Shown: positions 1 to 59,551 of the stretch, piece by piece
How positions within the stretch are numbered: the stretch's first letter is position 1
How the letters are laid out: each line of letters begins with the position of its first letter
Source of the DNA: a virus
Virus record (IMG/VR): IMGVR_UViG_3300025789_000004
Location: 1-59,551 of that record
DNA length: 59,551 nt
Strand: one strand, 5' to 3'
Position numbers and translations under genes: made by a program
The notes under the pieces: model-generated
What the model was told of the DNA's origin: nothing
Seen by the model: only the letters and a program-made list of their open reading frames with translations
Database searches by the model: none

Positions 1-127
1 CCCACACTGCATGCAGAACCTTCTCAGGATCTGGCATCAAGAACCCGTTTTCCCCAGCCGCTAAGGTTGACAGGCGCATCACCTCATCAAGATCGTCAGG
101 CGTGCCAATGCGGATTTCCAAACCATC
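1..127. repeat. Terminal direct repeat, left copy
   Basis: These 127 bases are identical to 59425-59551. The repeat lies inside the acetyltransferase coding sequence, and joining the ends restores that gene. A length of exactly 127 matches a common maximum assembly k-mer, so this is probably an assembly overlap of a circular or circularly permuted genome and not a physical terminal repeat. Confidence 0.93.
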
Positions 128-139
128 GGTGTCAATCAT
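1..139 (-). CDS. GNAT acetyltransferase, 5' end of gene spanning the join
   Basis: This is the start of the gene whose body is at 59066-59551. Reading leftward, ATG at 139-137 gives M-I-D-T-D-G-L-E-I-R, in frame with the copy at the right edge of the window. AAAGGA lies just upstream of the ATG and is a good ribosome binding site. The TTG seen near 59545 is therefore internal. The full product would be 165 residues. Confidence 0.9.
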   Translation of the reverse strand, partial: MIDTDGLEIRIGTPDDLDEVMRLSTLAAGENGFLMPDPEKVLHAVW

Positions 140-163
140 ATAAAATCCTTTTATTGTAACAAC

Positions 164-937
164 TTAGTCTTTTTTGGGTCCCGGTAGCTTACTAAGTGTT
201 TTTACTGTCTCTTTTCGCATGCGCTTGACAAACTCATCCAGTACACGATGCCCGGTTTCCAGATCGCCACCGCCTACGCCACGGACTTCTGCGGGAGAGA
301 TAACATATTCTCCGCCAGCCGCAACAATGGGCACGGTGGCAGCGCCGCCGGACGCCTTTCCGGGCATCTCGCTTTCATATGGTCCGCTAGGCTCGCCATA
401 TGGCTCAGCCTTGGGATTCTGTTCATATGGAGCGCCTGAGGTCGATCCATAGGGATCAGATTGCCCGCTGTATGCCGTTCCGCCAAAGATCCGACGCATG
501 TGCTTGAACCCAGCAATGGTGTTGCCTTCGCCCATTGCACTGATGATGTCTGCGGGAATGACGTACGAACCCGATGGGACATGCATGGGAAGATGGTCAG
601 TTCGGCCCGCCACTGCGCTGTGGATAGGGCCAGAGAACACTTTGTCATCAGTTGCGGCACCACCATCGGCAAATGCCCGACGTGGGCCATTCATGATTTG
701 ATTGATGACGGGCTGGACTGTGGCCGTCGCCGCCTTGACCTTGGAAAGGTTCTGGGGCGAGTTCTCGGAAAGCAGCTTGGCGACCACCATGGGGTTGATC
801 TGACCGCCCATTGCGTGACCCTTACGGGCCGCGTTCAGGGCTGCAGCGATGGCTTGATCCTTTGGGTGACCCGCGTCGATCATTTCGGCAATGTTAGACG
901 AAATAACGCCCCGGCTACTTCCTTTTCGTAGAGGCAT
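164..937 (-). CDS. Virion-module protein with paired YVI(P/S)-x-(D/E) repeats and GG motifs
   Basis: The protein has 257 residues when started at the internal ATG at 937, which follows an AAGGGA Shine-Dalgarno site; an upstream ATG at 961 would add eight residues inside the preceding endonuclease gene. Two related segments are visible, [12 protein letters not shown] in the middle and [14 protein letters not shown] near the C-terminus, each followed by a G/D-rich stretch. Short GG motifs (AFADGG, GKASGG) match those in other virion proteins here. The C-terminus is basic. It is the last gene before the GNAT gene in the leftward late operon. I know similar modules only as hypothetical phage structural proteins, so no function is assigned. 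Confidence 0.8.
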
Positions 938-1397
938 GACGCCATCCCTTCTGGTTCTCACTTAGATGCTCAATAGCATGACAGTTCGGGCAAAGCACTT
1001 TCAAATTTTCAAGTTCATTGTTTTGCCGGTCCCTGTCGATGTGGTGGACTACCAGTATTTCTGAGATAGAATCGTAACCGCAATCCTCGCACTTTTTTAT
1101 CATATTTCTTCGCTTCATCCACCTTCTAACAGATGGATAATCTTTAGAAACCGGCCTTGCCGTCCTATTGGCAACTCCACGGCATTTATAGCTGCAGGCG
1201 TTTATAGAATAGTTTGCCTCAGAAGGAGATCTATTGTATTCTTTATCGCATATGTCGCATTTTAGTTTTACACTTCCCCTACCTCTTAGGGAGATGGTGT
1301 AGCACTTCTTCGAGCAATATCTTGCTTTCTTTGCGTGGCACGGACGCGGCGTATATGGCTGGCTGCAGATGCAGCACGTTTTCTCTGCGCTTTCCAC
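915..1397 (-). CDS. Free-standing HNH homing endonuclease
   Basis: This 160-residue protein begins with two Cys-rich zinc knuckles (CCICSQPY and CDICDKEY, each followed by a second Cys pair). It ends in an HNH core with [19 protein letters not shown] and [10 protein letters not shown]. The family nicks DNA near its own insertion site and spreads by homing. It lies between two structural genes and overlaps the start of the next by about 23 bases. Its base composition is clearly more AT-rich than its neighbours, as expected for an invader. Its Cys-knuckle plus HNH design resembles the endonuclease nested in the second terminase intein (24346-25050). Confidence 0.9.
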
Positions 1398-1404
1398 AAG
1401 TAGT

Positions 1405-1746
1405 TTACGAGTAGCTAACCGTTATGACCTGCCCTGTGCCGGGGACAGCATAGATTCCATAGGATGCCGGAAGATTCACCGTATACAGCCCAACAGCCGT
1501 GGGGATCACGTAGATCGGCCTTGTCGCAGTTACTGTCGATGAATCGTAGATGGTGCCAGTGCTAGTTCCCAGAGTGGTGACAGACACTGAAGCTACTCGG
1601 CCCGCCGATGCTTTCACAACGGTTCCGGCTGAGATAGACGAAACATTGCTGGTGCCCTGTACGTTGGCGTAGGTCTGGGCAGCATTGCTGATGGCCGTAA
1701 CGCCATTCTTGAGTGTGGTCAGAACGTCTGAAAGAGATGCGCTCAT
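1405..1746 (-). CDS. Small virion-operon protein, function unknown
   Basis: The protein has 113 residues starting at the ATG that overlaps the upstream stop codon (TGATG). The N-terminal third (LSDVLTTLKNGVTAISNAAQ) looks helical; the rest is a Thr/Ser/Val-rich beta pattern ending PGTGQVITVSYS. Its tight coupling to the gp10-like gene suggests a co-assembled head or tail accessory protein. I recall similar proteins in short-tailed phages but know no assigned function. Confidence 0.75.
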   Translation of the reverse strand: MSASLSDVLTTLKNGVTAISNAAQTYANVQGTSNVSSISAGTVVKASAGRVASVSVTTLGTSTGTIYDSSTVTATRPIYVIPTAVGLYTVNLPASYGIYAVPGTGQVITVSYS

Positions 1747-3869
1747 CAAAACTTCCCATCTGGTGAATATCGGTACCGAATATTGCCCAGCCGCCAGAAG
1801 GATCCGATATCGCTACTGGTCAGCGTAACTGACACCAATCGGCCACGGAATCGGGGGCTGATATACTGCGTGTTCTGGGTCAGGGAGTATGGACCATACG
1901 CTACTGGCGTATCTCCGGGGTAATTGGCGACATTGAAAGTGAGATTGATAGTGGCTGTTTGCTGCGTGCTGCCATAGTCGCCCCACTTCATGTCTGGCCA
2001 GACCTGATCCACGTAGGTCAGGAGATCGCCTTCTGCAATAGACGAATAGCCAGTCGTGAACGTAGCAACTAGCGGTTGCCCATTGGCATCGTTCGAGGTT
2101 TCGTGCTGGTAGATCAGATAGGAACTGCCTGTGGGCGTGGCATCTGCCCCAATAGGAGCACCAAGCACGGACTGGTCGATCCACGCCGACCGGCCCATCG
2201 TCCCATAATCCCACACGTTTAGAGACGTGTTATACTTGACGTATGCGTTAACCTCTCCGCCATCGGACATTGTGGGATAAAACCACATGATCTCGCTGAA
2301 TCGTGAGTTTACGGCAACGCGGATCTTCTGTAGGTTGCTCTGATCAAGATCTTGGAAGATCACGTCCCACACAGGGCAAGCGATCGAAGATATGCCATTG
2401 CCCGACAATGCGTAAAACTGCGTAGGTCCCATCCAATATACGACGCCGTTCAAGGAACTTGCGGCCTTGCGGGCAATCAATCCGCAGCCGTAGCCAAGTT
2501 CATTGAATGAGTATACATATGGCGTGCCGATATATTGCATCGACCACAGGCCGACATCGGTCCAGATCAAGCCCTGCTGCGGACCTTGGATACAGCCAAC
2601 GATCTTGGAGCCACGAGGGATACGATACGATCCCGCCTGATTGGTGATCTGGCCGATCCATGTGTTGTAGTTGTTGACATCGCACCAACGGATCAGCAGC
2701 GGATCTTGAATGCCGGTGAATGTCGATCCCCATGCAATGATTTGACGCTGCGGCATTGCCACAAAGATGCCATCATTTACGGGCGGCGCATTCGGGATGA
2801 CTGTGGCCGTGGGACTGCCCGACAAAGGATCCCATGCGTAAATAGGCTGGTATGAAGGCGTTGATGCATTGATCGGGCACGCCAGCAGCACTTCACCCCA
2901 ATTGTCCAGAGTCCAATCAGTTGCCGAAATGGGCGTCCCCGTAGCTGGCGTTACAGCAGTCCCGGTCCCGTAGCCGCCGCCGCCATACGTACCAATGCCA
3001 TAACCCGTGCCAGAAGGGATCGAACCAACGCCAAAGTTATAGATATAATACGCATTTCCGCCATTCATGTAGCCGCTTGTCGCAGACGTCGGCGTAGTGG
3101 GAGCGGTGATGGTAAAGTTGTTTGCGTCAATTACAGATTGGACCAGATACTGTCCATAGAAGGTGACGCCACCAACGGTGGTGGATACCAGAACGGGGAA
3201 CGTACTTTCGACACTGTACCCATGATTGTTCAAGGTCACAGTTACCGTTGAGGCGCTAGTCCCCGTGGTTGTGGCAAACTTTGCAACAGAACCGCCATTC
3301 GCTACAGTCGATGTGGCAGGAAGCGGATTGCCAAGAATGTCAGTGACATAGAGCGTATACGTGCCGGATCCAAGGCTGCCATCGGGATCGCAGGCATATT
3401 GGCCAAACAGAACTATGCCGCCAACTGAGATCTGCGTAGCAATGTATACAGAGTCGTAGTCGGTTATGCCTACGACCGTGCCATCTGTGACCGTAACCTT
3501 GTTGCTACCGGACGTTGTGGATACTGATACAGCAACGCTATCGGACGTATTGCGCGGGGTAATGGCGGACTGGCCATTTACCGGAGGATATACGTTCAGC
3601 TGTGCTTGCGTCGTGCTGGGAGCGTTCTGCGTAGCATAGGCAAGGTGCGTCTGCGCGTTTGTATCTTCCCATGCCAGCAAGGCGCGTACGATAGCGGTAG
3701 TGGAAAGGCCCGAATATTGGACCCATCCGCCCAGCTTCTGCACCAACGCCCCCTGCGCCAAATCGTAGATAAACCGCACCAGATTGCCGCTGGCAAAGCC
3801 AGTCTCGTTCAACGCTGGCGTGGCGTTCTCGTTAAAGCCCGGAGTAAGTTTGATGCTTGAATGGGGCAC
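1746..3869 (-). CDS. Head-completion / packaged-DNA stabilisation-like protein (gp10-like)
   Basis: The protein has 707 residues. The N-terminus (IKLTPGFNENATPALNETGF, then LAQGALVQKLGGWVQY) matches a family I know from short-tailed phages, often annotated as phage stabilisation or tail-hub proteins analogous to P22 gp10. The remainder is beta-rich with many aromatic and Gly/Thr segments and ends in RLGNIRYRYSPDGKF. It follows an adaptor gene (3873-4649), the expected order for proteins that plug the portal and build the tail stub. The gp10 analogy is inferred from family feel and context, not from a clear motif. Confidence 0.6.
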   Translation of the reverse strand: MPHSSIKLTPGFNENATPALNETGFASGNLVRFIYDLAQGALVQKLGGWVQYSGLSTTAIVRALLAWEDTNAQTHLAYATQNAPSTTQAQLNVYPPVNGQSAITPRNTSDSVAVSVSTTSGSNKVTVTDGTVVGITDYDSVYIATQISVGGIVLFGQYACDPDGSLGSGTYTLYVTDILGNPLPATSTVANGGSVAKFATTTGTSASTVTVTLNNHGYSVESTFPVLVSTTVGGVTFYGQYLVQSVIDANNFTITAPTTPTSATSGYMNGGNAYYIYNFGVGSIPSGTGYGIGTYGGGGYGTGTAVTPATGTPISATDWTLDNWGEVLLACPINASTPSYQPIYAWDPLSGSPTATVIPNAPPVNDGIFVAMPQRQIIAWGSTFTGIQDPLLIRWCDVNNYNTWIGQITNQAGSYRIPRGSKIVGCIQGPQQGLIWTDVGLWSMQYIGTPYVYSFNELGYGCGLIARKAASSLNGVVYWMGPTQFYALSGNGISSIACPVWDVIFQDLDQSNLQKIRVAVNSRFSEIMWFYPTMSDGGEVNAYVKYNTSLNVWDYGTMGRSAWIDQSVLGAPIGADATPTGSSYLIYQHETSNDANGQPLVATFTTGYSSIAEGDLLTYVDQVWPDMKWGDYGSTQQTATINLTFNVANYPGDTPVAYGPYSLTQNTQYISPRFRGRLVSVTLTSSDIGSFWRLGNIRYRYSPDGKF

Positions 3870-3872
3870 TTA

Positions 3873-4649
3873 TTATCCCCTTGGCAGCGAGGCTGTAGGC
3901 GTCGGGGCATATGGCGACCAATCCGCTCCGGCAAAGCGCTTGCGAGATTCTTCCGTCAAAGCGCCCTTCAGCAGGTTTTCGTACTGAAGTTCGTACGTCG
4001 GCCCCATCGAGGGGTCGTTGCTTGCACTGCCAAAGTTGCGCTGGAACTGCGCGACGTAGATCATCGAAGCCTGAATGAGAAGATCCGGGTAGTACGTACT
4101 GATGAAAGTCGTCGCAGTAGACGCAAGAGACGACGTTGCATTGTCGTAAAGAGTAGGAAGGCGTACTGTGCCAGATACAGTAACAGTGTAACTCCCATCA
4201 GGATAAGGACCAAGAAGAATATTGTTATAAGTGTTGCCAAAAGTAGCAGCATCCCCGCCATACATCGCAAAATACTGAGGCATTGCCGAGCCAGACGATG
4301 ATCCATAGACATTTTGCAAGAACTCTTTGGTCGTAGGTAGCAGGGTAGTCGTAACGCCATTGCTGGTAATCGTCAGGGTCTGGACCGTCACAAAATCATT
4401 CACGCCAAGCTGCAGGATGTTGTTGCCAGATATGGTCGTGTAGGTGTTCGTAGTAACCGAAGGCAAAATATCCAAATCGCGCTGAATACGTAGTTCTGCG
4501 TAATTGAGCATCTGCGGGATCAGGGTGTTGAATGACGAGTCCACCCCAACCACTACGCCGTTAGAAGTCGTCGTCTGGACGACAGCCATGTTGGCGATTT
4601 GCTGTACGTACAAGTTATACGTGAGTGGCGTAGTTGCTGGCGTAGACAT
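3873..4649 (-). CDS. Head-to-tail adaptor-like protein
   Basis: The protein has 258 residues. The opening (YNLYVQQIANMAVV) and the segment LIPQMLNYAELRIQRDLDIL are typical of the helical core of short-tail adaptor proteins that sit under the portal (gp4/gp11 type). A beta-rich middle follows, then a helical end around YYPDLLIQASMIYVAQFQ and YELQYENLLKGALTEESR. It lies directly upstream of the gp10-like gene in transcription order. A second, larger adaptor-like gene is at 12077-13132. Confidence 0.65.
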   Translation of the reverse strand: MSTPATTPLTYNLYVQQIANMAVVQTTTSNGVVVGVDSSFNTLIPQMLNYAELRIQRDLDILPSVTTNTYTTISGNNILQLGVNDFVTVQTLTITSNGVTTTLLPTTKEFLQNVYGSSSGSAMPQYFAMYGGDAATFGNTYNNILLGPYPDGSYTVTVSGTVRLPTLYDNATSSLASTATTFISTYYPDLLIQASMIYVAQFQRNFGSASNDPSMGPTYELQYENLLKGALTEESRKRFAGADWSPYAPTPTASLPRG

Positions 4650-4671
4650 TGGGATGCGGCTCGCCTTCTAG

Positions 4672-5742
4672 CTATGCGCTCTGGGTCATGTCACTCTTAA
4701 TGAATTTCACGTTTTCTTGCAAACGCAAATCGTCAGGGCACAATTCCGCAGCCATCTCTGCATGGTGCAGGGCTTCTTCTTTGATTCCCATATTCCATGC
4801 GGACACGCTTGCATAGTCGTGGGGCATTGCTCCCCATACTTCCGGATCAACAGTATAGACCCATTCCCGGTTCTGGATGCGCAAGGCAGACTTGCACGCT
4901 CCATAGCACTCCGGCCATAGTCCCAGCCGGTATGTGATCTTTGCAATCTCCATCCACGGCTCACGGGTGTTCGGAGCCTCAATAACGCCTAGCCGAGCCA
5001 TCTTGAGAGCGTTGTCGTAGTCCCCTAGTTCAGAATAGCATCGGGACATGACGCGGTAGGCATAGCACCGTTCATTCGCCCAATTGGCACCGGGTAGCGC
5101 GAGATAGCGATTGCACTCGTCAATCGAGCGCTGCCAATGGCCGTGGAATGACAATTCTCTGGCATAGTAGAACGCATTCCGAGGATCATGCGGATCCTCC
5201 TTGACCGACATCTCTAGAAGGGGGAGGTACTGTCCACGGCTTTTGGTCGGATCAGGCTTGTGGATAACCATGAGCATGTCGGTTTCGGCATACTGCTCAT
5301 TGATCAGATATGGCACGGGGTATTCATGGCAAGGATGAACCCAGCGGTATCCATGCCGTGCGTGGATCTTCTCGTACTTGAAGATGATCCCAGCGCCCCA
5401 ATCGAAACCGTACCTTAGGCGAGTGGTTCCCGCAGTCCAGACACGCTCGATTTCTTCTCGCCATCCGGGTTGAAGAACTTCATCAAGGTCAAGGCTAACG
5501 CAAACATCAATTTCGCGAGGTAGTAGAGATAGAGCAGTGTTTCGAGCGTCATCAAAACGCCAAGGAGTAACAACAATATCATGGACGATTGCTCCATATT
5601 GCTCTGCCAGATCACGGGTTCGATCAGTGCTTCCAGTGTCTGCAATCACAATCATGTCGGCGTCTCTAGCGGCGCTGCAGAACCGCTCGGCAAACATTTC
5701 TTCATTTTTGCTAATGGCGTAGACGCAGATCTTCAATGTCAT
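4672..5742 (-). CDS. Family 2 glycosyltransferase with TPR-like C-terminus
   Basis: The protein has 356 residues. The N-terminal half is a GT-A fold: SKNEEMFAERF, then IADTGSTDRT for nucleotide-sugar binding, and DLDE at residues 85-88 as the metal-binding D-x-D. The C-terminal half has helical pairs of TPR type (ERCYAYRVMSRCYSELGDYD and similar). Such enzymes transfer sugar from a nucleotide sugar to glycans, DNA bases or proteins. Its place among fibre and adaptor genes suggests modification of a virion component or host surface glycan, but the substrate cannot be read from sequence. Confidence 0.85.
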   Translation of the reverse strand: MTLKICVYAISKNEEMFAERFCSAARDADMIVIADTGSTDRTRDLAEQYGAIVHDIVVTPWRFDDARNTALSLLPREIDVCVSLDLDEVLQPGWREEIERVWTAGTTRLRYGFDWGAGIIFKYEKIHARHGYRWVHPCHEYPVPYLINEQYAETDMLMVIHKPDPTKSRGQYLPLLEMSVKEDPHDPRNAFYYARELSFHGHWQRSIDECNRYLALPGANWANERCYAYRVMSRCYSELGDYDNALKMARLGVIEAPNTREPWMEIAKITYRLGLWPECYGACKSALRIQNREWVYTVDPEVWGAMPHDYASVSAWNMGIKEEALHHAEMAAELCPDDLRLQENVKFIKSDMTQSA

Positions 5743-5775
5743 TGAAAAACCAATATATTATGATGCTATAGCCAT

Positions 5776-6117
5776 TTATGTAGCAGGAGTAGTGCTCCAC
5801 GGCAAGGCTGGCGTCACAGCGGCAGGTGCAGCAAGCAGAGAAAGCTGGTTGTCAATAGCGCCCTGCCATTGAGCGATACCGTCTTCGCCAAGAGCATCAT
5901 GGACCCACCCAATGACCTGCTCCTCCGTCAGTTGGGCAAAGGGTACAAACGTGTCATTCGGATCAAGCGTGATTTGCGTGTTGGAATACGAACCAGCGCC
6001 GTTGGTGCCGTCAGTCCCCTCGATATGCCAATACACGGCAAACACTACATCCGTGTTCGATCCCTGTGTAGGGTAGCAATCCAAGCGGTCGATTGACCAT
6101 GTGTATGTGTTTGCCAT
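5776..6117 (-). CDS. Small tail-region protein, function unknown
   Basis: The protein has 113 residues and begins MANTYTWSIDRLDCYPTQ. The middle holds VVFAVYWHIEGTDGTNGAGS and the helical FAQLTEEQVIGWVHDALGED. The Pro-rich tail ends in LPWSTTPAT. I recognise this layout from many phage fibre regions, where it follows fibre genes and may be an assembly factor or fibre partner, but I know no proven role. Confidence 0.75.
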   Translation of the reverse strand: MANTYTWSIDRLDCYPTQGSNTDVVFAVYWHIEGTDGTNGAGSYSNTQITLDPNDTFVPFAQLTEEQVIGWVHDALGEDGIAQWQGAIDNQLSLLAAPAAVTPALPWSTTPAT

Positions 6118-6126
6118 GATTTTTCC

Positions 6127-6741
6127 TCAGAACATTAGGAAGAAGTTGGATTGGTTGGCTTTAAACGCAAACGAAAGAGCGCCGTTTACATCACTAGAAC
6201 TCAGCGTTGCAGTTCTGGCCGTAGATGTCCCTACAGATGCCTGACTTTCATCGACAACGAGCAGCGCAAAATTGCCGCCAAGGCCAGAGACGCCGGGTAC
6301 GTTCACGCGGCTTGTGGTGCTTCCGGGTGCTGTAAAAGTCGGACTACCGACAATGTTGGCACCGTAAACAGAAACAACCAAGTCGTTTGCTGCAGTGGTA
6401 GTCAGTGTATTAGTGGTAACGCTCGTGCCCGCAGTGGTGTTGTTCACTGGAGTTGAGGACGAATCGAACCCGCTTAGGCCCCTATAGCACAGCATGACTG
6501 TTTCATTGGTGGCAGAGCCACCAGTCATCGCTACAGAAGACTCACTTGCACTAGCTACTTTATAGTACGCGGTAGCCCAAGCATTGTTGGTCCCAATCAG
6601 GGTCCAACCAGTCGGGGTTGTCAGGGTCCCGCTGACTGATACGATAATCAGGATATCCCCAGATGCATAGCCCGATGGCACTGGCACCGTGGGGTTTAGG
6701 CCCATAATGGCCGACCCTGCTGCGATAAAAGACCAAGCCAT
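6127..6741 (-). CDS. Beta-rich putative tail/fibre-associated protein
   Basis: The protein has 204 residues and is rich in Ser, Thr, Gly and Ala with alternating hydrophobic strands. The opening MAWSFIAAGSAIMG and PSGYASGDILIIVSV resemble a jelly-roll style phage domain found downstream of fibres. It sits two bases from the collagen-like fibre gene in the same orientation. It may be a fibre tip, cap or receptor-binding accessory; this is contextual inference. Confidence 0.65.
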   Translation of the reverse strand: MAWSFIAAGSAIMGLNPTVPVPSGYASGDILIIVSVSGTLTTPTGWTLIGTNNAWATAYYKVASASESSVAMTGGSATNETVMLCYRGLSGFDSSSTPVNNTTAGTSVTTNTLTTTAANDLVVSVYGANIVGSPTFTAPGSTTSRVNVPGVSGLGGNFALLVVDESQASVGTSTARTATLSSSDVNGALSFAFKANQSNFFLMF

Positions 6742-6742
6742 C

Positions 6743-9700
6743 TTACTGCTGCGCCACCGCTACAACGTCCCAGAAGCTATCCTGCGAGTTGTATATACAT
6801 CCGACATACAAGACCTTGCTGATTACCGTGGTGGTGGGCAGCGCTACACCGACAGCGCGGTATGCACCTGATGTGGTAGTCCATGTAAGAGCCTGCGCTG
6901 TGCCGTTATCCTTGAAGCGGATTGTCAGACGCTGGCCATCAACCGGGGTGCCGGAAGGTGCGGCAATAGTAGCCGAGGCAGCAAGCGCCGTGACGTTATA
7001 TTGGTTGGTCGTCCCGGCAGTGGGCGTGATTGTGCTACCGCTGGTCGTCGCGATGGTCAGGGGCTGATACGAACCGTTGTGTACCAAAGCGCCGGGTGCG
7101 GCTGTTGAGCCGATGTTGATTGTAGTGGTGCTGCCCGATGCGCCGCCCGTACCGAGGTTGATTGTTTTTGTGTTGCCCGACGAAGTTGCGCCAGCCTGAA
7201 TATTTGTGGTCTGAGATACAAGAGACTGGCCAAATGTCAGGGTACCAGTGTGGTTAGTACCACCAATACTGATGGGGCCAGATGTGGTGGCGAGGCCGAT
7301 AGAAATGGTACCGACGGTTGAGCCGATCTGCAGGGTGGTACTGGTAAGTGATATTGAGAAGGAGCCTGCTGATGCGAGAAATGTCCCAGTAACATTTAGC
7401 GAGTCTGCTCCAACTGCGTATTTTTGCCCAGCAGTTACGTTTGTTCCCGCCAAGGGGGCCGTAAAGTACGTGCCGTAGAGGGTGTTGACCGTTACGCCGG
7501 TACTTGCCGCAGCGTAAGTCTGTGCCCCAAACGAGTTCATGTAGGCGGTATTGACTGTGCCAGATGTTCCAGTGCTAGTGTCTGTGAATGTGGCGGCGCT
7601 CTGGATCATATTGATCCCACTGGTATTCCATGCCGTGTAGCTGTTGGACGTCCCTGCCGCAATATTGATTGGACCGCCAACGGTCAGCTTGCGGGTCGCG
7701 GACGCAAACGTCAAGCTGCTACTTTCCGACATAACCGAGCCGGTATCAAACATGATCTGGCCCGCTGCGCCACCGCTGGTTGCGGTCGTGCCTACGGTGA
7801 GGGTGCCACCACCACCACCAGTCCCAAAGGGGCCAACAGTTGATCCATTGACCTGAGCATATACCCCCGCCGTCGTAGCCCAAATATCCCCGTTAACAGG
7901 GCTGGTGGGGGCAGTGCCGGGGGTTAGGTTGATGCTGGCAGCGGTTGTCGATGATGCCTGAAACGTGGTCTTTCCGGTCGTGGCAATGACAACCGCATCA
8001 GTTGTCCCGCTATTGACGACGAAGTGGATGGGGTTCGACGTGGCCGTGCCAAGCACCAGATCGCCACTGTTCGAGTACAGGTATACGGCGTTGGCAAGAT
8101 TCAGCGACCCGCTGCCGGTGAACCCGGAACTATTCATTCCGAAGTCGCCGTAGTAGGTCGTAGATGTCCCAAGGTTGTTCGACACAATGTGGTCAACGGA
8201 TGCTGCTGCGCCGTTGTTCGTGTTTTGCAAAATTGTCTGGACGTAGCTGTTGGTGGATAGCGTGTATGACGCAAAAATTCCCGTATCGCTATATCCTAGC
8301 GTGCCATAGCTATATGCACCGGCTGACAGCGCGGACAAGATCGAGCCGCTGGCGATGTAGAATGGGGATGACAGAGATGTCCCGCTGAAGGTAAAGTTTG
8401 AGGTGCTTGCGAGGGCGCTGGAGCCATTCCCATACGGGATGTAGCCAGATGCGAGAGACGTCAGGCCGGTCCCGCCATTTCCCACGGGTAGAGTGCCCGT
8501 GACGCCGGTCGAAAGGGGCAGGCCGGTCGCGTTGGTAAGGACAATGGCCGTCGGGGTGCCGAGGGCTGGAGTGACCAGCGTGGGGCTGTTGGACAGGACC
8601 ACGGAGCCCGTCCCGGTCGATGTCGTGACGCCAGTCCCTCCATTGGCTACAGCGAGAGTTCCGCCCAGCGTGAGGGTGCCCGAGGTGGTGATGGGGCCGC
8701 CAGTCAACGTCAGGCCCGTGGTCCCGCCAGAGCCACTGACACTAGTTACTGTGCCGGAGCCGGATACAGGAATCCACGACATGACACCGCCAGTGGTGGA
8801 CGACAGTACGTAGCCATTGCTGCTCGGAGCCGATGCAGGGAGCGTATAAGTCGTGGCCGCAGCACTCGCGCTGCCCTGCAGTGTCGTGGTCGTAGAGTTC
8901 GACGTGATGCCGATGGATGGGCTGGAAATGCTAGTTGGGGCTGTGACAACCCCATTCAGCGTAGTCGTGCTGGTGCCAGCCGCACTGCCAATGGCGATGG
9001 CTGTGGTGCTGCCCGATGTACCATTATTGCCGATGTTGACGGTTTTTGTATTTCCTGACGTTACAGCACCAGTGCTGATGTTTGTGGTGCTGTTGCCTGT
9101 GGAAATCCCGAGAGAGATGGCACCAGTGGTGCCAGATCCACCAATTGTGATCGTCTTGGTCGCCGCCCCGGAGAGCGCAAAGTTGCCTCCGAAGTTTACC
9201 GTCATAGCTCCCGAAACGGTACTGCCCAGATTGATGGTTCCGGTGGTCGCTGTGCCAAGAAGAAGGGCACCAGACGATGTCGAGCCTATCGTCATGTTGC
9301 CGATGCCGCACGAAATCGTGGTGTTGAATGACCCAGAGTTGGAGCTGAACACCCCGCCGTTCTGGATGAAAGTACCGTTGATTATCGCACTATCTGCACC
9401 GATTGCAGCCGGGTTGTTGACCGACACGAACGACCCAACGGCAGGTGCTTGGAAATAGGTTCCGTACAGGTAGCCGATCGAAACGGTACCTACACCGGTA
9501 GCATTTGCGGATGCGTATGTTTGCGTACCGAGCAGGTTCATGTACGCGGTTGTGATGTTCCCAGAAGCGGCAGTGGTTGTGTCTGTGAAAGTAGCCGGGG
9601 ACTGGATCAGGCTGATGCCGTTGGTGGACCAAGCTGGGGCAGAGGTAGCCGCGCCGCCAATGGTGACATTCCCCACTGCGGTGAGCTGCTTTGAGGTGTT

Positions 9701-11059
9701 GTTCCACGTCAGGGCGCTGCTTTCTTGCAGCACGGACCCCGAGTCGTACATGATCTGGCCCGCTGCGCCACCGCTCGTGGCTGTGGTGCCAACAATAAGT
9801 GTGCTTGGACCTGTTGCGCCAGTAGGCCCGGTCGGTCCGTTAGTTCCTGTAGGGCCGGTGGGGCCTGTCGGCCCATTAGTTCCTGCGGTTCCCGTAGGCC
9901 CGGTAGGCCCTGTGCTGCCTGCGGTTCCCGTAGGCCCGGTCGGCCCATTAGTTCCTGCGGTTCCCGTAGGCCCGGTAGGCCCTGTGCTGCCTGCAGTTCC
10001 CGTGGGGCCAGTAGGGCCGGTAGGTCCAGCAACGGTGGAGTTTGCACCCGTGGGACCAGTAGGTCCAGTAGGCCCCGTCGATCCGGTCGGACCAATGGGG
10101 CCAGAAAGATTGACGTTCCAGCTAGAAATCGTCCCAGTGCCAATAGTCGAAAAGACATTGACGTTCATAACGCCGCTGACGGCATTATAGCCCGTGACGA
10201 TGCCGAACATTTCGTATGAGGAACTGTATGCAATCGAGACAACCTGCCCGATTGTATAGGACAATCCGGTGCCTACGGTTAGCGTTTGCGACCCAGTTGC
10301 AATGGTCAGGCTGGTAGAACTAGTCGTAGCAAAAAGACTTCCCTGCGGACCCGTAGCGCCGGTTGGACCCGTAGGACCAACATTGCCAGTAGGTCCGGTG
10401 GGTCCCGCAATGCCAGTTGGGCCGGTAGGTCCATTGAAGCCGGTCGGTCCAGTGGGGCCATTTGCGCCAATAGGGCCAGTGGGTCCGGTAGGTCCAATAC
10501 CCGTAGGTCCAGTGGGTCCGGGCACACTCGATGCCGCGCCAGTGGGGCCAGTGGGTCCGATTGGGCCTACGGCACCATCAAGATTGATGGACCAAGATGC
10601 ATACGTACCAGATCCGCTGACCTCAAGGACGTTCACAACCATAACGCCAGTGGCGGAATTGTACGACACGATTGGGCCGGTCATCCAATTCGTTGCGCTG
10701 TTGGCGATGATTACCGACTGAGCAACCGTGTACGAAAGGCCGGTGCCGACCGTCAGGGTCTGTGTTCCGGTCGCAATTGTAAGCGTGCTGATACTGGTGG
10801 TCGGATACAGCGATCCCGAAGACCCCGTGGGTCCCGTCGGTCCAGTAGGGCCATTTGCGCCAGTTGGGCCGGTCATGCCAATAGGGCCAGTAGGGCCGGT
10901 GGGGCCAACGCTTCCAGTAGGTCCGGTCGGGCCAAGACCAAGAGCAGCAATCTGCGAAGTAGTAGCACGGGAAGACGTCCCGGCCTGCACGACTTCAATC
11001 AGTTCCGCCCCAGAGAGAGACGTTACAGCGGGAAGATTCGGAATCGTAGTATTAGACAT
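6743..11059 (-). CDS. Collagen-like tail fibre
   Basis: The protein has 1438 residues. It starts with a short anchor-like segment ([19 protein letters not shown]) that is repeated in the next small fibre gene. Three blocks of Gly-Pro-Thr triplets follow, separated by two related beta modules (SGSLYPTTS... and QGSLFATTS..., each ending in SW-x-V/I-NL). The distal half is Ser/Thr/Gly-rich with a second duplicated module beginning [13 protein letters not shown]. The last ~80 residues ([20 protein letters not shown] onward) resemble a trimeric tip. Collagen-type repeats form trimeric rods in phage fibres, so this is the likely main host-recognition fibre. Confidence 0.85.
9880..10010. repeat. 72-bp tandem repeat in the collagen-like region
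   Basis: A 72-base unit starting at 9880 restarts at 9952 and is identical for about 42 bases before diverging. It encodes 24 residues of Gly-x-x triplets. In-frame slippage here would lengthen or shorten the fibre rod without a frameshift. Confidence 0.75.
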
Positions 11060-11071
11060 TTATTCCCGCCC

Positions 11072-11341
11072 CTATGTAGAGCTGACAGTTTGCCATCCAG
11101 TGGGGGTGTATACACACATCTTGCCAAGAGTTGTATCGTAAACAACAGCCCCTACGCTAGTGATAATAGCGTTTTTCTGAGCGGTTGTGTATTGCGGAAG
11201 TAGGATAGGCACTGGAGACGGAACGGAGTTGATCTGGTTTACCGTCACGCGCACCGATGTGCCAGACTGGACTGCCTCAAGGTATTCTACACCCGTGAGG
11301 GACGTCACAACGGGAAGATTCGGAATAGTCGTATTGGCCAT
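11072..11341 (-). CDS. Short fibre-type protein sharing the fibre anchor segment
   Basis: The protein has 89 residues from the ATG at 11341, which follows a GGGGAT ribosome site. Its first ~25 residues ([19 protein letters not shown]) are nearly the same as the N-terminus of the 1438-residue fibre next to it. The rest contains TTAQKNAIITSVGAVVYDTT and ends VYTPTGWQTVSST, a common fibre-end motif. The two proteins may share one attachment site on the virion. Confidence 0.75.
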   Translation of the reverse strand: MANTTIPNLPVVTSLTGVEYLEAVQSGTSVRVTVNQINSVPSPVPILLPQYTTAQKNAIITSVGAVVYDTTLGKMCVYTPTGWQTVSST

Positions 11342-11342
11342 A

Positions 11343-12077
11343 TTATATCCCCGTCTGCGGAACCTGTACGTAATTATACGGCAAGCCGACATCTGCAGTT
11401 ACAATTCGGCTTGTCCCAGTCAGAAGGCTGCCAGCTGGGATAGCCACATTTGACATGTACGTAAATGCCGTTGCGGTCGTCACGGTCACACTAAACAAGC
11501 CATCTGCCTCTTTGTTGGTGAGTCCGGCGGCAGAAATCTGCGCATTGGTAACAAGGCCGTGCGGAGAGGAGCACGTAACTGTAACCGTCGTAGTCCCAAT
11601 CGAAGACACTGACAGCAGCGGCAGTGCTGCACCGTACTTTACTGTGCCATTCAGAGGCATGATAGCGTTCTGATCCACGTCATTGGGAACGCCCAATGGC
11701 TGCGTGGTCATGTTCTGCCCATCTTGCGTCAACAGCGTCGTAGTGGACGGAACGGGGATGCCAGTCACGGAGTCATAAACGGTCGGGGCACTGATCGTGC
11801 TATAGTCAGTCTCTGCGCCCGCAAAGTCCTGCGTTCTAGGCTGGACAATCGGCACTGGATCCGCTGGCACCACAATAGCCCGCAACTGCTCCTGCGGGGT
11901 GTCGAGGCATCGGTCGCATACCAAGATGCGGATGTTCTGCAGAGCAGCACCGCGCCAATCGTACTGCCAATGTAGATCTACGTGATTATACCTAAATCCG
12001 CACCTGTCGCAAATCGCATGAGCCTGCGGATTGCTCGAATCTGTTCTGGCCCGCCCAGACCGGGAAGCATAGGCCAT
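11343..12077 (-). CDS. Putative tail protein with N-terminal double zinc-knuckle
   Basis: The protein has 244 residues. CDRCGFRY at residues 23-30 and CDRCLDTP near residue 54 form a four-Cys zinc site. A Pro/Thr-rich middle and a beta domain (TVTVTCSSPHGLVTNAQISA) follow. It overlaps the upstream adaptor gene by one base. I have seen the Cys-knuckle opening in structural proteins of short-tailed phages but cannot assign a role. Confidence 0.7.
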   Translation of the reverse strand: MAYASRSGRARTDSSNPQAHAICDRCGFRYNHVDLHWQYDWRGAALQNIRILVCDRCLDTPQEQLRAIVVPADPVPIVQPRTQDFAGAETDYSTISAPTVYDSVTGIPVPSTTTLLTQDGQNMTTQPLGVPNDVDQNAIMPLNGTVKYGAALPLLSVSSIGTTTVTVTCSSPHGLVTNAQISAAGLTNKEADGLFSVTVTTATAFTYMSNVAIPAGSLLTGTSRIVTADVGLPYNYVQVPQTGI

Positions 12078-13132
12078 TACCTATAATACCCTGAAACCAT
12101 TGGGGAAATATAATACTGCGCCGTTTCCACGTTCTGCTGGACGGCAATTTGATATGCCTCATCCGCCAGAGGCTTGAGCAGCGCCATCTTATCGGGTGAC
12201 CAGATCGACGCCAGACGCTGCGCTAGTCCGTACGCAAATGCCTCAAGGAAGTATCCGGGCATATTGACCGTTTGGCCATTGGTAAAGTTGGCGTCGTCAA
12301 TCTGGCCCACTTGGTAGTAGCTGAACGACGATTGGGTGCCGTCAGGAACTGGCCACAGGGTAACGGTACCGTTAATCAGACGATCCTGCCAATAGGTCGT
12401 AGGAAAGCCCTGCTGGTCCTTATTGGGATACGAGGCATACTCCGTGCGGCTAATCGGCAGGATCAGACGGTCAATCGACTGAGCGGTTTCGCCAATCATC
12501 TGGGAAATGGCAACCGTTTGAGAATTGTTAAGGTTATAGCTAACTCCCGAGATTGCCTCAGAAGAAACTGTTATAGAATTATTCAGAACCCAATTGCCGC
12601 CGCTTGTTGAAACAATATATGTTCCGCTAGGAATGGAATTGCCAGTGATGGCCATTCCTACTGCCACCGAACCGCTGTTCGTGCTTGATACCGTCAGAAC
12701 ACCGGCGGTGATGGATCCAGTAAACGAAGCATTGTTTACGGAAGTAATCGTAGTACCATTGGTAATGGATTGACCAGATATTACTGTTCCAGATGAAAGA
12801 TAGACATTGTTTGTAACAGTCAGCGTCGTGCCATTGATATAGCCGGTGAACACTGTGCTGCCTGTGGTCACATAGGCATCAAGCATGACGATATTGTTGC
12901 TGGGAACAGAGTACGTGGATTGGCCTTGCACAAGCGGAATGCTCTGCAGAGTCACCATCCAAAGGTTTACACCTTCAGATGACCAACGCCCCAGCAGCAG
13001 GTTTGCGGCCATACGGGCCGATTCCATGTGCTGCTGGGTAATGGCAGTGTTTCGGATCCCGCACAGATTGAATGCGTACAGGACCAACTCGCCCAATGAC
13101 GGGTTGTAGTTATAGGTGCCACTCGCCGTCAT
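12077..13132 (-). CDS. Second adaptor-like protein with inserted beta domain
   Basis: The protein has 351 residues. The N-terminus (SLGELVLYAFNLCGIR, then ESARMAANLLLGRWSSEGVN) and C-terminus (PGYFLEAFAYGLAQRLASIW) are the helical parts of tail-tube/adaptor proteins. Between them sits a ~110-residue insert made of repeated beta units (FTGYINGTTLTVTN and FTGSITAGVLTVSS). The insert is probably surface exposed. The presence of two adaptor-type genes suggests stacked rings between portal and tail. Confidence 0.65.
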   Translation of the reverse strand: MTASGTYNYNPSLGELVLYAFNLCGIRNTAITQQHMESARMAANLLLGRWSSEGVNLWMVTLQSIPLVQGQSTYSVPSNNIVMLDAYVTTGSTVFTGYINGTTLTVTNNVYLSSGTVISGQSITNGTTITSVNNASFTGSITAGVLTVSSTNSGSVAVGMAITGNSIPSGTYIVSTSGGNWVLNNSITVSSEAISGVSYNLNNSQTVAISQMIGETAQSIDRLILPISRTEYASYPNKDQQGFPTTYWQDRLINGTVTLWPVPDGTQSSFSYYQVGQIDDANFTNGQTVNMPGYFLEAFAYGLAQRLASIWSPDKMALLKPLADEAYQIAVQQNVETAQYYISPMVSGYYR

Positions 13133-13142
13133 TGGCTATTCC

Positions 13143-13958
13143 TTACAGAGTGCCGTCGTTTTTGATCAAGTACCCGCCAATAAAACAACTCACGGAGCCG
13201 TTGATGCCGCCACTGTTGGTCTTTGCTTGCCACTGCAGGTCGCAGCCAGCCGAGTAAGGGATGGGGACGGTGAAGGGGATGTTGAAGAAGCCCGTGGAGA
13301 ACGGGGAAATCTGGGCCTGCTGCGTGTTCTGGTTATGCGGGATCGAGTACCCGTTCAGGACCAGAGTGGAGGGCAGGTTGTAGAATTCCTGCGTCTGGAA
13401 CAGAACCGCCTGATTGGCGAGCGTGCTATTAGCCTGAAGCAGGGTCTGGTAGAAGGTGTAACCGTTGGGAACAGTGTACACCGCCATCTGCGTCTGGCCA
13501 AAGCCGGGGTTGATCTGGCCATACACTGTCGTGCTGACTTTGGCCGTGATCGTGCCGACGTTGGAGAAGTTGGTGCAGTACAGGCCATTGACGCGGAGGT
13601 AGGAGTTTACCGACGTGACGGCGGTCGTGCCATTCAGTGTCAGCGTTTCCGACTGCAGGTTGAAGTTTGCGTCCAGACCAGAGATGAATACAACCCCGGT
13701 GTCTGACGTGCTCGAACTCGCGAGGGTAAGCTGCGATGCGGTAGACAAGTAGGTGTAGTTGTTCTGCGTGGCGTTGTTGGCCCCTTCCCAGACGGTCTGG
13801 GGAGTAGTGGTATTGCCAATTCCCGATGAATAACCGAAGATAGCAACCGGCTGATGAAACGTAATCTGGCCACGTCCGACTTGCAGATCAAATGGCTCAT
13901 TCCGGCCAGTGCGAGTGATCGACGGACTAACGGTCCCGGTGGTAACAAAAGCTGACAT
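13143..13958 (-). CDS. Virion structural protein, beta-rich
   Basis: The protein has 271 residues with no cysteine-rich or enzymatic motif. It has long strand-like stretches such as TSDTGVVFISGLDANF and GYTFYQTLLQANSTLANQAV, and a Pro-rich IPFTVPIPYSAGCDLQWQAK segment. It lies between the capsid-end terminator region and the adaptors. A neck, tail or head-decoration role is likely by position only. Confidence 0.7.
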   Translation of the reverse strand: MSAFVTTGTVSPSITRTGRNEPFDLQVGRGQITFHQPVAIFGYSSGIGNTTTPQTVWEGANNATQNNYTYLSTASQLTLASSSTSDTGVVFISGLDANFNLQSETLTLNGTTAVTSVNSYLRVNGLYCTNFSNVGTITAKVSTTVYGQINPGFGQTQMAVYTVPNGYTFYQTLLQANSTLANQAVLFQTQEFYNLPSTLVLNGYSIPHNQNTQQAQISPFSTGFFNIPFTVPIPYSAGCDLQWQAKTNSGGINGSVSCFIGGYLIKNDGTL

Positions 13959-13959
13959 A

Positions 13960-14133
13960 TTACTCGCCCTTCTTGTGGCCAGCGCGGGCCGCTGCTACGT
14001 TGTCTACTAGATTTGGGTAAGGCCGTCCAGCGGCTCTTGCTCGCGCCTTGGCATCTTGCACGCTTTTGCGGTTCAAATGCTTGTGCTCAGCATCGCTAGG
14101 CGCTTCCGTTTCCCAGAACGGCTTCTTCAGCAT
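13960..14133 (-). CDS. Small basic protein, function unknown
   Basis: The protein has 57 residues from the ATG at 14133, which overlaps the previous stop (ATGCTGA) and follows GGGA. It is rich in Lys, Arg and Ala, with DAKARARAAGRPYPNLVDNV in the middle and GHKKGE at the end. An upstream GTG at 14145 is possible but lies in the preceding gene. Confidence 0.6.
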   Translation of the reverse strand: MLKKPFWETEAPSDAEHKHLNRKSVQDAKARARAAGRPYPNLVDNVAAARAGHKKGE

Positions 14134-14396
14134 TTTACGTCCCACCGCTTCAGCGCCAGATTGATCCGGCTGTTCGGGTCATGCGCCGTTTTGGGCGATG
14201 CCAAGCTATGCTTGAGTCCGCACATCCGAGTCCTAAAATTCTCACGCCGTTGCGCAGCTTCTGGACTATGCTCAGCTTCAGATGCGGTCACAGGGCGCTT
14301 GATGTTGTGACCTTCCGCGCGCAGTGATGCGCGGCCCTTATCATTCAATCCACCAGCCGGGGATTGGCCTTCTTTGCGCTGCCAAGTGTCAGACAT
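14127..14396 (-). CDS. DUF6321-like small protein
   Basis: The protein has 89 residues from MSDTWQRK. The signature SPAGGLNDKGRASLRAEGHN, then a Pro-Val segment and RRENFRTRMCGLKH, matches a small phage family I recall as DUF6321. Function is unknown. It sits just downstream of a terminator that follows the capsid-proximal genes. Confidence 0.65.
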   Translation of the reverse strand: MSDTWQRKEGQSPAGGLNDKGRASLRAEGHNIKRPVTASEAEHSPEAAQRRENFRTRMCGLKHSLASPKTAHDPNSRINLALKRWDVKC

Positions 14397-14416
14397 TGCA
14401 ATCTCCATAGCAAAAC

Positions 14417-14434
14417 GGGGGCCGTTAAGCCCCC
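14417..14434 (-). terminator. Intrinsic terminator downstream of the capsid genes
   Basis: GGGGGC and GCCCCC pair around a six-base loop. Reading leftward the stem is followed by GTTTTG. It lies after the stop of the 131-residue basic protein (14463), so it would end or attenuate capsid-region transcription. Confidence 0.65.
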
Positions 14435-14462
14435 GCTCGCTTTTTAATGGACTAGATTGGCC

Positions 14463-14858
14463 TCAGAGGCCATCCATTTCCATGTCCAGCTTACGGCCCT
14501 TGGGGACTTCAGCCTTGGCAGCCGACGAGAACGGGTGCGATTCACACGAACCACCCGACTTGCGCGGCTTGCGGCCCATGTGATGCTCGGCCTTTTCACC
14601 ATGCATTTCTACATGCTTCTTGCCGACCATGCCGCCACGCTTGCGCTTTTCGCGCCCCATGGTCGATTCGTGCTCAGGACCCATGCCTTCTGCACACTTG
14701 CCGCCCGACTTCCGCTTGGCGCGGCCACCGCGCTTACGCTCTTCGGCCTCACGGTCGATTTCGCGCGCGTTGGTACGTGCTTCCGGGTGGTCGTGCAGGT
14801 CTTTTTCAGCTTCATTCACACCGCCAGTGTTACGGTGCTTGCGCATGTGGCTTTTCAT
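14463..14858 (-). CDS. Basic protein with repeated K-R/K-S-GG motifs
   Basis: The protein has 131 residues and is very rich in Lys, Arg, Gly and His. The motif recurs as ERKRGGRA, KRKSGGKC, KRKRGGMV and RKPRKSGGSC. It looks disordered and may bind DNA or an acidic protein surface. It follows the decoration-like gene and shares the motif with the proteins at 19310-20347 and 54214-58617, which suggests a common role in the virion. No enzymatic domain is visible. Confidence 0.75.
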   Translation of the reverse strand: MKSHMRKHRNTGGVNEAEKDLHDHPEARTNAREIDREAEERKRGGRAKRKSGGKCAEGMGPEHESTMGREKRKRGGMVGKKHVEMHGEKAEHHMGRKPRKSGGSCESHPFSSAAKAEVPKGRKLDMEMDGL

Positions 14859-14868
14859 TTAAGCCTCC

Positions 14869-15387
14869 TTAGTAGACGATGTTACCGTTGCCGGTGGTGT
14901 AGCTGTTGTAAGCCTGTGCGTACTTCACAACCAAGGTTGCAACGCCCGAGCCGGTATTCGTAGAAGTGACAACAATCTGAACGTCGGTCGGCCCGACGTT
15001 CAACCAGTTGGAAATCTGCGTAGCGCCGGTTCCGGGAGTCACAGTGACCTTGCCAAGGTTGGTGCCATCAACTGCACCAGCAGTGGTAAGTGCGGTAGCC
15101 GAAGCCGTGGTGCCGAAGCCCAAGGTCTTGGCGGTTCCCGTCCACCCAGTCGTCACAAACAGATCAATCGAGGTGATGAAGCTGTTTGCCGGAATCACCA
15201 GCGAGGTCGTGTAGACGCCTGCCGAACTTCCGTTAGTCGCCTGATAGATAACCTGCGCCTGAACCATATCGGTCCAACCAAGGTTCTGTTCACCGCTGCT
15301 GCCACCGACACCGGCAAGATTGCCGGTGCCATCGCTGTTAAGTACGTTCCCTGCGAACAGGGGACCAGTAAAGGCTGTAGCTGACAT
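14869..15387 (-). CDS. Putative capsid decoration-type protein
   Basis: The protein has 172 residues, mostly Thr/Gly/Val/Ala strands, ending VVKYAQAYNSYTTGNGNIVY. It lies 24 bases downstream of the major capsid gene. Small beta-rich proteins encoded directly after the capsid gene are often head decoration or cement proteins; the role here is inferred from that position. Confidence 0.6.
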   Translation of the reverse strand: MSATAFTGPLFAGNVLNSDGTGNLAGVGGSSGEQNLGWTDMVQAQVIYQATNGSSAGVYTTSLVIPANSFITSIDLFVTTGWTGTAKTLGFGTTASATALTTAGAVDGTNLGKVTVTPGTGATQISNWLNVGPTDVQIVVTSTNTGSGVATLVVKYAQAYNSYTTGNGNIVY

Positions 15388-15410
15388 ATTTAGTCTCCCT
15401 TACAGCACTA

Positions 15411-16325
15411 TTACGAGGTCGGGAACGAACCGTAGATCGAGCGCCAGTTGTAGTACCCAAACGAGTACCGCTCATAGCCCTTGACCAGCAGGTTGTCGGT
15501 CACAAAGTCCACCTGCATGTCGGTTTCGAACTTCACGCGTTCCATGTACGACAGACCGTCGATGTTGGTCAGCAGGAACCAAGCATACGACGAGGTCAGG
15601 AAGTCGTTGACCATGTAACCTTCAGGCAGGCCACCAGCAGTCGACAGGATCGCGTTCACGTCGTTGTCGGCAGTACCCGGACGCAGTTCCGTCTTCGTCA
15701 GACGAATTGCAACGGGTTCAAGCTGCGGCGGAACGATCAGCTTACGACCGCGAGCAAACACCTTCAGACCAGCCTGATCCTTGAAGTTCGTGCGGATTGC
15801 GATCATCGCATTCAGCAGCGTAGCTTCGTTCAGGTCAACCTGCGTCGAAGGAGTGTTAGCAACCGTACCACCGTCAATCGGGTGCGAAGCCGAGCACAGC
15901 GCAACGCCGTCAGCGCCGATAGCGGCGTTGTAGGTGGTGGCGGTGTTCAGAATGTTCGCGCCGTAGATTTCCTTGGTCTGCTGAAACGATTCAATCAGGC
16001 CGAGGTTCGACGGGTGGAACTGCGTCTTGTACAGGTTGTCGTCAATGGCCTTACGCGTGATGGCATAGCCCAGCGCAATTTCATTGTGCTCTTGGTTGTA
16101 GATGTAGCGTTCACCAGCACCATTGTCGAAGGAGGTCTGGCCGCCTTCAGTCTTAAGCTGGGCAAGACCGAGGTAACGCATTTCAGCGGTACGTTCGAGA
16201 GCCAGCTTCGAGTCGTGCTTCGTGAAGATCTTGTCGTACTGAGACGGAATCATCTCGTACTTGCCCTCAATCCCCCGGAGACCGGGGAGGAGAAGGTCTT
16301 TAATTGCTGAAAGATTAACAGCCAT
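15411..16325 (-). CDS. Major capsid protein
   Basis: The protein has 304 residues. It has the pattern of a HK97-fold capsid subunit without a long N-arm: LPGLRGIEGKYEMIPSQYDK at the start, an E-loop region around LKTEGGQTSFDNGAGERYIY, a spine helix (AIDDNLYKT and SFQQTKEIYGANILNTATTY), and the C-terminal NLLVKGYERYSFGYYNWRSI. AAGG precedes the ATG. It sits between a scaffold-type gene and decoration-like genes, the expected place. It also resembles Mu gpT-type head proteins. Confidence 0.8.
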   Translation of the reverse strand: MAVNLSAIKDLLLPGLRGIEGKYEMIPSQYDKIFTKHDSKLALERTAEMRYLGLAQLKTEGGQTSFDNGAGERYIYNQEHNEIALGYAITRKAIDDNLYKTQFHPSNLGLIESFQQTKEIYGANILNTATTYNAAIGADGVALCSASHPIDGGTVANTPSTQVDLNEATLLNAMIAIRTNFKDQAGLKVFARGRKLIVPPQLEPVAIRLTKTELRPGTADNDVNAILSTAGGLPEGYMVNDFLTSSYAWFLLTNIDGLSYMERVKFETDMQVDFVTDNLLVKGYERYSFGYYNWRSIYGSFPTS

Positions 16326-16338
16326 TGTGCCTTACTCC

Positions 16339-16956
16339 TTAGACGGCGGTCAGATTCTTGGTTTCGACGTTATTAAACGCCACAACCGCGTAGTTATATG
16401 CACCCGACGAAGTGCCGTTGGCACCCGGAGGGTTGGCGGGAAGCGACACAACACGGAACGGAAGCGTCGAAGTGGTCGCAGGAGTCACCGTGATGTCGAT
16501 GTAAGCGCCCGAGATACCCGTCGAGGTATTGCCGGTGCCGTAAGCGAACTGCACGTTCAGGCCGATCTGAGCAGCAGTCAGACCAGTCGAAGACGAACCG
16601 CTAACCTGCGCAAGGAACTGCGCATTCGGATCGTTGACGATGTAGGCTTCCGTAACGCCTTGGTTGGCGCTCGAAACGTCCGAACCCGGCCAATAGTTCG
16701 ACCAGACGGTGCGCTTCTGCGAAGTCGAGAGGTACTTGCAACCTTGGAAGATGCCAGCAATCGTGGTCGTGCCGGGGCCGGGGCCAGTGGTCACGCCAGC
16801 AATTGTGCCGTCCGAAAGACGAAACACTGGGTCGCCGTAGAAGATGTTCGCAGTATTGTAGTCAATTCCGCCAATCAGAGTAACCTGCTCATACGTAGGG
16901 GCCGAGCCGGTGCCACTGGACTGACGGAAACCGAAAGGGGCGTTGGTATTCGCCAT
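16339..16956 (-). CDS. Head protein of the MAN-x-NAPFGF type
   Basis: The protein has 205 residues and opens MANTNAPFGFRQSSGTGSAP, a start I associate with a head-decoration or structural family next to capsid genes. The middle (TTTIAGIFQGCKYLSTSQKR) is typical of it. AAGGA lies eight bases before the ATG. It is the first gene after the terminator at 17094-17114, so it and the capsid gene may form their own highly expressed transcript. Confidence 0.65.
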   Translation of the reverse strand: MANTNAPFGFRQSSGTGSAPTYEQVTLIGGIDYNTANIFYGDPVFRLSDGTIAGVTTGPGPGTTTIAGIFQGCKYLSTSQKRTVWSNYWPGSDVSSANQGVTEAYIVNDPNAQFLAQVSGSSSTGLTAAQIGLNVQFAYGTGNTSTGISGAYIDITVTPATTSTLPFRVVSLPANPPGANGTSSGAYNYAVVAFNNVETKNLTAV

Positions 16957-17093
16957 GTCGGGAATCCTTTTCAGGAAAGTCGTCGTCGCACACCGGGGCG
17001 ATTAAAGACTTGAAACTGGTTAAATCTCCACACCGAGGGAGATCGACTGTAACCCTGCTACTATTTAGGGCAGATTGTCAACTGCAAAATAAA

Positions 17094-17114
17094 GGGGCGG
17101 TAGTTAGCCGCCCC
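17094..17114 (-). terminator. Intrinsic terminator upstream of the capsid transcript
   Basis: GGGGCGG and CCGCCCC pair around a seven-base loop. In the leftward direction the stem is followed by TTTATTTT. It lies just after the stop of the 213-residue gene. About 140 bases of non-coding sequence separate it from the next start, room for a separate capsid promoter. A TTGACA on the minus strand at 17081-17076 may be its -35 element, but I see no convincing -10 at the right spacing. Confidence 0.85.
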
Positions 17115-17120
17115 TTATTG

Positions 17121-17762
17121 TTACTCTGGAATCGGAATTGATTCGTAAGAACGCTTAACCTTGACCAGCGACTGGTCCTTGTTGGTGCGCTCAAACTGAC
17201 CGCCTTCTGCCGAATTGAGTTGGGCTTCCTTCTGCCGGACCTGCCGACGGGCCTTGTTCAGTTCGATCAGACGCGCTTCATCACAAATTTCCTTGGGACG
17301 CTCCATAAGGATCATGCCCTTGCGCTCGATAACCGGATAGTTGCCTTCCAGAGGCATGTAGGCCGGGTGACGCGCAGTGGGGACGGCTTCCCAGCCTGCA
17401 CGAGCCAACTGCACCTGATAGGCCGGATCTTCTGCGCCAAGGAACGTCTTACGCTTCCATTCGTATTCCCAGCCTGCCGGGACGTCTTCCTTGTTGATGC
17501 GGAATTCATCAACGCCTTCGTCCATCTCGCCAAGGTGGTCACGCAGTTCAGCGGTACGACGAGCAGCGCGGGTGCGCGGATCTTCCTCACGCAGCGACGG
17601 GCGCAATTCCGGACGGACAATCGGAGTGGGAATAGGAGCCGGTTCAAAGGCTTCCTCCAAGACGTGCTGCATAGGCTCTTGCGCCGCTGCATTTGCCTTG
17701 ATTGACTGTTCAACTGCTTTTTTGACCTGCGGGGGACGCCCGCGCTTCGGTGGAATACCCAT
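17121..17762 (-). CDS. Head-operon protein, function unknown
   Basis: The protein has 213 residues. The N-terminus is basic (GIPPKRGRPPQVKKAVEQS), the centre has the conserved-looking INKEDVPAGWEYEWKRKTFL and PTARHPAYMPLEGNYPVIER, and the end is charged. This layout is familiar from phage head operons between scaffold and capsid genes, without a proven role. Confidence 0.7.
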   Translation of the reverse strand: MGIPPKRGRPPQVKKAVEQSIKANAAAQEPMQHVLEEAFEPAPIPTPIVRPELRPSLREEDPRTRAARRTAELRDHLGEMDEGVDEFRINKEDVPAGWEYEWKRKTFLGAEDPAYQVQLARAGWEAVPTARHPAYMPLEGNYPVIERKGMILMERPKEICDEARLIELNKARRQVRQKEAQLNSAEGGQFERTNKDQSLVKVKRSYESIPIPE

Positions 17763-17774
17763 AATCTAATCTCC

Positions 17775-18635
17775 TTAACGGTTCATTTTGCCTTCGCGGA
17801 TCAGCGCGAGTTTCTGTTTGCCATATTCCTGCTCAGTCATGCCCATCATGCTGGCAATCTCACGCTCTGCGCCCGTCAGGGTAACGCGGTTGGGCGACGT
17901 ACCCGGAACCGTGCTCATGCGTGAAACAGGTGCCGCAGGGGGCGAAGAACGACGCTGAACAGGCGCTTCCGGTTCCGGAGTGCGAATGCGGAGCGTGCTT
18001 TCGATAGAGTTGAAATACTCATCACTATCGGGAGCAATGCCATCAGCATCCGCCAGATTGTGCGCCGCAATCATCTTGCGATACAGGTTCTGGTCGGTCG
18101 CATACTCGGGGTGGCGACGGACCCAATCTGCCGAACGAGGCGACAACTGCGATGCCAATGCCTCCACAGGGTCTGCCACATAAGGAGCAGGCGCTTCCCG
18201 CTTGGGTGCCGTTTCCAGAGCCTGCCTGCCCTGTTCAAGCTGCATCAAGCGTGCAGCATTTGTGGCAATCTCAGTTTGGATGTCTGCGGCAGCAGCAAAA
18301 TCACCAGTTGCCATGGCGTTCTGGTAGTTGGACTTGAGAATGTCAGTCGTCTGCTTGACCGACTCAATGGCATTGGCAACCAGATGCTTGTTGCTATCCT
18401 GCGCCTCGGCCTGATACCGATATGCCTCTTGGGCTGCTTCATTGGCGCGGCGTTCTGCTTCTGCACGGGCCTGACGCTCGCGCTCAAACTTCTCGCGCAT
18501 TTCCTTGAGCGTATTGTCCACTGGATCAGGCTCAGGAGCCTTTTCCTCTGCCTTCTCAACGACGATTTCGGGTTCTTCAACCTTATGATCGTCATCAAGA
18601 ATCAGTTCAATCTGTTCTTCATTGCCATCCGACAT
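17775..18635 (-). CDS. Scaffold-like head assembly protein
   Basis: The protein has 286 residues when started at the ATG at 18635, six bases after GGAG; an ATG at 18647 overlaps the upstream stop. An acidic N-terminus is followed by a long Glu/Ala/Arg-rich coiled coil (EKFERERQARAEAERRANEA). The end is a Pro-rich linker and a basic tail (EQEYGKQKLALIREGKMNR). This acidic, helical, basic-tail architecture directly upstream of the capsid region is typical of internal scaffold proteins that are lost on DNA packaging. Confidence 0.75.
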   Translation of the reverse strand: MSDGNEEQIELILDDDHKVEEPEIVVEKAEEKAPEPDPVDNTLKEMREKFERERQARAEAERRANEAAQEAYRYQAEAQDSNKHLVANAIESVKQTTDILKSNYQNAMATGDFAAAADIQTEIATNAARLMQLEQGRQALETAPKREAPAPYVADPVEALASQLSPRSADWVRRHPEYATDQNLYRKMIAAHNLADADGIAPDSDEYFNSIESTLRIRTPEPEAPVQRRSSPPAAPVSRMSTVPGTSPNRVTLTGAEREIASMMGMTEQEYGKQKLALIREGKMNR

Positions 18636-18646
18636 AAGATTCTCCA

Positions 18647-19039
18647 TTACCAGACCTGATCGGGGTGCTGAATGCGGCCACGGACGTTGGTGTCATCCAG
18701 CATGCGGCACAGAACGCCGTTGACAGTGATGCTCCAGCCGTCGGAGGGGCGGAATACCACCCAATCGCCTTCTTCGACCTTGACGCCGTTGAACCAGTTG
18801 CCGTTTGGATCATCAAAGGCTTCCGGACCCATCTTCATGACAAGACCTACTTTGCCTTGGATCTTGTCCTCATCACGGTGAGCATCCGGAAGGTAGATGC
18901 CAGACTTGGTTTTTTCAGGGCGGATGTAAACCGCGACCAGAATCTTGTTGTTAAAGATTTCAATGTCATCAATGTTACCAATCTCATTAATGATGCCCTG
19001 CTTGGGGTCGGTATCGTGTGTCATAACCATATGTGGCAT
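18647..19039 (-). CDS. GroES-like co-chaperonin (Cpn10 family)
   Basis: The protein has 130 residues. After a ~30-residue N-terminal extension, NKILVAVYIRPEKTKSGIYL aligns with the GroES strand and mobile loop; residues 48-50 (I-Y-L) match the hydrophobic tripeptide that contacts GroEL. Then QGKVGLVMKMGPEAF, VKVEEGDWVVFRPSDGW and NGVLCRMLDD match the barrel. GroES proteins cap GroEL, and phage T4 gp31 shows such a cap can be needed to fold a capsid protein. Its place between portal and scaffold/capsid genes fits this role. GGAG precedes the ATG. Confidence 0.85.
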   Translation of the reverse strand: MPHMVMTHDTDPKQGIINEIGNIDDIEIFNNKILVAVYIRPEKTKSGIYLPDAHRDEDKIQGKVGLVMKMGPEAFDDPNGNWFNGVKVEEGDWVVFRPSDGWSITVNGVLCRMLDDTNVRGRIQHPDQVW

Positions 19040-19051
19040 TATAGTCTCCAG

Positions 19052-19249
19052 TTAGCGTTTCGACATAAAATGGTTCACTTCGTCGCATAGTTCATAGACT
19101 GAGCGAAGTGATGTAATTCTTCCAAGTTCGTACTTGTAGTCCTCATAGGACATTACTGCGGCTGGATGCGTGATCTTTTCTGCTATGTTAGCAACTTCAG
19201 CATCAATCAGTTTACGCAATTCGACCTCAAAGAGGCTATTGTAGTTCAT
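19052..19249 (-). CDS. Small head-operon protein, function unknown
   Basis: The protein has 65 residues from MNYNSLF. It is mostly helical, with YEDYKYELGRITSLRSVYEL and a short basic end. I recall this type, with a YK-x3-GRI-x-(G/S)LR core, as a small protein encoded between portal and capsid genes in many short-tailed phages; it has no known function. Confidence 0.7.
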   Translation of the reverse strand: MNYNSLFEVELRKLIDAEVANIAEKITHPAAVMSYEDYKYELGRITSLRSVYELCDEVNHFMSKR

Positions 19250-19272
19250 AATAGGATCCAATCAAATAATTG

Positions 19273-19302
19273 GGGCGGCACCCCTTCCAATGAGCGCCGC
19301 CC
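19273..19302 (-). terminator. Probable intrinsic terminator after the GG-motif gene
   Basis: GGGCGGC and GCCGCCC pair around a 16-base loop, and leftward they are followed by CAATTATTTGATT. It lies seven bases after the stop of the 345-residue gene. The loop is long and the U-tract broken, so it may be only partly efficient. Confidence 0.55.
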
Positions 19303-19309
19303 TAGTAGT

Positions 19310-20347
19310 TTACTTCTTACCGTACCAATCAATCTTTTCCAAGCGGCCTTTGCCACCGCCTGCACCGTCTTCCAACTTATATTCAGCGCGCCCACCGCGC
19401 TTGCGACCCATCGGCATAGGGCCAGCGGGAGGAGCGCCTGCGCCTGCGGGAACCGGGTAGGGCATCGGCATCGGAGCGCCAGCAGCTGGCCCCTGCGGCG
19501 GCATTGCAACAGGAACGCTACGTGGCGGCTGCGGCATACCCGGCTGTGGCTGCATTCCGCCCTGCGGCTGCTGCTCATGGCCACGTCCAATCGCGATCAC
19601 GATGTTGGTCTTGCCCTTGGTGCGGCCGCCGCTGGCACGGGCGGTGCGGCCACCAGTGGGGCGCGTGCCCTGCAGTTCGCCGTCGAGGGCTTCGCCGCCG
19701 CGCTTCAGCTTCAGCTTTTCATGCTTACCGCCATGTTCGGCATTTTCATGCTCGCGGAAAGCCTTCTTGATCAGTTTCTTTTCGCCTGCAACGGTGACAT
19801 TGCCGCCGCGCTTGTTGCCGCTACGAACGGGCATCGGGCCAGCGTCGTCAACTTCTTCGGTGGGAACGTAACGCGGCTGGGGCTTCGGCGCAGCTTTTGG
19901 AGCCTGCTTCTGGTCATCGTCCCAAGACGATCCCGTAACGCCAAAGTTTTTTCCGCCCATATCGGCATTCACACCAGCGCCGCCTGCGGCTTTCTTGGTG
20001 CGACCACCACGCTTGAACGCGCCGATATGCTTTTCGCCTTCGCGCTTTTCGTTGGCTTCCTTCACATCGCGGTTGATCAGGCTGTCGGCAGTCAGTGCCT
20101 TGCCGCCTTCAGCGCGACGGGGACGCTTACCGGCATGCTTGACAGCATCCTTGCCCGTAACAGCGACGACCTTACCGCCTTTTTTGAACGCACGACGCGA
20201 AATCGGACGTGCGCCAGTCTTTACGCCTTCGCTCAGAACTTCTTCTGGACCGTAGTCAGAAGCGTCAACCTTACCCTCAACACCCTTGGTCAAGCGGTGG
20301 ATCTTCGCACGCATAGAGCGGCGGGCCATCCGGGACATTTCCGACAT
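19310..20347 (-). CDS. Long basic protein with many K-x-GG motifs
   Basis: The protein has 345 residues and is dominated by Lys, Arg, Gly and Pro. The motif appears about ten times, for example AFKKGGKV, PRRAEGGKAL, GAFKRGGRTKKAAGG, GNKRGGNV, LKLKRGGEAL, ARASGGRTK and GRKRGGRAEY. A Pro/Met/Gln-rich stretch near residue 270 separates the last copy. It looks intrinsically disordered. It lies between the portal and GroES-like genes, so a role inside the head, with DNA or scaffold, is plausible. GGAG precedes the ATG. Confidence 0.75.
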   Translation of the reverse strand: MSEMSRMARRSMRAKIHRLTKGVEGKVDASDYGPEEVLSEGVKTGARPISRRAFKKGGKVVAVTGKDAVKHAGKRPRRAEGGKALTADSLINRDVKEANEKREGEKHIGAFKRGGRTKKAAGGAGVNADMGGKNFGVTGSSWDDDQKQAPKAAPKPQPRYVPTEEVDDAGPMPVRSGNKRGGNVTVAGEKKLIKKAFREHENAEHGGKHEKLKLKRGGEALDGELQGTRPTGGRTARASGGRTKGKTNIVIAIGRGHEQQPQGGMQPQPGMPQPPRSVPVAMPPQGPAAGAPMPMPYPVPAGAGAPPAGPMPMGRKRGGRAEYKLEDGAGGGKGRLEKIDWYGKK

Positions 20348-20423
20348 TACAGTCTCCTTCCATACCGCCGTAGCGGCGAATGTAGAAGCATTAGCGGGTT
20401 TTTACTTGACATGCAAGTAACGG

Positions 20424-22730
20424 TTACTGGCCCTTAAACTGATTTTCGGACGGGTTTACCAATGGTGCAATCTCTTGTTCGTCGCCGGGATGGAGCAGGA
20501 TGTCCTTGGCAAGTCCCAGCATCGCGATCCGTTCGCGGCTTTCGCGGTCCATGTCGCGGTTTTCGTCCTCAACCTGCCGTTCCTGATGCCGTAGACCCAT
20601 CTCATTGCGCTTGGTTTCGGCGTTCATCAGATCAGCCCGAGCCGACGTCATCTGCGCCTGTGCCGCCTGCGGATCCAGACCTTCAGACTTGCGATCAAAG
20701 TACCCAGACTGGATCTTGGCCTGCGTTTCGGCAACCTTTGCCTGCGCATCCATCGTCTTGGCTTGCGCAATAGCCTTCTCATTGGCCATTTTGGCCTGCA
20801 TCTGCATCATTTCAGGCGGCGGAGCCTGCTGCGACTGCGGCGGTGCCATAAACTGATCAGGATTCGACCAGCCCAATGCCGCCAATGCCGCCCGATCAAT
20901 GGCAATCGGATCGTACATGGTCGGGTTCTGCGCCTGCAACTGCTTCAGTGCAGCGATTTTCATCATCCGCTGGCCATGCGATGCCGTATTGGGGTCGGCC
21001 TGCGGCACCAAATCGTAGTTACGCAGTGCAGTCAGGAACATCTGCTCGTCCCACTTGACCGTAGGCTTGAAGTTGCGTTGCCAGAAACTTTCTGGATGCT
21101 CCTCAAAGCACTCGCAAAGCAGCCGGAATTCCTCAGCCTGCGATGCATGCAGCCGCTTATGCACCGAGTCCAGCACCTTCGTGGCCTGCTCGATCATCGC
21201 CAACGTCGTTCCAACAGGTGCGTCAGCCTTGCCTTCGCCAACCTGCATCTCGGACGTGCCACCAATACGCATACCCGTCTGCGCAATGTCCGAAACCAGC
21301 GCCATCAGGGCCTGATTTGGTGGCTGATACGGCAAAGGCATAATGGCTTGACTAATAGGCATCCCGCCGGTCTTCACCAACGCCGCACCGCCCGGTGGCA
21401 CGCGGAACATATTGGTGTTCTGCCGAGCGCCAGTGTCAGCCATCAGGAAGCCGGGGAAGTTTGAATACATCCCGGCATCCAGCAGTTCCCGCCAAGCTGC
21501 GGTAATAGCGTTCGTAGTGTTGCCAAGAATGTGCAGCAGACCAATGTCGTAGAATCCCATACCGGGCACAAAAGTATACTTGACAAAGTTGGACTTTGCG
21601 ATGGGCAGATCATTGGTGCTTTCGTCAAAATTCCGCACAATGGACAGAATTTCTTTGGACGAAACATCGATCGTTACGCGATACGGAATCTCCAGCCCGG
21701 AGATCTTGCCCTTGTGCTTGTGCTCAAAGCCACGGATGTCCAGTTCGCAGTAGCACTCGTAGATTTCGCGGTCGCGGTCTTTTGCCGAACTGCTGCTATC
21801 CGAAATGCCTTGCTGTTCTTTCTCAGCCCGCTGATACGAATCCAGTTCCCGCTGCTTTGCCGACCCCAAGTCGATGTCTCGGTACACGCCCAAGATCTGC
21901 ATACGCTTGACCGTAGACGGGCGCATGGTGATTCGGTGCGTAATCCGGCTTGCATTGGACAGATCGGTGGCCGAGTCATTGACGATCAGGTCGTCAGCAT
22001 CAACCGTCTCCGAGACGGGCCGGTTCCGCAAGGGGCAATAGTAGACCTTCTTGAACGACGTCCCGCCGAACCCCAGCATCAGAAGCATACGGTCCGTGTC
22101 AGGATAGTATTCCGTCGCCGTCGATGTCAGATAGTGATTGAGGTCAGTTTCCAGCGCGTCTGCAATCTGGTCTTCCTGCAGGGTCGCGTTGTTGTCATCA
22201 TTGCGGATCTTCACCGGCCCATCGGTCGGCAGCAGTTCAGAGCGCGCATTGGCTTGAAACCGCAGTACAGCCTCCAGCAGCAATGGATGTCGTACCCGCG
22301 ACATGCCTTCCACTGGCGCTCCATCCGTCGCGCCCTGCAAACCGGGGATTTCAATCTTCAGCCCCAGCAGTTTCACACCCATTGCACGGGCTTCAATCCA
22401 ATCCTTGCGGGACATGATGTCTTCTTCGATCCCGCTGATCAAATCACCGGAGATCCGCGACAGTTCATCTTGGGGGATTTCATCCACCAGATTGTCGAAC
22501 CACCCGCCGTGATCGGTGCGTTCAGCCTTGTCCAGCGGATTGCCATCAAGCGAAATGGTGATCGAGCCATCGTCATGCTCAATCGAAATCGTATCGCCAT
22601 TTCCATCCAGCACGGGCTTGTCGCCAGACTCGTCAGCGAAGTCGATATGAATCGGCTCATCATGGGCCACAGACTGCACTGGACCGGGCTGACGAATGTT
22701 CATGGGGGCAAGGCCCGGTGCAGTAGCCAT
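20424..22730 (-). CDS. Portal protein
   Basis: The protein has 768 residues, a size usual for portals of short-tailed phages. It shows the portal pattern: VRHPLLLEAVLRFQANARSE, then ATEYYPDTDRMLLMLGFGGT, then the stem region with LLHILGNTTNAITAAWRELL. The C-terminal part is a long Gln/Ala-rich helix typical of barrel-forming ends (MQMQAKMANEKAIAQAKTMD). Portals form the dodecameric ring for DNA entry and hold the adaptor. It follows the terminase genes in transcription order. Confidence 0.88.
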   Translation of the reverse strand: MATAPGLAPMNIRQPGPVQSVAHDEPIHIDFADESGDKPVLDGNGDTISIEHDDGSITISLDGNPLDKAERTDHGGWFDNLVDEIPQDELSRISGDLISGIEEDIMSRKDWIEARAMGVKLLGLKIEIPGLQGATDGAPVEGMSRVRHPLLLEAVLRFQANARSELLPTDGPVKIRNDDNNATLQEDQIADALETDLNHYLTSTATEYYPDTDRMLLMLGFGGTSFKKVYYCPLRNRPVSETVDADDLIVNDSATDLSNASRITHRITMRPSTVKRMQILGVYRDIDLGSAKQRELDSYQRAEKEQQGISDSSSSAKDRDREIYECYCELDIRGFEHKHKGKISGLEIPYRVTIDVSSKEILSIVRNFDESTNDLPIAKSNFVKYTFVPGMGFYDIGLLHILGNTTNAITAAWRELLDAGMYSNFPGFLMADTGARQNTNMFRVPPGGAALVKTGGMPISQAIMPLPYQPPNQALMALVSDIAQTGMRIGGTSEMQVGEGKADAPVGTTLAMIEQATKVLDSVHKRLHASQAEEFRLLCECFEEHPESFWQRNFKPTVKWDEQMFLTALRNYDLVPQADPNTASHGQRMMKIAALKQLQAQNPTMYDPIAIDRAALAALGWSNPDQFMAPPQSQQAPPPEMMQMQAKMANEKAIAQAKTMDAQAKVAETQAKIQSGYFDRKSEGLDPQAAQAQMTSARADLMNAETKRNEMGLRHQERQVEDENRDMDRESRERIAMLGLAKDILLHPGDEQEIAPLVNPSENQFKGQ

Positions 22731-22936
22731 TAGTCTTCCTTCATGTCGTACAGCGCTTCCATTTCTTCCATGAAAAGCTCCATACCTTTTTGGGCGGCGT
22801 TATCTTCTGACGTCGCTTTTACGGTATAAGTGCGCTCATGGTCAAATGGTTCCAGCCCGCCCCATACGCGGACTTCATACTGCATCCCGCCAAGATCATC
22901 AACGGTACAGGCTGTCAGGATTCGTGGGGTAAGCAT
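22730..22936 (-). CDS. Small protein between terminase and portal, unknown
   Basis: The protein has 68 residues from the ATG at 22936 (after AAGGAAG), overlapping the previous stop as TGATG. It has a strand-rich core (MQYEVRVWGGLEPFDHERTY) and an acidic helical end (GMELFMEEMEALYDMKED). No family is recognised. Confidence 0.7.
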   Translation of the reverse strand: MLTPRILTACTVDDLGGMQYEVRVWGGLEPFDHERTYTVKATSEDNAAQKGMELFMEEMEALYDMKED

Positions 22937-23244
22937 CACTTCCTTTCCGCGCTCAATTTTTCTCGCAGGACATATCCTTCCAGCTTCCAAAGCTGGCGGA
23001 TGGCATTTTCATAAGCAAACTTGTTGCCAAGATTGGCATCGTAGTTCGCTGCACTAGCCGGGGCACTCTCGCCCACTACATAAAAACCGTTTTCCATCTC
23101 AAGGACGCAGATTGTCAGCAGGTTGTGGCGGTAGTATGTTTCGCTGACGATCTTCGCCGTCATGCTTTCCAGCGTGACACGCGGTGCCGTCGCGTTGGCC
23201 GCGCTTTCTGCTTCAGAGATCATCAGGGAGTCGGTGCTGGTCAT
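22936..23244 (-). CDS. Gp49/66-family phage protein
   Basis: The protein has 102 residues. The C-terminal half, FYVVGESAPASAANYDANLG followed by YENAIRQLWKLEGYVLRE, matches the Pfam family Phage_gp49_66 as I remember it (GESACVDP-x-NF...G...A-x-ENA...LWPLEGYLL). Function is unknown. It has a strong AAGGAAA ribosome site and lies ten bases after the large terminase stop. Confidence 0.8.
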   Translation of the reverse strand: MTSTDSLMISEAESAANATAPRVTLESMTAKIVSETYYRHNLLTICVLEMENGFYVVGESAPASAANYDANLGNKFAYENAIRQLWKLEGYVLREKLSAERK

Positions 23245-23254
23245 CTTTTTTCCT

Positions 23255-26200
23255 TTACACAGGGTACAAGGGCGTTTCTTGCTTGTTGGGGTACGTCTTC
23301 ATGCCTTCAATTTCTTGGATGCGTTCGGCGGATCTGGTCAGCAGGCCAATATCTCGCAGGTGCCTGATCGACATAGACACAGTATCCACCAAGTCGTCAT
23401 GGCGGCCCTTTGGAAACTGACCGACTTGCGTGATCACTTCTTCGGTCCACTTCTTGTCCGGGGCGTAGATCATCCCTTCCGAGAACAAGTGCTGCACCGA
23501 ATACAGCCGCGCCATTTTGTCAAGACTTTTCGGATCCGACAACTGCACAGCAAACCCTTCATTGCCGTACAGCCTCCGCATTTCCTGCGCCACAGAGATC
23601 CCGCTGGCCTTGTTTTCAATCAGCAACTTGTCAACCTTCAGCGCCTTGCAGGTCTTGGCAACCTTCTCCACCAGATCATGGAACTCCAGCCGCTCGGTCC
23701 ATGCGTGCATCATCATGACCTTCGGCGCTGACTCATTGTACGCCCGGTCAATATACTGCGGTCGCCCATCCGCCCCAATCGTCCTGTGCGCCACGGCACT
23801 CGCATCTGTAGTGAATATGCCCCAGATTGTCATCGCAGATGGGTCATTGCTGGTTTTGGACGTATATGCCGTATCCAACGATGCCACAATGTAGTCCATC
23901 GGCGGAAAGGTCGAGTCCGGCCACAACTTCCACCAATCGCGCTTGATGATCCCACCGCCTGCAGGCTCAGGACGCTGCTGCAACTGTCCAGCCGCCATGA
24001 ACGGCCCCAATGCGCGCTCCAGCCGGGTTACTTCCTCATCGCCAAAACGATCAGGCCACAGCAAGTCACCCTCTTTCTCGCGTGGATCTTCCCAGCCAAT
24101 ACTGTTCTTGAACGCCCGATCAGCTTCATACCGCATTGGCAAACACAAGTGCGTCCAGCCAGCTGACTCTTTTTCCAGAATGTGCCCAGTCAAGTCATTC
24201 TCAGCCAATCTCTGCTGAATGACAATCATCGCCCCGGTCTTCTGATCGTTAAGACGGGTGGACATCGTGCCGTCCCACCACTCAATAGTCGATTCAATAG
24301 TTGCTTCAGAAAACGCTTCAGAGGCTGAGTTGGGGTCATCTACAATTATGCAGTTATGGGCAAGTACGCCATTAGCAAAGAAGTTGTGGCATTCTTCAAC
24401 TTGAATGTCATAGACTTTGTTCTTTGGACCGCTATATCGCTCAATTGAGCAGATGACATCATTTTGCCATGATGATGCAGGCGATGACACGATTCGCACA
24501 GCATTATCAAATTTTCCGGCACGTTGTTCCTGCTGTTCTCGTCTATGTGATGCGCGTGCAAAATTGATTTCTTTCGATTTCCGCGCTGCACCTTCTCGTC
24601 CACCAAACCACACGCCTGACAAGCGAACTCGTCCCGCTCCAAAACAATCACTCGCATATCCCGGAACTGGTTGGAATACCGGCCTAGTTTGGAAAAATTG
24701 GAATTGTGCGCACCCTTCATGCGATCCGAATGATCCGCATCCGCACAAGACGGACTGCAATAGATTGTCCAACCAGCAAATTGCGCTTTGCAACGCGGGC
24801 ATTCTTTTTTCTTGCGCTTGTCCCAACGTAATTTTTGATGGCACTCGTCCGAGCACACTTCGGAGTGCCTGTGCTTGCGCAGTTTTCCGCAAATTACACA
24901 CGCTTTTGTGTTTTTTGTGGAATGGTGTTGTGAGCAACATTTTTTTGAGCAGTATGCGTCCCGGCTTCCTTGTTTTAAGGCTTTGCGTGCCTCGTAAAGA
25001 TGCTTTTGCGTTTCTACCCCGCAGTTGTCGCATAGAAGGTTGACGATCATTTTCCGACCGTCTTTGAACAATAATCCCGTCTCCAATCCCCAATTCACAA
25101 GCTGGGACATATCCTGTCCCCTGCACGAAAATTGGATGGTCCCCAGTACACTCGACGGAAATTCCTGAAACCGTGCGTATTTCATAAAGGGTATCCGATT
25201 CAAGAAGGCGGGTTGCCAACACCCGTTTTTCTACCACCTTACCCCGTGAATGGTCAAACGATAATACTGTATCCCCTACAGAAACCTTGGAAATTGGTAC
25301 GTCTCCAAACGGCGTGGACACGTTAATCCATCCGGGAAAACATGATCCGCCTTCACCAGTCACTGCCGCACCAACTGAAGTAATCAGTCGTTCGCCACCT
25401 TGGTCATTACTAAAGCGTGACTTAGTATTCTGATCCGAATTGATCTTGAATCTTTCTCCCCACAACTTCTGGTACCATGGAGACTCAATCAATCGACGGC
25501 ATTTCACAGAGTCGCGCAACACCAACTGATTGGCATACGATGCGCAAAGAAACTGCACGCCCGGACCAGACGTCGGTGAGCGATGCTCTTGTGCCCATGT
25601 CCATGCGGGAAACGCCACAGATGTAATGGTTGAATTGTGCGTAGGGATGAGATTGCGGCCAATCAAATAAAGCCCATCTGGCGAATCTACTTGGATGCAA
25701 TGGCCAAAAAGCCCTTGCGGTTCAAGCGTCACGGACTTGAGGCCAATTGCTCGCTTAGGGGCAAATCGTTTAATTTGCTTGCGTGGAAGGGCAGTAGGAA
25801 TAGCCATTGTAGGCTGGAATGCTACTGTCCAGCATTCCTTTTTCCCTTGAATGCCTGACGTGCTCATCCGGGGCTGTGTGCTAGATACAACGGCGCGCCA
25901 CCCAAAGCTACGCACAAGCTCCGCAACGCCATCAATAATTTTCTTATTCGCATTGGAAAAATGGCACCTGTTATTCTTATCGACGCAGCCATCAGTGTCA
26001 ATCAAGCCAGCCAAAAGTTCAAGGCGTTGGCTTATGGTCCCCAAAAGATAGAGGTTTGGAATATGCTTGTCATTAAGCACGCCTGCCTCGCGCAAGCCGT
26101 TTTTGAGATTACTAGAAGCAAAGGACGTTGTGATTGCTCCAGTCCTTTTGTGTTCCCACGAGACACTGATGGAATACCCCAACGACACAATTTTGCTGAT

Positions 26201-26902
26201 GCACTCAGTATCTCGCGGGCTGTGGGTAATGCACGCCTTCCCCGACGATCCATCCCCTAGCCACGCGCCCAAGACGTAAGGATGGACAGGCAATTCAGCG
26301 CCCTTGTCAGGCATCTGCAAAGGCTCAACTAGCGGAAGTTGGTGCAACGCCCTACCCCCACTAGATGCAGCTTTGGGTTTCCCCTTTGTTTGCCCCCACC
26401 GGCCACGGCGGGGCTCCAAAAACTGCCGAGTCTCTACTGTTTCCCACAACCGGCTCATGCGATTGAACAGTGTCCATTCGTGATTTTCGTGGCAGTAGAA
26501 CACACTGCCATCAAAAAACTCAACGCGGACATTGGAAGGTGTCTTATCTGATACGGCAAGCACTTTGACTGGCTTACCAGATGGGTGAAACACAAAATCA
26601 CCTCGGGCCAAATCCCCGTGCGTTTTCCATCCTTCTGTAGTAAAAACTTCAGTGTTATCAGCTACTTGCTTGCCCATTCTGGGAGGAATGTTGATGATCA
26701 GCCGCCGTGTCTCTCCATCCACCACTGCCTGCAGATGTTCAGCCACTGCCTCAATTGGCCAACCATCTTTCCACGGGCTGGCGTCAATGTATTTCCAAGC
26801 ATTCACCAAGAAATAGTATAGGCTTTCTTCGCAGTCAGCACGATCAAGCGCTTCCAACTGCTTAATAGGATTAAGTAGTGATGGATCAAATTCTGTGTCC
26901 AT
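23255..26902 (-). CDS. terL: Terminase large subunit precursor with two inteins
   Basis: The open frame encodes 1215 residues, but only about 540 are terminase. Extein 1 (1-78) ends in IPPRMGK of Walker A. Intein 1 is residues 79-423; extein 2 (424-520) resumes with Ser and carries the ATPase core up to GEGGS. Intein 2 is 521-850; extein 3 (851-1215) starts CIIVDDP, the Walker B region, then the coupling motif IQQRLAENDL. The RNase H-type nuclease domain has ASLDTAY, LLIENKASG and RHDDLVDT. The spliced enzyme would cut concatemers and pump DNA through the portal. It starts at the ATG overlapping the terS stop (TAATG). Both inteins interrupt catalytic motifs, so activity should require splicing. 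Confidence 0.93.
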   Translation of the reverse strand: MDTEFDPSLLNPIKQLEALDRADCEESLYYFLVNAWKYIDASPWKDGWPIEAVAEHLQAVVDGETRRLIINIPPRMGKQVADNTEVFTTEGWKTHGDLARGDFVFHPSGKPVKVLAVSDKTPSNVRVEFFDGSVFYCHENHEWTLFNRMSRLWETVETRQFLEPRRGRWGQTKGKPKAASSGGRALHQLPLVEPLQMPDKGAELPVHPYVLGAWLGDGSSGKACITHSPRDTECISKIVSLGYSISVSWEHKRTGAITTSFASSNLKNGLREAGVLNDKHIPNLYLLGTISQRLELLAGLIDTDGCVDKNNRCHFSNANKKIIDGVAELVRSFGWRAVVSSTQPRMSTSGIQGKKECWTVAFQPTMAIPTALPRKQIKRFAPKRAIGLKSVTLEPQGLFGHCIQVDSPDGLYLIGRNLIPTHNSTITSVAFPAWTWAQEHRSPTSGPGVQFLCASYANQLVLRDSVKCRRLIESPWYQKLWGERFKINSDQNTKSRFSNDQGGERLITSVGAAVTGEGGSCFPGWINVSTPFGDVPISKVSVGDTVLSFDHSRGKVVEKRVLATRLLESDTLYEIRTVSGISVECTGDHPIFVQGTGYVPACELGIGDGIIVQRRSENDRQPSMRQLRGRNAKASLRGTQSLKTRKPGRILLKKMLLTTPFHKKHKSVCNLRKTAQAQALRSVLGRVPSKITLGQAQEKRMPALQSAICWLDNLLQSVLCGCGSFGSHEGCAQFQFFQTRPVFQPVPGYASDCFGAGRVRLSGVWFGGREGAARKSKEINFARASHRREQQEQRAGKFDNAVRIVSSPASSWQNDVICSIERYSGPKNKVYDIQVEECHNFFANGVLAHNCIIVDDPNSASEAFSEATIESTIEWWDGTMSTRLNDQKTGAMIVIQQRLAENDLTGHILEKESAGWTHLCLPMRYEADRAFKNSIGWEDPREKEGDLLWPDRFGDEEVTRLERALGPFMAAGQLQQRPEPAGGGIIKRDWWKLWPDSTFPPMDYIVASLDTAYTSKTSNDPSAMTIWGIFTTDASAVAHRTIGADGRPQYIDRAYNESAPKVMMMHAWTERLEFHDLVEKVAKTCKALKVDKLLIENKASGISVAQEMRRLYGNEGFAVQLSDPKSLDKMARLYSVQHLFSEGMIYAPDKKWTEEVITQVGQFPKGRHDDLVDTVSMSIRHLRDIGLLTRSAERIQEIEGMKTYPNKQETPLYPV
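24346..25050 (-). CDS. HNH endonuclease encoded out of frame inside intein 2
   Basis: The protein has 234 residues from the ATG at 25050 (M-I-V-N-L-L-C-D-N-C). Several Cys pairs follow (YCSKKCC, CVICGK, CPRCKAQF, YCSPSC), then an HNH core with CQACGLVDE, HAHHIDENSRNN and LCESCHRLHHHG. The last ~40 residues are read from DNA that also encodes the intein C-terminal block, and the frame stops seven bases past the intein. The frame differs from the terminase frame, which is open throughout. The ribosome site before the ATG is weak (CGGAAA). It may be translated independently or by frameshifting. The open frame extends upstream to 25203. Confidence 0.85.
   Translation of the reverse strand: MIVNLLCDNCGVETQKHLYEARKALKQGSRDAYCSKKCCSQHHSTKNTKACVICGKLRKHRHSEVCSDECHQKLRWDKRKKKECPRCKAQFAGWTIYCSPSCADADHSDRMKGAHNSNFSKLGRYSNQFRDMRVIVLERDEFACQACGLVDEKVQRGNRKKSILHAHHIDENSRNNVPENLIMLCESCHRLHHHGKMMSSAQLSDIAVQRTKSMTFKLKNATTSLLMAYLPITA
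24353..25342 (-). other. Intein 2 of TerL, inserted before Walker B
   Basis: Residues 521-850 of the precursor. It begins CFPGWINVSTPFGDVPI (block A), includes ECTGDHPIFVQGTGYV (block B, with the TxxH-type pair), and ends VYDIQVEECHNFFANGVLAH plus the terminal Asn before Cys (blocks F and G). The real splicing domain is about 97 + 40 residues, a normal mini-intein size. The 194 residues between (24470-25051) read as unrelated low-meaning sequence, because another frame there encodes an HNH endonuclease. Confidence 0.9.
25634..26668 (-). other. Intein 1 of TerL with LAGLIDADG endonuclease, inserted in Walker A
   Basis: Residues 79-423 of the precursor, splitting the P-loop between Lys and Ser. 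The N-terminal residue is Gln (QVADNTEVFTTEGW), a less common but known class of intein start. The homing endonuclease motifs are YVLGAWLGDG (near residue 210) and LLAGLIDTDG (near 296). The C-terminus LIPTHN followed by Ser is a standard block G. The single-frame layout with a dodecapeptide endonuclease is classical. Confidence 0.92.
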
Positions 26903-27552
26903 TAGTCTGGATCTACTTCTTTATACTCAGCTTCAATGGGTTCTGATTGCTGAGTTAGCTTTAGTGCGCTGTTCATGATTTCGCGCAGGGCGTCACGTTG
27001 TTCCACGGTGAGCATTTTGGGATCCACGGTCTGTGTGCGCTGGTCGATCTGCAGCGGTCTGCCGTCGGGACCGGACAGTTCAACTTTTTTGGCAGGGCGG
27101 TACAGTTCTCCGCCAAGATTGCTCAGAAGGTAGATACCGGCCTGCACTGTGCCTTTGTGCTTTGGGTCACGGGCAATGTTGTACAGATTGGTCTGGATGT
27201 CATTCATCATGACATGACGTGCGGCGAACAGTTCTTCCTCGTAATGGGCAACGAGCGTTTTTTCATTGATGCCCATGATGCGTGCAATGGCTGTGATAGG
27301 CAGCCCCAGACCATGTGCGTAGACCACGCCACGGCGTGTCTTTTCGGTGGGTACATGCTCATGGGGATTACGGCGTTTGCGGTCTGCCAGTAGCGCACGG
27401 AATGGTGACGTCGTGAACTCGGCTTCCGATACATCACCATCGGGCATGGGCAACTGCATTGACTCGGTAGTCACCAGATAACGGTCGTCGTTTTCTGGAT
27501 CTACGGGGTTATGTGCAGCGCGTTTAAATGGTGATGTGGGCTTTTTGGCCAT
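26902..27552 (-). CDS. terS: Terminase small subunit
   Basis: The protein has 216 residues from the ATG at 27552 (GGAAAAA upstream). A helix-turn-helix is visible at GLPITAIARIMGINEKTLVA. A central helical part (ARHVMMNDIQTNLYNIARDP, AGIYLLSNLGGELY) would oligomerise, and the C-terminus is polar and acidic. It precedes and overlaps terL by the TAATG junction. Small terminases recognise the packaging site, which in many phages lies in or near this gene; the G-rich non-coding stretch just upstream is a candidate. Confidence 0.85.
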   Translation of the reverse strand: MAKKPTSPFKRAAHNPVDPENDDRYLVTTESMQLPMPDGDVSEAEFTTSPFRALLADRKRRNPHEHVPTEKTRRGVVYAHGLGLPITAIARIMGINEKTLVAHYEEELFAARHVMMNDIQTNLYNIARDPKHKGTVQAGIYLLSNLGGELYRPAKKVELSGPDGRPLQIDQRTQTVDPKMLTVEQRDALREIMNSALKLTQQSEPIEAEYKEVDPD

Positions 27553-27795
27553 GAGTTTTTCCAATTGGTATTTTGGAATTGTTACCCCCCGGTCGTTGTT
27601 TCGTCAATAGGGGTACCCCCTTTGTGGGAGAATGGGTTTTGTTCTGTATTTTGATTGCTCGCCTTGTAACCCCCCTATGGTACCAACTCAAACAGAAAAG
27701 GGGTGGTGGGGGTGGGCGCGGGGCGCGAAAGGCCCTTGGCTGGCAGGACCGGGGCATGGGTTTGGGGCGCGCTGGGTTGCGCGCCCCGTGGGTCG
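27553..27795. other. G-rich non-coding region upstream of terS
   Basis: No credible gene is seen. It contains a GGGGTACCCC palindrome near 27610, a G-run cluster at 27700-27723 that fits a four-tract quadruplex pattern on the plus strand, and a strong hairpin at 27764-27787. It could hold the packaging start, the late promoter, or both. Confidence 0.6.
27764..27787 (-). terminator. Strong GC hairpin after the 62-residue gene
   Basis: GGGGCGCGC and GCGCGCCCC form a perfect nine-base stem with a six-base loop, nine bases after the stop of the leftward gene at 27796. No U-tract follows on either strand, so it may be a weak terminator, an mRNA stabiliser or part of a packaging site. Confidence 0.5.
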
Positions 27796-27984
27796 CTAGG
27801 CTAAGAGCTTGCGCTTTGCGTCGTCGATTGTCTCCGCGTAGAACCCAATGATTCCGGGCAATATGTCGCTTGTATCGTCAATGTCGTCAATGAGCATTGC
27901 GTGATACGCGCGCGCCGGCATATTTGCGCAAGTACGGCGGATTCCCCAACGGCGATTGGCCGCGTCTATAATGTAGTTTTGCAT
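27796..27984 (-). CDS. Small early-region protein, function unknown
   Basis: The protein has 62 residues from the ATG at 27984, placed seven to eight bases after GGGGA; an in-frame ATG at 28026 would extend it into the control region. It has an acidic middle (MLIDDIDDTSDILPGIIGFY) and a basic end (DDAKRKLLA). It is transcribed leftward from the divergent control region that holds the operator-like repeats, so it could be a regulator or first leftward early gene. No family is recognised. Confidence 0.55.
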   Translation of the reverse strand: MQNYIIDAANRRWGIRRTCANMPARAYHAMLIDDIDDTSDILPGIIGFYAETIDDAKRKLLA

Positions 27985-28037
27985 ATCGAATCCCCTGTCG
28001 TTCGCTATGAGCAACACATAGGACATATCGTCCTGCC

Positions 28038-28087
28038 TGTCTATACGTATCAATACCTATGTCCATGCGTGTTCATACGTATAGACA
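28038..28087. repeat. 13-bp perfect inverted repeat
   Basis: TGTCTATACGTAT at 28038-28050 pairs with ATACGTATAGACA at 28075-28087. Each arm contains the 8-bp palindrome ATACGTAT. The spacing of about 37 bases between arm centres suits binding of two protein dimers or a looped structure. Confidence 0.8.
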
Positions 28088-28133
28088 TGACATATTGTCC
28101 GGCATAAAAGGAGGCATCAAACGGGAAGCACAT

Positions 28134-28149
28134 TGTTCCACGTGGAACA
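28134..28149. promoter_or_regulatory. parS-like ParB loading site
   Basis: TGTTCCACGTGGAACA is a perfect 16-bp palindrome. It matches the bacterial chromosomal parS consensus (TGTTTCACGTGAAACA) with one symmetric change, and I recall this exact version as a natural parS in pseudomonads. No ParA or ParB gene is present in the window. It lies 27 bases before the first rightward gene, so it could also act as an operator. Confidence 0.75.
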
Positions 28150-28176
28150 TATGGGATAGTAACATGGACATGATGT

Positions 28177-28569
28177 ATGACAGATAAGATTCTGATTATT
28201 GACATTGACAATAGCGCGCACCACGTTTCGCGCTCCGGCAACCTTATCGCTTACGGAGGCGTTCCCTTTTCATTGCCGCCTAGTGTCTTTTCTGATGCCG
28301 CGAAGGTGCCAGACTATCGAAATGGACTTAAGCGGCCAGAATCGATCATGGCGCGCGTTAAGGATTGCGGGTTTTATTATGAAGTTCGTCCCGACTTCAC
28401 CAAAATTGGGCGCTATGGCCTTTGCGCCTATCGTGATGCGCAAGAGCGTCGCGTTGTTCTAGCCGCTTTTGACGGGATTACTAATTTGCGAAGGCACGCA
28501 ATCGAATCCGGTTGTAATGAAAGCGAAATGCCCAGCGCAAGCAAGCATTGCCAAGAGGAGTCACTTTAA
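28177..28569 (+). CDS. First rightward early gene, function unknown
   Basis: The protein has 130 residues. It opens TDKILIIDIDNSAHHVSRSG and has a mixed alpha/beta core (MARVKDCGFYYEVRPDFTKI, then YGLCAYRDAQERRVVLAAFD). The Asp-containing first strand is not enough to call an enzyme. It is the gene nearest the parS-like site, so it may be regulated by whatever binds there. Confidence 0.65.
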   Translation: MTDKILIIDIDNSAHHVSRSGNLIAYGGVPFSLPPSVFSDAAKVPDYRNGLKRPESIMARVKDCGFYYEVRPDFTKIGRYGLCAYRDAQERRVVLAAFDGITNLRRHAIESGCNESEMPSASKHCQEESL

Positions 28570-28619
28570 TGCCCTACGCGCTTTGGCTGATCAGATTGAA
28601 ACGCGCCAGATTGTTCTGA
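28569..28619 (+). CDS. Possible 16-residue microprotein
   Basis: The ATG overlaps the previous stop as TAATG, and the frame runs 16 codons (MPYALWLIRLKRARLF). It is hydrophobic then basic. It could be a leader-type peptide or simply chance; the coupling is the only support. Confidence 0.25.
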   Translation: MPYALWLIRLKRARLF

Positions 28620-28690
28620 TCCGGCCCTAGCTTATCCCTTGCGCCTGTCTTGTTGGGTGGGCGTATCGGTTAACTTAGGGGGTTTTACTT

Positions 28691-28927
28691 ATGGGATGGT
28701 CAACGGGTAAAGACAAGCACGCGCCCGGAAAGTTCGCCTATGAACTTTGGTTAGGTGATTATACTATCCATCGGGTCGGCGGGTTTTCCACAATGCGGGA
28801 GGCTGACAAGGCAGGGGCAAGGGCAAACACTAACTTGATCCTGTACGGCGAATTCGCTCCCTCGCCGCAATCTCTTGATGAGATATTGAGCGATGATGAG
28901 ATATTGGCGGAACTCTTGGGAGATTAG
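28691..28927 (+). CDS. Small early protein, function unknown
   Basis: The protein has 78 residues preceded by a GGGGG tract at good spacing. A compact N-terminal part (KFAYELWLGDYTIHRVGGFS) is followed by an acidic tail (DEILSDDEILAELLGD). No family is recognised. Confidence 0.65.
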   Translation: MGWSTGKDKHAPGKFAYELWLGDYTIHRVGGFSTMREADKAGARANTNLILYGEFAPSPQSLDEILSDDEILAELLGD

Positions 28928-29068
28928 CAATCCCCGCCAACCATTAGCAATCTGCGCCACATATCGGCCAAACATTCAAACAATCCCGCGCCAATCTTGC
29001 AAAATTTCCGATTGACATAACCACATTGCGGACATTATGTCCTGCACATCCAATCGAAAGGCAATTAT
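28928..29068. promoter_or_regulatory. Control region of the microgene operon
   Basis: The region has two copies of ATTAGCAATC followed by a CGCCA-type tail (near 28924 and 28944). A candidate promoter follows: TTGACA at 29012-29017 and TATGTC at 29036-29041 with an 18-base spacer. The -10 overlaps the operator-like palindrome at 29030-29042. Confidence 0.6.
29030..29042. promoter_or_regulatory. Operator-like palindrome GGACAT-T-ATGTCC
   Basis: Six-base arms pair perfectly around a single T. The site overlaps the predicted -10 and transcription start of the rightward microgene operon, the classic place for a repressor. The same arms recur at 40376-40388. Confidence 0.7.
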
Positions 29069-29314
29069 ATGACCACTGAATCATGCAACGGCTGGGCCAA
29101 TCGCGAAACATGGCTCGTCAACCTCTACTTTGGCGACACATGGGCGGAGATGGCCAGAGATAACTATGACATTACCCCCGAGTCATGCCGCGAGGATGTT
29201 GAGCAGCACCTTTATGACGTTCTAGGCAACGCAACGGGCTTCGTATGGGATATGATCCCGCTTAGTTCGGTGAACTGGCACGAGATTGCCGAAATCCATC
29301 ATGCAGCGAAATAG
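29069..29314 (+). CDS. DUF7249-like small protein
   Basis: The protein has 81 residues. The opening CNGWANRETWLVNLYFGDTW matches a widespread small phage family with NGW-x-NxETW-x-VNLW, recalled as DUF7249. The remainder is acidic and helical. Function is unknown. It is the first gene after the operator at 29030. Confidence 0.75.
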   Translation: MTTESCNGWANRETWLVNLYFGDTWAEMARDNYDITPESCREDVEQHLYDVLGNATGFVWDMIPLSSVNWHEIAEIHHAAK

Positions 29315-29322
29315 GCAATCCA

Positions 29323-29469
29323 ATGCAAACCATCCGCCTGTACCGCCTGAAAAAAGCCCGGTTTCACTATCTGGGCACCGCACAAGCCAAAACATGCACC
29401 GAGGCAAAGCTTGCCATGTGCAAAGCGCTTAAGATCCCATACAAAGATATGAAGGCATTCAAGGCATGA
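29323..29469 (+). CDS. 48-residue basic microprotein
   Basis: MQTIRLYRLKKARFHYLGTA and then a Lys/Ala-rich helix to KAFKA. Its stop overlaps the next start (ATGA), so it belongs to a translationally coupled chain. No family is known. Confidence 0.6.
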   Translation: MQTIRLYRLKKARFHYLGTAQAKTCTEAKLAMCKALKIPYKDMKAFKA

Positions 29470-29639
29470 CTCCCACCGCAAACCAATGGGCAAAAGAGAT
29501 CAGGGCACGCGAAGCTGCCATAGCCCTGTTAGAAGCTGCCAAGCTGGCATTCATGCACGGCGAGTTCCCTCACTTCGTTGCAATGGCATTGCAAGACGCA
29601 ATCCAGCAAGCGGAAGGCTCACCCAATGCGCGCCCATGA
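29466..29639 (+). CDS. 57-residue helical microprotein
   Basis: Starts in the ATGA overlap with the previous gene. It is Ala-rich and helical (EIRAREAAIALLEAAKLAFM) and contains EFPHFVAMALQDAIQ. It overlaps the next gene by 14 bases. Unknown function. Confidence 0.6.
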   Translation: MTPTANQWAKEIRAREAAIALLEAAKLAFMHGEFPHFVAMALQDAIQQAEGSPNARP

Positions 29640-29766
29640 ATATATCCCGGCAACCCTCCTGCTGATCGTTATCCTATGGTCAGCCCTTCATTGGATCTTT
29701 TCAGACATCGCCACCGATTGCAAAGGTGACTTTGTTTGCCAAGTTGCATTGGAAACACCGCAATGA
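29626..29766 (+). CDS. 46-residue single-pass membrane microprotein
   Basis: A short N-terminus is followed by a clear transmembrane segment (YIPATLLLIVILWSALHWIF) and a 20-residue tail with two Cys. Its stop overlaps the next start as ATGA. It could act on the host envelope early in infection; this is inferred from the membrane segment alone. Confidence 0.6.
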   Translation: MRAHEYIPATLLLIVILWSALHWIFSDIATDCKGDFVCQVALETPQ

Positions 29767-29984
29767 GGCCGGAACCATGGGATGAAGAGACAACCGCACG
29801 GGCAATCGGCATGAAGCGTGCGGGAATGTCTCATGCCCAAATCGCCCAAAAGCTAGGCCGATCGATGCCGGCGGTTGCTGCCAGAATGTCAAATCTAAAG
29901 ATCAAATCAAAGGTGAATCGCCGCAACCTATCAGGCCGCCTTACAAGTTCAGCCCTTCTAGACCTAAAGGATCAAAACAAATGA
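29763..29984 (+). CDS. Helix-turn-helix DNA-binding protein (GcrA/Myb-like)
   Basis: The protein has 73 residues from MRPEPWDEE. The pattern W-x3-TARAIGMKRAGMSHAQIAQKLGRS, then AVAARMSN, matches short phage and alphaproteobacterial regulators with a Trp-started helix-turn-helix. The basic C-terminus (KIKSKVNRRNLSGR) may add DNA contacts. The real start is the ATG in the overlap with the previous stop, not one further upstream. Confidence 0.7.
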   Translation: MRPEPWDEETTARAIGMKRAGMSHAQIAQKLGRSMPAVAARMSNLKIKSKVNRRNLSGRLTSSALLDLKDQNK

Positions 29985-30043
29985 CCCAAGCAGAACCCCA
30001 CCACCTTAGCCTAAACGATCTGATACAGGAAACCGGGCTATGA
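29981..30043 (+). CDS. 20-residue microprotein in the coupled chain
   Basis: The start overlaps the previous stop (ATGA) and its own stop overlaps the next start (ATGA). The double overlap is the evidence that it is translated; it reads MTQAEPHHLSLNDLIQETGL. Confidence 0.45.
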   Translation: MTQAEPHHLSLNDLIQETGL

Positions 30044-30279
30044 CCCCAGAACAAAGATCCCTCTCCCTCACCAGTGCCGCACGCAATGCTGCCACCACGA
30101 TCCGGGCCATCTACGAGTGGCTGGACATGATCGAACGCGAAGGCGGTTGCGTGACAATCCCCGGCATTGCCAAAACCCGTGCCATGATCAAGAACCTAAA
30201 CAGCACGCGATCAAAAATCGAAACCCTCATTCTAAAACCCATCGACGACGCAACAAACCAAAGGGACATCAAACCATGA
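30040..30279 (+). CDS. Small helical protein, function unknown
   Basis: The protein has 79 residues with ATGA overlaps at both ends. It is helical with NAATTIRAIYEWLDMIEREG and a basic central region (TRAMIKNLNSTRSKIETLIL). No family is recognised. Confidence 0.6.
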   Translation: MTPEQRSLSLTSAARNAATTIRAIYEWLDMIEREGGCVTIPGIAKTRAMIKNLNSTRSKIETLILKPIDDATNQRDIKP

Positions 30280-30536
30280 TCGATCAGCACGCTTTCGAAA
30301 TCATCATCAACCGCTATGATCTTTCAAGCTTCGACATCGCCATTCTGACCCTGTCAGACCGAATTGCTTTTTCCGTCTCCGCCGTGTGGACATCCAGCGA
30401 TTACACAAACCCGAACGGCCACAAGGTAATCGTCCAATATGGAGACACCCTTGAAATTGCCCTCAGAGCCGCACTGCAAGCCCTGAACGAAAAACTGGAC
30501 CATGACATGCACAAGCTAATGCAAATCGCTGCCTGA
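30276..30536 (+). CDS. Small protein, function unknown
   Basis: The protein has 86 residues starting in an ATGA overlap. It is a mixed alpha/beta sequence with FEIIINRYDLSSFDIAILTL and GHKVIVQYGDTLEIALRAAL. It is the last gene before the terminator at 30593-30633. Confidence 0.65.
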   Translation: MIDQHAFEIIINRYDLSSFDIAILTLSDRIAFSVSAVWTSSDYTNPNGHKVIVQYGDTLEIALRAALQALNEKLDHDMHKLMQIAA

Positions 30537-30592
30537 CCCTCGCAAGGGCAATCCAGCCCACGCCAAACCAACAGCCCAGCACCAAAACCCTC

Positions 30593-30633
30593 GGGCATCT
30601 CTCAGCACCAAGCTAGGGGATGCCCTTTTCTTT
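30593..30633 (+). terminator. Intrinsic terminator of the microgene operon
   Basis: GGGCATC (30593-30599) pairs with GATGCCC (30619-30625) and is followed by TTTTCTTT. It ends the chain of overlapping small genes that starts at 29069. Confidence 0.8.
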
Positions 30634-30643
30634 AGGCTAACCC

Positions 30644-31096
30644 ATGACATCCCATCCCATGACACCACAAGAACTTTGCGAACTGATGGACCGCCTCTCA
30701 CTTAGGGCGGTGGATGTGGCATGGATGAGCGGCTACGGAATGCGCCAGATCGGCAACTGGATGAGCGGACATTCTCCAGTCCCCCAAACCGTCCGCTTGC
30801 TTCTGACTGCCATGCGCCAAGGGCATCTGTCTCCGCATTGGTTCGTTCGCAATGTGGGATCACCAGTCCCATACAGCCGCGGCACCTACGTCGCCCAACG
30901 CCAGCACCCACCCACTGCCAAAACGCGCCTGCCCAAAAGAACCGGACCCAAACCCCCACGCAAGCGCTACAAGCCAGTCCCCAAAGCGCCCACCGAACCC
31001 AAACCACCCCGCAAGCGCCAAAAGCCATGGTCCGTTCACCTAAACCGCCGCAAGCGCAACCGCAGCACCAAAGACAGCCCGAACCAGACCCCATAA
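30644..31096 (+). CDS. Small helix-turn-helix protein with basic Pro-rich tail
   Basis: The protein has 150 residues. Residues 6-60 look like a helix-turn-helix: MTPQELCELMDRLSLRAVDV, then AWMSGYGMRQIGNWMSGHSP. From residue 90 it is a Pro/Lys/Arg-rich disordered tail (TGPKPPRKRYKPVPKAPTEP). Such a fusion suggests a DNA-binding protein with an extra basic arm. It ends about 100 bases before the iteron array, so a role at the origin is possible but not shown. Confidence 0.65.
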   Translation: MTSHPMTPQELCELMDRLSLRAVDVAWMSGYGMRQIGNWMSGHSPVPQTVRLLLTAMRQGHLSPHWFVRNVGSPVPYSRGTYVAQRQHPPTAKTRLPKRTGPKPPRKRYKPVPKAPTEPKPPRKRQKPWSVHLNRRKRNRSTKDSPNQTP

Positions 31097-31487
31097 CCCC
31101 CAAACAAGGCCGCCCACAGCCTCAAAAGGCTCAAAAACCACCCTAAAACACCCCAAAACCCAGCATTTCCAATGCCTTAGCACCCTAAAAAACTGGATAG
31201 TCTAGATAGTAACTGGATAGTCAAATTTTGCTATCCAGATCTCTTTGAAAAACAAAGATAAAAGACTAGATAGTCTAGATAGTTATATATATATATATAT
31301 TCTCTCTGTGGATAAGTCCCCAAACAGTGCATTAGACTATCAGTATATCTACCTATCCAGATGTCTATATATCTGTCTCTATCTAGAAAATCGTACTATC
31401 TAGACTATCTAGTTTTTTTCCCTTTGATTTCAACGACATCTGGATAGTAACTGGATAGTAAACCGTACTATCTAGACTATCTAGTTT
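31097..31487. other. Candidate replication origin: iterons, AT tract, DnaA box
   Basis: This 391-base gap lies between convergent genes. From 31193 it holds at least twelve copies of a 9-mer, CTAGATAGT or CTGGATAGT, in both orientations. Tandem pairs are at 31266-31283, 31395-31412 and 31467-31484; others are at 31193, 31202, 31213, 31440 and 31451. The centre is an alternating AT run (31283-31300) followed directly by a perfect DnaA box. A 25-base segment ending in ACTATCTAGTTTTT is duplicated near 31390 and 31463. This is the usual anatomy of an iteron origin with an unwinding element. Confidence 0.75.
31307..31315 (-). promoter_or_regulatory. DnaA box in the origin region
   Basis: TGTGGATAA is the complement of the consensus DnaA box TTATCCACA, with no mismatch. 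It lies seven bases after the AT run, a sensible spacing for helping strand opening. Confidence 0.75.
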
Positions 31488-33761
31488 TTACGCCTTGCGG
31501 ATGTGGGTGTACTGCTTGCCATTGCGGGGAATGGTGCGCTCAGTGCGTTCAATGCGGCCTGATTGGACCAGCGCGTCCAAGGCGGCGGCGATATCGTCCT
31601 TCTTGTACTTGCGCAGTTTGTTGGAAAGCACGCCAACGCTGATGCCATCATCGCTGCACAGGTTTTCGATCTTGGCTTGCAGCGCGCTCATGGGGGCGTC
31701 TTTCTGGTGATCGTTGGAGATGACCAGCCGCGCCTTTTCTTCGATGTCCCTGCGCACCAATGCAAACGCCCAGCGGACATGCTCAGCGGTGCGGATACCA
31801 CCGCTTAGGGCCAACACGAGGCTTGCCTTGCTCAAGGCTTCATATGCCCGCAGATAAAGCGCTTCGAGGCCGTGGCGCTCCTTCTGAAGATCCGCTTGTT
31901 CGTCAAACCAGTCTGCGGCCTTGGCAAGCATCTCCAATGCCTTTGGCTCTGTGGGGATCTTGCTCTTTTCGCCGTAGTATTCCACGCGGGTTGCCTGTGT
32001 GTCATAGGACCCGCCATAATACATGGCCTGCAAAGCGCTCTCGATCTCACGAGGCAGCGGGGGTGCCGCAAAGTTGCGCTTGCTCTTGGGGGCAGTGTCG
32101 CGTTCGTTGAACAACAGACTGCGGCCAATGAACCCATTGGTGGCGCTGGCATGATCCACCAGACCATCGAACGTCTCGGGCGTGGTGAAACCCAGCAGGC
32201 TAAGGAATGGACGCTCAAGACCCTTATCGAGATTGTTCAACTGCCCTTGCAGAGTGGTCCGGCGATGCTTCAGGCTATCGTTGTCGCCATCTTCATCTGC
32301 CTTGCGGTTAAGCTGGGCCATATCTTGTATGAGCGCTTTCTTAAGTTCCTCCTTGGCATCGCCTGTGACAAGCAACCAGCCATTCCCCTTGGAGTAAACC
32401 GACATCAAAGTAGCAATCACACCCTCCAGATAGATTGCTCCACCCTTCTGGGATGCTGATTTCAGCTTTTGCAGAAAGATCCCCACTTCGTCGATCACAT
32501 AGAACGCCGCTTGGTGCCGGGTCAGGTTGCGGAATATTTCGGAATCCGACTTGATGGCACCATGGGTTGCGCCAGAGATCCCGGCAGCGCGATGCAATGT
32601 GCCGACCGCTTGCTGAACGGCTTCCTTGCCGGTACCGGATCCAGCGATGCAAAAGCAAAACAGGTTTGCCGTCACACCGTCTTTGTCATCGGTGTATCGC
32701 AAACCAGCAATATTGCCGATTGCCGTAAGGGCAGCAGCGGTTGCAAGTGTGGCACGGGGACGGCGGCATTGGCTTTCGATCCAGCGGGCTACATCACCGA
32801 CAAAACCCGGTGGGGATTTGAGGTCGCATCCGGCGATGTCAAAAGGCAGGCCGTCAACTGGCGATTCAATCTCGGCAACAACCTCCACGCCCTCAGGAAC
32901 AAAGCTAACCGGCATCACCCAGCCGTGTTGCTCGGCATGATAGATCAGTGTGCCAATGGTGACAGGGTTTGCGGCGCGACCGAAGCTATGCCAGCGGTTC
33001 GCCATAAGGGTTGCATCATGCTTGCCAGATTGGGCGCTCCAATGGTCCCACAGATCGTAGCCGGTGCCGCCTGTCGCTTGATGGATTGCCATGCCGACCT
33101 TGACCCAATCATCATAGGGCAGATCGTCATTCGGGATATGCTGAAGCATCGTGGCAATTTCGGCCTGCGATACGTCCAGACTGATGCCGTTGTATTCCGT
33201 GCGGTGCCGTTCCGGCTTGCGCAGGATCGCCAGCAATGCATCTGGCGCAGGGGCGATGTCATTGGGCGCACCGTCCGCTGTCGAATAGCGGTTGCCAGAC
33301 AAATGCATGGAACCGGGGCCGACAACAAAACGGCTGCCCGATTGGAAATCGATGCCACGATATTCCGGGAGATGCGACAGCAAGGCCACATCATTTGGTG
33401 CGGTGAAATAGTAGTGGCGAGATCCCTTGCCGGAACCTGTATCGACGACCAGACCAGCTCCCGCAATCTCCGGGATGTCGATCAGCAGCTTTGACAGGCT
33501 TTCTACGCCACCATTGCGGGCATCGACATCGACAACCAGCAGGCCACGGCACAAGACGCCGTAACCAGTGTCAAAGAATTCCGCATCCTCCATGGTGTCC
33601 AACTGCTCGACATCCCAATGGGGCGTGTTCTGCCAGTTCGAGATGCGGGGGTGCTTGCCTTTCGCTTCGCAATCAGGCTTGCCGCATTCACAAGCATTCG
33701 GATTAAACCGCCACAACGGAAAAATCCGAAAGCCAGCATCATAGAAATCACGGTAAAGCAT
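31488..33761 (-). CDS. Primase-polymerase / helicase fusion (Prim-Pol, PriCT, DUF3987-type)
   Basis: The protein has 757 residues. The N-terminal Prim-Pol domain has FRIFPLW, a Cys cluster (CECGKPDC), the metal-binding VVDVDARNGG (Asp 78 and 80) and SRHYYF. A PriCT-2 type domain follows (near 200-280: MLQHIPNDDLPYDDWVKVGM). The C-terminal P-loop ATPase has GSGTGKE at 374-380 and FYVIDEVGIF as Walker B. Such proteins prime and unwind at the phage origin; the iteron array lies directly after its stop. With no phage DNA polymerase seen, elongation probably uses the host polymerase. Confidence 0.85.
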   Translation of the reverse strand: MLYRDFYDAGFRIFPLWRFNPNACECGKPDCEAKGKHPRISNWQNTPHWDVEQLDTMEDAEFFDTGYGVLCRGLLVVDVDARNGGVESLSKLLIDIPEIAGAGLVVDTGSGKGSRHYYFTAPNDVALLSHLPEYRGIDFQSGSRFVVGPGSMHLSGNRYSTADGAPNDIAPAPDALLAILRKPERHRTEYNGISLDVSQAEIATMLQHIPNDDLPYDDWVKVGMAIHQATGGTGYDLWDHWSAQSGKHDATLMANRWHSFGRAANPVTIGTLIYHAEQHGWVMPVSFVPEGVEVVAEIESPVDGLPFDIAGCDLKSPPGFVGDVARWIESQCRRPRATLATAAALTAIGNIAGLRYTDDKDGVTANLFCFCIAGSGTGKEAVQQAVGTLHRAAGISGATHGAIKSDSEIFRNLTRHQAAFYVIDEVGIFLQKLKSASQKGGAIYLEGVIATLMSVYSKGNGWLLVTGDAKEELKKALIQDMAQLNRKADEDGDNDSLKHRRTTLQGQLNNLDKGLERPFLSLLGFTTPETFDGLVDHASATNGFIGRSLLFNERDTAPKSKRNFAAPPLPREIESALQAMYYGGSYDTQATRVEYYGEKSKIPTEPKALEMLAKAADWFDEQADLQKERHGLEALYLRAYEALSKASLVLALSGGIRTAEHVRWAFALVRRDIEEKARLVISNDHQKDAPMSALQAKIENLCSDDGISVGVLSNKLRKYKKDDIAAALDALVQSGRIERTERTIPRNGKQYTHIRKA

Positions 33762-33773
33762 TAGATTTCCTAA

Positions 33774-33995
33774 TCAAAAAGGCATATCAGGCATTGGCAT
33801 CCAAAAGGTCGGGTTGTCGTCGTACGACTGGCAGCACCCGCATCCATGGGCGGACAAGGTGATGTAGTCCCACCAGCCCCCATCGCCGTGCCAATCGGCG
33901 GGATACCACCACCCCTCAACTATGCCTTGGTCTTCCACATAAAGCAGAATATGCGTTCCATCCTTGGGCGCAGTGTCAATTGTCTGCCATTTCAT
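33774..33995 (-). CDS. DUF551-like small protein
   Basis: The protein has 73 residues. It begins KWQTIDTAPKDGTHILLYVE and ends PTFWMPMPDMPF, the pattern of the DUF551-type phage family (W-x-D/E-x-x-P-K-DG ... W-x-P-L/M-P). It is 12 bases upstream of the primase gene. Function is unknown. Confidence 0.75.
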   Translation of the reverse strand: MKWQTIDTAPKDGTHILLYVEDQGIVEGWWYPADWHGDGGWWDYITLSAHGCGCCQSYDDNPTFWMPMPDMPF

Positions 33996-34007
33996 AAGTA
34001 ATATCCC

Positions 34008-34196
34008 CTATTCATAGTCATGGTCGATGCCGCTGAGAACCCAAGCGTAAATCGCTGCCTTGGCAATTTCGCGCAGTTCATCGTGCGTCAGTTCGCCCAC
34101 CCGTGCATCAGGATCTAGATACGGCCTGATCGCGTCTCGGATCTTGTCGGCAGTCGCGTCGATGCGGTCAGCCGTCCCGTAGCGAACGTGGGTCAT
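34008..34196 (-). CDS. Small acidic protein, function unknown
   Basis: The protein has 62 residues from MTHVRYGTADRIDATADK. The start lies in an overlap with the previous stop. It is helical and acidic, ending SGIDHDYE. The ADRIDA segment is encoded by an 18-base sequence (34156-34173) repeated at 34433-34450. Confidence 0.65.
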   Translation of the reverse strand: MTHVRYGTADRIDATADKIRDAIRPYLDPDARVGELTHDELREIAKAAIYAWVLSGIDHDYE

Positions 34197-34414
34197 AGCG
34201 GTAGCCCCCTCTTCTCTTTCCGCACCATAACATACGCCTTGGATAAGTCTGGCCAGCACGCCGAGCATACGTCCAAGAGTGTTCCATTATGCCGAATGCT
34301 GTAATCCGATAGGATCACTTCGGGAACACTCCCTGCGGCCACTTGTCTATCCAATTTGCGGACCTCGCACCCGCATAAGTCGCAAACATAGGTTTGTAGG
34401 ATATGAACGCTCAT
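34193..34414 (-). CDS. Small zinc-ribbon protein
   Basis: The protein has 73 residues with paired cysteines, CDLCGCEV near residue 11 and CSACWPDL near residue 50, which should bind one zinc. The spacing is that of small phage ribbons with no assigned function. It overlaps its neighbours on both sides. Confidence 0.7.
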   Translation of the reverse strand: MSVHILQTYVCDLCGCEVRKLDRQVAAGSVPEVILSDYSIRHNGTLLDVCSACWPDLSKAYVMVRKEKRGLPL

Positions 34415-34452
34415 TGCTCCGCCTCCTTCTTAGCGTCGATGCGGTCAGCCAT
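34411..34452 (-). CDS. Possible 13-residue microprotein
   Basis: It starts in the TGATG overlap with the previous stop and ends in an ATGA overlap with the next start, reading MADRIDAKKEAEQ. The first codons come from the 18-base repeat shared with 34156-34173. Overlap at both ends is the only support; it may be a relic of duplication that keeps ribosomes coupled. Confidence 0.3.
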   Translation of the reverse strand: MADRIDAKKEAEQ

Positions 34453-34664
34453 CAAAGCTTCTCCCAATAATTGGCCTGAGGTCCGCAAGTGCGTCCGAGG
34501 GTTAGAATATACCAAGCCCTGCTACGTTCATGGTGGCATTGACGCCATAAGGCTTCTTTTCTGAACACAACCCCGTCGCCATCAATTTCACGCAGGCACC
34601 ACTGCTTTGTGGTTACAATGCCGTTATGGAACCAACGGCAATTTTTACAGAACTTATCCGTCAT
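34452..34664 (-). CDS. Small Cys-rich protein, function unknown
   Basis: The protein has 70 residues from MTDKFCKNCRWFHNG. Four to five Cys (CKNC, QWCLRE, RQCHHE, GRTCGP) suggest a zinc or iron-sulfur fold seen in many small phage proteins. Its start lies within the end of the helix-turn-helix gene upstream. Confidence 0.7.
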   Translation of the reverse strand: MTDKFCKNCRWFHNGIVTTKQWCLREIDGDGVVFRKEALWRQCHHERSRAWYILTLGRTCGPQANYWEKL

Positions 34665-34833
34665 ACTTTCCCTCCATATAATCCGACAGCCGCTTGACCG
34701 TCTGGTATGACGGATTGGCCGTGGTCCCATTGCGGATGTCAATAATCGTTGATACCCGCACGCCAATTGCCTTGGCCACCACGGATGGACGGCGGTCATA
34801 TAAGGCCGTCCTCACCTGCTCTAGCGTCATCAT
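34654..34833 (-). CDS. Cro/repressor-like helix-turn-helix protein
   Basis: The protein has 59 residues from tandem ATGs at 34833/34830. It reads MTLEQVRTALYDRRPSVVAK, then AIGVRVSTIIDIRNG and YQTVKRLSDYMEG. This is a compact helix-turn-helix of the Cro type (AL-x-D-R ... VAKAIGV-x3-T-I ... I-R-N-G). It is the first gene of the leftward group and faces the replication operon across the control region at 34834-34945, so it may switch between the two transcripts. Confidence 0.8.
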   Translation of the reverse strand: MMTLEQVRTALYDRRPSVVAKAIGVRVSTIIDIRNGTTANPSYQTVKRLSDYMEGKYDG

Positions 34834-34945
34834 GCTACGCTGCTCCGTTAAAAAATTACGCTTGACAGGTACAATCCGCGCTGGCAGATGTCAAGCCGTA
34901 GCGTTGACAGCCCGTCGCTACCGGGCAAGCCCAATGAGGTATAAA
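34834..34945. promoter_or_regulatory. Divergent control region of the replication operon
   Basis: It contains TTGACA (34862-34867), its complement TGTCAA (34889-34894) and TTGACA again (34904-34909), an alternating pattern that may be -35 elements for both directions or operator half-sites. TACAAT at 34870-34875 could be a -10. No fully convincing promoter pair is seen. Confidence 0.5.
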
Positions 34946-35761
34946 ATGGGTATCCTTTCGACCATCTCGAAGCCGGAGAACCGCGCTCCGATTCTGACAT
35001 TGTGCGGTGACGCTGGTACAGGCAAGACCAGTCTGGCTGCAACCTTCCCCAAGCCCATTTTTATCCGCGCAGAAGATGGCATGACGTCCATCCCTGTGAA
35101 GCAGCGTCCCGATGCCTTCCCGGTCCTGCGCAATCCCGATGATCTGTGGGAGCAACTGATTGCCCTGCTGCAGGAAGATCACGACTACCAAACCGTGGTG
35201 ATCGACAGCGTTTCCGCACTGGAAACGATGTTCAGCAAGGCCGTTCTTGACATGGACGGACGCGCCAAGACGCTTGCACAGGCATTGGGCGGCTATGGTG
35301 CTGGCGTTTCTGCGGTTGCTGCAATGCACACCCGTGTTCGCAAGGCGGCTGGTCTGCTGAACGAGCGCAAGAACATGACCGTGATCTTTATCAGCCATGC
35401 CGATCTGGAAACCATGCGGTTGCCGGATACGGATGACTACATGCGCTACAGCCTGCGGCTTATGTCCAAGTCCCTGCCGCCGTATGTTGACGATGTGGAT
35501 ATGGTCGGGTTTGTCCGTCTGGTATCTGCCCTGCGTGGTGACGACGGCGACCGCAAGAAGGTCATTTCCAATGGCGACCGCCAGATCGTTTGCCATGCCA
35601 CGGCTGCCTCTGTGTCCAAGAACCGCTTTGGCATCACCGAGCCGCTGGACTGCCCACCGGGTGTAAATCCGCTGGCCGATATTCTTGGGTTTGCCAAAAC
35701 CAAGTCTCCCAAGCCGCCCAAGCACACTGATGACGTCGATTTTTCTGACTTTGCGGAGTAA
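34946..35761 (+). CDS. Sak4-like RecA-fold ATPase
   Basis: The protein has 271 residues from the ATG at 34946, which follows GAGG at seven bases. Walker A is GDAGTGKT at residues 21-28, and Walker B is YQTVVIDSVSAL. The core has the pattern of phage AAA_24/Sak4 single-strand annealing proteins (FPKPIFIRAEDGM early, then VIFISHADLE). Sak4 proteins act with an SSB partner in recombination and replication, and the next gene is SSB-like. The upstream in-frame extension is unlikely to be translated. Confidence 0.85.
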   Translation: MGILSTISKPENRAPILTLCGDAGTGKTSLAATFPKPIFIRAEDGMTSIPVKQRPDAFPVLRNPDDLWEQLIALLQEDHDYQTVVIDSVSALETMFSKAVLDMDGRAKTLAQALGGYGAGVSAVAAMHTRVRKAAGLLNERKNMTVIFISHADLETMRLPDTDDYMRYSLRLMSKSLPPYVDDVDMVGFVRLVSALRGDDGDRKKVISNGDRQIVCHATAASVSKNRFGITEPLDCPPGVNPLADILGFAKTKSPKPPKHTDDVDFSDFAE

Positions 35762-35766
35762 TTAAT

Positions 35767-36312
35767 ATGTCTTTCTGGAACCTCTCTGACAACTCGTCGG
35801 CCAAGACCCACGAAACCACTTTTGAATCCGCCAATGGTGACGGCTTTGCCCCGATCCCTGATGGCACTGTGCTGAATGCCGTGATTGACGAAGCCAAGTG
35901 GCAGACCCCTCGGGATCGTTCGGAGGAATTCATCTCCCTGCGCTGGACCGTGGTGGACCACCCTTCGTACAAGAACCGCAAGATCTTCCAGAAGCTGTGG
36001 GCCGGTGAAGACCTCGACCCTGCCGTGGATGACAAGGAAAAGGCCAAGAAGAAGCGCGACAAGGCACTGCGCATGCTGGGCGTTATCAATGCCAACTGCG
36101 GTGGCAAACTGCCTGATCGCCGTCCGTCGTCGGATGACCTGACCCTGTACCTCACCAACAAGAAGATGAGCATCAAACTGCAGGTCTGGGAAATTGGCGA
36201 CAACAGCGGCAACTGGATCAGCGCGGTGTCCGAAGCGACTAACGTGGTCGTCACCGCATCGCCCGCTCCGAAGAAGCGCCAGTCGGGCAGTGAAGATGAA
36301 GTGCCGTTCTGA
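35767..36312 (+). CDS. SSB-like protein (DUF669 type)
   Basis: The protein has 181 residues. It resembles DUF669 phage proteins: PIPDGTVLNAVIDEAKWQTP, EEFISLRWTVVDHPSYKNRK and the basic DDKEKAKKKRDKALRMLGVI. The acidic-hydrophobic tip SEDEVPF resembles the C-terminal tail by which bacterial SSBs recruit partners. It lies five bases after the Sak4-like gene and likely works with it on single-stranded DNA. Confidence 0.78.
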   Translation: MSFWNLSDNSSAKTHETTFESANGDGFAPIPDGTVLNAVIDEAKWQTPRDRSEEFISLRWTVVDHPSYKNRKIFQKLWAGEDLDPAVDDKEKAKKKRDKALRMLGVINANCGGKLPDRRPSSDDLTLYLTNKKMSIKLQVWEIGDNSGNWISAVSEATNVVVTASPAPKKRQSGSEDEVPF

Positions 36313-36524
36313 TGGAAACGGAAAACCAGATCCTGAACGACGCTGCGGAACTCATCAAGGTCCGTGAGGCGGCGGAAGCAACCTTGCGCAACATCGACAA
36401 TGAGCTGCGTGAGGTAATCAAGAAATACAGCACCCAAGCCCGCACTTGGGGCATGGATCGCCACAAACTGCGGATTGTCTGCGAGTATCGCGGCTATCTG
36501 CCAAGGCAAGGAGAAGCAGCATGA
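36312..36524 (+). CDS. Small coiled-coil protein, function unknown
   Basis: The protein has 70 residues. The first 45 are heptad-like (AAELIKVREAAEATLRNIDN), and the end contains WGMDRHKLRIVCEYRGYLP. It overlaps the SSB-like gene by one base and the next by four. Confidence 0.65.
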   Translation: METENQILNDAAELIKVREAAEATLRNIDNELREVIKKYSTQARTWGMDRHKLRIVCEYRGYLPRQGEAA

Positions 36525-36682
36525 ACGAAGAACCTAACAACCTCGAATGCCTGCGCGATCACTTCGCCGGTCAAGCTATTCCCGCATTGCTGGCCAACGA
36601 GCCGAACCCGTGGATTGTGGCCCGCCGCGCCTACGAGATCGCTGATGCAATGCTGGAGGTCCGTGGTGACGGAGAGCAATGA
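36521..36682 (+). CDS. 53-residue phage protein, function unknown
   Basis: It starts in an ATGA overlap. It contains LRDHFAGQAIPALLANEP and ARRAYEIADAMLEVRGDG, a combination I know from many small phage proteins of recombination operons. No function is known. Confidence 0.65.
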   Translation: MNEEPNNLECLRDHFAGQAIPALLANEPNPWIVARRAYEIADAMLEVRGDGEQ

Positions 36683-36914
36683 AGTTATAGCGGAGAGAGA
36701 CAGGAAAAGGGCGGAAGCAGCAGCCAAAAAGGCCCGTATTGAACGGGAAAAGGCGCGGCAGATGGCTACGCTTTGGGAATACTATGCAACGGGGGGTGGG
36801 GCTTTGGTCCCACCTCACCGGGTGGCGAATAACTGCGGCGTCTCTCTCGAAATAGCTATTTACAACTTGCACAGATATGGCCGCAAGGAATCCAATAATG
36901 ACCCAAATGATTGA
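36666..36914 (+). CDS. Small charged protein, function unknown
   Basis: The protein has 82 residues from a GTG at 36666, placed six bases after GGAGG inside the previous gene. A long Lys/Arg/Glu/Ala helix (ERDRKRAEAAAKKARIEREK) is followed by a compact C-terminal part (VPPHRVANNCGVSLEIAIYN) that may be a helix-turn-helix. Confidence 0.55.
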   Translation: MTESNEVIAERDRKRAEAAAKKARIEREKARQMATLWEYYATGGGALVPPHRVANNCGVSLEIAIYNLHRYGRKESNNDPND

Positions 36915-36929
36915 GCAGGAGTAAGCACG

Positions 36930-36980
36930 ATGTATACCATTAAAATTGTAGCAAAGGTAGCGGCATTTGATCATGGATAA
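36930..36980 (+). CDS. Possible 16-residue microprotein
   Basis: It has a good AGGAG site and reads MYTIKIVAKVAAFDHG. Its end overlaps the exonuclease start, which could couple translation. Short length keeps confidence low. Confidence 0.3.
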   Translation: MYTIKIVAKVAAFDHG

Positions 36981-37854
36981 TTCGCCAGAACAAAGAACAC
37001 CAGAATGGTTTGCGCAGCGCAAGGGTCGGGTTACCGGCTCGGCTGTTGGGGCTATCTTGGGTGTCAACACATATATGACACGCTGGGACGTCATGCGCCG
37101 TATGGTGCGTGAGGCTCTGGGTGCGCCTTCCGAGTTCGCAGGCAACGTGGCTACGGAATGGGGAACCAACAACGAAGCAGGGGCGCTGGTCGAGTTCCAG
37201 ATGGAATCCGGCCTATCCGTGACGCCGGCACCGTTCGTGATGTACGAGGATTGGCTTGGAGCCTCTCCAGACGGCTATGTGAGCGATGGCGGCCTAGTGG
37301 AGATCAAATGCCCCTATGGCATCCGCAAAGCCTCTCCTGTGCCCTTCAAGACGCCCCAGAGCCAACCAAGCTACATGGCGCAGATGTACGTGCAGATGTT
37401 CGTCACGAATACCGAGCATTGCCACTTCTTCCAGTGGACGCCCAACGGCACGCGGTACGACGTGATCCATCAGAACATGGACTGGATCGCTACCAACATC
37501 CCCCGGCTGAAGCAGTTCCATGCCGAATATCTGGATGAACTGAAGAATAACGCCAATGAGCATCTGGGTCCGAAGCAACCGGAGATCGACACTCCGCAGG
37601 CGCGGGCTGTCATGGAAGAATACCAAGCCGTCATTGCTGATATAGAAAGGGCGACTAACCGAAAGAAAGATCTTTTGGAACAACTTGTTAACATGACCAG
37701 TGGAAACAAGTCGGTCACGATTGCCGGTCACAAACTGACAAAAACTGAACGGCAGGGAGCAATCAGCTACGCCACGGCCATTAAAAAGCTGTTGCCCGGT
37801 GCTGACCTTGAGCCATATCGCGGCAAGGGCACTAGCTATTGGCAGGTGACATGA
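36973..37854 (+). CDS. YqaJ-type recombination exonuclease
   Basis: The protein has 293 residues from the ATG at 36973. It has the lambda-exonuclease/YqaJ signature: RTPEWFAQRKGRVTGSAVGA at the start, then DWLGASPDGYV and LVEIKCPYG, giving the D...E-x-K catalytic core. A C-terminal coiled segment ends the protein. It would resect double-stranded DNA ends for the Sak4-like annealase and SSB-like protein encoded just upstream. Confidence 0.88.
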   Translation: MDNSPEQRTPEWFAQRKGRVTGSAVGAILGVNTYMTRWDVMRRMVREALGAPSEFAGNVATEWGTNNEAGALVEFQMESGLSVTPAPFVMYEDWLGASPDGYVSDGGLVEIKCPYGIRKASPVPFKTPQSQPSYMAQMYVQMFVTNTEHCHFFQWTPNGTRYDVIHQNMDWIATNIPRLKQFHAEYLDELKNNANEHLGPKQPEIDTPQARAVMEEYQAVIADIERATNRKKDLLEQLVNMTSGNKSVTIAGHKLTKTERQGAISYATAIKKLLPGADLEPYRGKGTSYWQVT

Positions 37855-37937
37855 TCCCTCCTGCCCTACGCCAATGGCTGTGGGATAATTTCGGGTGGGA
37901 CATATACGATTGGAACGATGGGGATTTGAGGTTTTGA
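37851..37937 (+). CDS. Trp-rich microprotein, copy 1
   Basis: The protein has 28 residues and starts in an ATGA overlap with the exonuclease stop. The core is LRQWLWDNFGW, then a Tyr-Asp-Trp stretch and an acidic stretch ending DLRF. Five of 28 residues are Trp or in Trp pairs. Its last codons contain GAGG, which serves as the ribosome site for the helicase at 37939. A second copy at 43057-43140 keeps the protein sequence while changing many third codon positions, strong evidence that it is a real gene. No known family is recognised. Confidence 0.8.
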   Translation: MIPPALRQWLWDNFGWDIYDWNDGDLRF

Positions 37938-37938
37938 T

Positions 37939-39744
37939 ATGTCATTCCAATTGCGTCCATACCAGCACGGGGCGGTTGACGCCGCCCTAGACTGGATGCG
38001 GCGGAGCATTGAGCCATGCCTGATTGATGCCGCACCTGCAGCGGGCAAGTCCTTTATGATTGCCGCCATTGCCTCGGAACTTCACCGGATCAGTGGCGGC
38101 AAGAGGATCTTGTGCATTGCCCCCAGCGCAGAACTGGTCAAGCAGAACGCCGAAAAATACAAATTTACTGGCGAGAAGTGCAGCATCTTCAGCGCAAGCG
38201 CGGGTGCAAAATCCGTCAAAAATGTGGTCGTGTTCGGCACTCCTGTCACGGTCAAAAATTCCATTGAAAAGTTCAAGAGAGACTATGCGGCTATAATAAT
38301 CGATGAATGCCATGGGCTGACCCCAACCATCAGGGGCATCATTGATGAAATGCGATCAACCCAGCCGAACCTGCGCGTTTTGGGCTTGTCTGGCACACCC
38401 TACCGCATGGGAAGCGGGTACATCTTCCATATGTGGCCAGATGGCCGATCCAATGGTGACGACACCACGCGGGATCCGTACTTTGTGAAATGCGTCTACC
38501 GCGTGTCGGCACGGGAAATGCTGGATCAGGGGTTCATTACCCCTATGGAAATCGGCAAGCCCGGTTCCAGTGGATATGACACCAGTGGCATCGAACTGCT
38601 GCCAAATGGAACCTTGAACCACGAGACCGTCGAGCGGGCATTCATGGGCCATGGCAGGCTTACGGCACAGATCGTTGCGGATGTCATTAACCAATCGCGC
38701 AGCCGTCCGGGTGGCGTCATGTACTTTGCCGCGACCATTGCGCACGCCAAGGAGGTGCTTGCCAGCCTTCCTGCAGAGAACTCCGCATTGGTGACGGGCG
38801 ATATGCCGACCAAGGAGCGTGATGCTATCATTCAGCGCTATCGTAATCAGAAGATCCGGCATCTTGTGAATGTGGGTACGTTAACCACCGGCTTTGACGT
38901 TAGCCATACCGAGACAATTGCTTTGTTACGTTACACTGAATCCGCCTCTCTGCTTCAGCAGATCATGGGCAGAGCGTGGCGCTTGCATCCGGGTAAGGAT
39001 ACGTCCCTGCTGCTGGACTATGCGAATAACATAGAGGAGCATATGCCAGATGGGGATCTGTACAACCCTGAAATCCGCGCAGGCAAGGCCAGTAAGAGTG
39101 AGCGGATTGACGCGGAATGCCCGGATTGCGGCAATATCAATCAGTTTTCATTGAATGCGGATTACAAGCATTATCAATATGATAAGCATGGATATTGCAT
39201 AGATGAGTTTGGCCTTCCTTTGATCAGCGAACACGGACCTGTCGCGCGGCACTTTGGCAGGCGTTGCTTTGGCATGGTCCGAACTGGGGATAAGGGGGAA
39301 TACGACAGGTGTGGATACTACTGGACGCACAAGGAATGCCTGCAGTGCTCTGAGAAGAATGACGTCACAGCAAGGCATTGCAGGTCTTGTAAGGCTGAGT
39401 TGATCGACCCCAACAAGAAACTGGTGTCCTTCGCGGAATACAAGAAAAACCCCAAGGCCAAGCAATGCGATATTGTCCTGTCCATGAAGGTAAGGGATAG
39501 TACGTCAAACAGAGGCAATAAGACCAAGCGGGTTGATTTTGTCACACCGTATCGCAAGTTCAGCGTGTGGTTTCTACCAGATGCCAGATATGACAAGGGC
39601 ATCAAGGATTGGCAGAAGTTCTGCCATTACACTGATGGCGGATCGCACGCGCCTCATACGATCATGTATCAGAAGGACGAGTCCGGATACTTCAAGATCT
39701 TGGGCTACGACATTCCGCCAGATGACGAGGGGAATACCAAGTGA
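37939..39744 (+). CDS. Superfamily 2 DNA helicase with C-terminal zinc fingers
   Basis: The protein has 601 residues. Motif I is APAAGKSF (near 34), motif II IIIDECHGL (near 117), motif III LSGTPYRMG, and motif VI IMGRAWRLHPGKD. The C-terminal third has Cys pairs (CPDCGNIN; CLQCSEKN with CRSCKAEL) for zinc. It resembles SSL2/RecG-like phage helicases encoded beside YqaJ and VRR-NUC nucleases. Role: unwinding or branch processing in replication and recombination. Confidence 0.87.
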   Translation: MSFQLRPYQHGAVDAALDWMRRSIEPCLIDAAPAAGKSFMIAAIASELHRISGGKRILCIAPSAELVKQNAEKYKFTGEKCSIFSASAGAKSVKNVVVFGTPVTVKNSIEKFKRDYAAIIIDECHGLTPTIRGIIDEMRSTQPNLRVLGLSGTPYRMGSGYIFHMWPDGRSNGDDTTRDPYFVKCVYRVSAREMLDQGFITPMEIGKPGSSGYDTSGIELLPNGTLNHETVERAFMGHGRLTAQIVADVINQSRSRPGGVMYFAATIAHAKEVLASLPAENSALVTGDMPTKERDAIIQRYRNQKIRHLVNVGTLTTGFDVSHTETIALLRYTESASLLQQIMGRAWRLHPGKDTSLLLDYANNIEEHMPDGDLYNPEIRAGKASKSERIDAECPDCGNINQFSLNADYKHYQYDKHGYCIDEFGLPLISEHGPVARHFGRRCFGMVRTGDKGEYDRCGYYWTHKECLQCSEKNDVTARHCRSCKAELIDPNKKLVSFAEYKKNPKAKQCDIVLSMKVRDSTSNRGNKTKRVDFVTPYRKFSVWFLPDARYDKGIKDWQKFCHYTDGGSHAPHTIMYQKDESGYFKILGYDIPPDDEGNTK

Positions 39745-40154
39745 CTTTCAAGGATCTGCCCTTTCCGGTCTACGGGGATCTCGGCTTTCGGGGGAAGTGC
39801 CCGCTGGAGTCGCAGGAGCAGGTGTCGTTCTTCAACAAGCTGCGCCATGAGCATCCAAATACATGGGGCAAGATCGCTGTTCACGTAAAGAACGAAGGGT
39901 TGGTCCGGGGCAGTCAGTTTTCCGCCATGCAGAAACATAGGGCGATGGGTATGGTTCCGGGCGCGCCAGACATTTTCATACCCGGCGAACGCACTTTGCT
40001 GATCGAGATGAAGCGCAAGGATCACACTAAATCGAAGCTTTCCACGGAGCAGATTGAGTACCTGTCGATGGCACAAGACGCTGGCGCGTTCGTGTGCGTT
40101 GCTCTGGGCGCTGTTGCGGCATGGATGGCATTTGAGGATTGGCTGGATGGCTAG
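39741..40154 (+). CDS. VRR-NUC domain nuclease
   Basis: The protein has 137 residues. The core MGMVPGAPDIFIPG with LLIEMKRKDH gives the PD-(D/E)XK motif of VRR-NUC nucleases, a family that includes structure-specific and Holliday-type nucleases. The Q-E segment near residue 25 (LESQEQVSFFNKLRHEHPN) is also typical. It overlaps the helicase by four bases and probably processes branched intermediates. Confidence 0.87.
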   Translation: MTFKDLPFPVYGDLGFRGKCPLESQEQVSFFNKLRHEHPNTWGKIAVHVKNEGLVRGSQFSAMQKHRAMGMVPGAPDIFIPGERTLLIEMKRKDHTKSKLSTEQIEYLSMAQDAGAFVCVALGAVAAWMAFEDWLDG

Positions 40155-40383
40155 TGCAATCATGCGGGCAATGCTGGACGTTCTGGAGGGCATTGTTCCT
40201 TATGATGATGCCGCTCCAGCGATACAAAGCTGGGCTAGATACTTCTTCTACGAGGCTGCGGACGAGATCATCACACTTCCGACAATTGAAGATCGCCGTG
40301 CGGCACTAAGCAATATCCCTGATGGACTGCGGCCATACGTAGAAGCCGAAGTTAGGCGATTATGGGCATTTTATAGGACATAA
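40147..40383 (+). CDS. Small helical protein, function unknown
   Basis: The protein has 78 residues from the ATG at 40147, which overlaps the VRR-NUC stop by eight bases. It contains SWARYFFYEAADEIITLPTI and ends AEVRRLWAFYRT. Its last codons run into the operator-like palindrome at 40376. No family is recognised. Confidence 0.65.
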   Translation: MASAIMRAMLDVLEGIVPYDDAAPAIQSWARYFFYEAADEIITLPTIEDRRAALSNIPDGLRPYVEAEVRRLWAFYRT

Positions 40384-40388
40384 TGTCC
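40376..40388. promoter_or_regulatory. Operator-like palindrome GGACAT-A-ATGTCC
   Basis: The arms are identical to those at 29030-29042. It covers the stop region of the preceding gene and sits about 55 bases before the next start. A TTGACT follows directly at 40389, so it may control transcription of the DnaA-domain gene group. Confidence 0.65.
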
Positions 40389-40400
40389 TTGACTACTCCC

Positions 40401-40409
40401 TGTGGATAA
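40401..40409 (-). promoter_or_regulatory. DnaA box upstream of the DnaA-domain gene group
   Basis: TGTGGATAA, a perfect complement of TTATCCACA, lies 12 bases after the palindrome and 35 bases before the start at 40444. It may allow autoregulation by the phage DnaA-domain protein or by host DnaA. Confidence 0.65.
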
Positions 40410-40443
40410 TCCAAAAGGGGTGCATATTCTACGGAGCGATACG

Positions 40444-40722
40444 ATGAACGATGAATTGGAATTTGCAGAGAAGATCCTGTCTGGCCGCTGGAGGCTGAAT
40501 GACCGCGTGGCCAAGGAGAGGGAATGGAAAGATGCCGCGCAAGGAGCGGTTGATGGCGATGTTTCTGAACTTGACCGTCTTCTGGATCTCGACGCGCTTT
40601 TCGATTTCTACCTTGACGAACCCCAGAGCGGAGAATGGGACTACACATTCAAAGATTGGGTAGAGGAGCAGGGCGGCTTCAAGGTGGCTGCAGCCCGTTA
40701 TTTGGAGTGGCATTCAAAGTGA
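40444..40722 (+). CDS. Small acidic protein, function unknown
   Basis: The protein has 92 residues, acidic and helical: MNDELEFAEKILSGRWRLND, then a Leu/Asp-rich middle (LDRLLDLDALFDFYLDEP) and an aromatic end. It is translationally coupled (GTGA) to the DnaA-domain gene and could be its partner. No family is known. Confidence 0.65.
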   Translation: MNDELEFAEKILSGRWRLNDRVAKEREWKDAAQGAVDGDVSELDRLLDLDALFDFYLDEPQSGEWDYTFKDWVEEQGGFKVAAARYLEWHSK

Positions 40723-41192
40723 GATTGAGGGTTATTGACATCATTCGCCATGCGGTAAGGGTTACTCGCATTCCCCAAGAGGCTTTGATTGGCCAATCTC
40801 GCTTGATGGATTATGTGTGGGTTCGGAAAGCTATTGTAATGGTGGCGCGCGAACAAGGGTATTCCTATCCAGACATTGGTCGCCTCATGGGCAAAAGGCA
40901 TCATACTACAATCATGCATGCCGACCGTTGCGCCAAGAAAATGGTAAAGGACGATGATCGTTTCGCCCGCCTTGTGGAAGAACTTCGGCGGTCTGAGCCA
41001 GAGTTCACTACGGAGAAGCGGACCATAGCAATTCCCCGCGCGAAGGAGCCAATTAGCGATGATTTGGTTGTTGTACGTATTCGTCCTGACGCTGATCCAG
41101 AAGAAAACTTAGGTCGCGATACGGACGCCATGCAGCGCAAGATTGGAAGTGATAGGCTATTGAATGCCCTATTGGCAGCGAGGTCGGCATGA
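40719..41192 (+). CDS. DnaA domain IV-like DNA-binding protein
   Basis: The protein has 157 residues from a GTG overlapping the previous stop. Residues 30-75 match DnaA domain IV: VWVRKAIVMVAREQGYSYPD, then IGRLMGKRHHTTIMHADR, which holds the His-Thr-Thr that reads the DnaA box. It lacks the DnaA AAA+ domain. The C-terminal 70 residues are basic and unassigned. Two perfect DnaA boxes lie in this genome, one in the iteron region and one just upstream of this gene group. It could recruit or block the host initiator. Confidence 0.87.
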   Translation: MRLRVIDIIRHAVRVTRIPQEALIGQSRLMDYVWVRKAIVMVAREQGYSYPDIGRLMGKRHHTTIMHADRCAKKMVKDDDRFARLVEELRRSEPEFTTEKRTIAIPRAKEPISDDLVVVRIRPDADPEENLGRDTDAMQRKIGSDRLLNALLAARSA

Positions 41193-41371
41193 TAGATCCA
41201 CAGACAATGCAATTGGCTCGAAAGATGTGCGCGGAGAGCAAGAAATGGGGCCGTGTCCCAGAGAAAGCTATCTTGAGCGGCGCATGGGATACGGGCCATA
41301 TAGTGCTACAGTATGTGCCTGATGCAGAGATAGCACTTATCAAGATGCAGCAGGAAAAGAGCGAAGACTGA
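41189..41371 (+). CDS. Small protein, function unknown
   Basis: The protein has 60 residues coupled by an ATGA overlap to the DnaA-domain gene. It has a basic N-terminal half (LARKMCAESKKWGRVPEKAI) and an acidic C-terminus. No family is recognised. Confidence 0.6.
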   Translation: MIDPQTMQLARKMCAESKKWGRVPEKAILSGAWDTGHIVLQYVPDAEIALIKMQQEKSED

Positions 41372-41391
41372 TTTTATTGGAAGGATATTTT

Positions 41392-42660
41392 ATGAGCGAC
41401 CTGCATAAATTTCTGCAAGACTGGCTTGATGCCGCGACCGGCAAGATCGAGAAACCGGCATGGTACGACGACGCCAGAGGCCTGTGCGCCTGCGCGTATC
41501 ATTGGGATCATGCGCGGGTCGGTACGCGCGCGTACCCAGAGCTTAAGCATCGCATAGGGGAAGATTTCAGGGATGCCTACATATACCCGTTCGGCGGGGT
41601 GAATCGGTTCAACCGGGATATTCGTGACGGCACCATGCACCTGAACAAGGAGCGCCTCGAGTGGGTCCGGAAGGTGCTGGCCGAGACCGTGTGGGGTGCG
41701 GTGATTGATATTGAGGTGGTCCGCGAGCGGCCCGACTGGCTGAAGGCCAGCGACATCTGCGATATCAAGGATCGTGGCGTGTGGACAGGCGGGTGCGGCA
41801 GGTTCAAGGCGTCGGAATGGTTCTGGCACAAGGACGTCACGCAGATCAAACTGCTGGCCGACCACGCCTACTACTCCGTGCAGGACTATAACAAGGAGCA
41901 CGGCACGTCCTACACGTACTGGGGCGGGCAGGGCGACAAGCCTGCCGACTGGGACGGCAGCGACGTAGTGCTGCGTAATGGCAAAACGGTCCCCAGCCCG
42001 GTCAGCTGGAGCCACCCTTGGGGGGGACACGGAGACGAAGAATTCGACGTCATCGGCTACACGCGCAAGGCCGATGACCTCAAGGACTTCCTGACCGAGT
42101 GGCTCGAGTGTGCGACATCGGATCGGGAAGGGCCGTTGTGGTTCAGTCGCGCGTTTGGCCTTTGCTACTGCGCGGAAATGTGGGACGGCTCGAAGGGGCG
42201 TAATGCTCGTGAGCCGCTTAAGGGAAAGCTCAGGGCGGACTTTCCCAGATTCCACCTCTTTCCCTTTGGTGGCAACGACCGCTATCTTGATGATAAGCAT
42301 GACGAGGCAGCGCACCAGAACCCTGAGCGCCTCGCGTGGGTCCGCAAGACGCTGGGCCTGACGCCTCCGGCCGAGGATACCGTTGCCGCCGGGGATACTG
42401 TGGACGCATATGCCGCGCTGCGGGGCATCCTCGACGAGGCGTACAACCAGTCCGCCAAGGGCGCGCGTCAGCGCGGCGCCACGATCTATCGCAACACCAC
42501 GGTCACCGGCATCGGCTTCCCCACCGGGCAGGCGATCAAGAAGATCACCGAGGCCGTGGGTATGCTGGGCCGGGGCGAGGGTGACGCAGCCGCGCGTGAG
42601 CTGCTGGGCGCCATTGTCTACACGGCGGCGGCGGTCAAATTCATCAGAGAGGGGGAATAA
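41392..42660 (+). CDS. Internally duplicated protein with central insert, function unknown
   Basis: The protein has 422 residues from the ATG at 41392 (AAGGAT upstream). Residues ~3-96 and ~228-321 are copies of one domain: FL-x2-WL-x2-AT, W-(Y/F), GLC-x-CA, R, FR, PFGG, then ERL-x-WVRK. Between them is a ~115-residue domain rich in Trp, Gly and Asp (SEWFWHKDVTQIKLLADHAY; SYTYWGGQGDKP). The C-terminal ~90 residues form a separate Ala/Gly-rich helical domain (TGQAIKKITEAVGMLGRGEG). Base composition is higher in GC than the replication genes. I recognise no family. Confidence 0.75.
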   Translation: MSDLHKFLQDWLDAATGKIEKPAWYDDARGLCACAYHWDHARVGTRAYPELKHRIGEDFRDAYIYPFGGVNRFNRDIRDGTMHLNKERLEWVRKVLAETVWGAVIDIEVVRERPDWLKASDICDIKDRGVWTGGCGRFKASEWFWHKDVTQIKLLADHAYYSVQDYNKEHGTSYTYWGGQGDKPADWDGSDVVLRNGKTVPSPVSWSHPWGGHGDEEFDVIGYTRKADDLKDFLTEWLECATSDREGPLWFSRAFGLCYCAEMWDGSKGRNAREPLKGKLRADFPRFHLFPFGGNDRYLDDKHDEAAHQNPERLAWVRKTLGLTPPAEDTVAAGDTVDAYAALRGILDEAYNQSAKGARQRGATIYRNTTVTGIGFPTGQAIKKITEAVGMLGRGEGDAAARELLGAIVYTAAAVKFIREGE

Positions 42661-42661
42661 A

Positions 42662-43060
42662 GTGAAATATTGGTATTACTGGAAAGGCGATGAAGTGCCG
42701 TTCGAAAGCATCGTCGGCAAGACATTCAGCTCCATCACTCACGACCAATCTGACGATCGGGTCGTCTTTCTGTCCAGCGAGGGGGAGACGTACGTCATGG
42801 GCCACTCTGAAGAATGCTGTGAGCACGTCTACCTTGAGGACACCTCGGGAGACCTGATCGACCTCGTGGGGACTCCGATCCTTATGGCGGAGAAGGTGTC
42901 GAACAAGGAAAACCCCAAAGAGCCTGAAGACGCCGAATACGGAGATTTCGAGTGGACGTTCTACAAGCTCGCGACCGTCAAGGGCCACGTGACCCTGCGC
43001 TGGTACGGCACCAGCAATGGGTTTTACGGCGTCGGTGTCGACTTCGTGAAGATGAAGTGA
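42662..43060 (+). CDS. DUF7448-like protein
   Basis: The protein has 132 residues from a GTG just after the previous stop. It matches a family recalled as DUF7448: DDRVVFLSSEGETYVMGHSE, then ECCEHVYLEDTSGDLIDLVG, WTFYKLATVKGHVTLRWYG and SNGFYGVGVDF. The family is widespread in phages and small mobile elements and has no proven function. Its stop overlaps the start of the Trp-rich microprotein copy 2. Confidence 0.85.
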   Translation: MKYWYYWKGDEVPFESIVGKTFSSITHDQSDDRVVFLSSEGETYVMGHSEECCEHVYLEDTSGDLIDLVGTPILMAEKVSNKENPKEPEDAEYGDFEWTFYKLATVKGHVTLRWYGTSNGFYGVGVDFVKMK

Positions 43061-43140
43061 GCCCCGCCCTCCGGCAATGGTTGTGGGATAATTTCGGCTG
43101 GGACGTATACGACTGGGCCGATGAAGATCTGAGGTTTTGA
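43057..43140 (+). CDS. Trp-rich microprotein, copy 2
   Basis: The protein has 27 residues from a GTG in a GTGA overlap. The core LRQWLWDNFGWD is the same as in copy 1 (37851-37937), and the C-terminus DLRF is kept. Changes are Ile to Val, Asn to Ala and Gly to Glu, plus many synonymous third-position changes. The trailing bases GAGGTTTTGATATG are identical to those after copy 1 and provide the ribosome site and start of the next gene. Confidence 0.8.
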   Translation: MSPALRQWLWDNFGWDVYDWADEDLRF

Positions 43141-43141
43141 T

Positions 43142-43405
43142 ATGGAAGATGATGCAATCCCCCAGTGGGCGCTGGACGAGGCCGTGAAGCGGCTGAATGT
43201 TGGCCGAACCCTTCATTACAACTGCGATATGCACAGCACACAAGTACTCGCCCGCATGATCGCGAAGCATGAGAATCCGCCAGTCGATTCTGACGAGGAG
43301 GCGGTGAATCGGATACTCAGGGCGGCTTTTCCGCGCGGCGTGATTTATTCTGAAGATAAAGCCCGCGCCCTCGCCCAATACAAGAAGGAGATTGGCCGTG
43401 GTTGA
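43142..43405 (+). CDS. Small protein, function unknown
   Basis: The protein has 87 residues, reading EDDAIPQWALDEAVKRLNVG at the start, then a helical middle (STQVLARMIAKHENPPVDSD) and a basic end. Its ribosome site lies in the Trp-rich microgene. No family is recognised. Confidence 0.65.
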   Translation: MEDDAIPQWALDEAVKRLNVGRTLHYNCDMHSTQVLARMIAKHENPPVDSDEEAVNRILRAAFPRGVIYSEDKARALAQYKKEIGRG

Positions 43406-43631
43406 ATTGACAAGAAACGACATTGGCAAAATGTATCGGGTGCCGTGGTCCCCCAATCCCCACCAGTTGCAGGAAATCCACCCGCGTCATTGTTCGCTGC
43501 ATGGCGATTTTTTGTGGATGGAAGCCGGACTGCGCAAAGCGCGAAATTCAACCGTTCGCCCATGGGGGTCTCTTTCCATGGTCAAGGCGGATGATCCGCG
43601 TATCGAAGAATGGGAAGCGAAGCATGGTTGA
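43398..43631 (+). CDS. Small protein, function unknown
   Basis: The protein has 77 residues from a GTG at 43398, nine bases after AAGGAG and overlapping the previous stop. It contains DIGKMYRVPWSPNPHQLQEI and HCSLHGDFLWMEAGLRK. A small beta fold is possible. Unknown function. Confidence 0.55.
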   Translation: MVELTRNDIGKMYRVPWSPNPHQLQEIHPRHCSLHGDFLWMEAGLRKARNSTVRPWGSLSMVKADDPRIEEWEAKHG

Positions 43632-43887
43632 CCTTGAGAAGCACGCCAAGGCGATAGCCGCAGCGTACCTAATAGTGCCAACGCCCGAAAAACCCACGCC
43701 ATTCCTCGCCGCCTGTCGCGCGCTGTTTGATGCTGGGGCTGAGGCGATGCGGGAGGCGGCAGTGAATATCATCGAAAATATGAGTCCATACGCTGATGAT
43801 TGCTGCCACGACACCCGTGGGGATTGTGTGCAGGCCATCCATAATTGCGCCATCCAACCCGCCAGCGTGATCGAGGTGACGAAATGA
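43624..43887 (+). CDS. Small Cys-containing protein, function unknown
   Basis: The protein has 87 residues overlapping the previous gene by eight bases. An Ala-rich helix (FLAACRALFDAGAEAMREAA) precedes a Cys/His/Asp-rich part (YADDCCHDTRGDCVQAIHNC) that might bind metal. No family is recognised. Confidence 0.6.
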   Translation: MVDLEKHAKAIAAAYLIVPTPEKPTPFLAACRALFDAGAEAMREAAVNIIENMSPYADDCCHDTRGDCVQAIHNCAIQPASVIEVTK

Positions 43888-44393
43888 CCGAGCAACCGAC
43901 GCAGGATGATCGCAAGACTGTATACATTGACCCGCCCGGATTGGCCAAAGCGTGGAACGCATACAGGGCCAACATCATCGCCATGCCTTCGTCCTACAAG
44001 GCGTGCGAAGTTGGCTTTTCGGCAGGATACAGCGCCGCATGGAACACGCGGACCGACCCCAGCGCCGAAGTGCCGGACGCCGTGGAGCGGGTCGCGCGGG
44101 CGATATGCAGTGGCCACGGTAATGATCCAGACGAATTCCTGAAGGCGTTGGGTTTTCGCAGATGGGTTATGTATCAACCACACGCCCGCGCCGCCATTGC
44201 CGCAATGCCCGGAGGCGGCCCCGGCGCTTGGGTGCCAGCGGATCATCTGGCCGAGGCTAACCGTGAGATAGCGCGGCTGCGGGAGGCTCTGCAATTGGCA
44301 GATGCCGCCCTTAGCGGTGCCAACATGAATATGAATGTTGTTGAGCGCAAAGTGAAGGCAGCCCTGAAGGAGCACGCCGATGACCCTGCTTGA
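43884..44393 (+). CDS. Accessory protein with C-terminal coiled coil, unknown
   Basis: The protein has 169 residues starting in an ATGA overlap. It has an aromatic N-terminal part (AWNAYRANIIAMPSSYKACE), a middle with AVERVARAICSGHGNDPDEF, and a C-terminal heptad region (DHLAEANREIARLREALQLA). Such proteins occur as mosaic pieces in phage accessory regions and have no known role. Confidence 0.65.
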   Translation: MTEQPTQDDRKTVYIDPPGLAKAWNAYRANIIAMPSSYKACEVGFSAGYSAAWNTRTDPSAEVPDAVERVARAICSGHGNDPDEFLKALGFRRWVMYQPHARAAIAAMPGGGPGAWVPADHLAEANREIARLREALQLADAALSGANMNMNVVERKVKAALKEHADDPA

Positions 44394-44487
44394 AATGCTG
44401 AAGCGTGAGCAGCCGATGGCCGCAAGCTATTTTCATGATGGAACCGTAACCCACTGGCATCCCCTTCCGGAGGGCCCTGCGTCATGA
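44380..44487 (+). CDS. 35-residue microprotein
   Basis: It overlaps the previous gene by 14 bases and the next by four (ATGA). It reads MTLLEMLKREQPMAASYFHD then THWHPLPEGPAS. Coupling on both sides supports translation. Confidence 0.45.
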   Translation: MTLLEMLKREQPMAASYFHDGTVTHWHPLPEGPAS

Positions 44488-44651
44488 CCGTCACCGCATC
44501 ATGCGGCCACGCCGTGCAGTCCGCCGATGACCTTGTCCCGGTCGAGTATGCGGACGAAGTTTGCGACGCCGTGGAGGGGTTTCTGCCTGCCACGGTGTAC
44601 GCCGTCTTCTGCCCCGAATGCGCCAGCGCCCACAAGGAGCCGACAACATGA
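44484..44651 (+). CDS. Small zinc-ribbon-like protein
   Basis: The protein has 55 residues with SCGHAVQSADD near the start and CPECASAHKE near the end, a possible four-ligand zinc site. It has ATGA overlaps at both ends. Confidence 0.55.
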   Translation: MTVTASCGHAVQSADDLVPVEYADEVCDAVEGFLPATVYAVFCPECASAHKEPTT

Positions 44652-44860
44652 TTGAGATTACAGACGCTGATCGTCAGGCGGCGAACGAGTTTTGTGCGCG
44701 TCCGCGCCATGAGCAAATTTATCTTGCCGAAGCCTTCGCCGCCCACCGTGAGGCGGCGGTGCGCGACATGCGCGAGCGTGCGGCCAAGGAGGCTGATGAC
44801 TTTTGGGATTTGGACTCGGCAACGGACCGCATCCGGGCCCTGCCATTGGGGGGCAAGTGA
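44648..44860 (+). CDS. Small helical protein, function unknown
   Basis: The protein has 70 residues, reading EITDADRQAANEFCARPRHE then an Ala/Arg-rich helix and ending DRIRALPLGGK. It is of the small accessory type that encodes a DADR start and RIRAL-type end in many phages. Function unknown. Confidence 0.6.
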   Translation: MIEITDADRQAANEFCARPRHEQIYLAEAFAAHREAAVRDMRERAAKEADDFWDLDSATDRIRALPLGGK

Positions 44861-45072
44861 TGGCCAGACTATCACAGCCCTGCCCCCTTATCGGGGTCGC
44901 GTGCGAGTACGTGCCGCTGGCGCACAGTGCGGAGAGGGCGGCATCGGACGAGCGGGCACGCATCGTCCAGTGGCTGCGGTCCCGCGACCCGCATGATCCT
45001 GTGGTGAGAAACACACTGGACTATTACGGCGACGCCATCGAGTGCGGCGAGCATTGGGAAGACAAGGCGTGA
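44860..45072 (+). CDS. Small protein, function unknown
   Basis: The protein has 70 residues. The helical centre (ERAASDERARIVQWLRSRDP) resembles neighbouring accessory proteins. It starts at the ATG overlapping the previous stop (GATGG context). No family is known. Confidence 0.55.
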   Translation: MARLSQPCPLIGVACEYVPLAHSAERAASDERARIVQWLRSRDPHDPVVRNTLDYYGDAIECGEHWEDKA

Positions 45073-45110
45073 CCTATATGCTACACGGGGTGACTATCCC
45101 GGAGAACAGT

Positions 45111-45542
45111 ATGGCAAGGCCGCGGTACGAGACAGTCGAGGACCTCACCCGCGAGCAGCGGGTGGCAGTACGCATCGGTGAATTCCTTGGCCGGGACTTC
45201 GAGAAGATGGACGCCAATAGTGGCGGGGACTTCCTGTATACTGCCCCGGGCAAGCCCAGCGTCGTCGTGGAGATAAAGACGCGCACGAACGCCTGCGGCA
45301 AGTACCCGACCTATATGGTCAGCAAGAACAAGTATGACCGGCTGTGCAGCTGGCACGCCAAGGGCTACAAGGCCACCCTGTTCGTGCATTGGACCGACAT
45401 GGTCGGGTACGTCATGGTGCCCTGCGATGGGATCACGTTCGGGAAGGGCGGACGCACCGACCGCAACGACGCCCTCGACACCGGGACAATGGCGTACATC
45501 CCCACAAACAATTTCAAAAGTATCGGACCGAGCGTCTTGTGA
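45111..45542 (+). CDS. Putative PD-(D/E)XK-type nuclease
   Basis: The protein has 143 residues from the ATG at 45111, six bases after GGAG. The pattern GEFLGRDFEKMDANSGGDFL, then VVVEIKTRTN, gives an Asp followed by E-x-K as in small restriction-fold nucleases and resolvases. TNACGKYPTYMVSKNKYDRL and ATLFVHWTDMVGYVMV fit the fold. Its target cannot be read from sequence. The catalytic call rests on these residues alone. Confidence 0.6.
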   Translation: MARPRYETVEDLTREQRVAVRIGEFLGRDFEKMDANSGGDFLYTAPGKPSVVVEIKTRTNACGKYPTYMVSKNKYDRLCSWHAKGYKATLFVHWTDMVGYVMVPCDGITFGKGGRTDRNDALDTGTMAYIPTNNFKSIGPSVL

Positions 45543-45691
45543 GCATCAACCGCGCCATAGCCGTCCACCTCACCAAGGCGGTCGGGACGATGTGGTGCGT
45601 GTACGCCTTCACTGTACTCTCTTTGTTCCCCATCGCCGTCCCGGCGTCGACCGGGGCGATCCAGTACATCAGCAGCGGCTCCGGAGCCTAG
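45539..45691 (+). pseudogene. Truncated 5' copy of the membrane-protein gene
   Basis: A GTG in a GTGA overlap opens 50 codons. The product aligns with the N-terminal half of the protein at 46328-46642: SINRAIAVHLTKAVGTMWCV versus SINRKLSVVLTSCLGSMWCF, and QYIS versus LYLS. After that point the frame ends within four codons, where the HNH endonuclease gene begins. It looks like the stump of the original gene left after endonuclease insertion. Confidence 0.75.
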
Positions 45692-45692
45692 T

Positions 45693-46340
45693 GTGGACTA
45701 CACAAAGCACTACGAAAATTTGGTCAGTAGGGCTATTGGACGTACCTTGGTTGGGTATAGCGAGCGCCACCACATCCTGCCTAAGTGCATGGGGGGAGGG
45801 GACGAGGGCAGCAATCTAGTTAGCCTTACTCCGAGGGAGCACTTCTTCGCCCACCAGCTGCTCCTAAAAATGTACCCGAACGTCAGGGGTCTGGCATACG
45901 CCGCGATGCTGATGTCGGGAAAGTCCGCCTACAGCAAGGGGTCCAGAAGGTATGGCTGGCTGAGAGAAAGGTACCGAGAAACGGGAAGGTCAAAAGAGCA
46001 CTGCGAGAACATATCGAAAGCAAAGATGGGCAAGGTAACAGAGGCTATGCGCAGGCCAAAGTCGGAAGAGCATAAGGCTGCATTGCGGAGGCCAAAGAGC
46101 CCGGAACATATCGCCAAGATAAAAAAGCTTGCCTGCACTCCTGAGGGCAGGGCAGTTAGGTCAGCGAACTCGAGGGGGAGGACAATCAGTGCCGAGCAAA
46201 AAGCCAAGCAATCGAAGGCAATGAAGGGGAGGCCCGGGCCCAGAAAAGGTATCCCCATGTCTGAAGAGGCAAAAATAAAACTATCAAATTCACAAAAAGA
46301 AAGACTAGCTAAGAGAAAGAGAGAGCAATGTCCTCTATAA
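45693..46340 (+). CDS. HNH homing endonuclease with NUMOD repeats
   Basis: The protein has 215 residues from a GTG. The HNH core is ERHHILPKCMGGGDEGSNLV with EHFFAHQLL. The C-terminal half has at least four NUMOD3-type DNA-binding repeats (SKEHCENISKAKMGK, SEEHKAALRRPKSPEHIAKI, SAEQKAKQSKAMKGRPG, SEEAKIKLSNSQKER). It is more AT-rich than the flanking genes. It sits exactly between a truncated and an intact copy of one membrane-protein gene. Confidence 0.9.
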   Translation: MDYTKHYENLVSRAIGRTLVGYSERHHILPKCMGGGDEGSNLVSLTPREHFFAHQLLLKMYPNVRGLAYAAMLMSGKSAYSKGSRRYGWLRERYRETGRSKEHCENISKAKMGKVTEAMRRPKSEEHKAALRRPKSPEHIAKIKKLACTPEGRAVRSANSRGRTISAEQKAKQSKAMKGRPGPRKGIPMSEEAKIKLSNSQKERLAKRKREQCPL

Positions 46341-46642
46341 ACAGAAAGCTGTCTGTTGTTTTGACGTCTTGCCTCGGTAGCATGTGGTGCTTTTATGCAT
46401 TTGTACTTCTGGAAATGTCGCCTATAGCCTTCCCGAATAGCATGGACACAGTACTTTACTTGTCTAACTGCATACAACTAGCCTTTATGCCCGCCATCAT
46501 GGTGGGCAGTGCAATCCTCAACGAGGAGGCAGAAGACCGGGCGCGGCAGGACCACGAGATACTGATCCAAGAGCTGCAAATGCTCCGGGACATCCTTGAT
46601 GCCTTAAATCTGGCCACACAGGGCCACACAGAGGAGAAGTAG
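46328..46642 (+). CDS. Small two-pass membrane protein, intact copy
   Basis: The protein has 104 residues. Two transmembrane segments are visible (GSMWCFYAFVLLEMSPIAF and SNCIQLAFMPAIMVGSAIL), followed by an acidic coiled coil (EDRARQDHEILIQELQMLRD). The MWC-x-YAF and VG-x-A-IL pattern resembles a small membrane protein I recall from many phages, function unsettled. It overlaps the HNH gene by 13 bases and is homologous to the stump at 45539-45691. Confidence 0.75.
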   Translation: MSSINRKLSVVLTSCLGSMWCFYAFVLLEMSPIAFPNSMDTVLYLSNCIQLAFMPAIMVGSAILNEEAEDRARQDHEILIQELQMLRDILDALNLATQGHTEEK

Positions 46643-46645
46643 ACA

Positions 46646-46885
46646 ATGAGCATCATGACACGCCTGTTTCCCCACAAGGCCCTGAGAGAGGCTCTGAGCC
46701 GCATCAGGGACCACGAGGCAACAATCCTCAGCCAGCACCGGCGTCTGTGTGAAAGGGAGCGCCTCATCCGGGAGCAAGAGGCAACCATCGCCAGCAAGGA
46801 CTCGCGCATCCGCCTCCAGAAGGAGGAAATCATGCGATTGAACGACATTACCAAGGCGACAGATAATGGATCAAAATTTGATTAA
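46646..46885 (+). CDS. Small coiled-coil protein
   Basis: The protein has 79 residues, almost wholly a charged heptad pattern (SRIRDHEATILSQHRRLCER, then IREQEATIASKDSRIRLQKE). It overlaps the next gene by 20 bases. It might partner the coiled tail of the preceding membrane protein; this is a guess from position. Confidence 0.6.
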   Translation: MSIMTRLFPHKALREALSRIRDHEATILSQHRRLCERERLIREQEATIASKDSRIRLQKEEIMRLNDITKATDNGSKFD

Positions 46886-47069
46886 CCTGCTTTGGTACGG
46901 AAGCATGAACACCGAAGGCGAGGTGGCCATTCTGCTCCAATACGCCGCCATGCGCCTCACGCAGCTTAAGGAAGTGGCTGAGGAAGCCAGTCTATGGGAT
47001 AAGGGAAGTGGCGGACCCGGTGAAATGGCCCGCCGCATCCTTGGCGAAATGCGCCACAACAATCACTGA
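46866..47069 (+). CDS. Small protein, function unknown
   Basis: The protein has 67 residues: NLINLLWYGSMNTEGEVAIL then a helical middle (AMRLTQLKEVAEEASLWDKG). It converges on and overlaps the leftward repressor-type gene by seven bases. Confidence 0.6.
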   Translation: MDQNLINLLWYGSMNTEGEVAILLQYAAMRLTQLKEVAEEASLWDKGSGGPGEMARRILGEMRHNNH

Positions 47070-47251
47070 GGGGTATAGCCCGCCAGAATTGCTTCGATCG
47101 CTACTGATGTTGGCCCCGGAATGGCGCATTGACCGCTCTCGTAGCGGCGGATAGTACGGTCAGAATTGTCGCTCATGCGCAGGACCTTAGCCAATTCAGA
47201 TTGCGTAAGCCCCAGTTTCAGGCGGGCCTTGATAAATTTGTCTTTATGCAT
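47063..47251 (-). CDS. XRE-family helix-turn-helix repressor-like protein
   Basis: The protein has 62 residues from the ATG at 47251 (AGGA six bases before). It reads KARLKLGLTQSELAKVLRMS, then TIRRYESGQCAIPGPTS, a standard five-helix XRE fold (LTQ-x-ELA ... RYE-x-G). It is the only leftward gene in this rightward region and faces a gene across a short region holding the inverted repeat at 47277-47293, likely its own operator. Confidence 0.82.
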   Translation of the reverse strand: MHKDKFIKARLKLGLTQSELAKVLRMSDNSDRTIRRYESGQCAIPGPTSVAIEAILAGYTPQ

Positions 47252-47276
47252 TAGTGTTCCTTTCATGAAACTTATG

Positions 47277-47293
47277 TAGGGCGTTTCGTCCTA
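47277..47293. promoter_or_regulatory. Operator-like inverted repeat of the XRE gene
   Basis: TAGGGCGTTTCGTCCTA has seven-base arms with one mismatch around TTT. It lies between the divergent starts at 47251 and 47316, where a repressor of either gene would bind. Confidence 0.6.
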
Positions 47294-47315
47294 ATGTCAA
47301 CCATAGGCTTACAGT

Positions 47316-47543
47316 ATGCGATTCCAGATCACGATGAATATGCCTTCACGAAACGGGAATTCGGTCCATCAGATCATCGGTGACTATCCCGCCAACTCCC
47401 TTGAAGAACTTGTCAACATTATATCGCAGTCTGACTTCATTGTTGTGGATGAGATCTACAAAGATAACGATGGGCTATACAGCAACGGGAATATCGCAAT
47501 TAACCCGTTGTTCATTGGAAAGATCAAGGTGTTCAAGCAGTGA
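47316..47543 (+). CDS. Small protein, function unknown
   Basis: The protein has 75 residues: RFQITMNMPSRNGNSVHQII, then helix NSLEELVNIISQSDFIVVDE and a beta end. It resembles small phage proteins that precede DUF3310 genes. No function is known. Confidence 0.6.
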   Translation: MRFQITMNMPSRNGNSVHQIIGDYPANSLEELVNIISQSDFIVVDEIYKDNDGLYSNGNIAINPLFIGKIKVFKQ

Positions 47544-47785
47544 AAGCCAGCCATATGTACGGCATTGCCGTGGAAGAAGATCAGATCAATCACCCTGCGC
47601 ACTATACGTCTGGCGGGATCGAGACGATTGACTACATCCAATCGAAGATGACTGTCGAGCAGTTCCATGGCTACTGCCTTGGAAACGCTATGAAGTACAT
47701 CAGTCGCGCCGGTAAGAAGGACAACTTCCGGCAGGACATCGCTAAGGCCGCTTGGTACCTGAACCTCATCCTTACGGTAGGGTGA
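47540..47785 (+). CDS. DUF3310 protein
   Basis: The protein has 81 residues from a GTG overlapping the previous stop; an ATG six codons in is an alternative. The signature INHPAHYTSGGIETIDYIQS, then GYCLGNAMKYISRAGKK and KAAWYLN, is that of DUF3310, sometimes annotated as a nucleotide kinase without proof. It is the last rightward gene and converges on the lysis genes. Confidence 0.88.
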   Translation: MKASHMYGIAVEEDQINHPAHYTSGGIETIDYIQSKMTVEQFHGYCLGNAMKYISRAGKKDNFRQDIAKAAWYLNLILTVG

Positions 47786-48245
47786 TCGCCCAATTATGCG
47801 CCTGCAAGGCGTAGGTTACAGAGGTTGTGCAGGCTTGCACGTCGTCGGCGGATACCATGACGGAATCGGCGGGCATGCCTGCAGGAACGGCGGGATCCGG
47901 ACTTTGGGCGCTGGCAACGGCTGGGCCGCCTGAACCTGCAGGGGCTTTGAGGCGCACGCGGTCAGCGGCAATATACTTAGAAGCAGCGGCATCAGCCGCA
48001 GCCGATTGGGATTGATAATCATTTTGGACCTTTTCAGAAAGCTGTTTGTACCGGGCCTCCGCCTGATCGTGGGCCTGCTGGGCTTGCTGCTGTGCTACTA
48101 CTTGTGCAGCCTTATAGCTGCTTTCAACGCTAAGTAGTTGCGCATGCCACTTATGGCTCTCGTGGTAGAAGTATCCTGCCACGGCGATAAGCAGCAAGAA
48201 GGATGCCGGGACGGCACCCTTAAGCAAGCCCAGCGGACTGATCAC
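47772..48245 (-). CDS. Rz: Inner-membrane spanin (Rz-like)
   Basis: The protein has 157 residues from a GTG in a GTGA overlap with the upstream stop; longer starts are open to 48299. A single N-terminal transmembrane segment (PASFLLLIAVAGYF) is followed by a long Gln/Ala/Glu-rich coiled coil (KAAQVVAQQQAQQAHDQAEA). This is the layout of i-spanins, which fuse the membranes at the end of lysis with the lipoprotein encoded inside it. Confidence 0.82.
   Translation of the reverse strand: MISPLGLLKGAVPASFLLLIAVAGYFYHESHKWHAQLLSVESSYKAAQVVAQQQAQQAHDQAEARYKQLSEKVQNDYQSQSAAADAAASKYIAADRVRLKAPAGSGGPAVASAQSPDPAVPAGMPADSVMVSADDVQACTTSVTYALQAHNWAITLP
47816..48022 (-). CDS. Rz1: Outer-membrane spanin lipoprotein (Rz1-like), nested in Rz
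   Basis: The protein has 68 residues, read in a different frame wholly inside the Rz-like gene. MPLLLSILPLTAC is a signal peptide with a lipobox (L-T-A-C). The mature part is short and Pro-rich (PLPAPKVRIPPFLQACPPIP). Nested Rz1 genes of this kind are the classical o-spanins of phages that infect Gram-negative bacteria, which supports the host type. Confidence 0.85.
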   Translation of the reverse strand: MIINPNRLRLMPLLLSILPLTACASKPLQVQAAQPLPAPKVRIPPFLQACPPIPSWYPPTTCKPAQPL

Positions 48246-48376
48246 AGAATGTGGCCAATCAGCGCTGCCAAAATGATGACAGGCACCCAGTAGGGCCAAT
48301 CATGCCGGTAAGTGAGTAGGATATACTGCCATTCCGTGACAAGTTCGGTTTCGATCTCGGATTCGATGTCATCCAT
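48242..48376 (-). CDS. Small single-pass membrane protein of the lysis cassette
   Basis: The protein has 44 residues: an acidic start (MDDIESEIETELVTEW) and one C-terminal transmembrane segment (YWVPVIILAALIGHIL). It overlaps both neighbours by a few bases. It may be a holin partner, antiholin or pinholin. Confidence 0.6.
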   Translation of the reverse strand: MDDIESEIETELVTEWQYILLTYRHDWPYWVPVIILAALIGHIL

Positions 48377-48542
48377 TGTCAGTCTCCGTGCTTGTGGGAA
48401 CCAGTGTGCCGATCACGGCCACGACCATGGCAACATACGACCATGGGGCATTCAGTGCAGCAGCGCCTGTAGCACCTGCACCAATAGCAGCCCATGTCGA
48501 GCGCTCGTTCAGGCGTGCCTTGATATAACTGATAATGCGCAT
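48369..48542 (-). CDS. Putative holin
   Basis: The protein has 57 residues. A basic N-terminus (MRIISYIKARLNERSTW) is followed by hydrophobic stretches AAIGAGATGAAALNAP and YVAMVVAVIGTLVP. This resembles short holins that begin with an NERSTW-type motif next to lysozyme genes. It lies three bases after the endolysin stop. It would form the inner-membrane lesions that release the endolysin. Confidence 0.7.
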   Translation of the reverse strand: MRIISYIKARLNERSTWAAIGAGATGAAALNAPWSYVAMVVAVIGTLVPTSTETDNG

Positions 48543-48545
48543 GCG

Positions 48546-48989
48546 TTACTCCTTGGCGTACAGCATTGCCTCGGCACCACGGCGGCGCTCAAGGCCAGAC
48601 GAAACCCGGCCATTCATGTGGTCCCACTTGCAGAATTCTGCCCTAGCGCCAGCATAATCGCCAGCGTTATGGCGTTTCAGCAGGGTGGATCCAGACAGGT
48701 TACCGAGGCCCACGTTGTAGGCGAAGGATACCAGAGCCGCGAACTGGTTATCCGTGCATTTGGGAGCAAGGCGTGACACGCCGTCTTCAAACCTGTGAAG
48801 ATCTGCTTCAAGGTATTCATCTGCCTGATCGTGCGTAATAACGCTATCAGGATGCACCTCGGGGCCAGTGTGGCCATAGCCAATGGTCCACGGTGCGCCG
48901 CCAGTACCCGGATCGGGATAGGCGCGCAGGCGGCATCCTTCAAATTCTTGAATCAAATCAAGGCCAGCAGTGTTGATATTTCGCGTCAT
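48546..48989 (-). CDS. Endolysin, T4-type lysozyme (GH24)
   Basis: The protein has 147 residues. The catalytic triad is visible as Glu17 (EFEGCRLRAYPDP), Asp26 and Thr35 (WTIGYGHTG). The fold is confirmed by ALVSFAYNVGLGNLSGSTLL and the C-terminal GLERRRGAEAML. There is no signal or anchor segment, so it should need the holin to reach the murein. It cleaves the glycan backbone. Confidence 0.93.
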   Translation of the reverse strand: MTRNINTAGLDLIQEFEGCRLRAYPDPGTGGAPWTIGYGHTGPEVHPDSVITHDQADEYLEADLHRFEDGVSRLAPKCTDNQFAALVSFAYNVGLGNLSGSTLLKRHNAGDYAGARAEFCKWDHMNGRVSSGLERRRGAEAMLYAKE

Positions 48990-49282
48990 TCGTGAGTCGC
49001 TTTGATTTCCGCCCCATGGAATCCAAGATAGTTCTTGGCAGTTACGATGCTATCGCGGGCATCGCGGATTGCCGTCCTCATCTCTGGTGGCTCACCAACC
49101 ACCTCAAGGGCAGTCAATAGTTTATCAAAAGAGTTGACCATAAGTCCACAGATTTTGTCGCAACGCTCTGTGGATTGGGCGGACGACTTGCGTTTTCCCA
49201 ACCAATTGCCGCCGATAAGGCCGGTGATAAGCGTTCCAAGGCCGGTGACAATCGAGGACTGGACTTGCGGGTCAAGGTTCAT
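48986..49282 (-). CDS. Small membrane-associated protein upstream of endolysin
   Basis: The protein has 98 residues from MNLDPQVQ (an upstream ATG at 49324 is inside the previous gene). A hydrophobic segment (SSIVTGLGTLITGLIGGNWL) is followed by a basic turn and a soluble helical tail. Its stop overlaps the endolysin start as ATGA. It could be a second holin-type protein. Confidence 0.55.
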   Translation of the reverse strand: MNLDPQVQSSIVTGLGTLITGLIGGNWLGKRKSSAQSTERCDKICGLMVNSFDKLLTALEVVGEPPEMRTAIRDARDSIVTAKNYLGFHGAEIKATHE

Positions 49283-49295
49283 GGTAGGCTCCGGC

Positions 49296-49694
49296 TCAGG
49301 AGAAGTAGGCGGTGACGTTAGCACCTACTGTGGGGAAAGGGTTGGTAGGAGCATTCCACGTCCATGACGTAGTGCCGCCTGAGGCAAGAAACGAAGCAGA
49401 TGAGGAGGTGAAGACCTGACCGCCTACGGACAAACTGGTGAATGCAGATTGAGACTGGGTACCGTTTACGATAAAGTACAGTACCGTGCTGCCGGACCTG
49501 TCGTTGTAGTTCCAGTACAGGTCAAATATCTGCGAGTTAGTAAACGAGAAAGTGGTGGGGGTTATAGATCCGTACGTCGAGTAGAAGCCGTTAATGTAGC
49601 TTGTACTGGCATACGTGTATTGCCCCACGTTTACCACGTAGGCCGTGTTTCCGGTCTTGCCTCCGCCAAAAAGGGACAGCAGGATCCCAGACAT
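49296..49694 (-). CDS. Beta-rich structural protein
   Basis: The protein has 132 residues from MSGILLSLFGGGK, coupled to the previous gene by TAATG. It has Tyr/Ser/Thr-rich strands (YTYASTSYINGFYSTYGSIT) and an aromatic end (TTSWTWNAPTNPFPTVG). It is likely a tail or fibre accessory. Confidence 0.6.
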   Translation of the reverse strand: MSGILLSLFGGGKTGNTAYVVNVGQYTYASTSYINGFYSTYGSITPTTFSFTNSQIFDLYWNYNDRSGSTVLYFIVNGTQSQSAFTSLSVGGQVFTSSSASFLASGGTTSWTWNAPTNPFPTVGANVTAYFS

Positions 49695-51061
49695 TAGCTT
49701 GCGCCCTGACCGCTGACGTAGAAGGCATTGCTTCCAGTGCAAAGCACTACGGCCTGCCCATATGCAGAGACGGTGCGCAGGCTGATAAGGGTCTGGCTTC
49801 CGGTTCCTGCGCTAGTAGCTGTGATTGCAGTCCCACCCTGAGTTGCCGAAACTGTAACGGTGGTGTTCGATGTGTTGGACACCACGAAGTACGTGGTGTT
49901 CGTGCTGAATCCGGTGGGTAGGGTGCCGGTGGTCGAGAATTGGACAGGGGTCCCGACAGGGGGGAGATTCGATCCGGTGATGTTTGCCGAACCGTTGGTA
50001 AAGCCAGCAGCCAAGTTTTGTGCCGCCGCAGAAGTGCTTGCCGCAAGCTGCAGGGTGGTGGATGCGCCGGGTATCAAGTACAAGGGCGACGACCCGCTAT
50101 TGACCACAAGGAAGCAGTCTCCAACAGCGAATTTCGATCCGGTGATGGTGATGTTGCTGGCTGTATATACGTGCTCGCCATCAGTGGCACTGCTAACCGA
50201 CGTACTAGTCGTCTGGGGGACATTCAGATAGCCAACAGGAGTTGAAGTGGTCCCGGCGACGTAGCTGGCGTATTGGGCGGTGCCGTACAAGGTACCGCTG
50301 AACGTGGGCGAGGTAAGCGTGATGAACACGCCCGTGGCCGAAGCGCCTGTGATTGCCGTTGCGCCGTTGGTGACATTGATGTTGTAGGTGCCAGCGCCGC
50401 CGGTGCCTGTGCCGAAACTCACAACCGTAACGGGCGAGATCGTGAGTCCGCTAATCACGGTGCCGACAGTAATTGTGCCAGTGACCGACCCTGCAGTCAG
50501 AACTGACGAGTTAGCCGGAACCGATGCGGTGAAGCTGGAAGTAGTAGTGGTGTAAGTCAGAAAGGATGATGCGCCCAGACCGCCGCCATTGTTGAACTGA
50601 ACCTGCGTGTTCGAACCTGCAGCACTGACCGAGGTGACGTTGGTGCCGTCGCAAATGATCGGAACCGTGCTGCCCGCTGGGATATTGGCCGTAGTACCGC
50701 CACCTGCTGACGAGAACGTAAGCGTTCCACCGCCGGTTGCCGAGTTAGTAACATACCAAGTACCCCCAACCCCAGTGGGGAATTGGTAGTTCACCGTGGT
50801 GCTGGACGATGTGAACGCGCCAGCGACTTGGATGATCGGGTTAACGTACGTCCCAATTGAGGTCAGGTTCCCGCTTGCATCATACACCGGAGCAGTAAGT
50901 GCAACGACGCCAGACTGGCTGGTGACGCTCAGGCTGGTGTGGCCGCCCAAAGCTGCGTCAATGACGTTCCAGTCCGCATTGACTGGAGCCGCCCATGCAC
51001 CGTTCAAATCACCACTTGCGGGCGCTTGGAGTCGTTTGTTTGTGGTGTATGAGGTAGTCAT
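49694..51061 (-). CDS. Second tail fibre-type protein
   Basis: The protein has 455 residues. The N-terminus (LNGAWAAPVNADWNVIDAAL plus GG) is a known fibre/spike opening (W-x3-N-x-DW-x-x-ID-x-ALGG). The body is Thr/Ser/Gly-rich beta sequence with an FTASV...SVTGTITVG unit like the inserts in the adaptor at 12077-13132. It lies far from the collagen-like fibre, so the virion may have two fibre types. Confidence 0.7.
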   Translation of the reverse strand: MTTSYTTNKRLQAPASGDLNGAWAAPVNADWNVIDAALGGHTSLSVTSQSGVVALTAPVYDASGNLTSIGTYVNPIIQVAGAFTSSSTTVNYQFPTGVGGTWYVTNSATGGGTLTFSSAGGGTTANIPAGSTVPIICDGTNVTSVSAAGSNTQVQFNNGGGLGASSFLTYTTTTSSFTASVPANSSVLTAGSVTGTITVGTVISGLTISPVTVVSFGTGTGGAGTYNINVTNGATAITGASATGVFITLTSPTFSGTLYGTAQYASYVAGTTSTPVGYLNVPQTTSTSVSSATDGEHVYTASNITITGSKFAVGDCFLVVNSGSSPLYLIPGASTTLQLAASTSAAAQNLAAGFTNGSANITGSNLPPVGTPVQFSTTGTLPTGFSTNTTYFVVSNTSNTTVTVSATQGGTAITATSAGTGSQTLISLRTVSAYGQAVVLCTGSNAFYVSGQGAS

Positions 51062-51070
51062 GGCAATTCC

Positions 51071-54000
51071 TTAAATGGCCTTCTGGGCGACATCAAGCGC
51101 ACGTACTATAGCGGAATCATCACGATTGAGTAGTGGTTCCGTTACTTTGTTGGACTGAATTTTTGCAGACTTTGCCTTGCGCATAAGCGACTGCACCAGA
51201 GGCTCAATATCCCGCACGCTGACAGACCCGCCCGACTTGTAGCCTACTCGGCCACCGGCGAATCTCTCAATAGGCACCCCTTCATCATTTGGATTGGGCT
51301 GTTCATTTGGATCAATCGGGTGGCCCTCATCGTTCGCGGAAGGAACGGGCAGAGGATCTTCCTCTTTGGGGTTTTTGTATTGCGGAGAAGTCATTGCTGA
51401 CAGCCCAGCGATTCCCGCAGATTGACCAATCCCAAAATTGGGCCTTTGGGGAGTCGTGTCCATTTTCATAAGAGTCTCAGCTGTAACTGGATTTGTCATA
51501 GCGCCTTCGAGATTTGAAAGCGCATGGTCGCCAATGGATCGACCTGAAGAATCGCGCAAAAAGCGATCTTTCAGACTATCTGCAGCTGTGCGAAACGCTC
51601 CTGAATTTTTATTGACCAGACTCGCTTCCACAAGGGGCCTCATAGATCCAGAAGATCCCAAAAGGCTGGCCTCCACAGGGATCATTGCTGTTGATGCGAC
51701 CCTCTGCCCCAAATCAATGGCTCTATTTGCGCCCTTCCCAAATTGGTTTGAGAATTGAGTTCCAACATCTCCAGATGTAATCGCGCTAAGGTCAGGAGAA
51801 TTTAGCCCACCCTCCCCAGTTGGACTAGACATAAGTTTGGAGTTATTGTGCAATTGGTCCAAATACTCCAGATGTTCCGGATTTACGTACGGAATCATTT
51901 CATTTTTGTAGTTGTCAAAAAAAGTGTTCAGAGCATCAGGACCCGCTTTGTAAGATGCCGCAAAGCGGTTCTGTAGATCCTCAAGATTTGCTTCATGAGC
52001 GTTGGTCTGGCGTGCGGTAGCCATATCGTCATGAGACTGGGCTTTAGCAGCATTCACATTTGATTGACCTTGAGCATCAGCGCTAGCAATGCCTTCTTCG
52101 CCTTGTTTCGCGGCACTTCTGATGTTCGCAAGGCGCTCCTGCACAGCGGGAACTTGCGATACCACATCATGGGTTTTGCGGTTTTGCAGAACAAACTTAT
52201 CGACATCCGCAGTGCTTACATTGGGAGTTGCGCCGTTGTTTGTAAGTTCCCCAGCGTAGTGATCAGCAAGAGCGCTATCTATCACGCCATTATCTACGTG
52301 GGGACTCGCCCGCATCTGACCAAGGGTCTGCAGGCCAGATTGACCATTGATCAATTTGGGTATGGTTGTTTCTGGGTCGATCTTGGGGGTTCCGGTCGAG
52401 GTTCTTTTTGTTATGTCAGAGAGCGGACCCTCTCCAAAGATCTCGCGGTGCGCCCTAGTAGCGTCCATGGCCGTATTCCAAAGGTTTTCATTACCTTCGG
52501 TAAGGCCATTGAAGTTTTCGGGATTCGATAGGTGACCCTCCAAGAGTTTGGCCATATCGCTTCTCACGCGCCAGCCATTGTAATCGCCTCTGTCAAAAGC
52601 TTCACTGGCTGCCTGCGTAATATCGCTCCTCAATGCCTGCCAAGAGGTTACAGGCATCATTCTCCCGCCATATTGCATTCTGTATTTTTTAAGCATTTTG
52701 GAGACATCGCCAAGGCTCTCCGCCGCAGGTATATCCCCAGACGCGCGAAGGTCATTAATATAGCCCTCGGCATCTGATATGACTCTAGGTCCGTTAAGGC
52801 TTGCTCCGCTCTCCGCAAGATCGCCCCATGCGGCACTTTCTCGATTGCGCAAGCCTTGCTCAACATTAGTCAGATGCTCATGCACCCGCCTAGAGGCATC
52901 AGAAACCATGCCCGGCTTGGCCCCCGTCGCGTCCTCCATTGCCGAATTCTTACCGGACTCAGCCTGTTCGATGGCATCAGCGTGATCTGCCTTAGCCTTT
53001 TCTACAGAATCGACACCCTGCTGTGCCACGGCCGCTTTTCGGGCTTCACGCTGCTCGGCAGTTTCAGCTGTACGCTGAAAGACAGCAGGAACATGAGCAT
53101 CCCTGCCGGTCCCCATTGGGCCAGCATCTGGGCCATTCTCCTGAGCAGGTGCCCCACTATTCTGTCGCGTCGTATTCCGCTGATCCGGTATGCTGCGAGA
53201 ATTTGTTGCTTTTCTTACCGCGTTTTCAACGTCTTGAGCATCGCTCGTTCCAACAATTTGACCAAATGTTGGATTGAAATCTGGGTGAAGCGTAGGCCCA
53301 ACATTTTCATTGTAGTTATGCAATTCTTCAAGGGCGGAGTTTGGATCGACCAAGGTTTGTTGCAAAATGCGACCGGCGGTCCTCTTCCCCTCATTAGGGA
53401 TGGATGCACGGATAGTGGGTCGGTTAATGGCATACCCTGTTCCCACAGCGCCCGCCATATTTCCGGTAATATCCGCCAAGTCCATAAGGGTTTCTTTTAC
53501 AGGACCCTCTCCGGGGACAAGCTGGTTGACGCCCTCCCGCCCAATTGATCCAAAAAGACCGCCTGCGCCCTGCATCAACGCACGAGTTGCGAAAGTTGAT
53601 TCACCAGCTGGGAATACGGCCCCCGCCAAGGCGCTAGCAGTTCCAGCCGCTACGCGCCCATAGCTAGTCTGAGGCTGGTAGAAGGTATAGTCTTTGTTAT
53701 CATTGTTAACGGCTCTAGCCACGGGCGTGACAACATGCCTCTCCAATGCCTGAGTAATTTGGCTTGAAGTTGGCGCGCTTACCGGAGAGGTCATTGCAGC
53801 TATATAAGGATGGCTCTGCTTGAATTTTTTCTGCAGAGCTTGCCATTTTTGATCTGTCTCTTGTTCTTTCTTAGTCACGGCTTGGCCTGATTGCTGCCAG
53901 CTTTCCGGAGTACCCCGCGCTTGATTGTAGAGGTACCGAACCCCAGTGTTGTACTGGTGCAGGCCACCACGCACGAGCGAAGTTACTCCTGCATCAATAT

Positions 54001-54211
54001 CTCCGGGGAGGCCCACAGTTGAGCGAACCAACGCCCCCGGCACTGCGCCGAGTGCCGCCATAGTAGCGTCATACCACGAGCTTGTGGGGGCAGGCTTGGG
54101 ATTGCTTTGCGCCCTACGCTCACTAGGGAGGACATATGGCCTAGAGGCACCATTCGTTTTTGAAGTGGTCTTCGCCCTATCGCTAGGCAAAACGTAGTCA
54201 TTTTTTGCCAT
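51071..54211 (-). CDS. Large internal/ejection-type virion protein with TEPLL end
   Basis: The protein has 1046 residues. Two N-terminal repeats read YVLPSDRAK and YVLPSERRA. A hydrophobic, possibly membrane-active stretch (ALGAVPGALVRSTVGLPG) is followed by long helical regions. The C-terminus has FAGGRVGYKSGG and KVTEPLLNRDDSAIVRALDV, which I recall from internal proteins of short-tailed phages. Such proteins are packed in the head and leave with DNA to build a channel. The pairing with the next giant protein supports this. Confidence 0.7.
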   Translation of the reverse strand: MAKNDYVLPSDRAKTTSKTNGASRPYVLPSERRAQSNPKPAPTSSWYDATMAALGAVPGALVRSTVGLPGDIDAGVTSLVRGGLHQYNTGVRYLYNQARGTPESWQQSGQAVTKKEQETDQKWQALQKKFKQSHPYIAAMTSPVSAPTSSQITQALERHVVTPVARAVNNDNKDYTFYQPQTSYGRVAAGTASALAGAVFPAGESTFATRALMQGAGGLFGSIGREGVNQLVPGEGPVKETLMDLADITGNMAGAVGTGYAINRPTIRASIPNEGKRTAGRILQQTLVDPNSALEELHNYNENVGPTLHPDFNPTFGQIVGTSDAQDVENAVRKATNSRSIPDQRNTTRQNSGAPAQENGPDAGPMGTGRDAHVPAVFQRTAETAEQREARKAAVAQQGVDSVEKAKADHADAIEQAESGKNSAMEDATGAKPGMVSDASRRVHEHLTNVEQGLRNRESAAWGDLAESGASLNGPRVISDAEGYINDLRASGDIPAAESLGDVSKMLKKYRMQYGGRMMPVTSWQALRSDITQAASEAFDRGDYNGWRVRSDMAKLLEGHLSNPENFNGLTEGNENLWNTAMDATRAHREIFGEGPLSDITKRTSTGTPKIDPETTIPKLINGQSGLQTLGQMRASPHVDNGVIDSALADHYAGELTNNGATPNVSTADVDKFVLQNRKTHDVVSQVPAVQERLANIRSAAKQGEEGIASADAQGQSNVNAAKAQSHDDMATARQTNAHEANLEDLQNRFAASYKAGPDALNTFFDNYKNEMIPYVNPEHLEYLDQLHNNSKLMSSPTGEGGLNSPDLSAITSGDVGTQFSNQFGKGANRAIDLGQRVASTAMIPVEASLLGSSGSMRPLVEASLVNKNSGAFRTAADSLKDRFLRDSSGRSIGDHALSNLEGAMTNPVTAETLMKMDTTPQRPNFGIGQSAGIAGLSAMTSPQYKNPKEEDPLPVPSANDEGHPIDPNEQPNPNDEGVPIERFAGGRVGYKSGGSVSVRDIEPLVQSLMRKAKSAKIQSNKVTEPLLNRDDSAIVRALDVAQKAI

Positions 54212-54213
54212 GA

Positions 54214-57200
54214 TTACTTCCCAGTCAATGTGCGAATGAAGCCGTTACCGTAAATGGCATCATACTTTCGTCTAGCTGCTTCTACCGCCTTGGGGTTAGA
54301 AATGTGAGCAAAAAGATCCCTTGCATCTTCGTCACCGCCAGCGACAGCAGATCCCATCAGCTTTATAGCGGCTTGGAACCTAGCCTGCTTAAGATAGGCA
54401 TCTGCAGGATTTTTTCTATTAAAAGCATCCGTTACCCCATCCAGCGTATGGATTGGGTTATGAAGCGCATAGTTACTGGAGAATTCACTGTAGTGCTGAT
54501 TACGCATGGCCTCTTGCTTCAACGCCTCTGCAATCAATACCCCTGCCACAGGACTGTTTTCAAAGCCGGGTGTGGCAGTTGTCATTGACTTAAGGATAGA
54601 ACTACCAAAGCGACCGCTAAGGTGCTCTGCCAATTCAGCAGCCGTAGTGGTGTTTAGTTTGCCAAGTTCCTCTCCCGGCGCTGTATTAAATAAGGCGGGA
54701 AAACCAAAGGACTGAAGGGCGGCATTCACCCTTTTTCCAATCTCAAGACGACCCTGACCGCCTGCGCCCGGAGTCAAAAACCCTTTATTAGCAGGAGAAA
54801 GAATGTCGGCTGTCATTCTGTCAAGCTTAGGAATGACTGCTGCAGCGCCCGTTGCAGAGGCGCGATTGGCCTCCAACTCTTTTGGAACGGTTGACTGTCT
54901 ATCCAGAATTGCTTGCTTATCAATTGGGGAAAGCGCCCACTTGTTCACATGAAAAGAAGGGTCGGTAAAGAGTTCATCTCCAGCGCTTGTGTCTGGCTTC
55001 CAACGCCCTTGAGTGACCGGCTGCCCTGCCTGTCCAGTTTGAGGAACTTGACGAGCAGTTTTTCCAGCCGGAGTGGGTTGAGGGCCACCCTTAGTTTGCG
55101 CCCCTACAGTATTCGGGCTTGGAGAATAGGCAGGAACAGGCTTTTGATTGGTGGGAAGCGTACTTACGCCAACAGGAGTGGGTGATCCCTCGGTGCCAGC
55201 GGGCTGCGGGCCAAGAGCAATAACCTTTCCAGTAGCAGGGTGGATTGCATAATAACCGCCATTTGGATTATTGTAAGTAAGATACCCTTTAGCAACTTCG
55301 GCATTATATTCAGCAGGCAAGAGATATTGAACTCTTTTTGCTGCTACGTTATCAGCGAAAGCCTTATTAGCCAGACCCGCAATTTCATACGGCATTTTCT
55401 GTCCAAAGTAGTTTACATTCTGTTGTTCTGCCAATGCCTTTGCTTGGTTGGCAAGAGATTCACGCTGGGCAACATCAGACTCAACGGCGAAGTTGCGCTG
55501 ATTCTGATATGCTGCAGCGCCTTGCCCCAGACCGGCCAGCAATGCCGTACCAAAATTGCGCGTACGAGCCGTAGCAGCGCCAGCCAGACCCGTCAGAATA
55601 GGCAGAATGGCATTTGCACTTCCGTGCTTTACGCCCTGCACTAGACTACCCAAGTTTGAAGCGTCGGTAGTGCCATAAACTTGTTCGTAAGCCTGCTTGG
55701 GGCTAACATTGTTCTGCAGAAGATCTTGAAAACGCTCCGCTGGAGCGCGCTTTGCATTGCCCCGAGCGGCGTTTACAAAGTCAGTCGCAGAACTAATTGC
55801 GGCTTTGTTCAGTTCATCAGTATCGGCCCCATTATCCGCATTACTTGTTGGTTTGTCCGCTGGCGTCCCTGACGCCAATCCGGCAGGCATAGGCACAGCC
55901 GAAGCAGCGCCTTGAGCGGCACCGGCGGCTGCGTTCTGGGCACTGTCGTCTGCCGGAGGGGGAGTTGCGGCATTCAAGCCGACCTTTGGAGCCGATGCCT
56001 TATTGGTCAGATCGCTACTGTCAATTGCCGACAGAGCATCTGCCAGAGTGCGCTTACCCGGACCTTGTTCGATCTTGCTCTCAGGGACCAGATCTGCATC
56101 GGTTGGTGCGAGGCCAGTGGCGTCACCAGTGCCATCGTCAGACCCATCGTCCACAGTTCTACCAAGGGCATATCCCTTACGGCCAACCAGCCCGCCTGCG
56201 GCAAACTTGTTCTCGAACTGCGCCATACGGGCACGAGTGCCACGGATAGCATCACCAGTGGTATACTCGTTTACATCGCGGCCTTTGGTACCGCCGAAGA
56301 TCCGCCAGTTCTGGGAGATTTCGTCCGGCTTCAGGTACTTGCGCAGCGGCGTATTGGGGTCAGCAGTCAGAATGCTCGGTGCCACAGCCGGTACAGCATG
56401 AGCAAGATACATGCTGCCAGCATCAGGAGTGATGCCAGCCTTGGTCAGGCGATCGTAGTTTTCCTTAGTGTACGTATCGTACATCTTGCTCTGGGCATCA
56501 GTCAATTCAGCAGCATGCTGCTGGCGATAAGCAGTCAATTCGCTATTGCTCATCCCGGCAATCTTTTGCGCCAGTGCAGGATCGACCTTGGCGGCATAGC
56601 TACGGAACGTCTTGTTGACAAACTGCCCCTTGCCCATTGCGGAAGATCCGGGGATTGGATTCTTGCCAGTCCCTTCAGATGCCGCAATCATGCTGGCAAT
56701 TTTGCTGATGTTCGCAGGTGCCTTGGCTTCGGCAGCCTTGGCGGGAACAAGTCCGGTGGGAGCGGGCGCAGAATTGGCGGGAGTGGGGGCCGCAGCAAGG
56801 CCCACATCTTCGCTCTTGGGCGCTTCTTGCTCATTCCCAATATCGCTTGCGGGATCTTTGAGCAAGTCGGCATCATCGTCAGAAGCGGGCTTTTGTTTCA
56901 TAGCGTTCAGCATGATCTGACGCAGAGCCGGATCGCTGAACAAACTGCTGATCATGCCCAATTCGCCATATCCGGGCGTACCACCATCAGCATAGCCCTT
57001 AATAGCGCCGCCACGTTTGGCACCCGACATTGCGTACTGAATGCCGATCTTGGCGACGTCGCCCATAATGCTGTCTAGTATCCCGCCACTTGGCTTAGGT
57101 GCAGCAGCCAACGTAGGCAGGCTTGCGTTACTGGCACCAGCCGTGTCGAGGGACTCAAGGGCGTCATTGCCGCCACCGCCATAAGGCATTGCAGCATTGA

Positions 57201-58617
57201 CCTCAGCGCCAGTTACGCCACCTCCAGCAAGGCCAATACGGCCACCGCGTTTTTCGCCCATGTCTGAAAAGTCTGGCGCATTGCTGTCATCAGCCACGCT
57301 AGAGACATCATGACTTGCATCTGCTGGAGGTGCTTCAGCGCCTTGCGCAGGAGCAACCTGCGTGTCAGAATTGCTGCCAGCGTCAGGGGCGTGCTCCCCT
57401 TCATGGCTCATTGCTGAAACGTCAGGATTTACGCCAGTTGGGGCATTCGGCTTGACCCCGGTATCTGCAGGCGGCTTCGGCTTTTCAAGCATGCTTTTCA
57501 GCTTGCTATCGACTGCAGATGAGACGCCGCTCTCAAGGCCCTTCGTCAGTGCGCCGGGTTCTTGAGCCTTAGGTGCAGCAATGCTGGGGAGCGTATAGTG
57601 CTGTCCGCCGCCCGCAGTGGCCTGCGCCATCAGTCCGGTTCCGCCAATTCCGCCAACCGGAGCGCCGGGATGCTGGCCAGAAAGGATCGAGGCCCATGCG
57701 GAGGGATCGTATCCAGCCAGCCCGCCAACAGCAAAGCCTTCTCCGGCATGCTGAGGCAGAACATTGCCGCCTTCAGACAGGCCACCCCCATAAGCCTTAC
57801 CTGCACGGCCACCACGGGCAAGCATCGCACCCGGCTGATTCGTGGTCTGCGTCTGGCCAGACAGAGCGCCCGTACCCTCAGCAATGTTGGCAGCAAACTG
57901 CACCTGCTGGAACGGATAAGCCTGATGCTGCAAGAACTGATTATACAAGGCAGTATCTTGCGCCTGCTGAGTCTGCTGCTGAACCTGACCCGCTGCAATC
58001 TGCGCTTGTCCGCCCTGCAATGCCGCAGACTGTGCGCCAGCGCCCAATGCCGCCAACTGATTAGCGCCGGTCTGGTATGCGCCAACTTGCTGGGCTTGCT
58101 GCTGCTGAGCGGTCTGGAGGGCAGTGTTATATCCGGTGTTCAGCAGATTGCTGTAGATGTTAGCATTGGCAATCTGCTGCTGCTGGTTCAGGTTCGCAGC
58201 CGCAATACCAGCGCGGTCGCCACCAAAGGCCCCACTGCTAATGGCATTGCCCAATTGCCCAGCCATTGCCTGCTGGTTGTTCTGGTTGAGCAGGGCGGAC
58301 TCTGATCCCACCACATCGCCCAAATACGGACTCATATACTGATTGATCTGCTGGCCGGTAATCGGGCTTGCAGCACCAAGTGCCGCTCCAGCAACGCCAG
58401 TGGCAGCGCCATAATAGGGCTGTGCAGCATTGGCATTCTGAGAAATCTGATTGATGCCGCCCTGCTGGGTGGCGTTCACAGGAGAGACAAATTCACCGCC
58501 GTACGTCTGAAACGGCGTGCTCATCAACCCCTGTGCTTCATTATTGACGGCGTTGTAGCGGGCCAATACCTCTGGCGGTATGGTCACAGTCTGCTGCGTC
58601 GTAGAACTTCCGCCCAA
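54214..58617 (-). CDS. Giant virion protein with transglycosylase-like domain and GG motifs
   Basis: The protein has 1467 residues. The N-terminal ~270 are a Gln/Asn/Ala-rich helical repeat region (NNQQAMAGQLGNAISSGAFG). Motifs ARGGRAGKAYGGG, EKRGGRIGLAGGG, AKRGGAIKGYADGG and FAAGGLVGRKG are spread along it. Around residues 635-790 lies a lysozyme-like SLT domain: SMIAASEGTGKNPIPGSSAM with GKGQF, where the Glu after Ser would be catalytic. A helical C-terminus follows. It likely opens the peptidoglycan during DNA entry. No signal peptide is seen. Confidence 0.75.
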   Translation of the reverse strand: MGGSSTTQQTVTIPPEVLARYNAVNNEAQGLMSTPFQTYGGEFVSPVNATQQGGINQISQNANAAQPYYGAATGVAGAALGAASPITGQQINQYMSPYLGDVVGSESALLNQNNQQAMAGQLGNAISSGAFGGDRAGIAAANLNQQQQIANANIYSNLLNTGYNTALQTAQQQQAQQVGAYQTGANQLAALGAGAQSAALQGGQAQIAAGQVQQQTQQAQDTALYNQFLQHQAYPFQQVQFAANIAEGTGALSGQTQTTNQPGAMLARGGRAGKAYGGGLSEGGNVLPQHAGEGFAVGGLAGYDPSAWASILSGQHPGAPVGGIGGTGLMAQATAGGGQHYTLPSIAAPKAQEPGALTKGLESGVSSAVDSKLKSMLEKPKPPADTGVKPNAPTGVNPDVSAMSHEGEHAPDAGSNSDTQVAPAQGAEAPPADASHDVSSVADDSNAPDFSDMGEKRGGRIGLAGGGVTGAEVNAAMPYGGGGNDALESLDTAGASNASLPTLAAAPKPSGGILDSIMGDVAKIGIQYAMSGAKRGGAIKGYADGGTPGYGELGMISSLFSDPALRQIMLNAMKQKPASDDDADLLKDPASDIGNEQEAPKSEDVGLAAAPTPANSAPAPTGLVPAKAAEAKAPANISKIASMIAASEGTGKNPIPGSSAMGKGQFVNKTFRSYAAKVDPALAQKIAGMSNSELTAYRQQHAAELTDAQSKMYDTYTKENYDRLTKAGITPDAGSMYLAHAVPAVAPSILTADPNTPLRKYLKPDEISQNWRIFGGTKGRDVNEYTTGDAIRGTRARMAQFENKFAAGGLVGRKGYALGRTVDDGSDDGTGDATGLAPTDADLVPESKIEQGPGKRTLADALSAIDSSDLTNKASAPKVGLNAATPPPADDSAQNAAAGAAQGAASAVPMPAGLASGTPADKPTSNADNGADTDELNKAAISSATDFVNAARGNAKRAPAERFQDLLQNNVSPKQAYEQVYGTTDASNLGSLVQGVKHGSANAILPILTGLAGAATARTRNFGTALLAGLGQGAAAYQNQRNFAVESDVAQRESLANQAKALAEQQNVNYFGQKMPYEIAGLANKAFADNVAAKRVQYLLPAEYNAEVAKGYLTYNNPNGGYYAIHPATGKVIALGPQPAGTEGSPTPVGVSTLPTNQKPVPAYSPSPNTVGAQTKGGPQPTPAGKTARQVPQTGQAGQPVTQGRWKPDTSAGDELFTDPSFHVNKWALSPIDKQAILDRQSTVPKELEANRASATGAAAVIPKLDRMTADILSPANKGFLTPGAGGQGRLEIGKRVNAALQSFGFPALFNTAPGEELGKLNTTTAAELAEHLSGRFGSSILKSMTTATPGFENSPVAGVLIAEALKQEAMRNQHYSEFSSNYALHNPIHTLDGVTDAFNRKNPADAYLKQARFQAAIKLMGSAVAGGDEDARDLFAHISNPKAVEAARRKYDAIYGNGFIRTLTGK

Positions 58618-58618
58618 C

Positions 58619-59065
58619 TTACTTCTCCTTTACTTCAACAAAAGAAGTAATACTCTTTCTACGAGACCAATTTTCTTTGGCTTTTCTTGAAAGCAAGGCA
58701 ATAGTTTCTTCAGAGGCCACGCGGCCCTTCATGCGCTCACTATTCTGCCGCTTCCATTCTTCCGTATGCTTTCTGCCAGATGGCCCTTCTCCGCCATCGG
58801 TCAGGTTTGCCAGATCCGCGCCATCCGCGCGCCAAAAGGCAATGCGCTCACGCTCCAAGTCGAATGCTTGGCTCTCGGAAAGATCGGTCTCTACCAGACG
58901 GACTACGACGCATAGACCCGCTTTGGCCAGCTTTTGCTGAATGAACTTGTGAAAGCGATTGCGCTGACGCATGTCATTCGCCCGCTTGCTCTTACCTTTA
59001 CCTACGTAAAAGCATTCGTCCCTATCGGGCCTCCAATGCTCATACACGTAGAAAAGGTCGCCCAT
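58619..59065 (-). CDS. GIY-YIG homing endonuclease
   Basis: The protein has 148 residues. The GIY-YIG core appears as FYVYEHWRPD and CFYVGKGKSKRAN, with the conserved Arg and a Glu in LERERIAFWRADG. The C-terminus has a NUMOD3-type DNA-binding repeat (GRKHTEEWKRQNSERMKGR). It sits between the GNAT gene and the giant virion gene, with AT-richer composition than both, and probably arrived as a mobile endonuclease. Confidence 0.9.
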   Translation of the reverse strand: MGDLFYVYEHWRPDRDECFYVGKGKSKRANDMRQRNRFHKFIQQKLAKAGLCVVVRLVETDLSESQAFDLERERIAFWRADGADLANLTDGGEGPSGRKHTEEWKRQNSERMKGRVASEETIALLSRKAKENWSRRKSITSFVEVKEK

Positions 59066-59551
59066 TTACTGCTCCGTTCCAGCGAGTACGCCGGTCTTGG
59101 CATTGTGCAGGAAAAAGGCTCCTGCCGGTTTGCCCAATTGACGTTCGTACATACGAACCTTTGCTTCTGTTCTATTATTTGAAAGCACGCCAATAATCAA
59201 TGGCAAACCCAAAGTGTCTGCAACCCGCTTACTGAATTCGCATAGCTTGCGCGCTCGACCTCCCTTGGCGCTGCGGTAGTCAGGGTGAATGAAGATCACA
59301 CGTTCTTCGACCACGTTCTGACTGGAGTACCACATCCCGCCAATTGTTAGGACAACGCCGCCTTCAATCTGCCCACCGGGCTTTCCGATAATGCCAACAA
59401 TTCCGCCCTGCTGCGTCAAACCAGCCCACACTGCATGCAGAACCTTCTCAGGATCTGGCATCAAGAACCCGTTTTCCCCAGCCGCTAAGGTTGACAGGCG
59501 CATCACCTCATCAAGATCGTCAGGCGTGCCAATGCGGATTTCCAAACCATC
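59066..59551 (-). CDS. GNAT-family acetyltransferase, main part
   Basis: The gene continues across the join to the start at position 139. The acetyl-CoA site is visible as VIFIHPDYRSAKGGRARKL (motif A), followed by ADTLGLPLIIGVLSNNRTEA and a final strand AGAFFLHN. GNAT enzymes transfer acetyl from acetyl-CoA to amines. This subtype is common in the structural regions of short-tailed phages and its substrate is unknown. It is followed by the GIY-YIG gene one base away. Confidence 0.87.
   Translation of the reverse strand, partial: DGLEIRIGTPDDLDEVMRLSTLAAGENGFLMPDPEKVLHAVWAGLTQQGGIVGIIGKPGGQIEGGVVLTIGGMWYSSQNVVEERVIFIHPDYRSAKGGRARKLCEFSKRVADTLGLPLIIGVLSNNRTEAKVRMYERQLGKPAGAFFLHNAKTGVLAGTEQ
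59425..59551. repeat. Terminal direct repeat, right copy
   Basis: Identical to positions 1-127. Counting it once gives 59,424 unique bases. Confidence 0.93.

What the first reader, a model, noticed from the sequence alone, without database searches (positions are those of the whole stretch)
45539..46642. HNH insertion between a truncated gene and a regenerated diverged copy
The stump at 45539-45691 and the gene at 46328-46642 are homologous from their first residues, and the stump stops where the HNH-NUMOD gene starts. The endonuclease seems to have broken a small membrane-protein gene and brought, or been followed by, a replacement copy from another lineage. That would be homing at an essential or useful gene without killing it.
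Basis: partly seen in the sequence, partly recalled or inferred. Interest (0 to 1): 0.75.

Follow-up and report, generated by a model that had tools for sequence, protein, structure and literature searches.

The report
Homing endonuclease beside broken and replaced gene
In this uncultured phage a selfish DNA-cutting gene sits directly behind the broken front end of a small membrane-protein gene and directly in front of a complete but very different version of that gene, as if the cutter broke the gene and supplied its own repair part, an arrangement known in yeast and fungal mitochondria that I did not find described in phages.

Summary
A 50-codon stump (45539-45691) and a 104-codon gene (46328-46642) are homologous from the first residues (48%, E 6e-11). 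Between them lies an intact Mob-type HNH homing endonuclease gene (45693-46340). The stump stops at a conserved motif (YISS|SFLQL). The protein belongs to a large DUF1003-like two-helix membrane family. Single copies were seen in about 50 other distinct viral members and in 89 genome loci; only this phage has two, and no relative has two intact tandem copies. The best explanation is that endonuclease-provoked repair at the motif orphaned the resident 5' part and brought in the endonuclease plus a diverged replacement. This resembles, in mirror image, yeast WHO elements and Allomyces/Glomus mitochondrial hybrid genes. Whether the replacement is a whole donor gene or a donor 5' half fused to the resident 3' half is unresolved: base composition favours a chimera, protein divergence does not. 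No uninterrupted allele and no donor was found, so homing itself is inferred. This is a new variant of a known kind.

The parts
45111..45542 (+). PDDEXK_14 phage nuclease gene; its TGA overlaps the stump's GTG start (GTGA)
   Evidence: PF24579 E 8e-27; sequence
45539..45691 (+). 5' stump of the resident DUF1003-like membrane-protein gene, 50 codons; homology ends at YISS (about 45676), then GSGA-stop
   Evidence: GC 65%, codon use like neighbouring genes
45677..45688 (+). left junction: 12-base perfect palindrome GGCTCCGGAGCC between the last homologous codon and the stop, holding GGAG, the likely ribosome site of the HNH gene
   Evidence: no significant RNA fold
45693..46340 (+). Mob-type HNH homing endonuclease, 215 aa; HH26-27, N41, H50 and H54 conserved
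   Evidence: phrog_655 E 1e-48; alignment with T4 MobE, MobB and relatives
46328..46642 (+). complete diverged copy of the membrane-protein gene, 104 codons; start overlaps the HNH 3' end
46328..46474 (+). 5' half of the copy: GC 42%, foreign-looking codon use
46475..46642 (+). 3' half of the copy: GC 57%, codon use like neighbouring plus-strand genes; possible remainder of the resident gene
   Evidence: protein divergence argues otherwise
46463..46477 (+). position in the copy that corresponds to the stump's break; carries a one-codon deletion relative to the YISS-type relatives

Best explanation
A Mob-type HNH homing endonuclease entered this phage at a DUF1003-like membrane-protein gene, about at codon 46-47 (conserved YISS/SFLQL). 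The resident gene was broken there. Its first 46 codons remain as a stump; then follow the endonuclease gene and a full-length, diverged version of the membrane gene. Inferred mechanism: (1) in a mixed infection the enzyme nicks or cuts the resident gene at the motif; (2) the break is repaired from a donor phage in which the endonuclease lies just upstream of a divergent version of the gene; (3) the left end keeps the resident 5' part, while the right end recombines inside the gene or beyond it, so the phage gains the endonuclease plus a copy altered at the site (one codon shorter). In effect the element cuts and replaces. Expression is probably as one coupled message: PDDEXK stop overlaps stump start, stump stop lies one base before the HNH start, and the HNH end overlaps the copy's start. 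Shown here: the arrangement, the homologies, the conserved break motif, single-copy relatives and the composition contrast. Inferred: cutting, donor, resistance and coupling.
For: Homology of stump and copy. Intact HNH gene with catalytic residues, of the T4 MobE/MobB/MobD group. Break at a motif unbroken in relatives, with a one-codon deletion at the same place in the copy: 37 residues from MWC to IMVG against 38 in six relatives of that type, other subfamilies longer. Single copies elsewhere: viral loci, about 80 helicase-related phage loci of which only this phage's own contig has the gene, 89 genome loci. Foreign composition: codon fit against plus-strand phage genes z +0.85 stump, -6.5 HNH, -3.3 copy 5' half, -0.6 copy 3' half. 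GC difference between the halves of the copy, +0.154, is the most extreme of 50 family members (mean -0.03, sd 0.05; next highest about 0.06), whereas stump plus 3' half gives a normal -0.056. The phage encodes its own RecE-like exonuclease and Sak4-like annealing protein.
Against: No uninterrupted allele or donor found. The copy's 5' half has the stump as its closest relative (97/57 support, branch 3.2), compatible with an in-place duplicate that diverged fast. Both halves of the copy are equally diverged from the family (0.353 and 0.349), and stump plus 3' half has an unusual N-minus-C identity difference (+0.111, family maximum 0.082), which argues against the chimera version. Change-point support is modest (synonymous shuffle p 0.026, codon shuffle p 0.06). 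Codon-fit contrast of the halves depends on the reference genes: against minus-strand genes both halves fit poorly. None of the HNH relatives examined shows clearly repeated flanking gene pieces.
Confidence: 0.6

Rival explanations
1. Tandem duplication first: the phage had two membrane-protein genes, one diverged, and the HNH gene later landed in or behind the first copy, whose 3' part was lost.
For: The copy's 5' half is sister to the stump in the N-half tree; both halves of the copy are equally diverged, as a coherent old paralogue would be.
Against: No relative with two copies in any searched collection. Stump and copy 5' half differ sharply in GC (65% against 42%) and codon fit within one genome, which long residence together should have evened out (inference).
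Confidence: 0.22
2. Ordinary illegitimate recombination brought in a block holding an HNH gene and a membrane gene; the endonuclease was a passenger and the break position is chance.
For: Phages are mosaic, the PDDEXK-to-DUF3310 region is variable among relatives, and MobE-like genes usually sit between unrelated genes.
Against: The incoming block carries the same gene family as the one it breaks; the break falls in a conserved motif, and the copy has an indel at the same place.
Confidence: 0.15
3. The stump is not a relic but a working 50-residue single-helix peptide acting with or against the full-length protein, like a split gene.
For: Intact start, one hydrophobic helix, native codon use and no sign of decay.
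Against: No relative was seen with a separate N-terminal peptide; lack of decay is also expected if the break is recent.
Confidence: 0.03

Closest known systems
WHO elements of Torulaspora and Lachancea yeasts (PMC7282813)
   Same: Endonuclease gene next to a full-length host gene and an orphan fragment of the same gene; fragments begin at about the cleavage site; the host gene is a chimera made resistant by the incoming part.
   Different: WHO replaces the 3' end of FBA1 and leaves 3' fragments downstream; here a 5' fragment lies upstream and the endonuclease precedes the full gene (mirror image). HNH Mob-type enzyme, not LAGLIDADG intein-zinc finger. Cleavage is proven only for WHO.
Mobile endonuclease ORFs with foreign C-terminal gene halves in Allomyces and Glomus mitochondria (PMC3630166)
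   Same: Endonuclease ORF inserted with a foreign half of the target gene; native half displaced; hybrid gene expressed.
   Different: Foreign C-terminal half there, foreign N-terminal part (or whole gene) here; mitochondria, LAGLIDADG/GIY-YIG enzymes.
T4-type free-standing homing endonucleases MobE, MobB, MobD, SegF, SegG (PMC2988022)
   Same: Same HNH family as MobE/MobB/MobD; promoter-less cassette coupled to the upstream gene; Seg and Mob enzymes act on a neighbouring gene of related phages and co-convert it.
   Different: No flanking fragment of the target gene is left in those I examined.
Split nrdA by mobE in phage Aeh1 (PMC2988022)
   Same: Mob HNH gene sits inside a host gene.
   Different: In Aeh1 both gene halves are used as a split protein; here a complete second copy follows.

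Membership tests
Mob-type HNH homing endonucleases (phrog_655) | profile match and full-length alignment with T4 MobE/MobB | tested here: met
   E 1e-48; alignment from residue 1
Mob-type HNH homing endonucleases (phrog_655) | HNH catalytic residues present | tested here: met
   H26, H27, N41, H50, H54 invariant
Mob-type HNH homing endonucleases (phrog_655) | site-specific nicking or cleavage and preferential inheritance | not testable with these tools
   needs enzyme and phage crosses
DUF1003-like membrane proteins (PF06210) | Pfam gathering score | tested here: inconclusive
   relative L074 28.9 bits, above the 27.4 cut-off; window gene 14.4, below it; linked through the family profile
WHO-type homing elements | endonuclease between a full-length target gene and an orphan fragment of it | tested here: met
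   (mirrored order)
WHO-type homing elements | full-length gene is a chimera of incoming and resident parts, joined at the break | tested here: inconclusive
   composition for, protein divergence against
WHO-type homing elements | enzyme cuts sensitive allele, spares resident allele | not testable with these tools
   no assay; no sensitive allele found
WHO-type homing elements | intein-derived LAGLIDADG enzyme with zinc finger | tested here: not met
   HNH enzyme; so it is not a WHO element, only similar in layout

The most novel reading that the evidence does not exclude
A phage-borne cut-and-replace homing element: HNH gene plus a cleavage-resistant 5' half of its target gene as one mobile unit, with the orphaned 5' stump serving as the left homology arm for the next transfer (a mirror-image WHO element in a virus).
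Probability: 0.3. Interest if true: 0.75.

Novelty: new variant of a known kind. Interest (0 to 1): 0.5.

Why it matters
Free-standing homing endonucleases are thought to survive by settling between genes. One that breaks a gene and supplies the replacement would show that the cut-and-rescue strategy of yeast WHO elements and fungal mitochondria has also arisen in phages. The stump would mark the cut site directly, making it testable with one enzyme and one short target.

Tried and rejected
Searches for an uninterrupted allele: the membrane gene, an exact 21-base stump junction string and a degenerate 3'-half pattern in viral contigs gave this phage's own contigs plus one hit with no detectable family member (L209). 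Helicase-guided search for close relatives gave 80 loci; only the phage's own contig holds the gene. The nearest complete record found, MW202675.1, lacks PDDEXK, HNH and membrane gene. A general scan of 1.8 Mb of fetched DNA for repeated gene pieces 0.3-3 kb apart gave 69 raw hits, among them the window locus; the other hits were not examined one by one. Flanking-homology test on the other HNH loci: none (one with a 22-residue match at E 0.009), the window as positive control positive. RBS-sequestering hairpin at the junction: not significant. Half-wise trees: too few columns to decide donor origin.

Full report
What is there. The window is a 59.6 kb virus contig with terminase, portal and capsid genes and a RecE/Sak4 recombination pair. 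On the plus strand, four coding units are packed end to end: a PDDEXK_14 nuclease gene (45111-45542), a 50-codon open frame (45539-45691), an HNH endonuclease gene (45693-46340) and a 104-codon gene (46328-46642). The 50-codon frame and the 104-codon gene are homologous from their first residues, 48% over about 45 residues, E 5.9e-11. Both are found independently by a profile of relatives. The 8.3 kb around them recur at 100% identity in a contig from another sample, and the HNH 3' end plus gene in a third.

What the gene is. The first protein searches found no phage family for it. A degenerate pattern for MWCxYAF uncovered a large family in viral contigs, about 105-260 residues long, with hydrophobic helices and a charged tail. 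One relative passes the Pfam gathering score for DUF1003. Genome contigs hold it as well: 89 of 120 loci, capped search. The closest relatives of the stump (L074, L081, L075, L072) read ...YISSSFLQLVLLPLIMVG... or close to it; the stump reads ...YISSGSGA-stop. It is therefore a truncation at a conserved motif, not a short gene. The downstream copy has lost one codon at the same place (37 residues from MWC to IMVG against 38 in the six relatives of that spacing).

What the endonuclease is. It matches phrog_655 at E 1e-48 and aligns from residue 1 with MobE, MobB and other T4-type HNH enzymes, with the catalytic histidines and asparagine kept. Its relatives lie between genes in many T4-like and other phages, often overlapping the upstream stop or downstream start. 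None of those examined has clear pieces of one gene on both sides (the test detects the window's own case). The arrangement here is therefore special to this locus, not a habit of the enzyme family.

One copy elsewhere. Among the loci fetched around family members, only this phage has two. Among about 80 loci from phages with a related helicase, only this phage's own contig has the gene at all, so no uninterrupted allele could be compared. Genome loci also hold single copies.

Origin of the copy. The stump is GC-rich (65%, GC3 0.90) with codon use like the neighbouring genes. The HNH gene and the first 50 codons of the copy are AT-richer (copy 5' half 42%, GC3 0.53) and fit the phage's codon use poorly (z -6.5 and -3.3). 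The rest of the copy is 57% GC and fits (z -0.6). As a control, 50-codon pieces of other phage genes mostly range between -3 and +3, with one doubtful open frame (40635-41192) lower, so the copy's 5' half is at the edge of the normal range. Across the family the two halves have nearly equal GC (mean difference -0.03, sd 0.05); the copy's +0.154 is the largest of 50, and stump plus 3' half would be normal. The best change point lies at codon 54 with support from 45 to 65, which includes the break position; the test is only moderately significant. This suggests a chimera: incoming 5' half, resident 3' half. Protein divergence does not agree: both halves of the copy are equally far from the family, and stump plus 3' half would be unusually unequal. 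Against minus-strand genes as reference the 3' half also fits poorly. In the N-half tree the copy's 5' half groups with the stump on a very long branch. I leave chimera against whole donor gene open.

Mechanism. The arrangement fits repair of a break made at the YISS/SFLQL motif, with the resident 5' part left behind and the endonuclease plus a changed gene part or gene taken from a donor. Yeast WHO elements are proposed to do this in mirror image: homing leaves a full-length chimeric, resistant host gene, then the endonuclease, then an orphan fragment starting near the cut site (PMC7282813). Allomyces and Glomus mitochondria show endonuclease ORFs that bring a foreign C-terminal half (PMC3630166). 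In T4-like phages the known outcome is co-conversion of the neighbouring gene, or a split gene (PMC2988022). My literature searches did not turn up the fragment-plus-replacement form in a phage; the library holds open-licence papers only, so this is not proof of absence.

Verdict. Observation confirmed; interpretation partly supported. The homing step, the donor and the resistance of the copy remain inference until an enzyme assay or an uninterrupted allele is available.

Noticed in passing
23255-26902 (-): The 1215-residue terminase large-subunit frame carries intein signatures: a LAGLIDADG/Hom_end stretch at residues 286-351 and a HINT/intein-splicing stretch at about 514-851, probably two inteins.
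   Followed up: partly
45677-45688: A perfect 12-base palindrome GGCTCCGGAGCC lies exactly at the left junction, unique in the window, and holds the likely ribosome site of the HNH gene; RNA folding there is not better than shuffles.
   Followed up: partly
43063-43144 and 37860-37941: An 82-base stretch is repeated at 85% identity about 5 kb apart.
   Followed up: no
31100-31400: A 30% GC island next to the primase gene in a 54% GC genome, a possible replication origin.
   Followed up: no
15420-17001: The major capsid region is 78% identical to MW202675.1 (Manatee Spring metagenome) at the DNA level, although other shared proteins are only about 37-58% identical apart from one short stretch.
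   Followed up: partly
48546-48989 (-): Endolysin matches the gene-transfer-agent endolysin BgtA model in part (133 bits, below its cut-off of 315).
   Followed up: no
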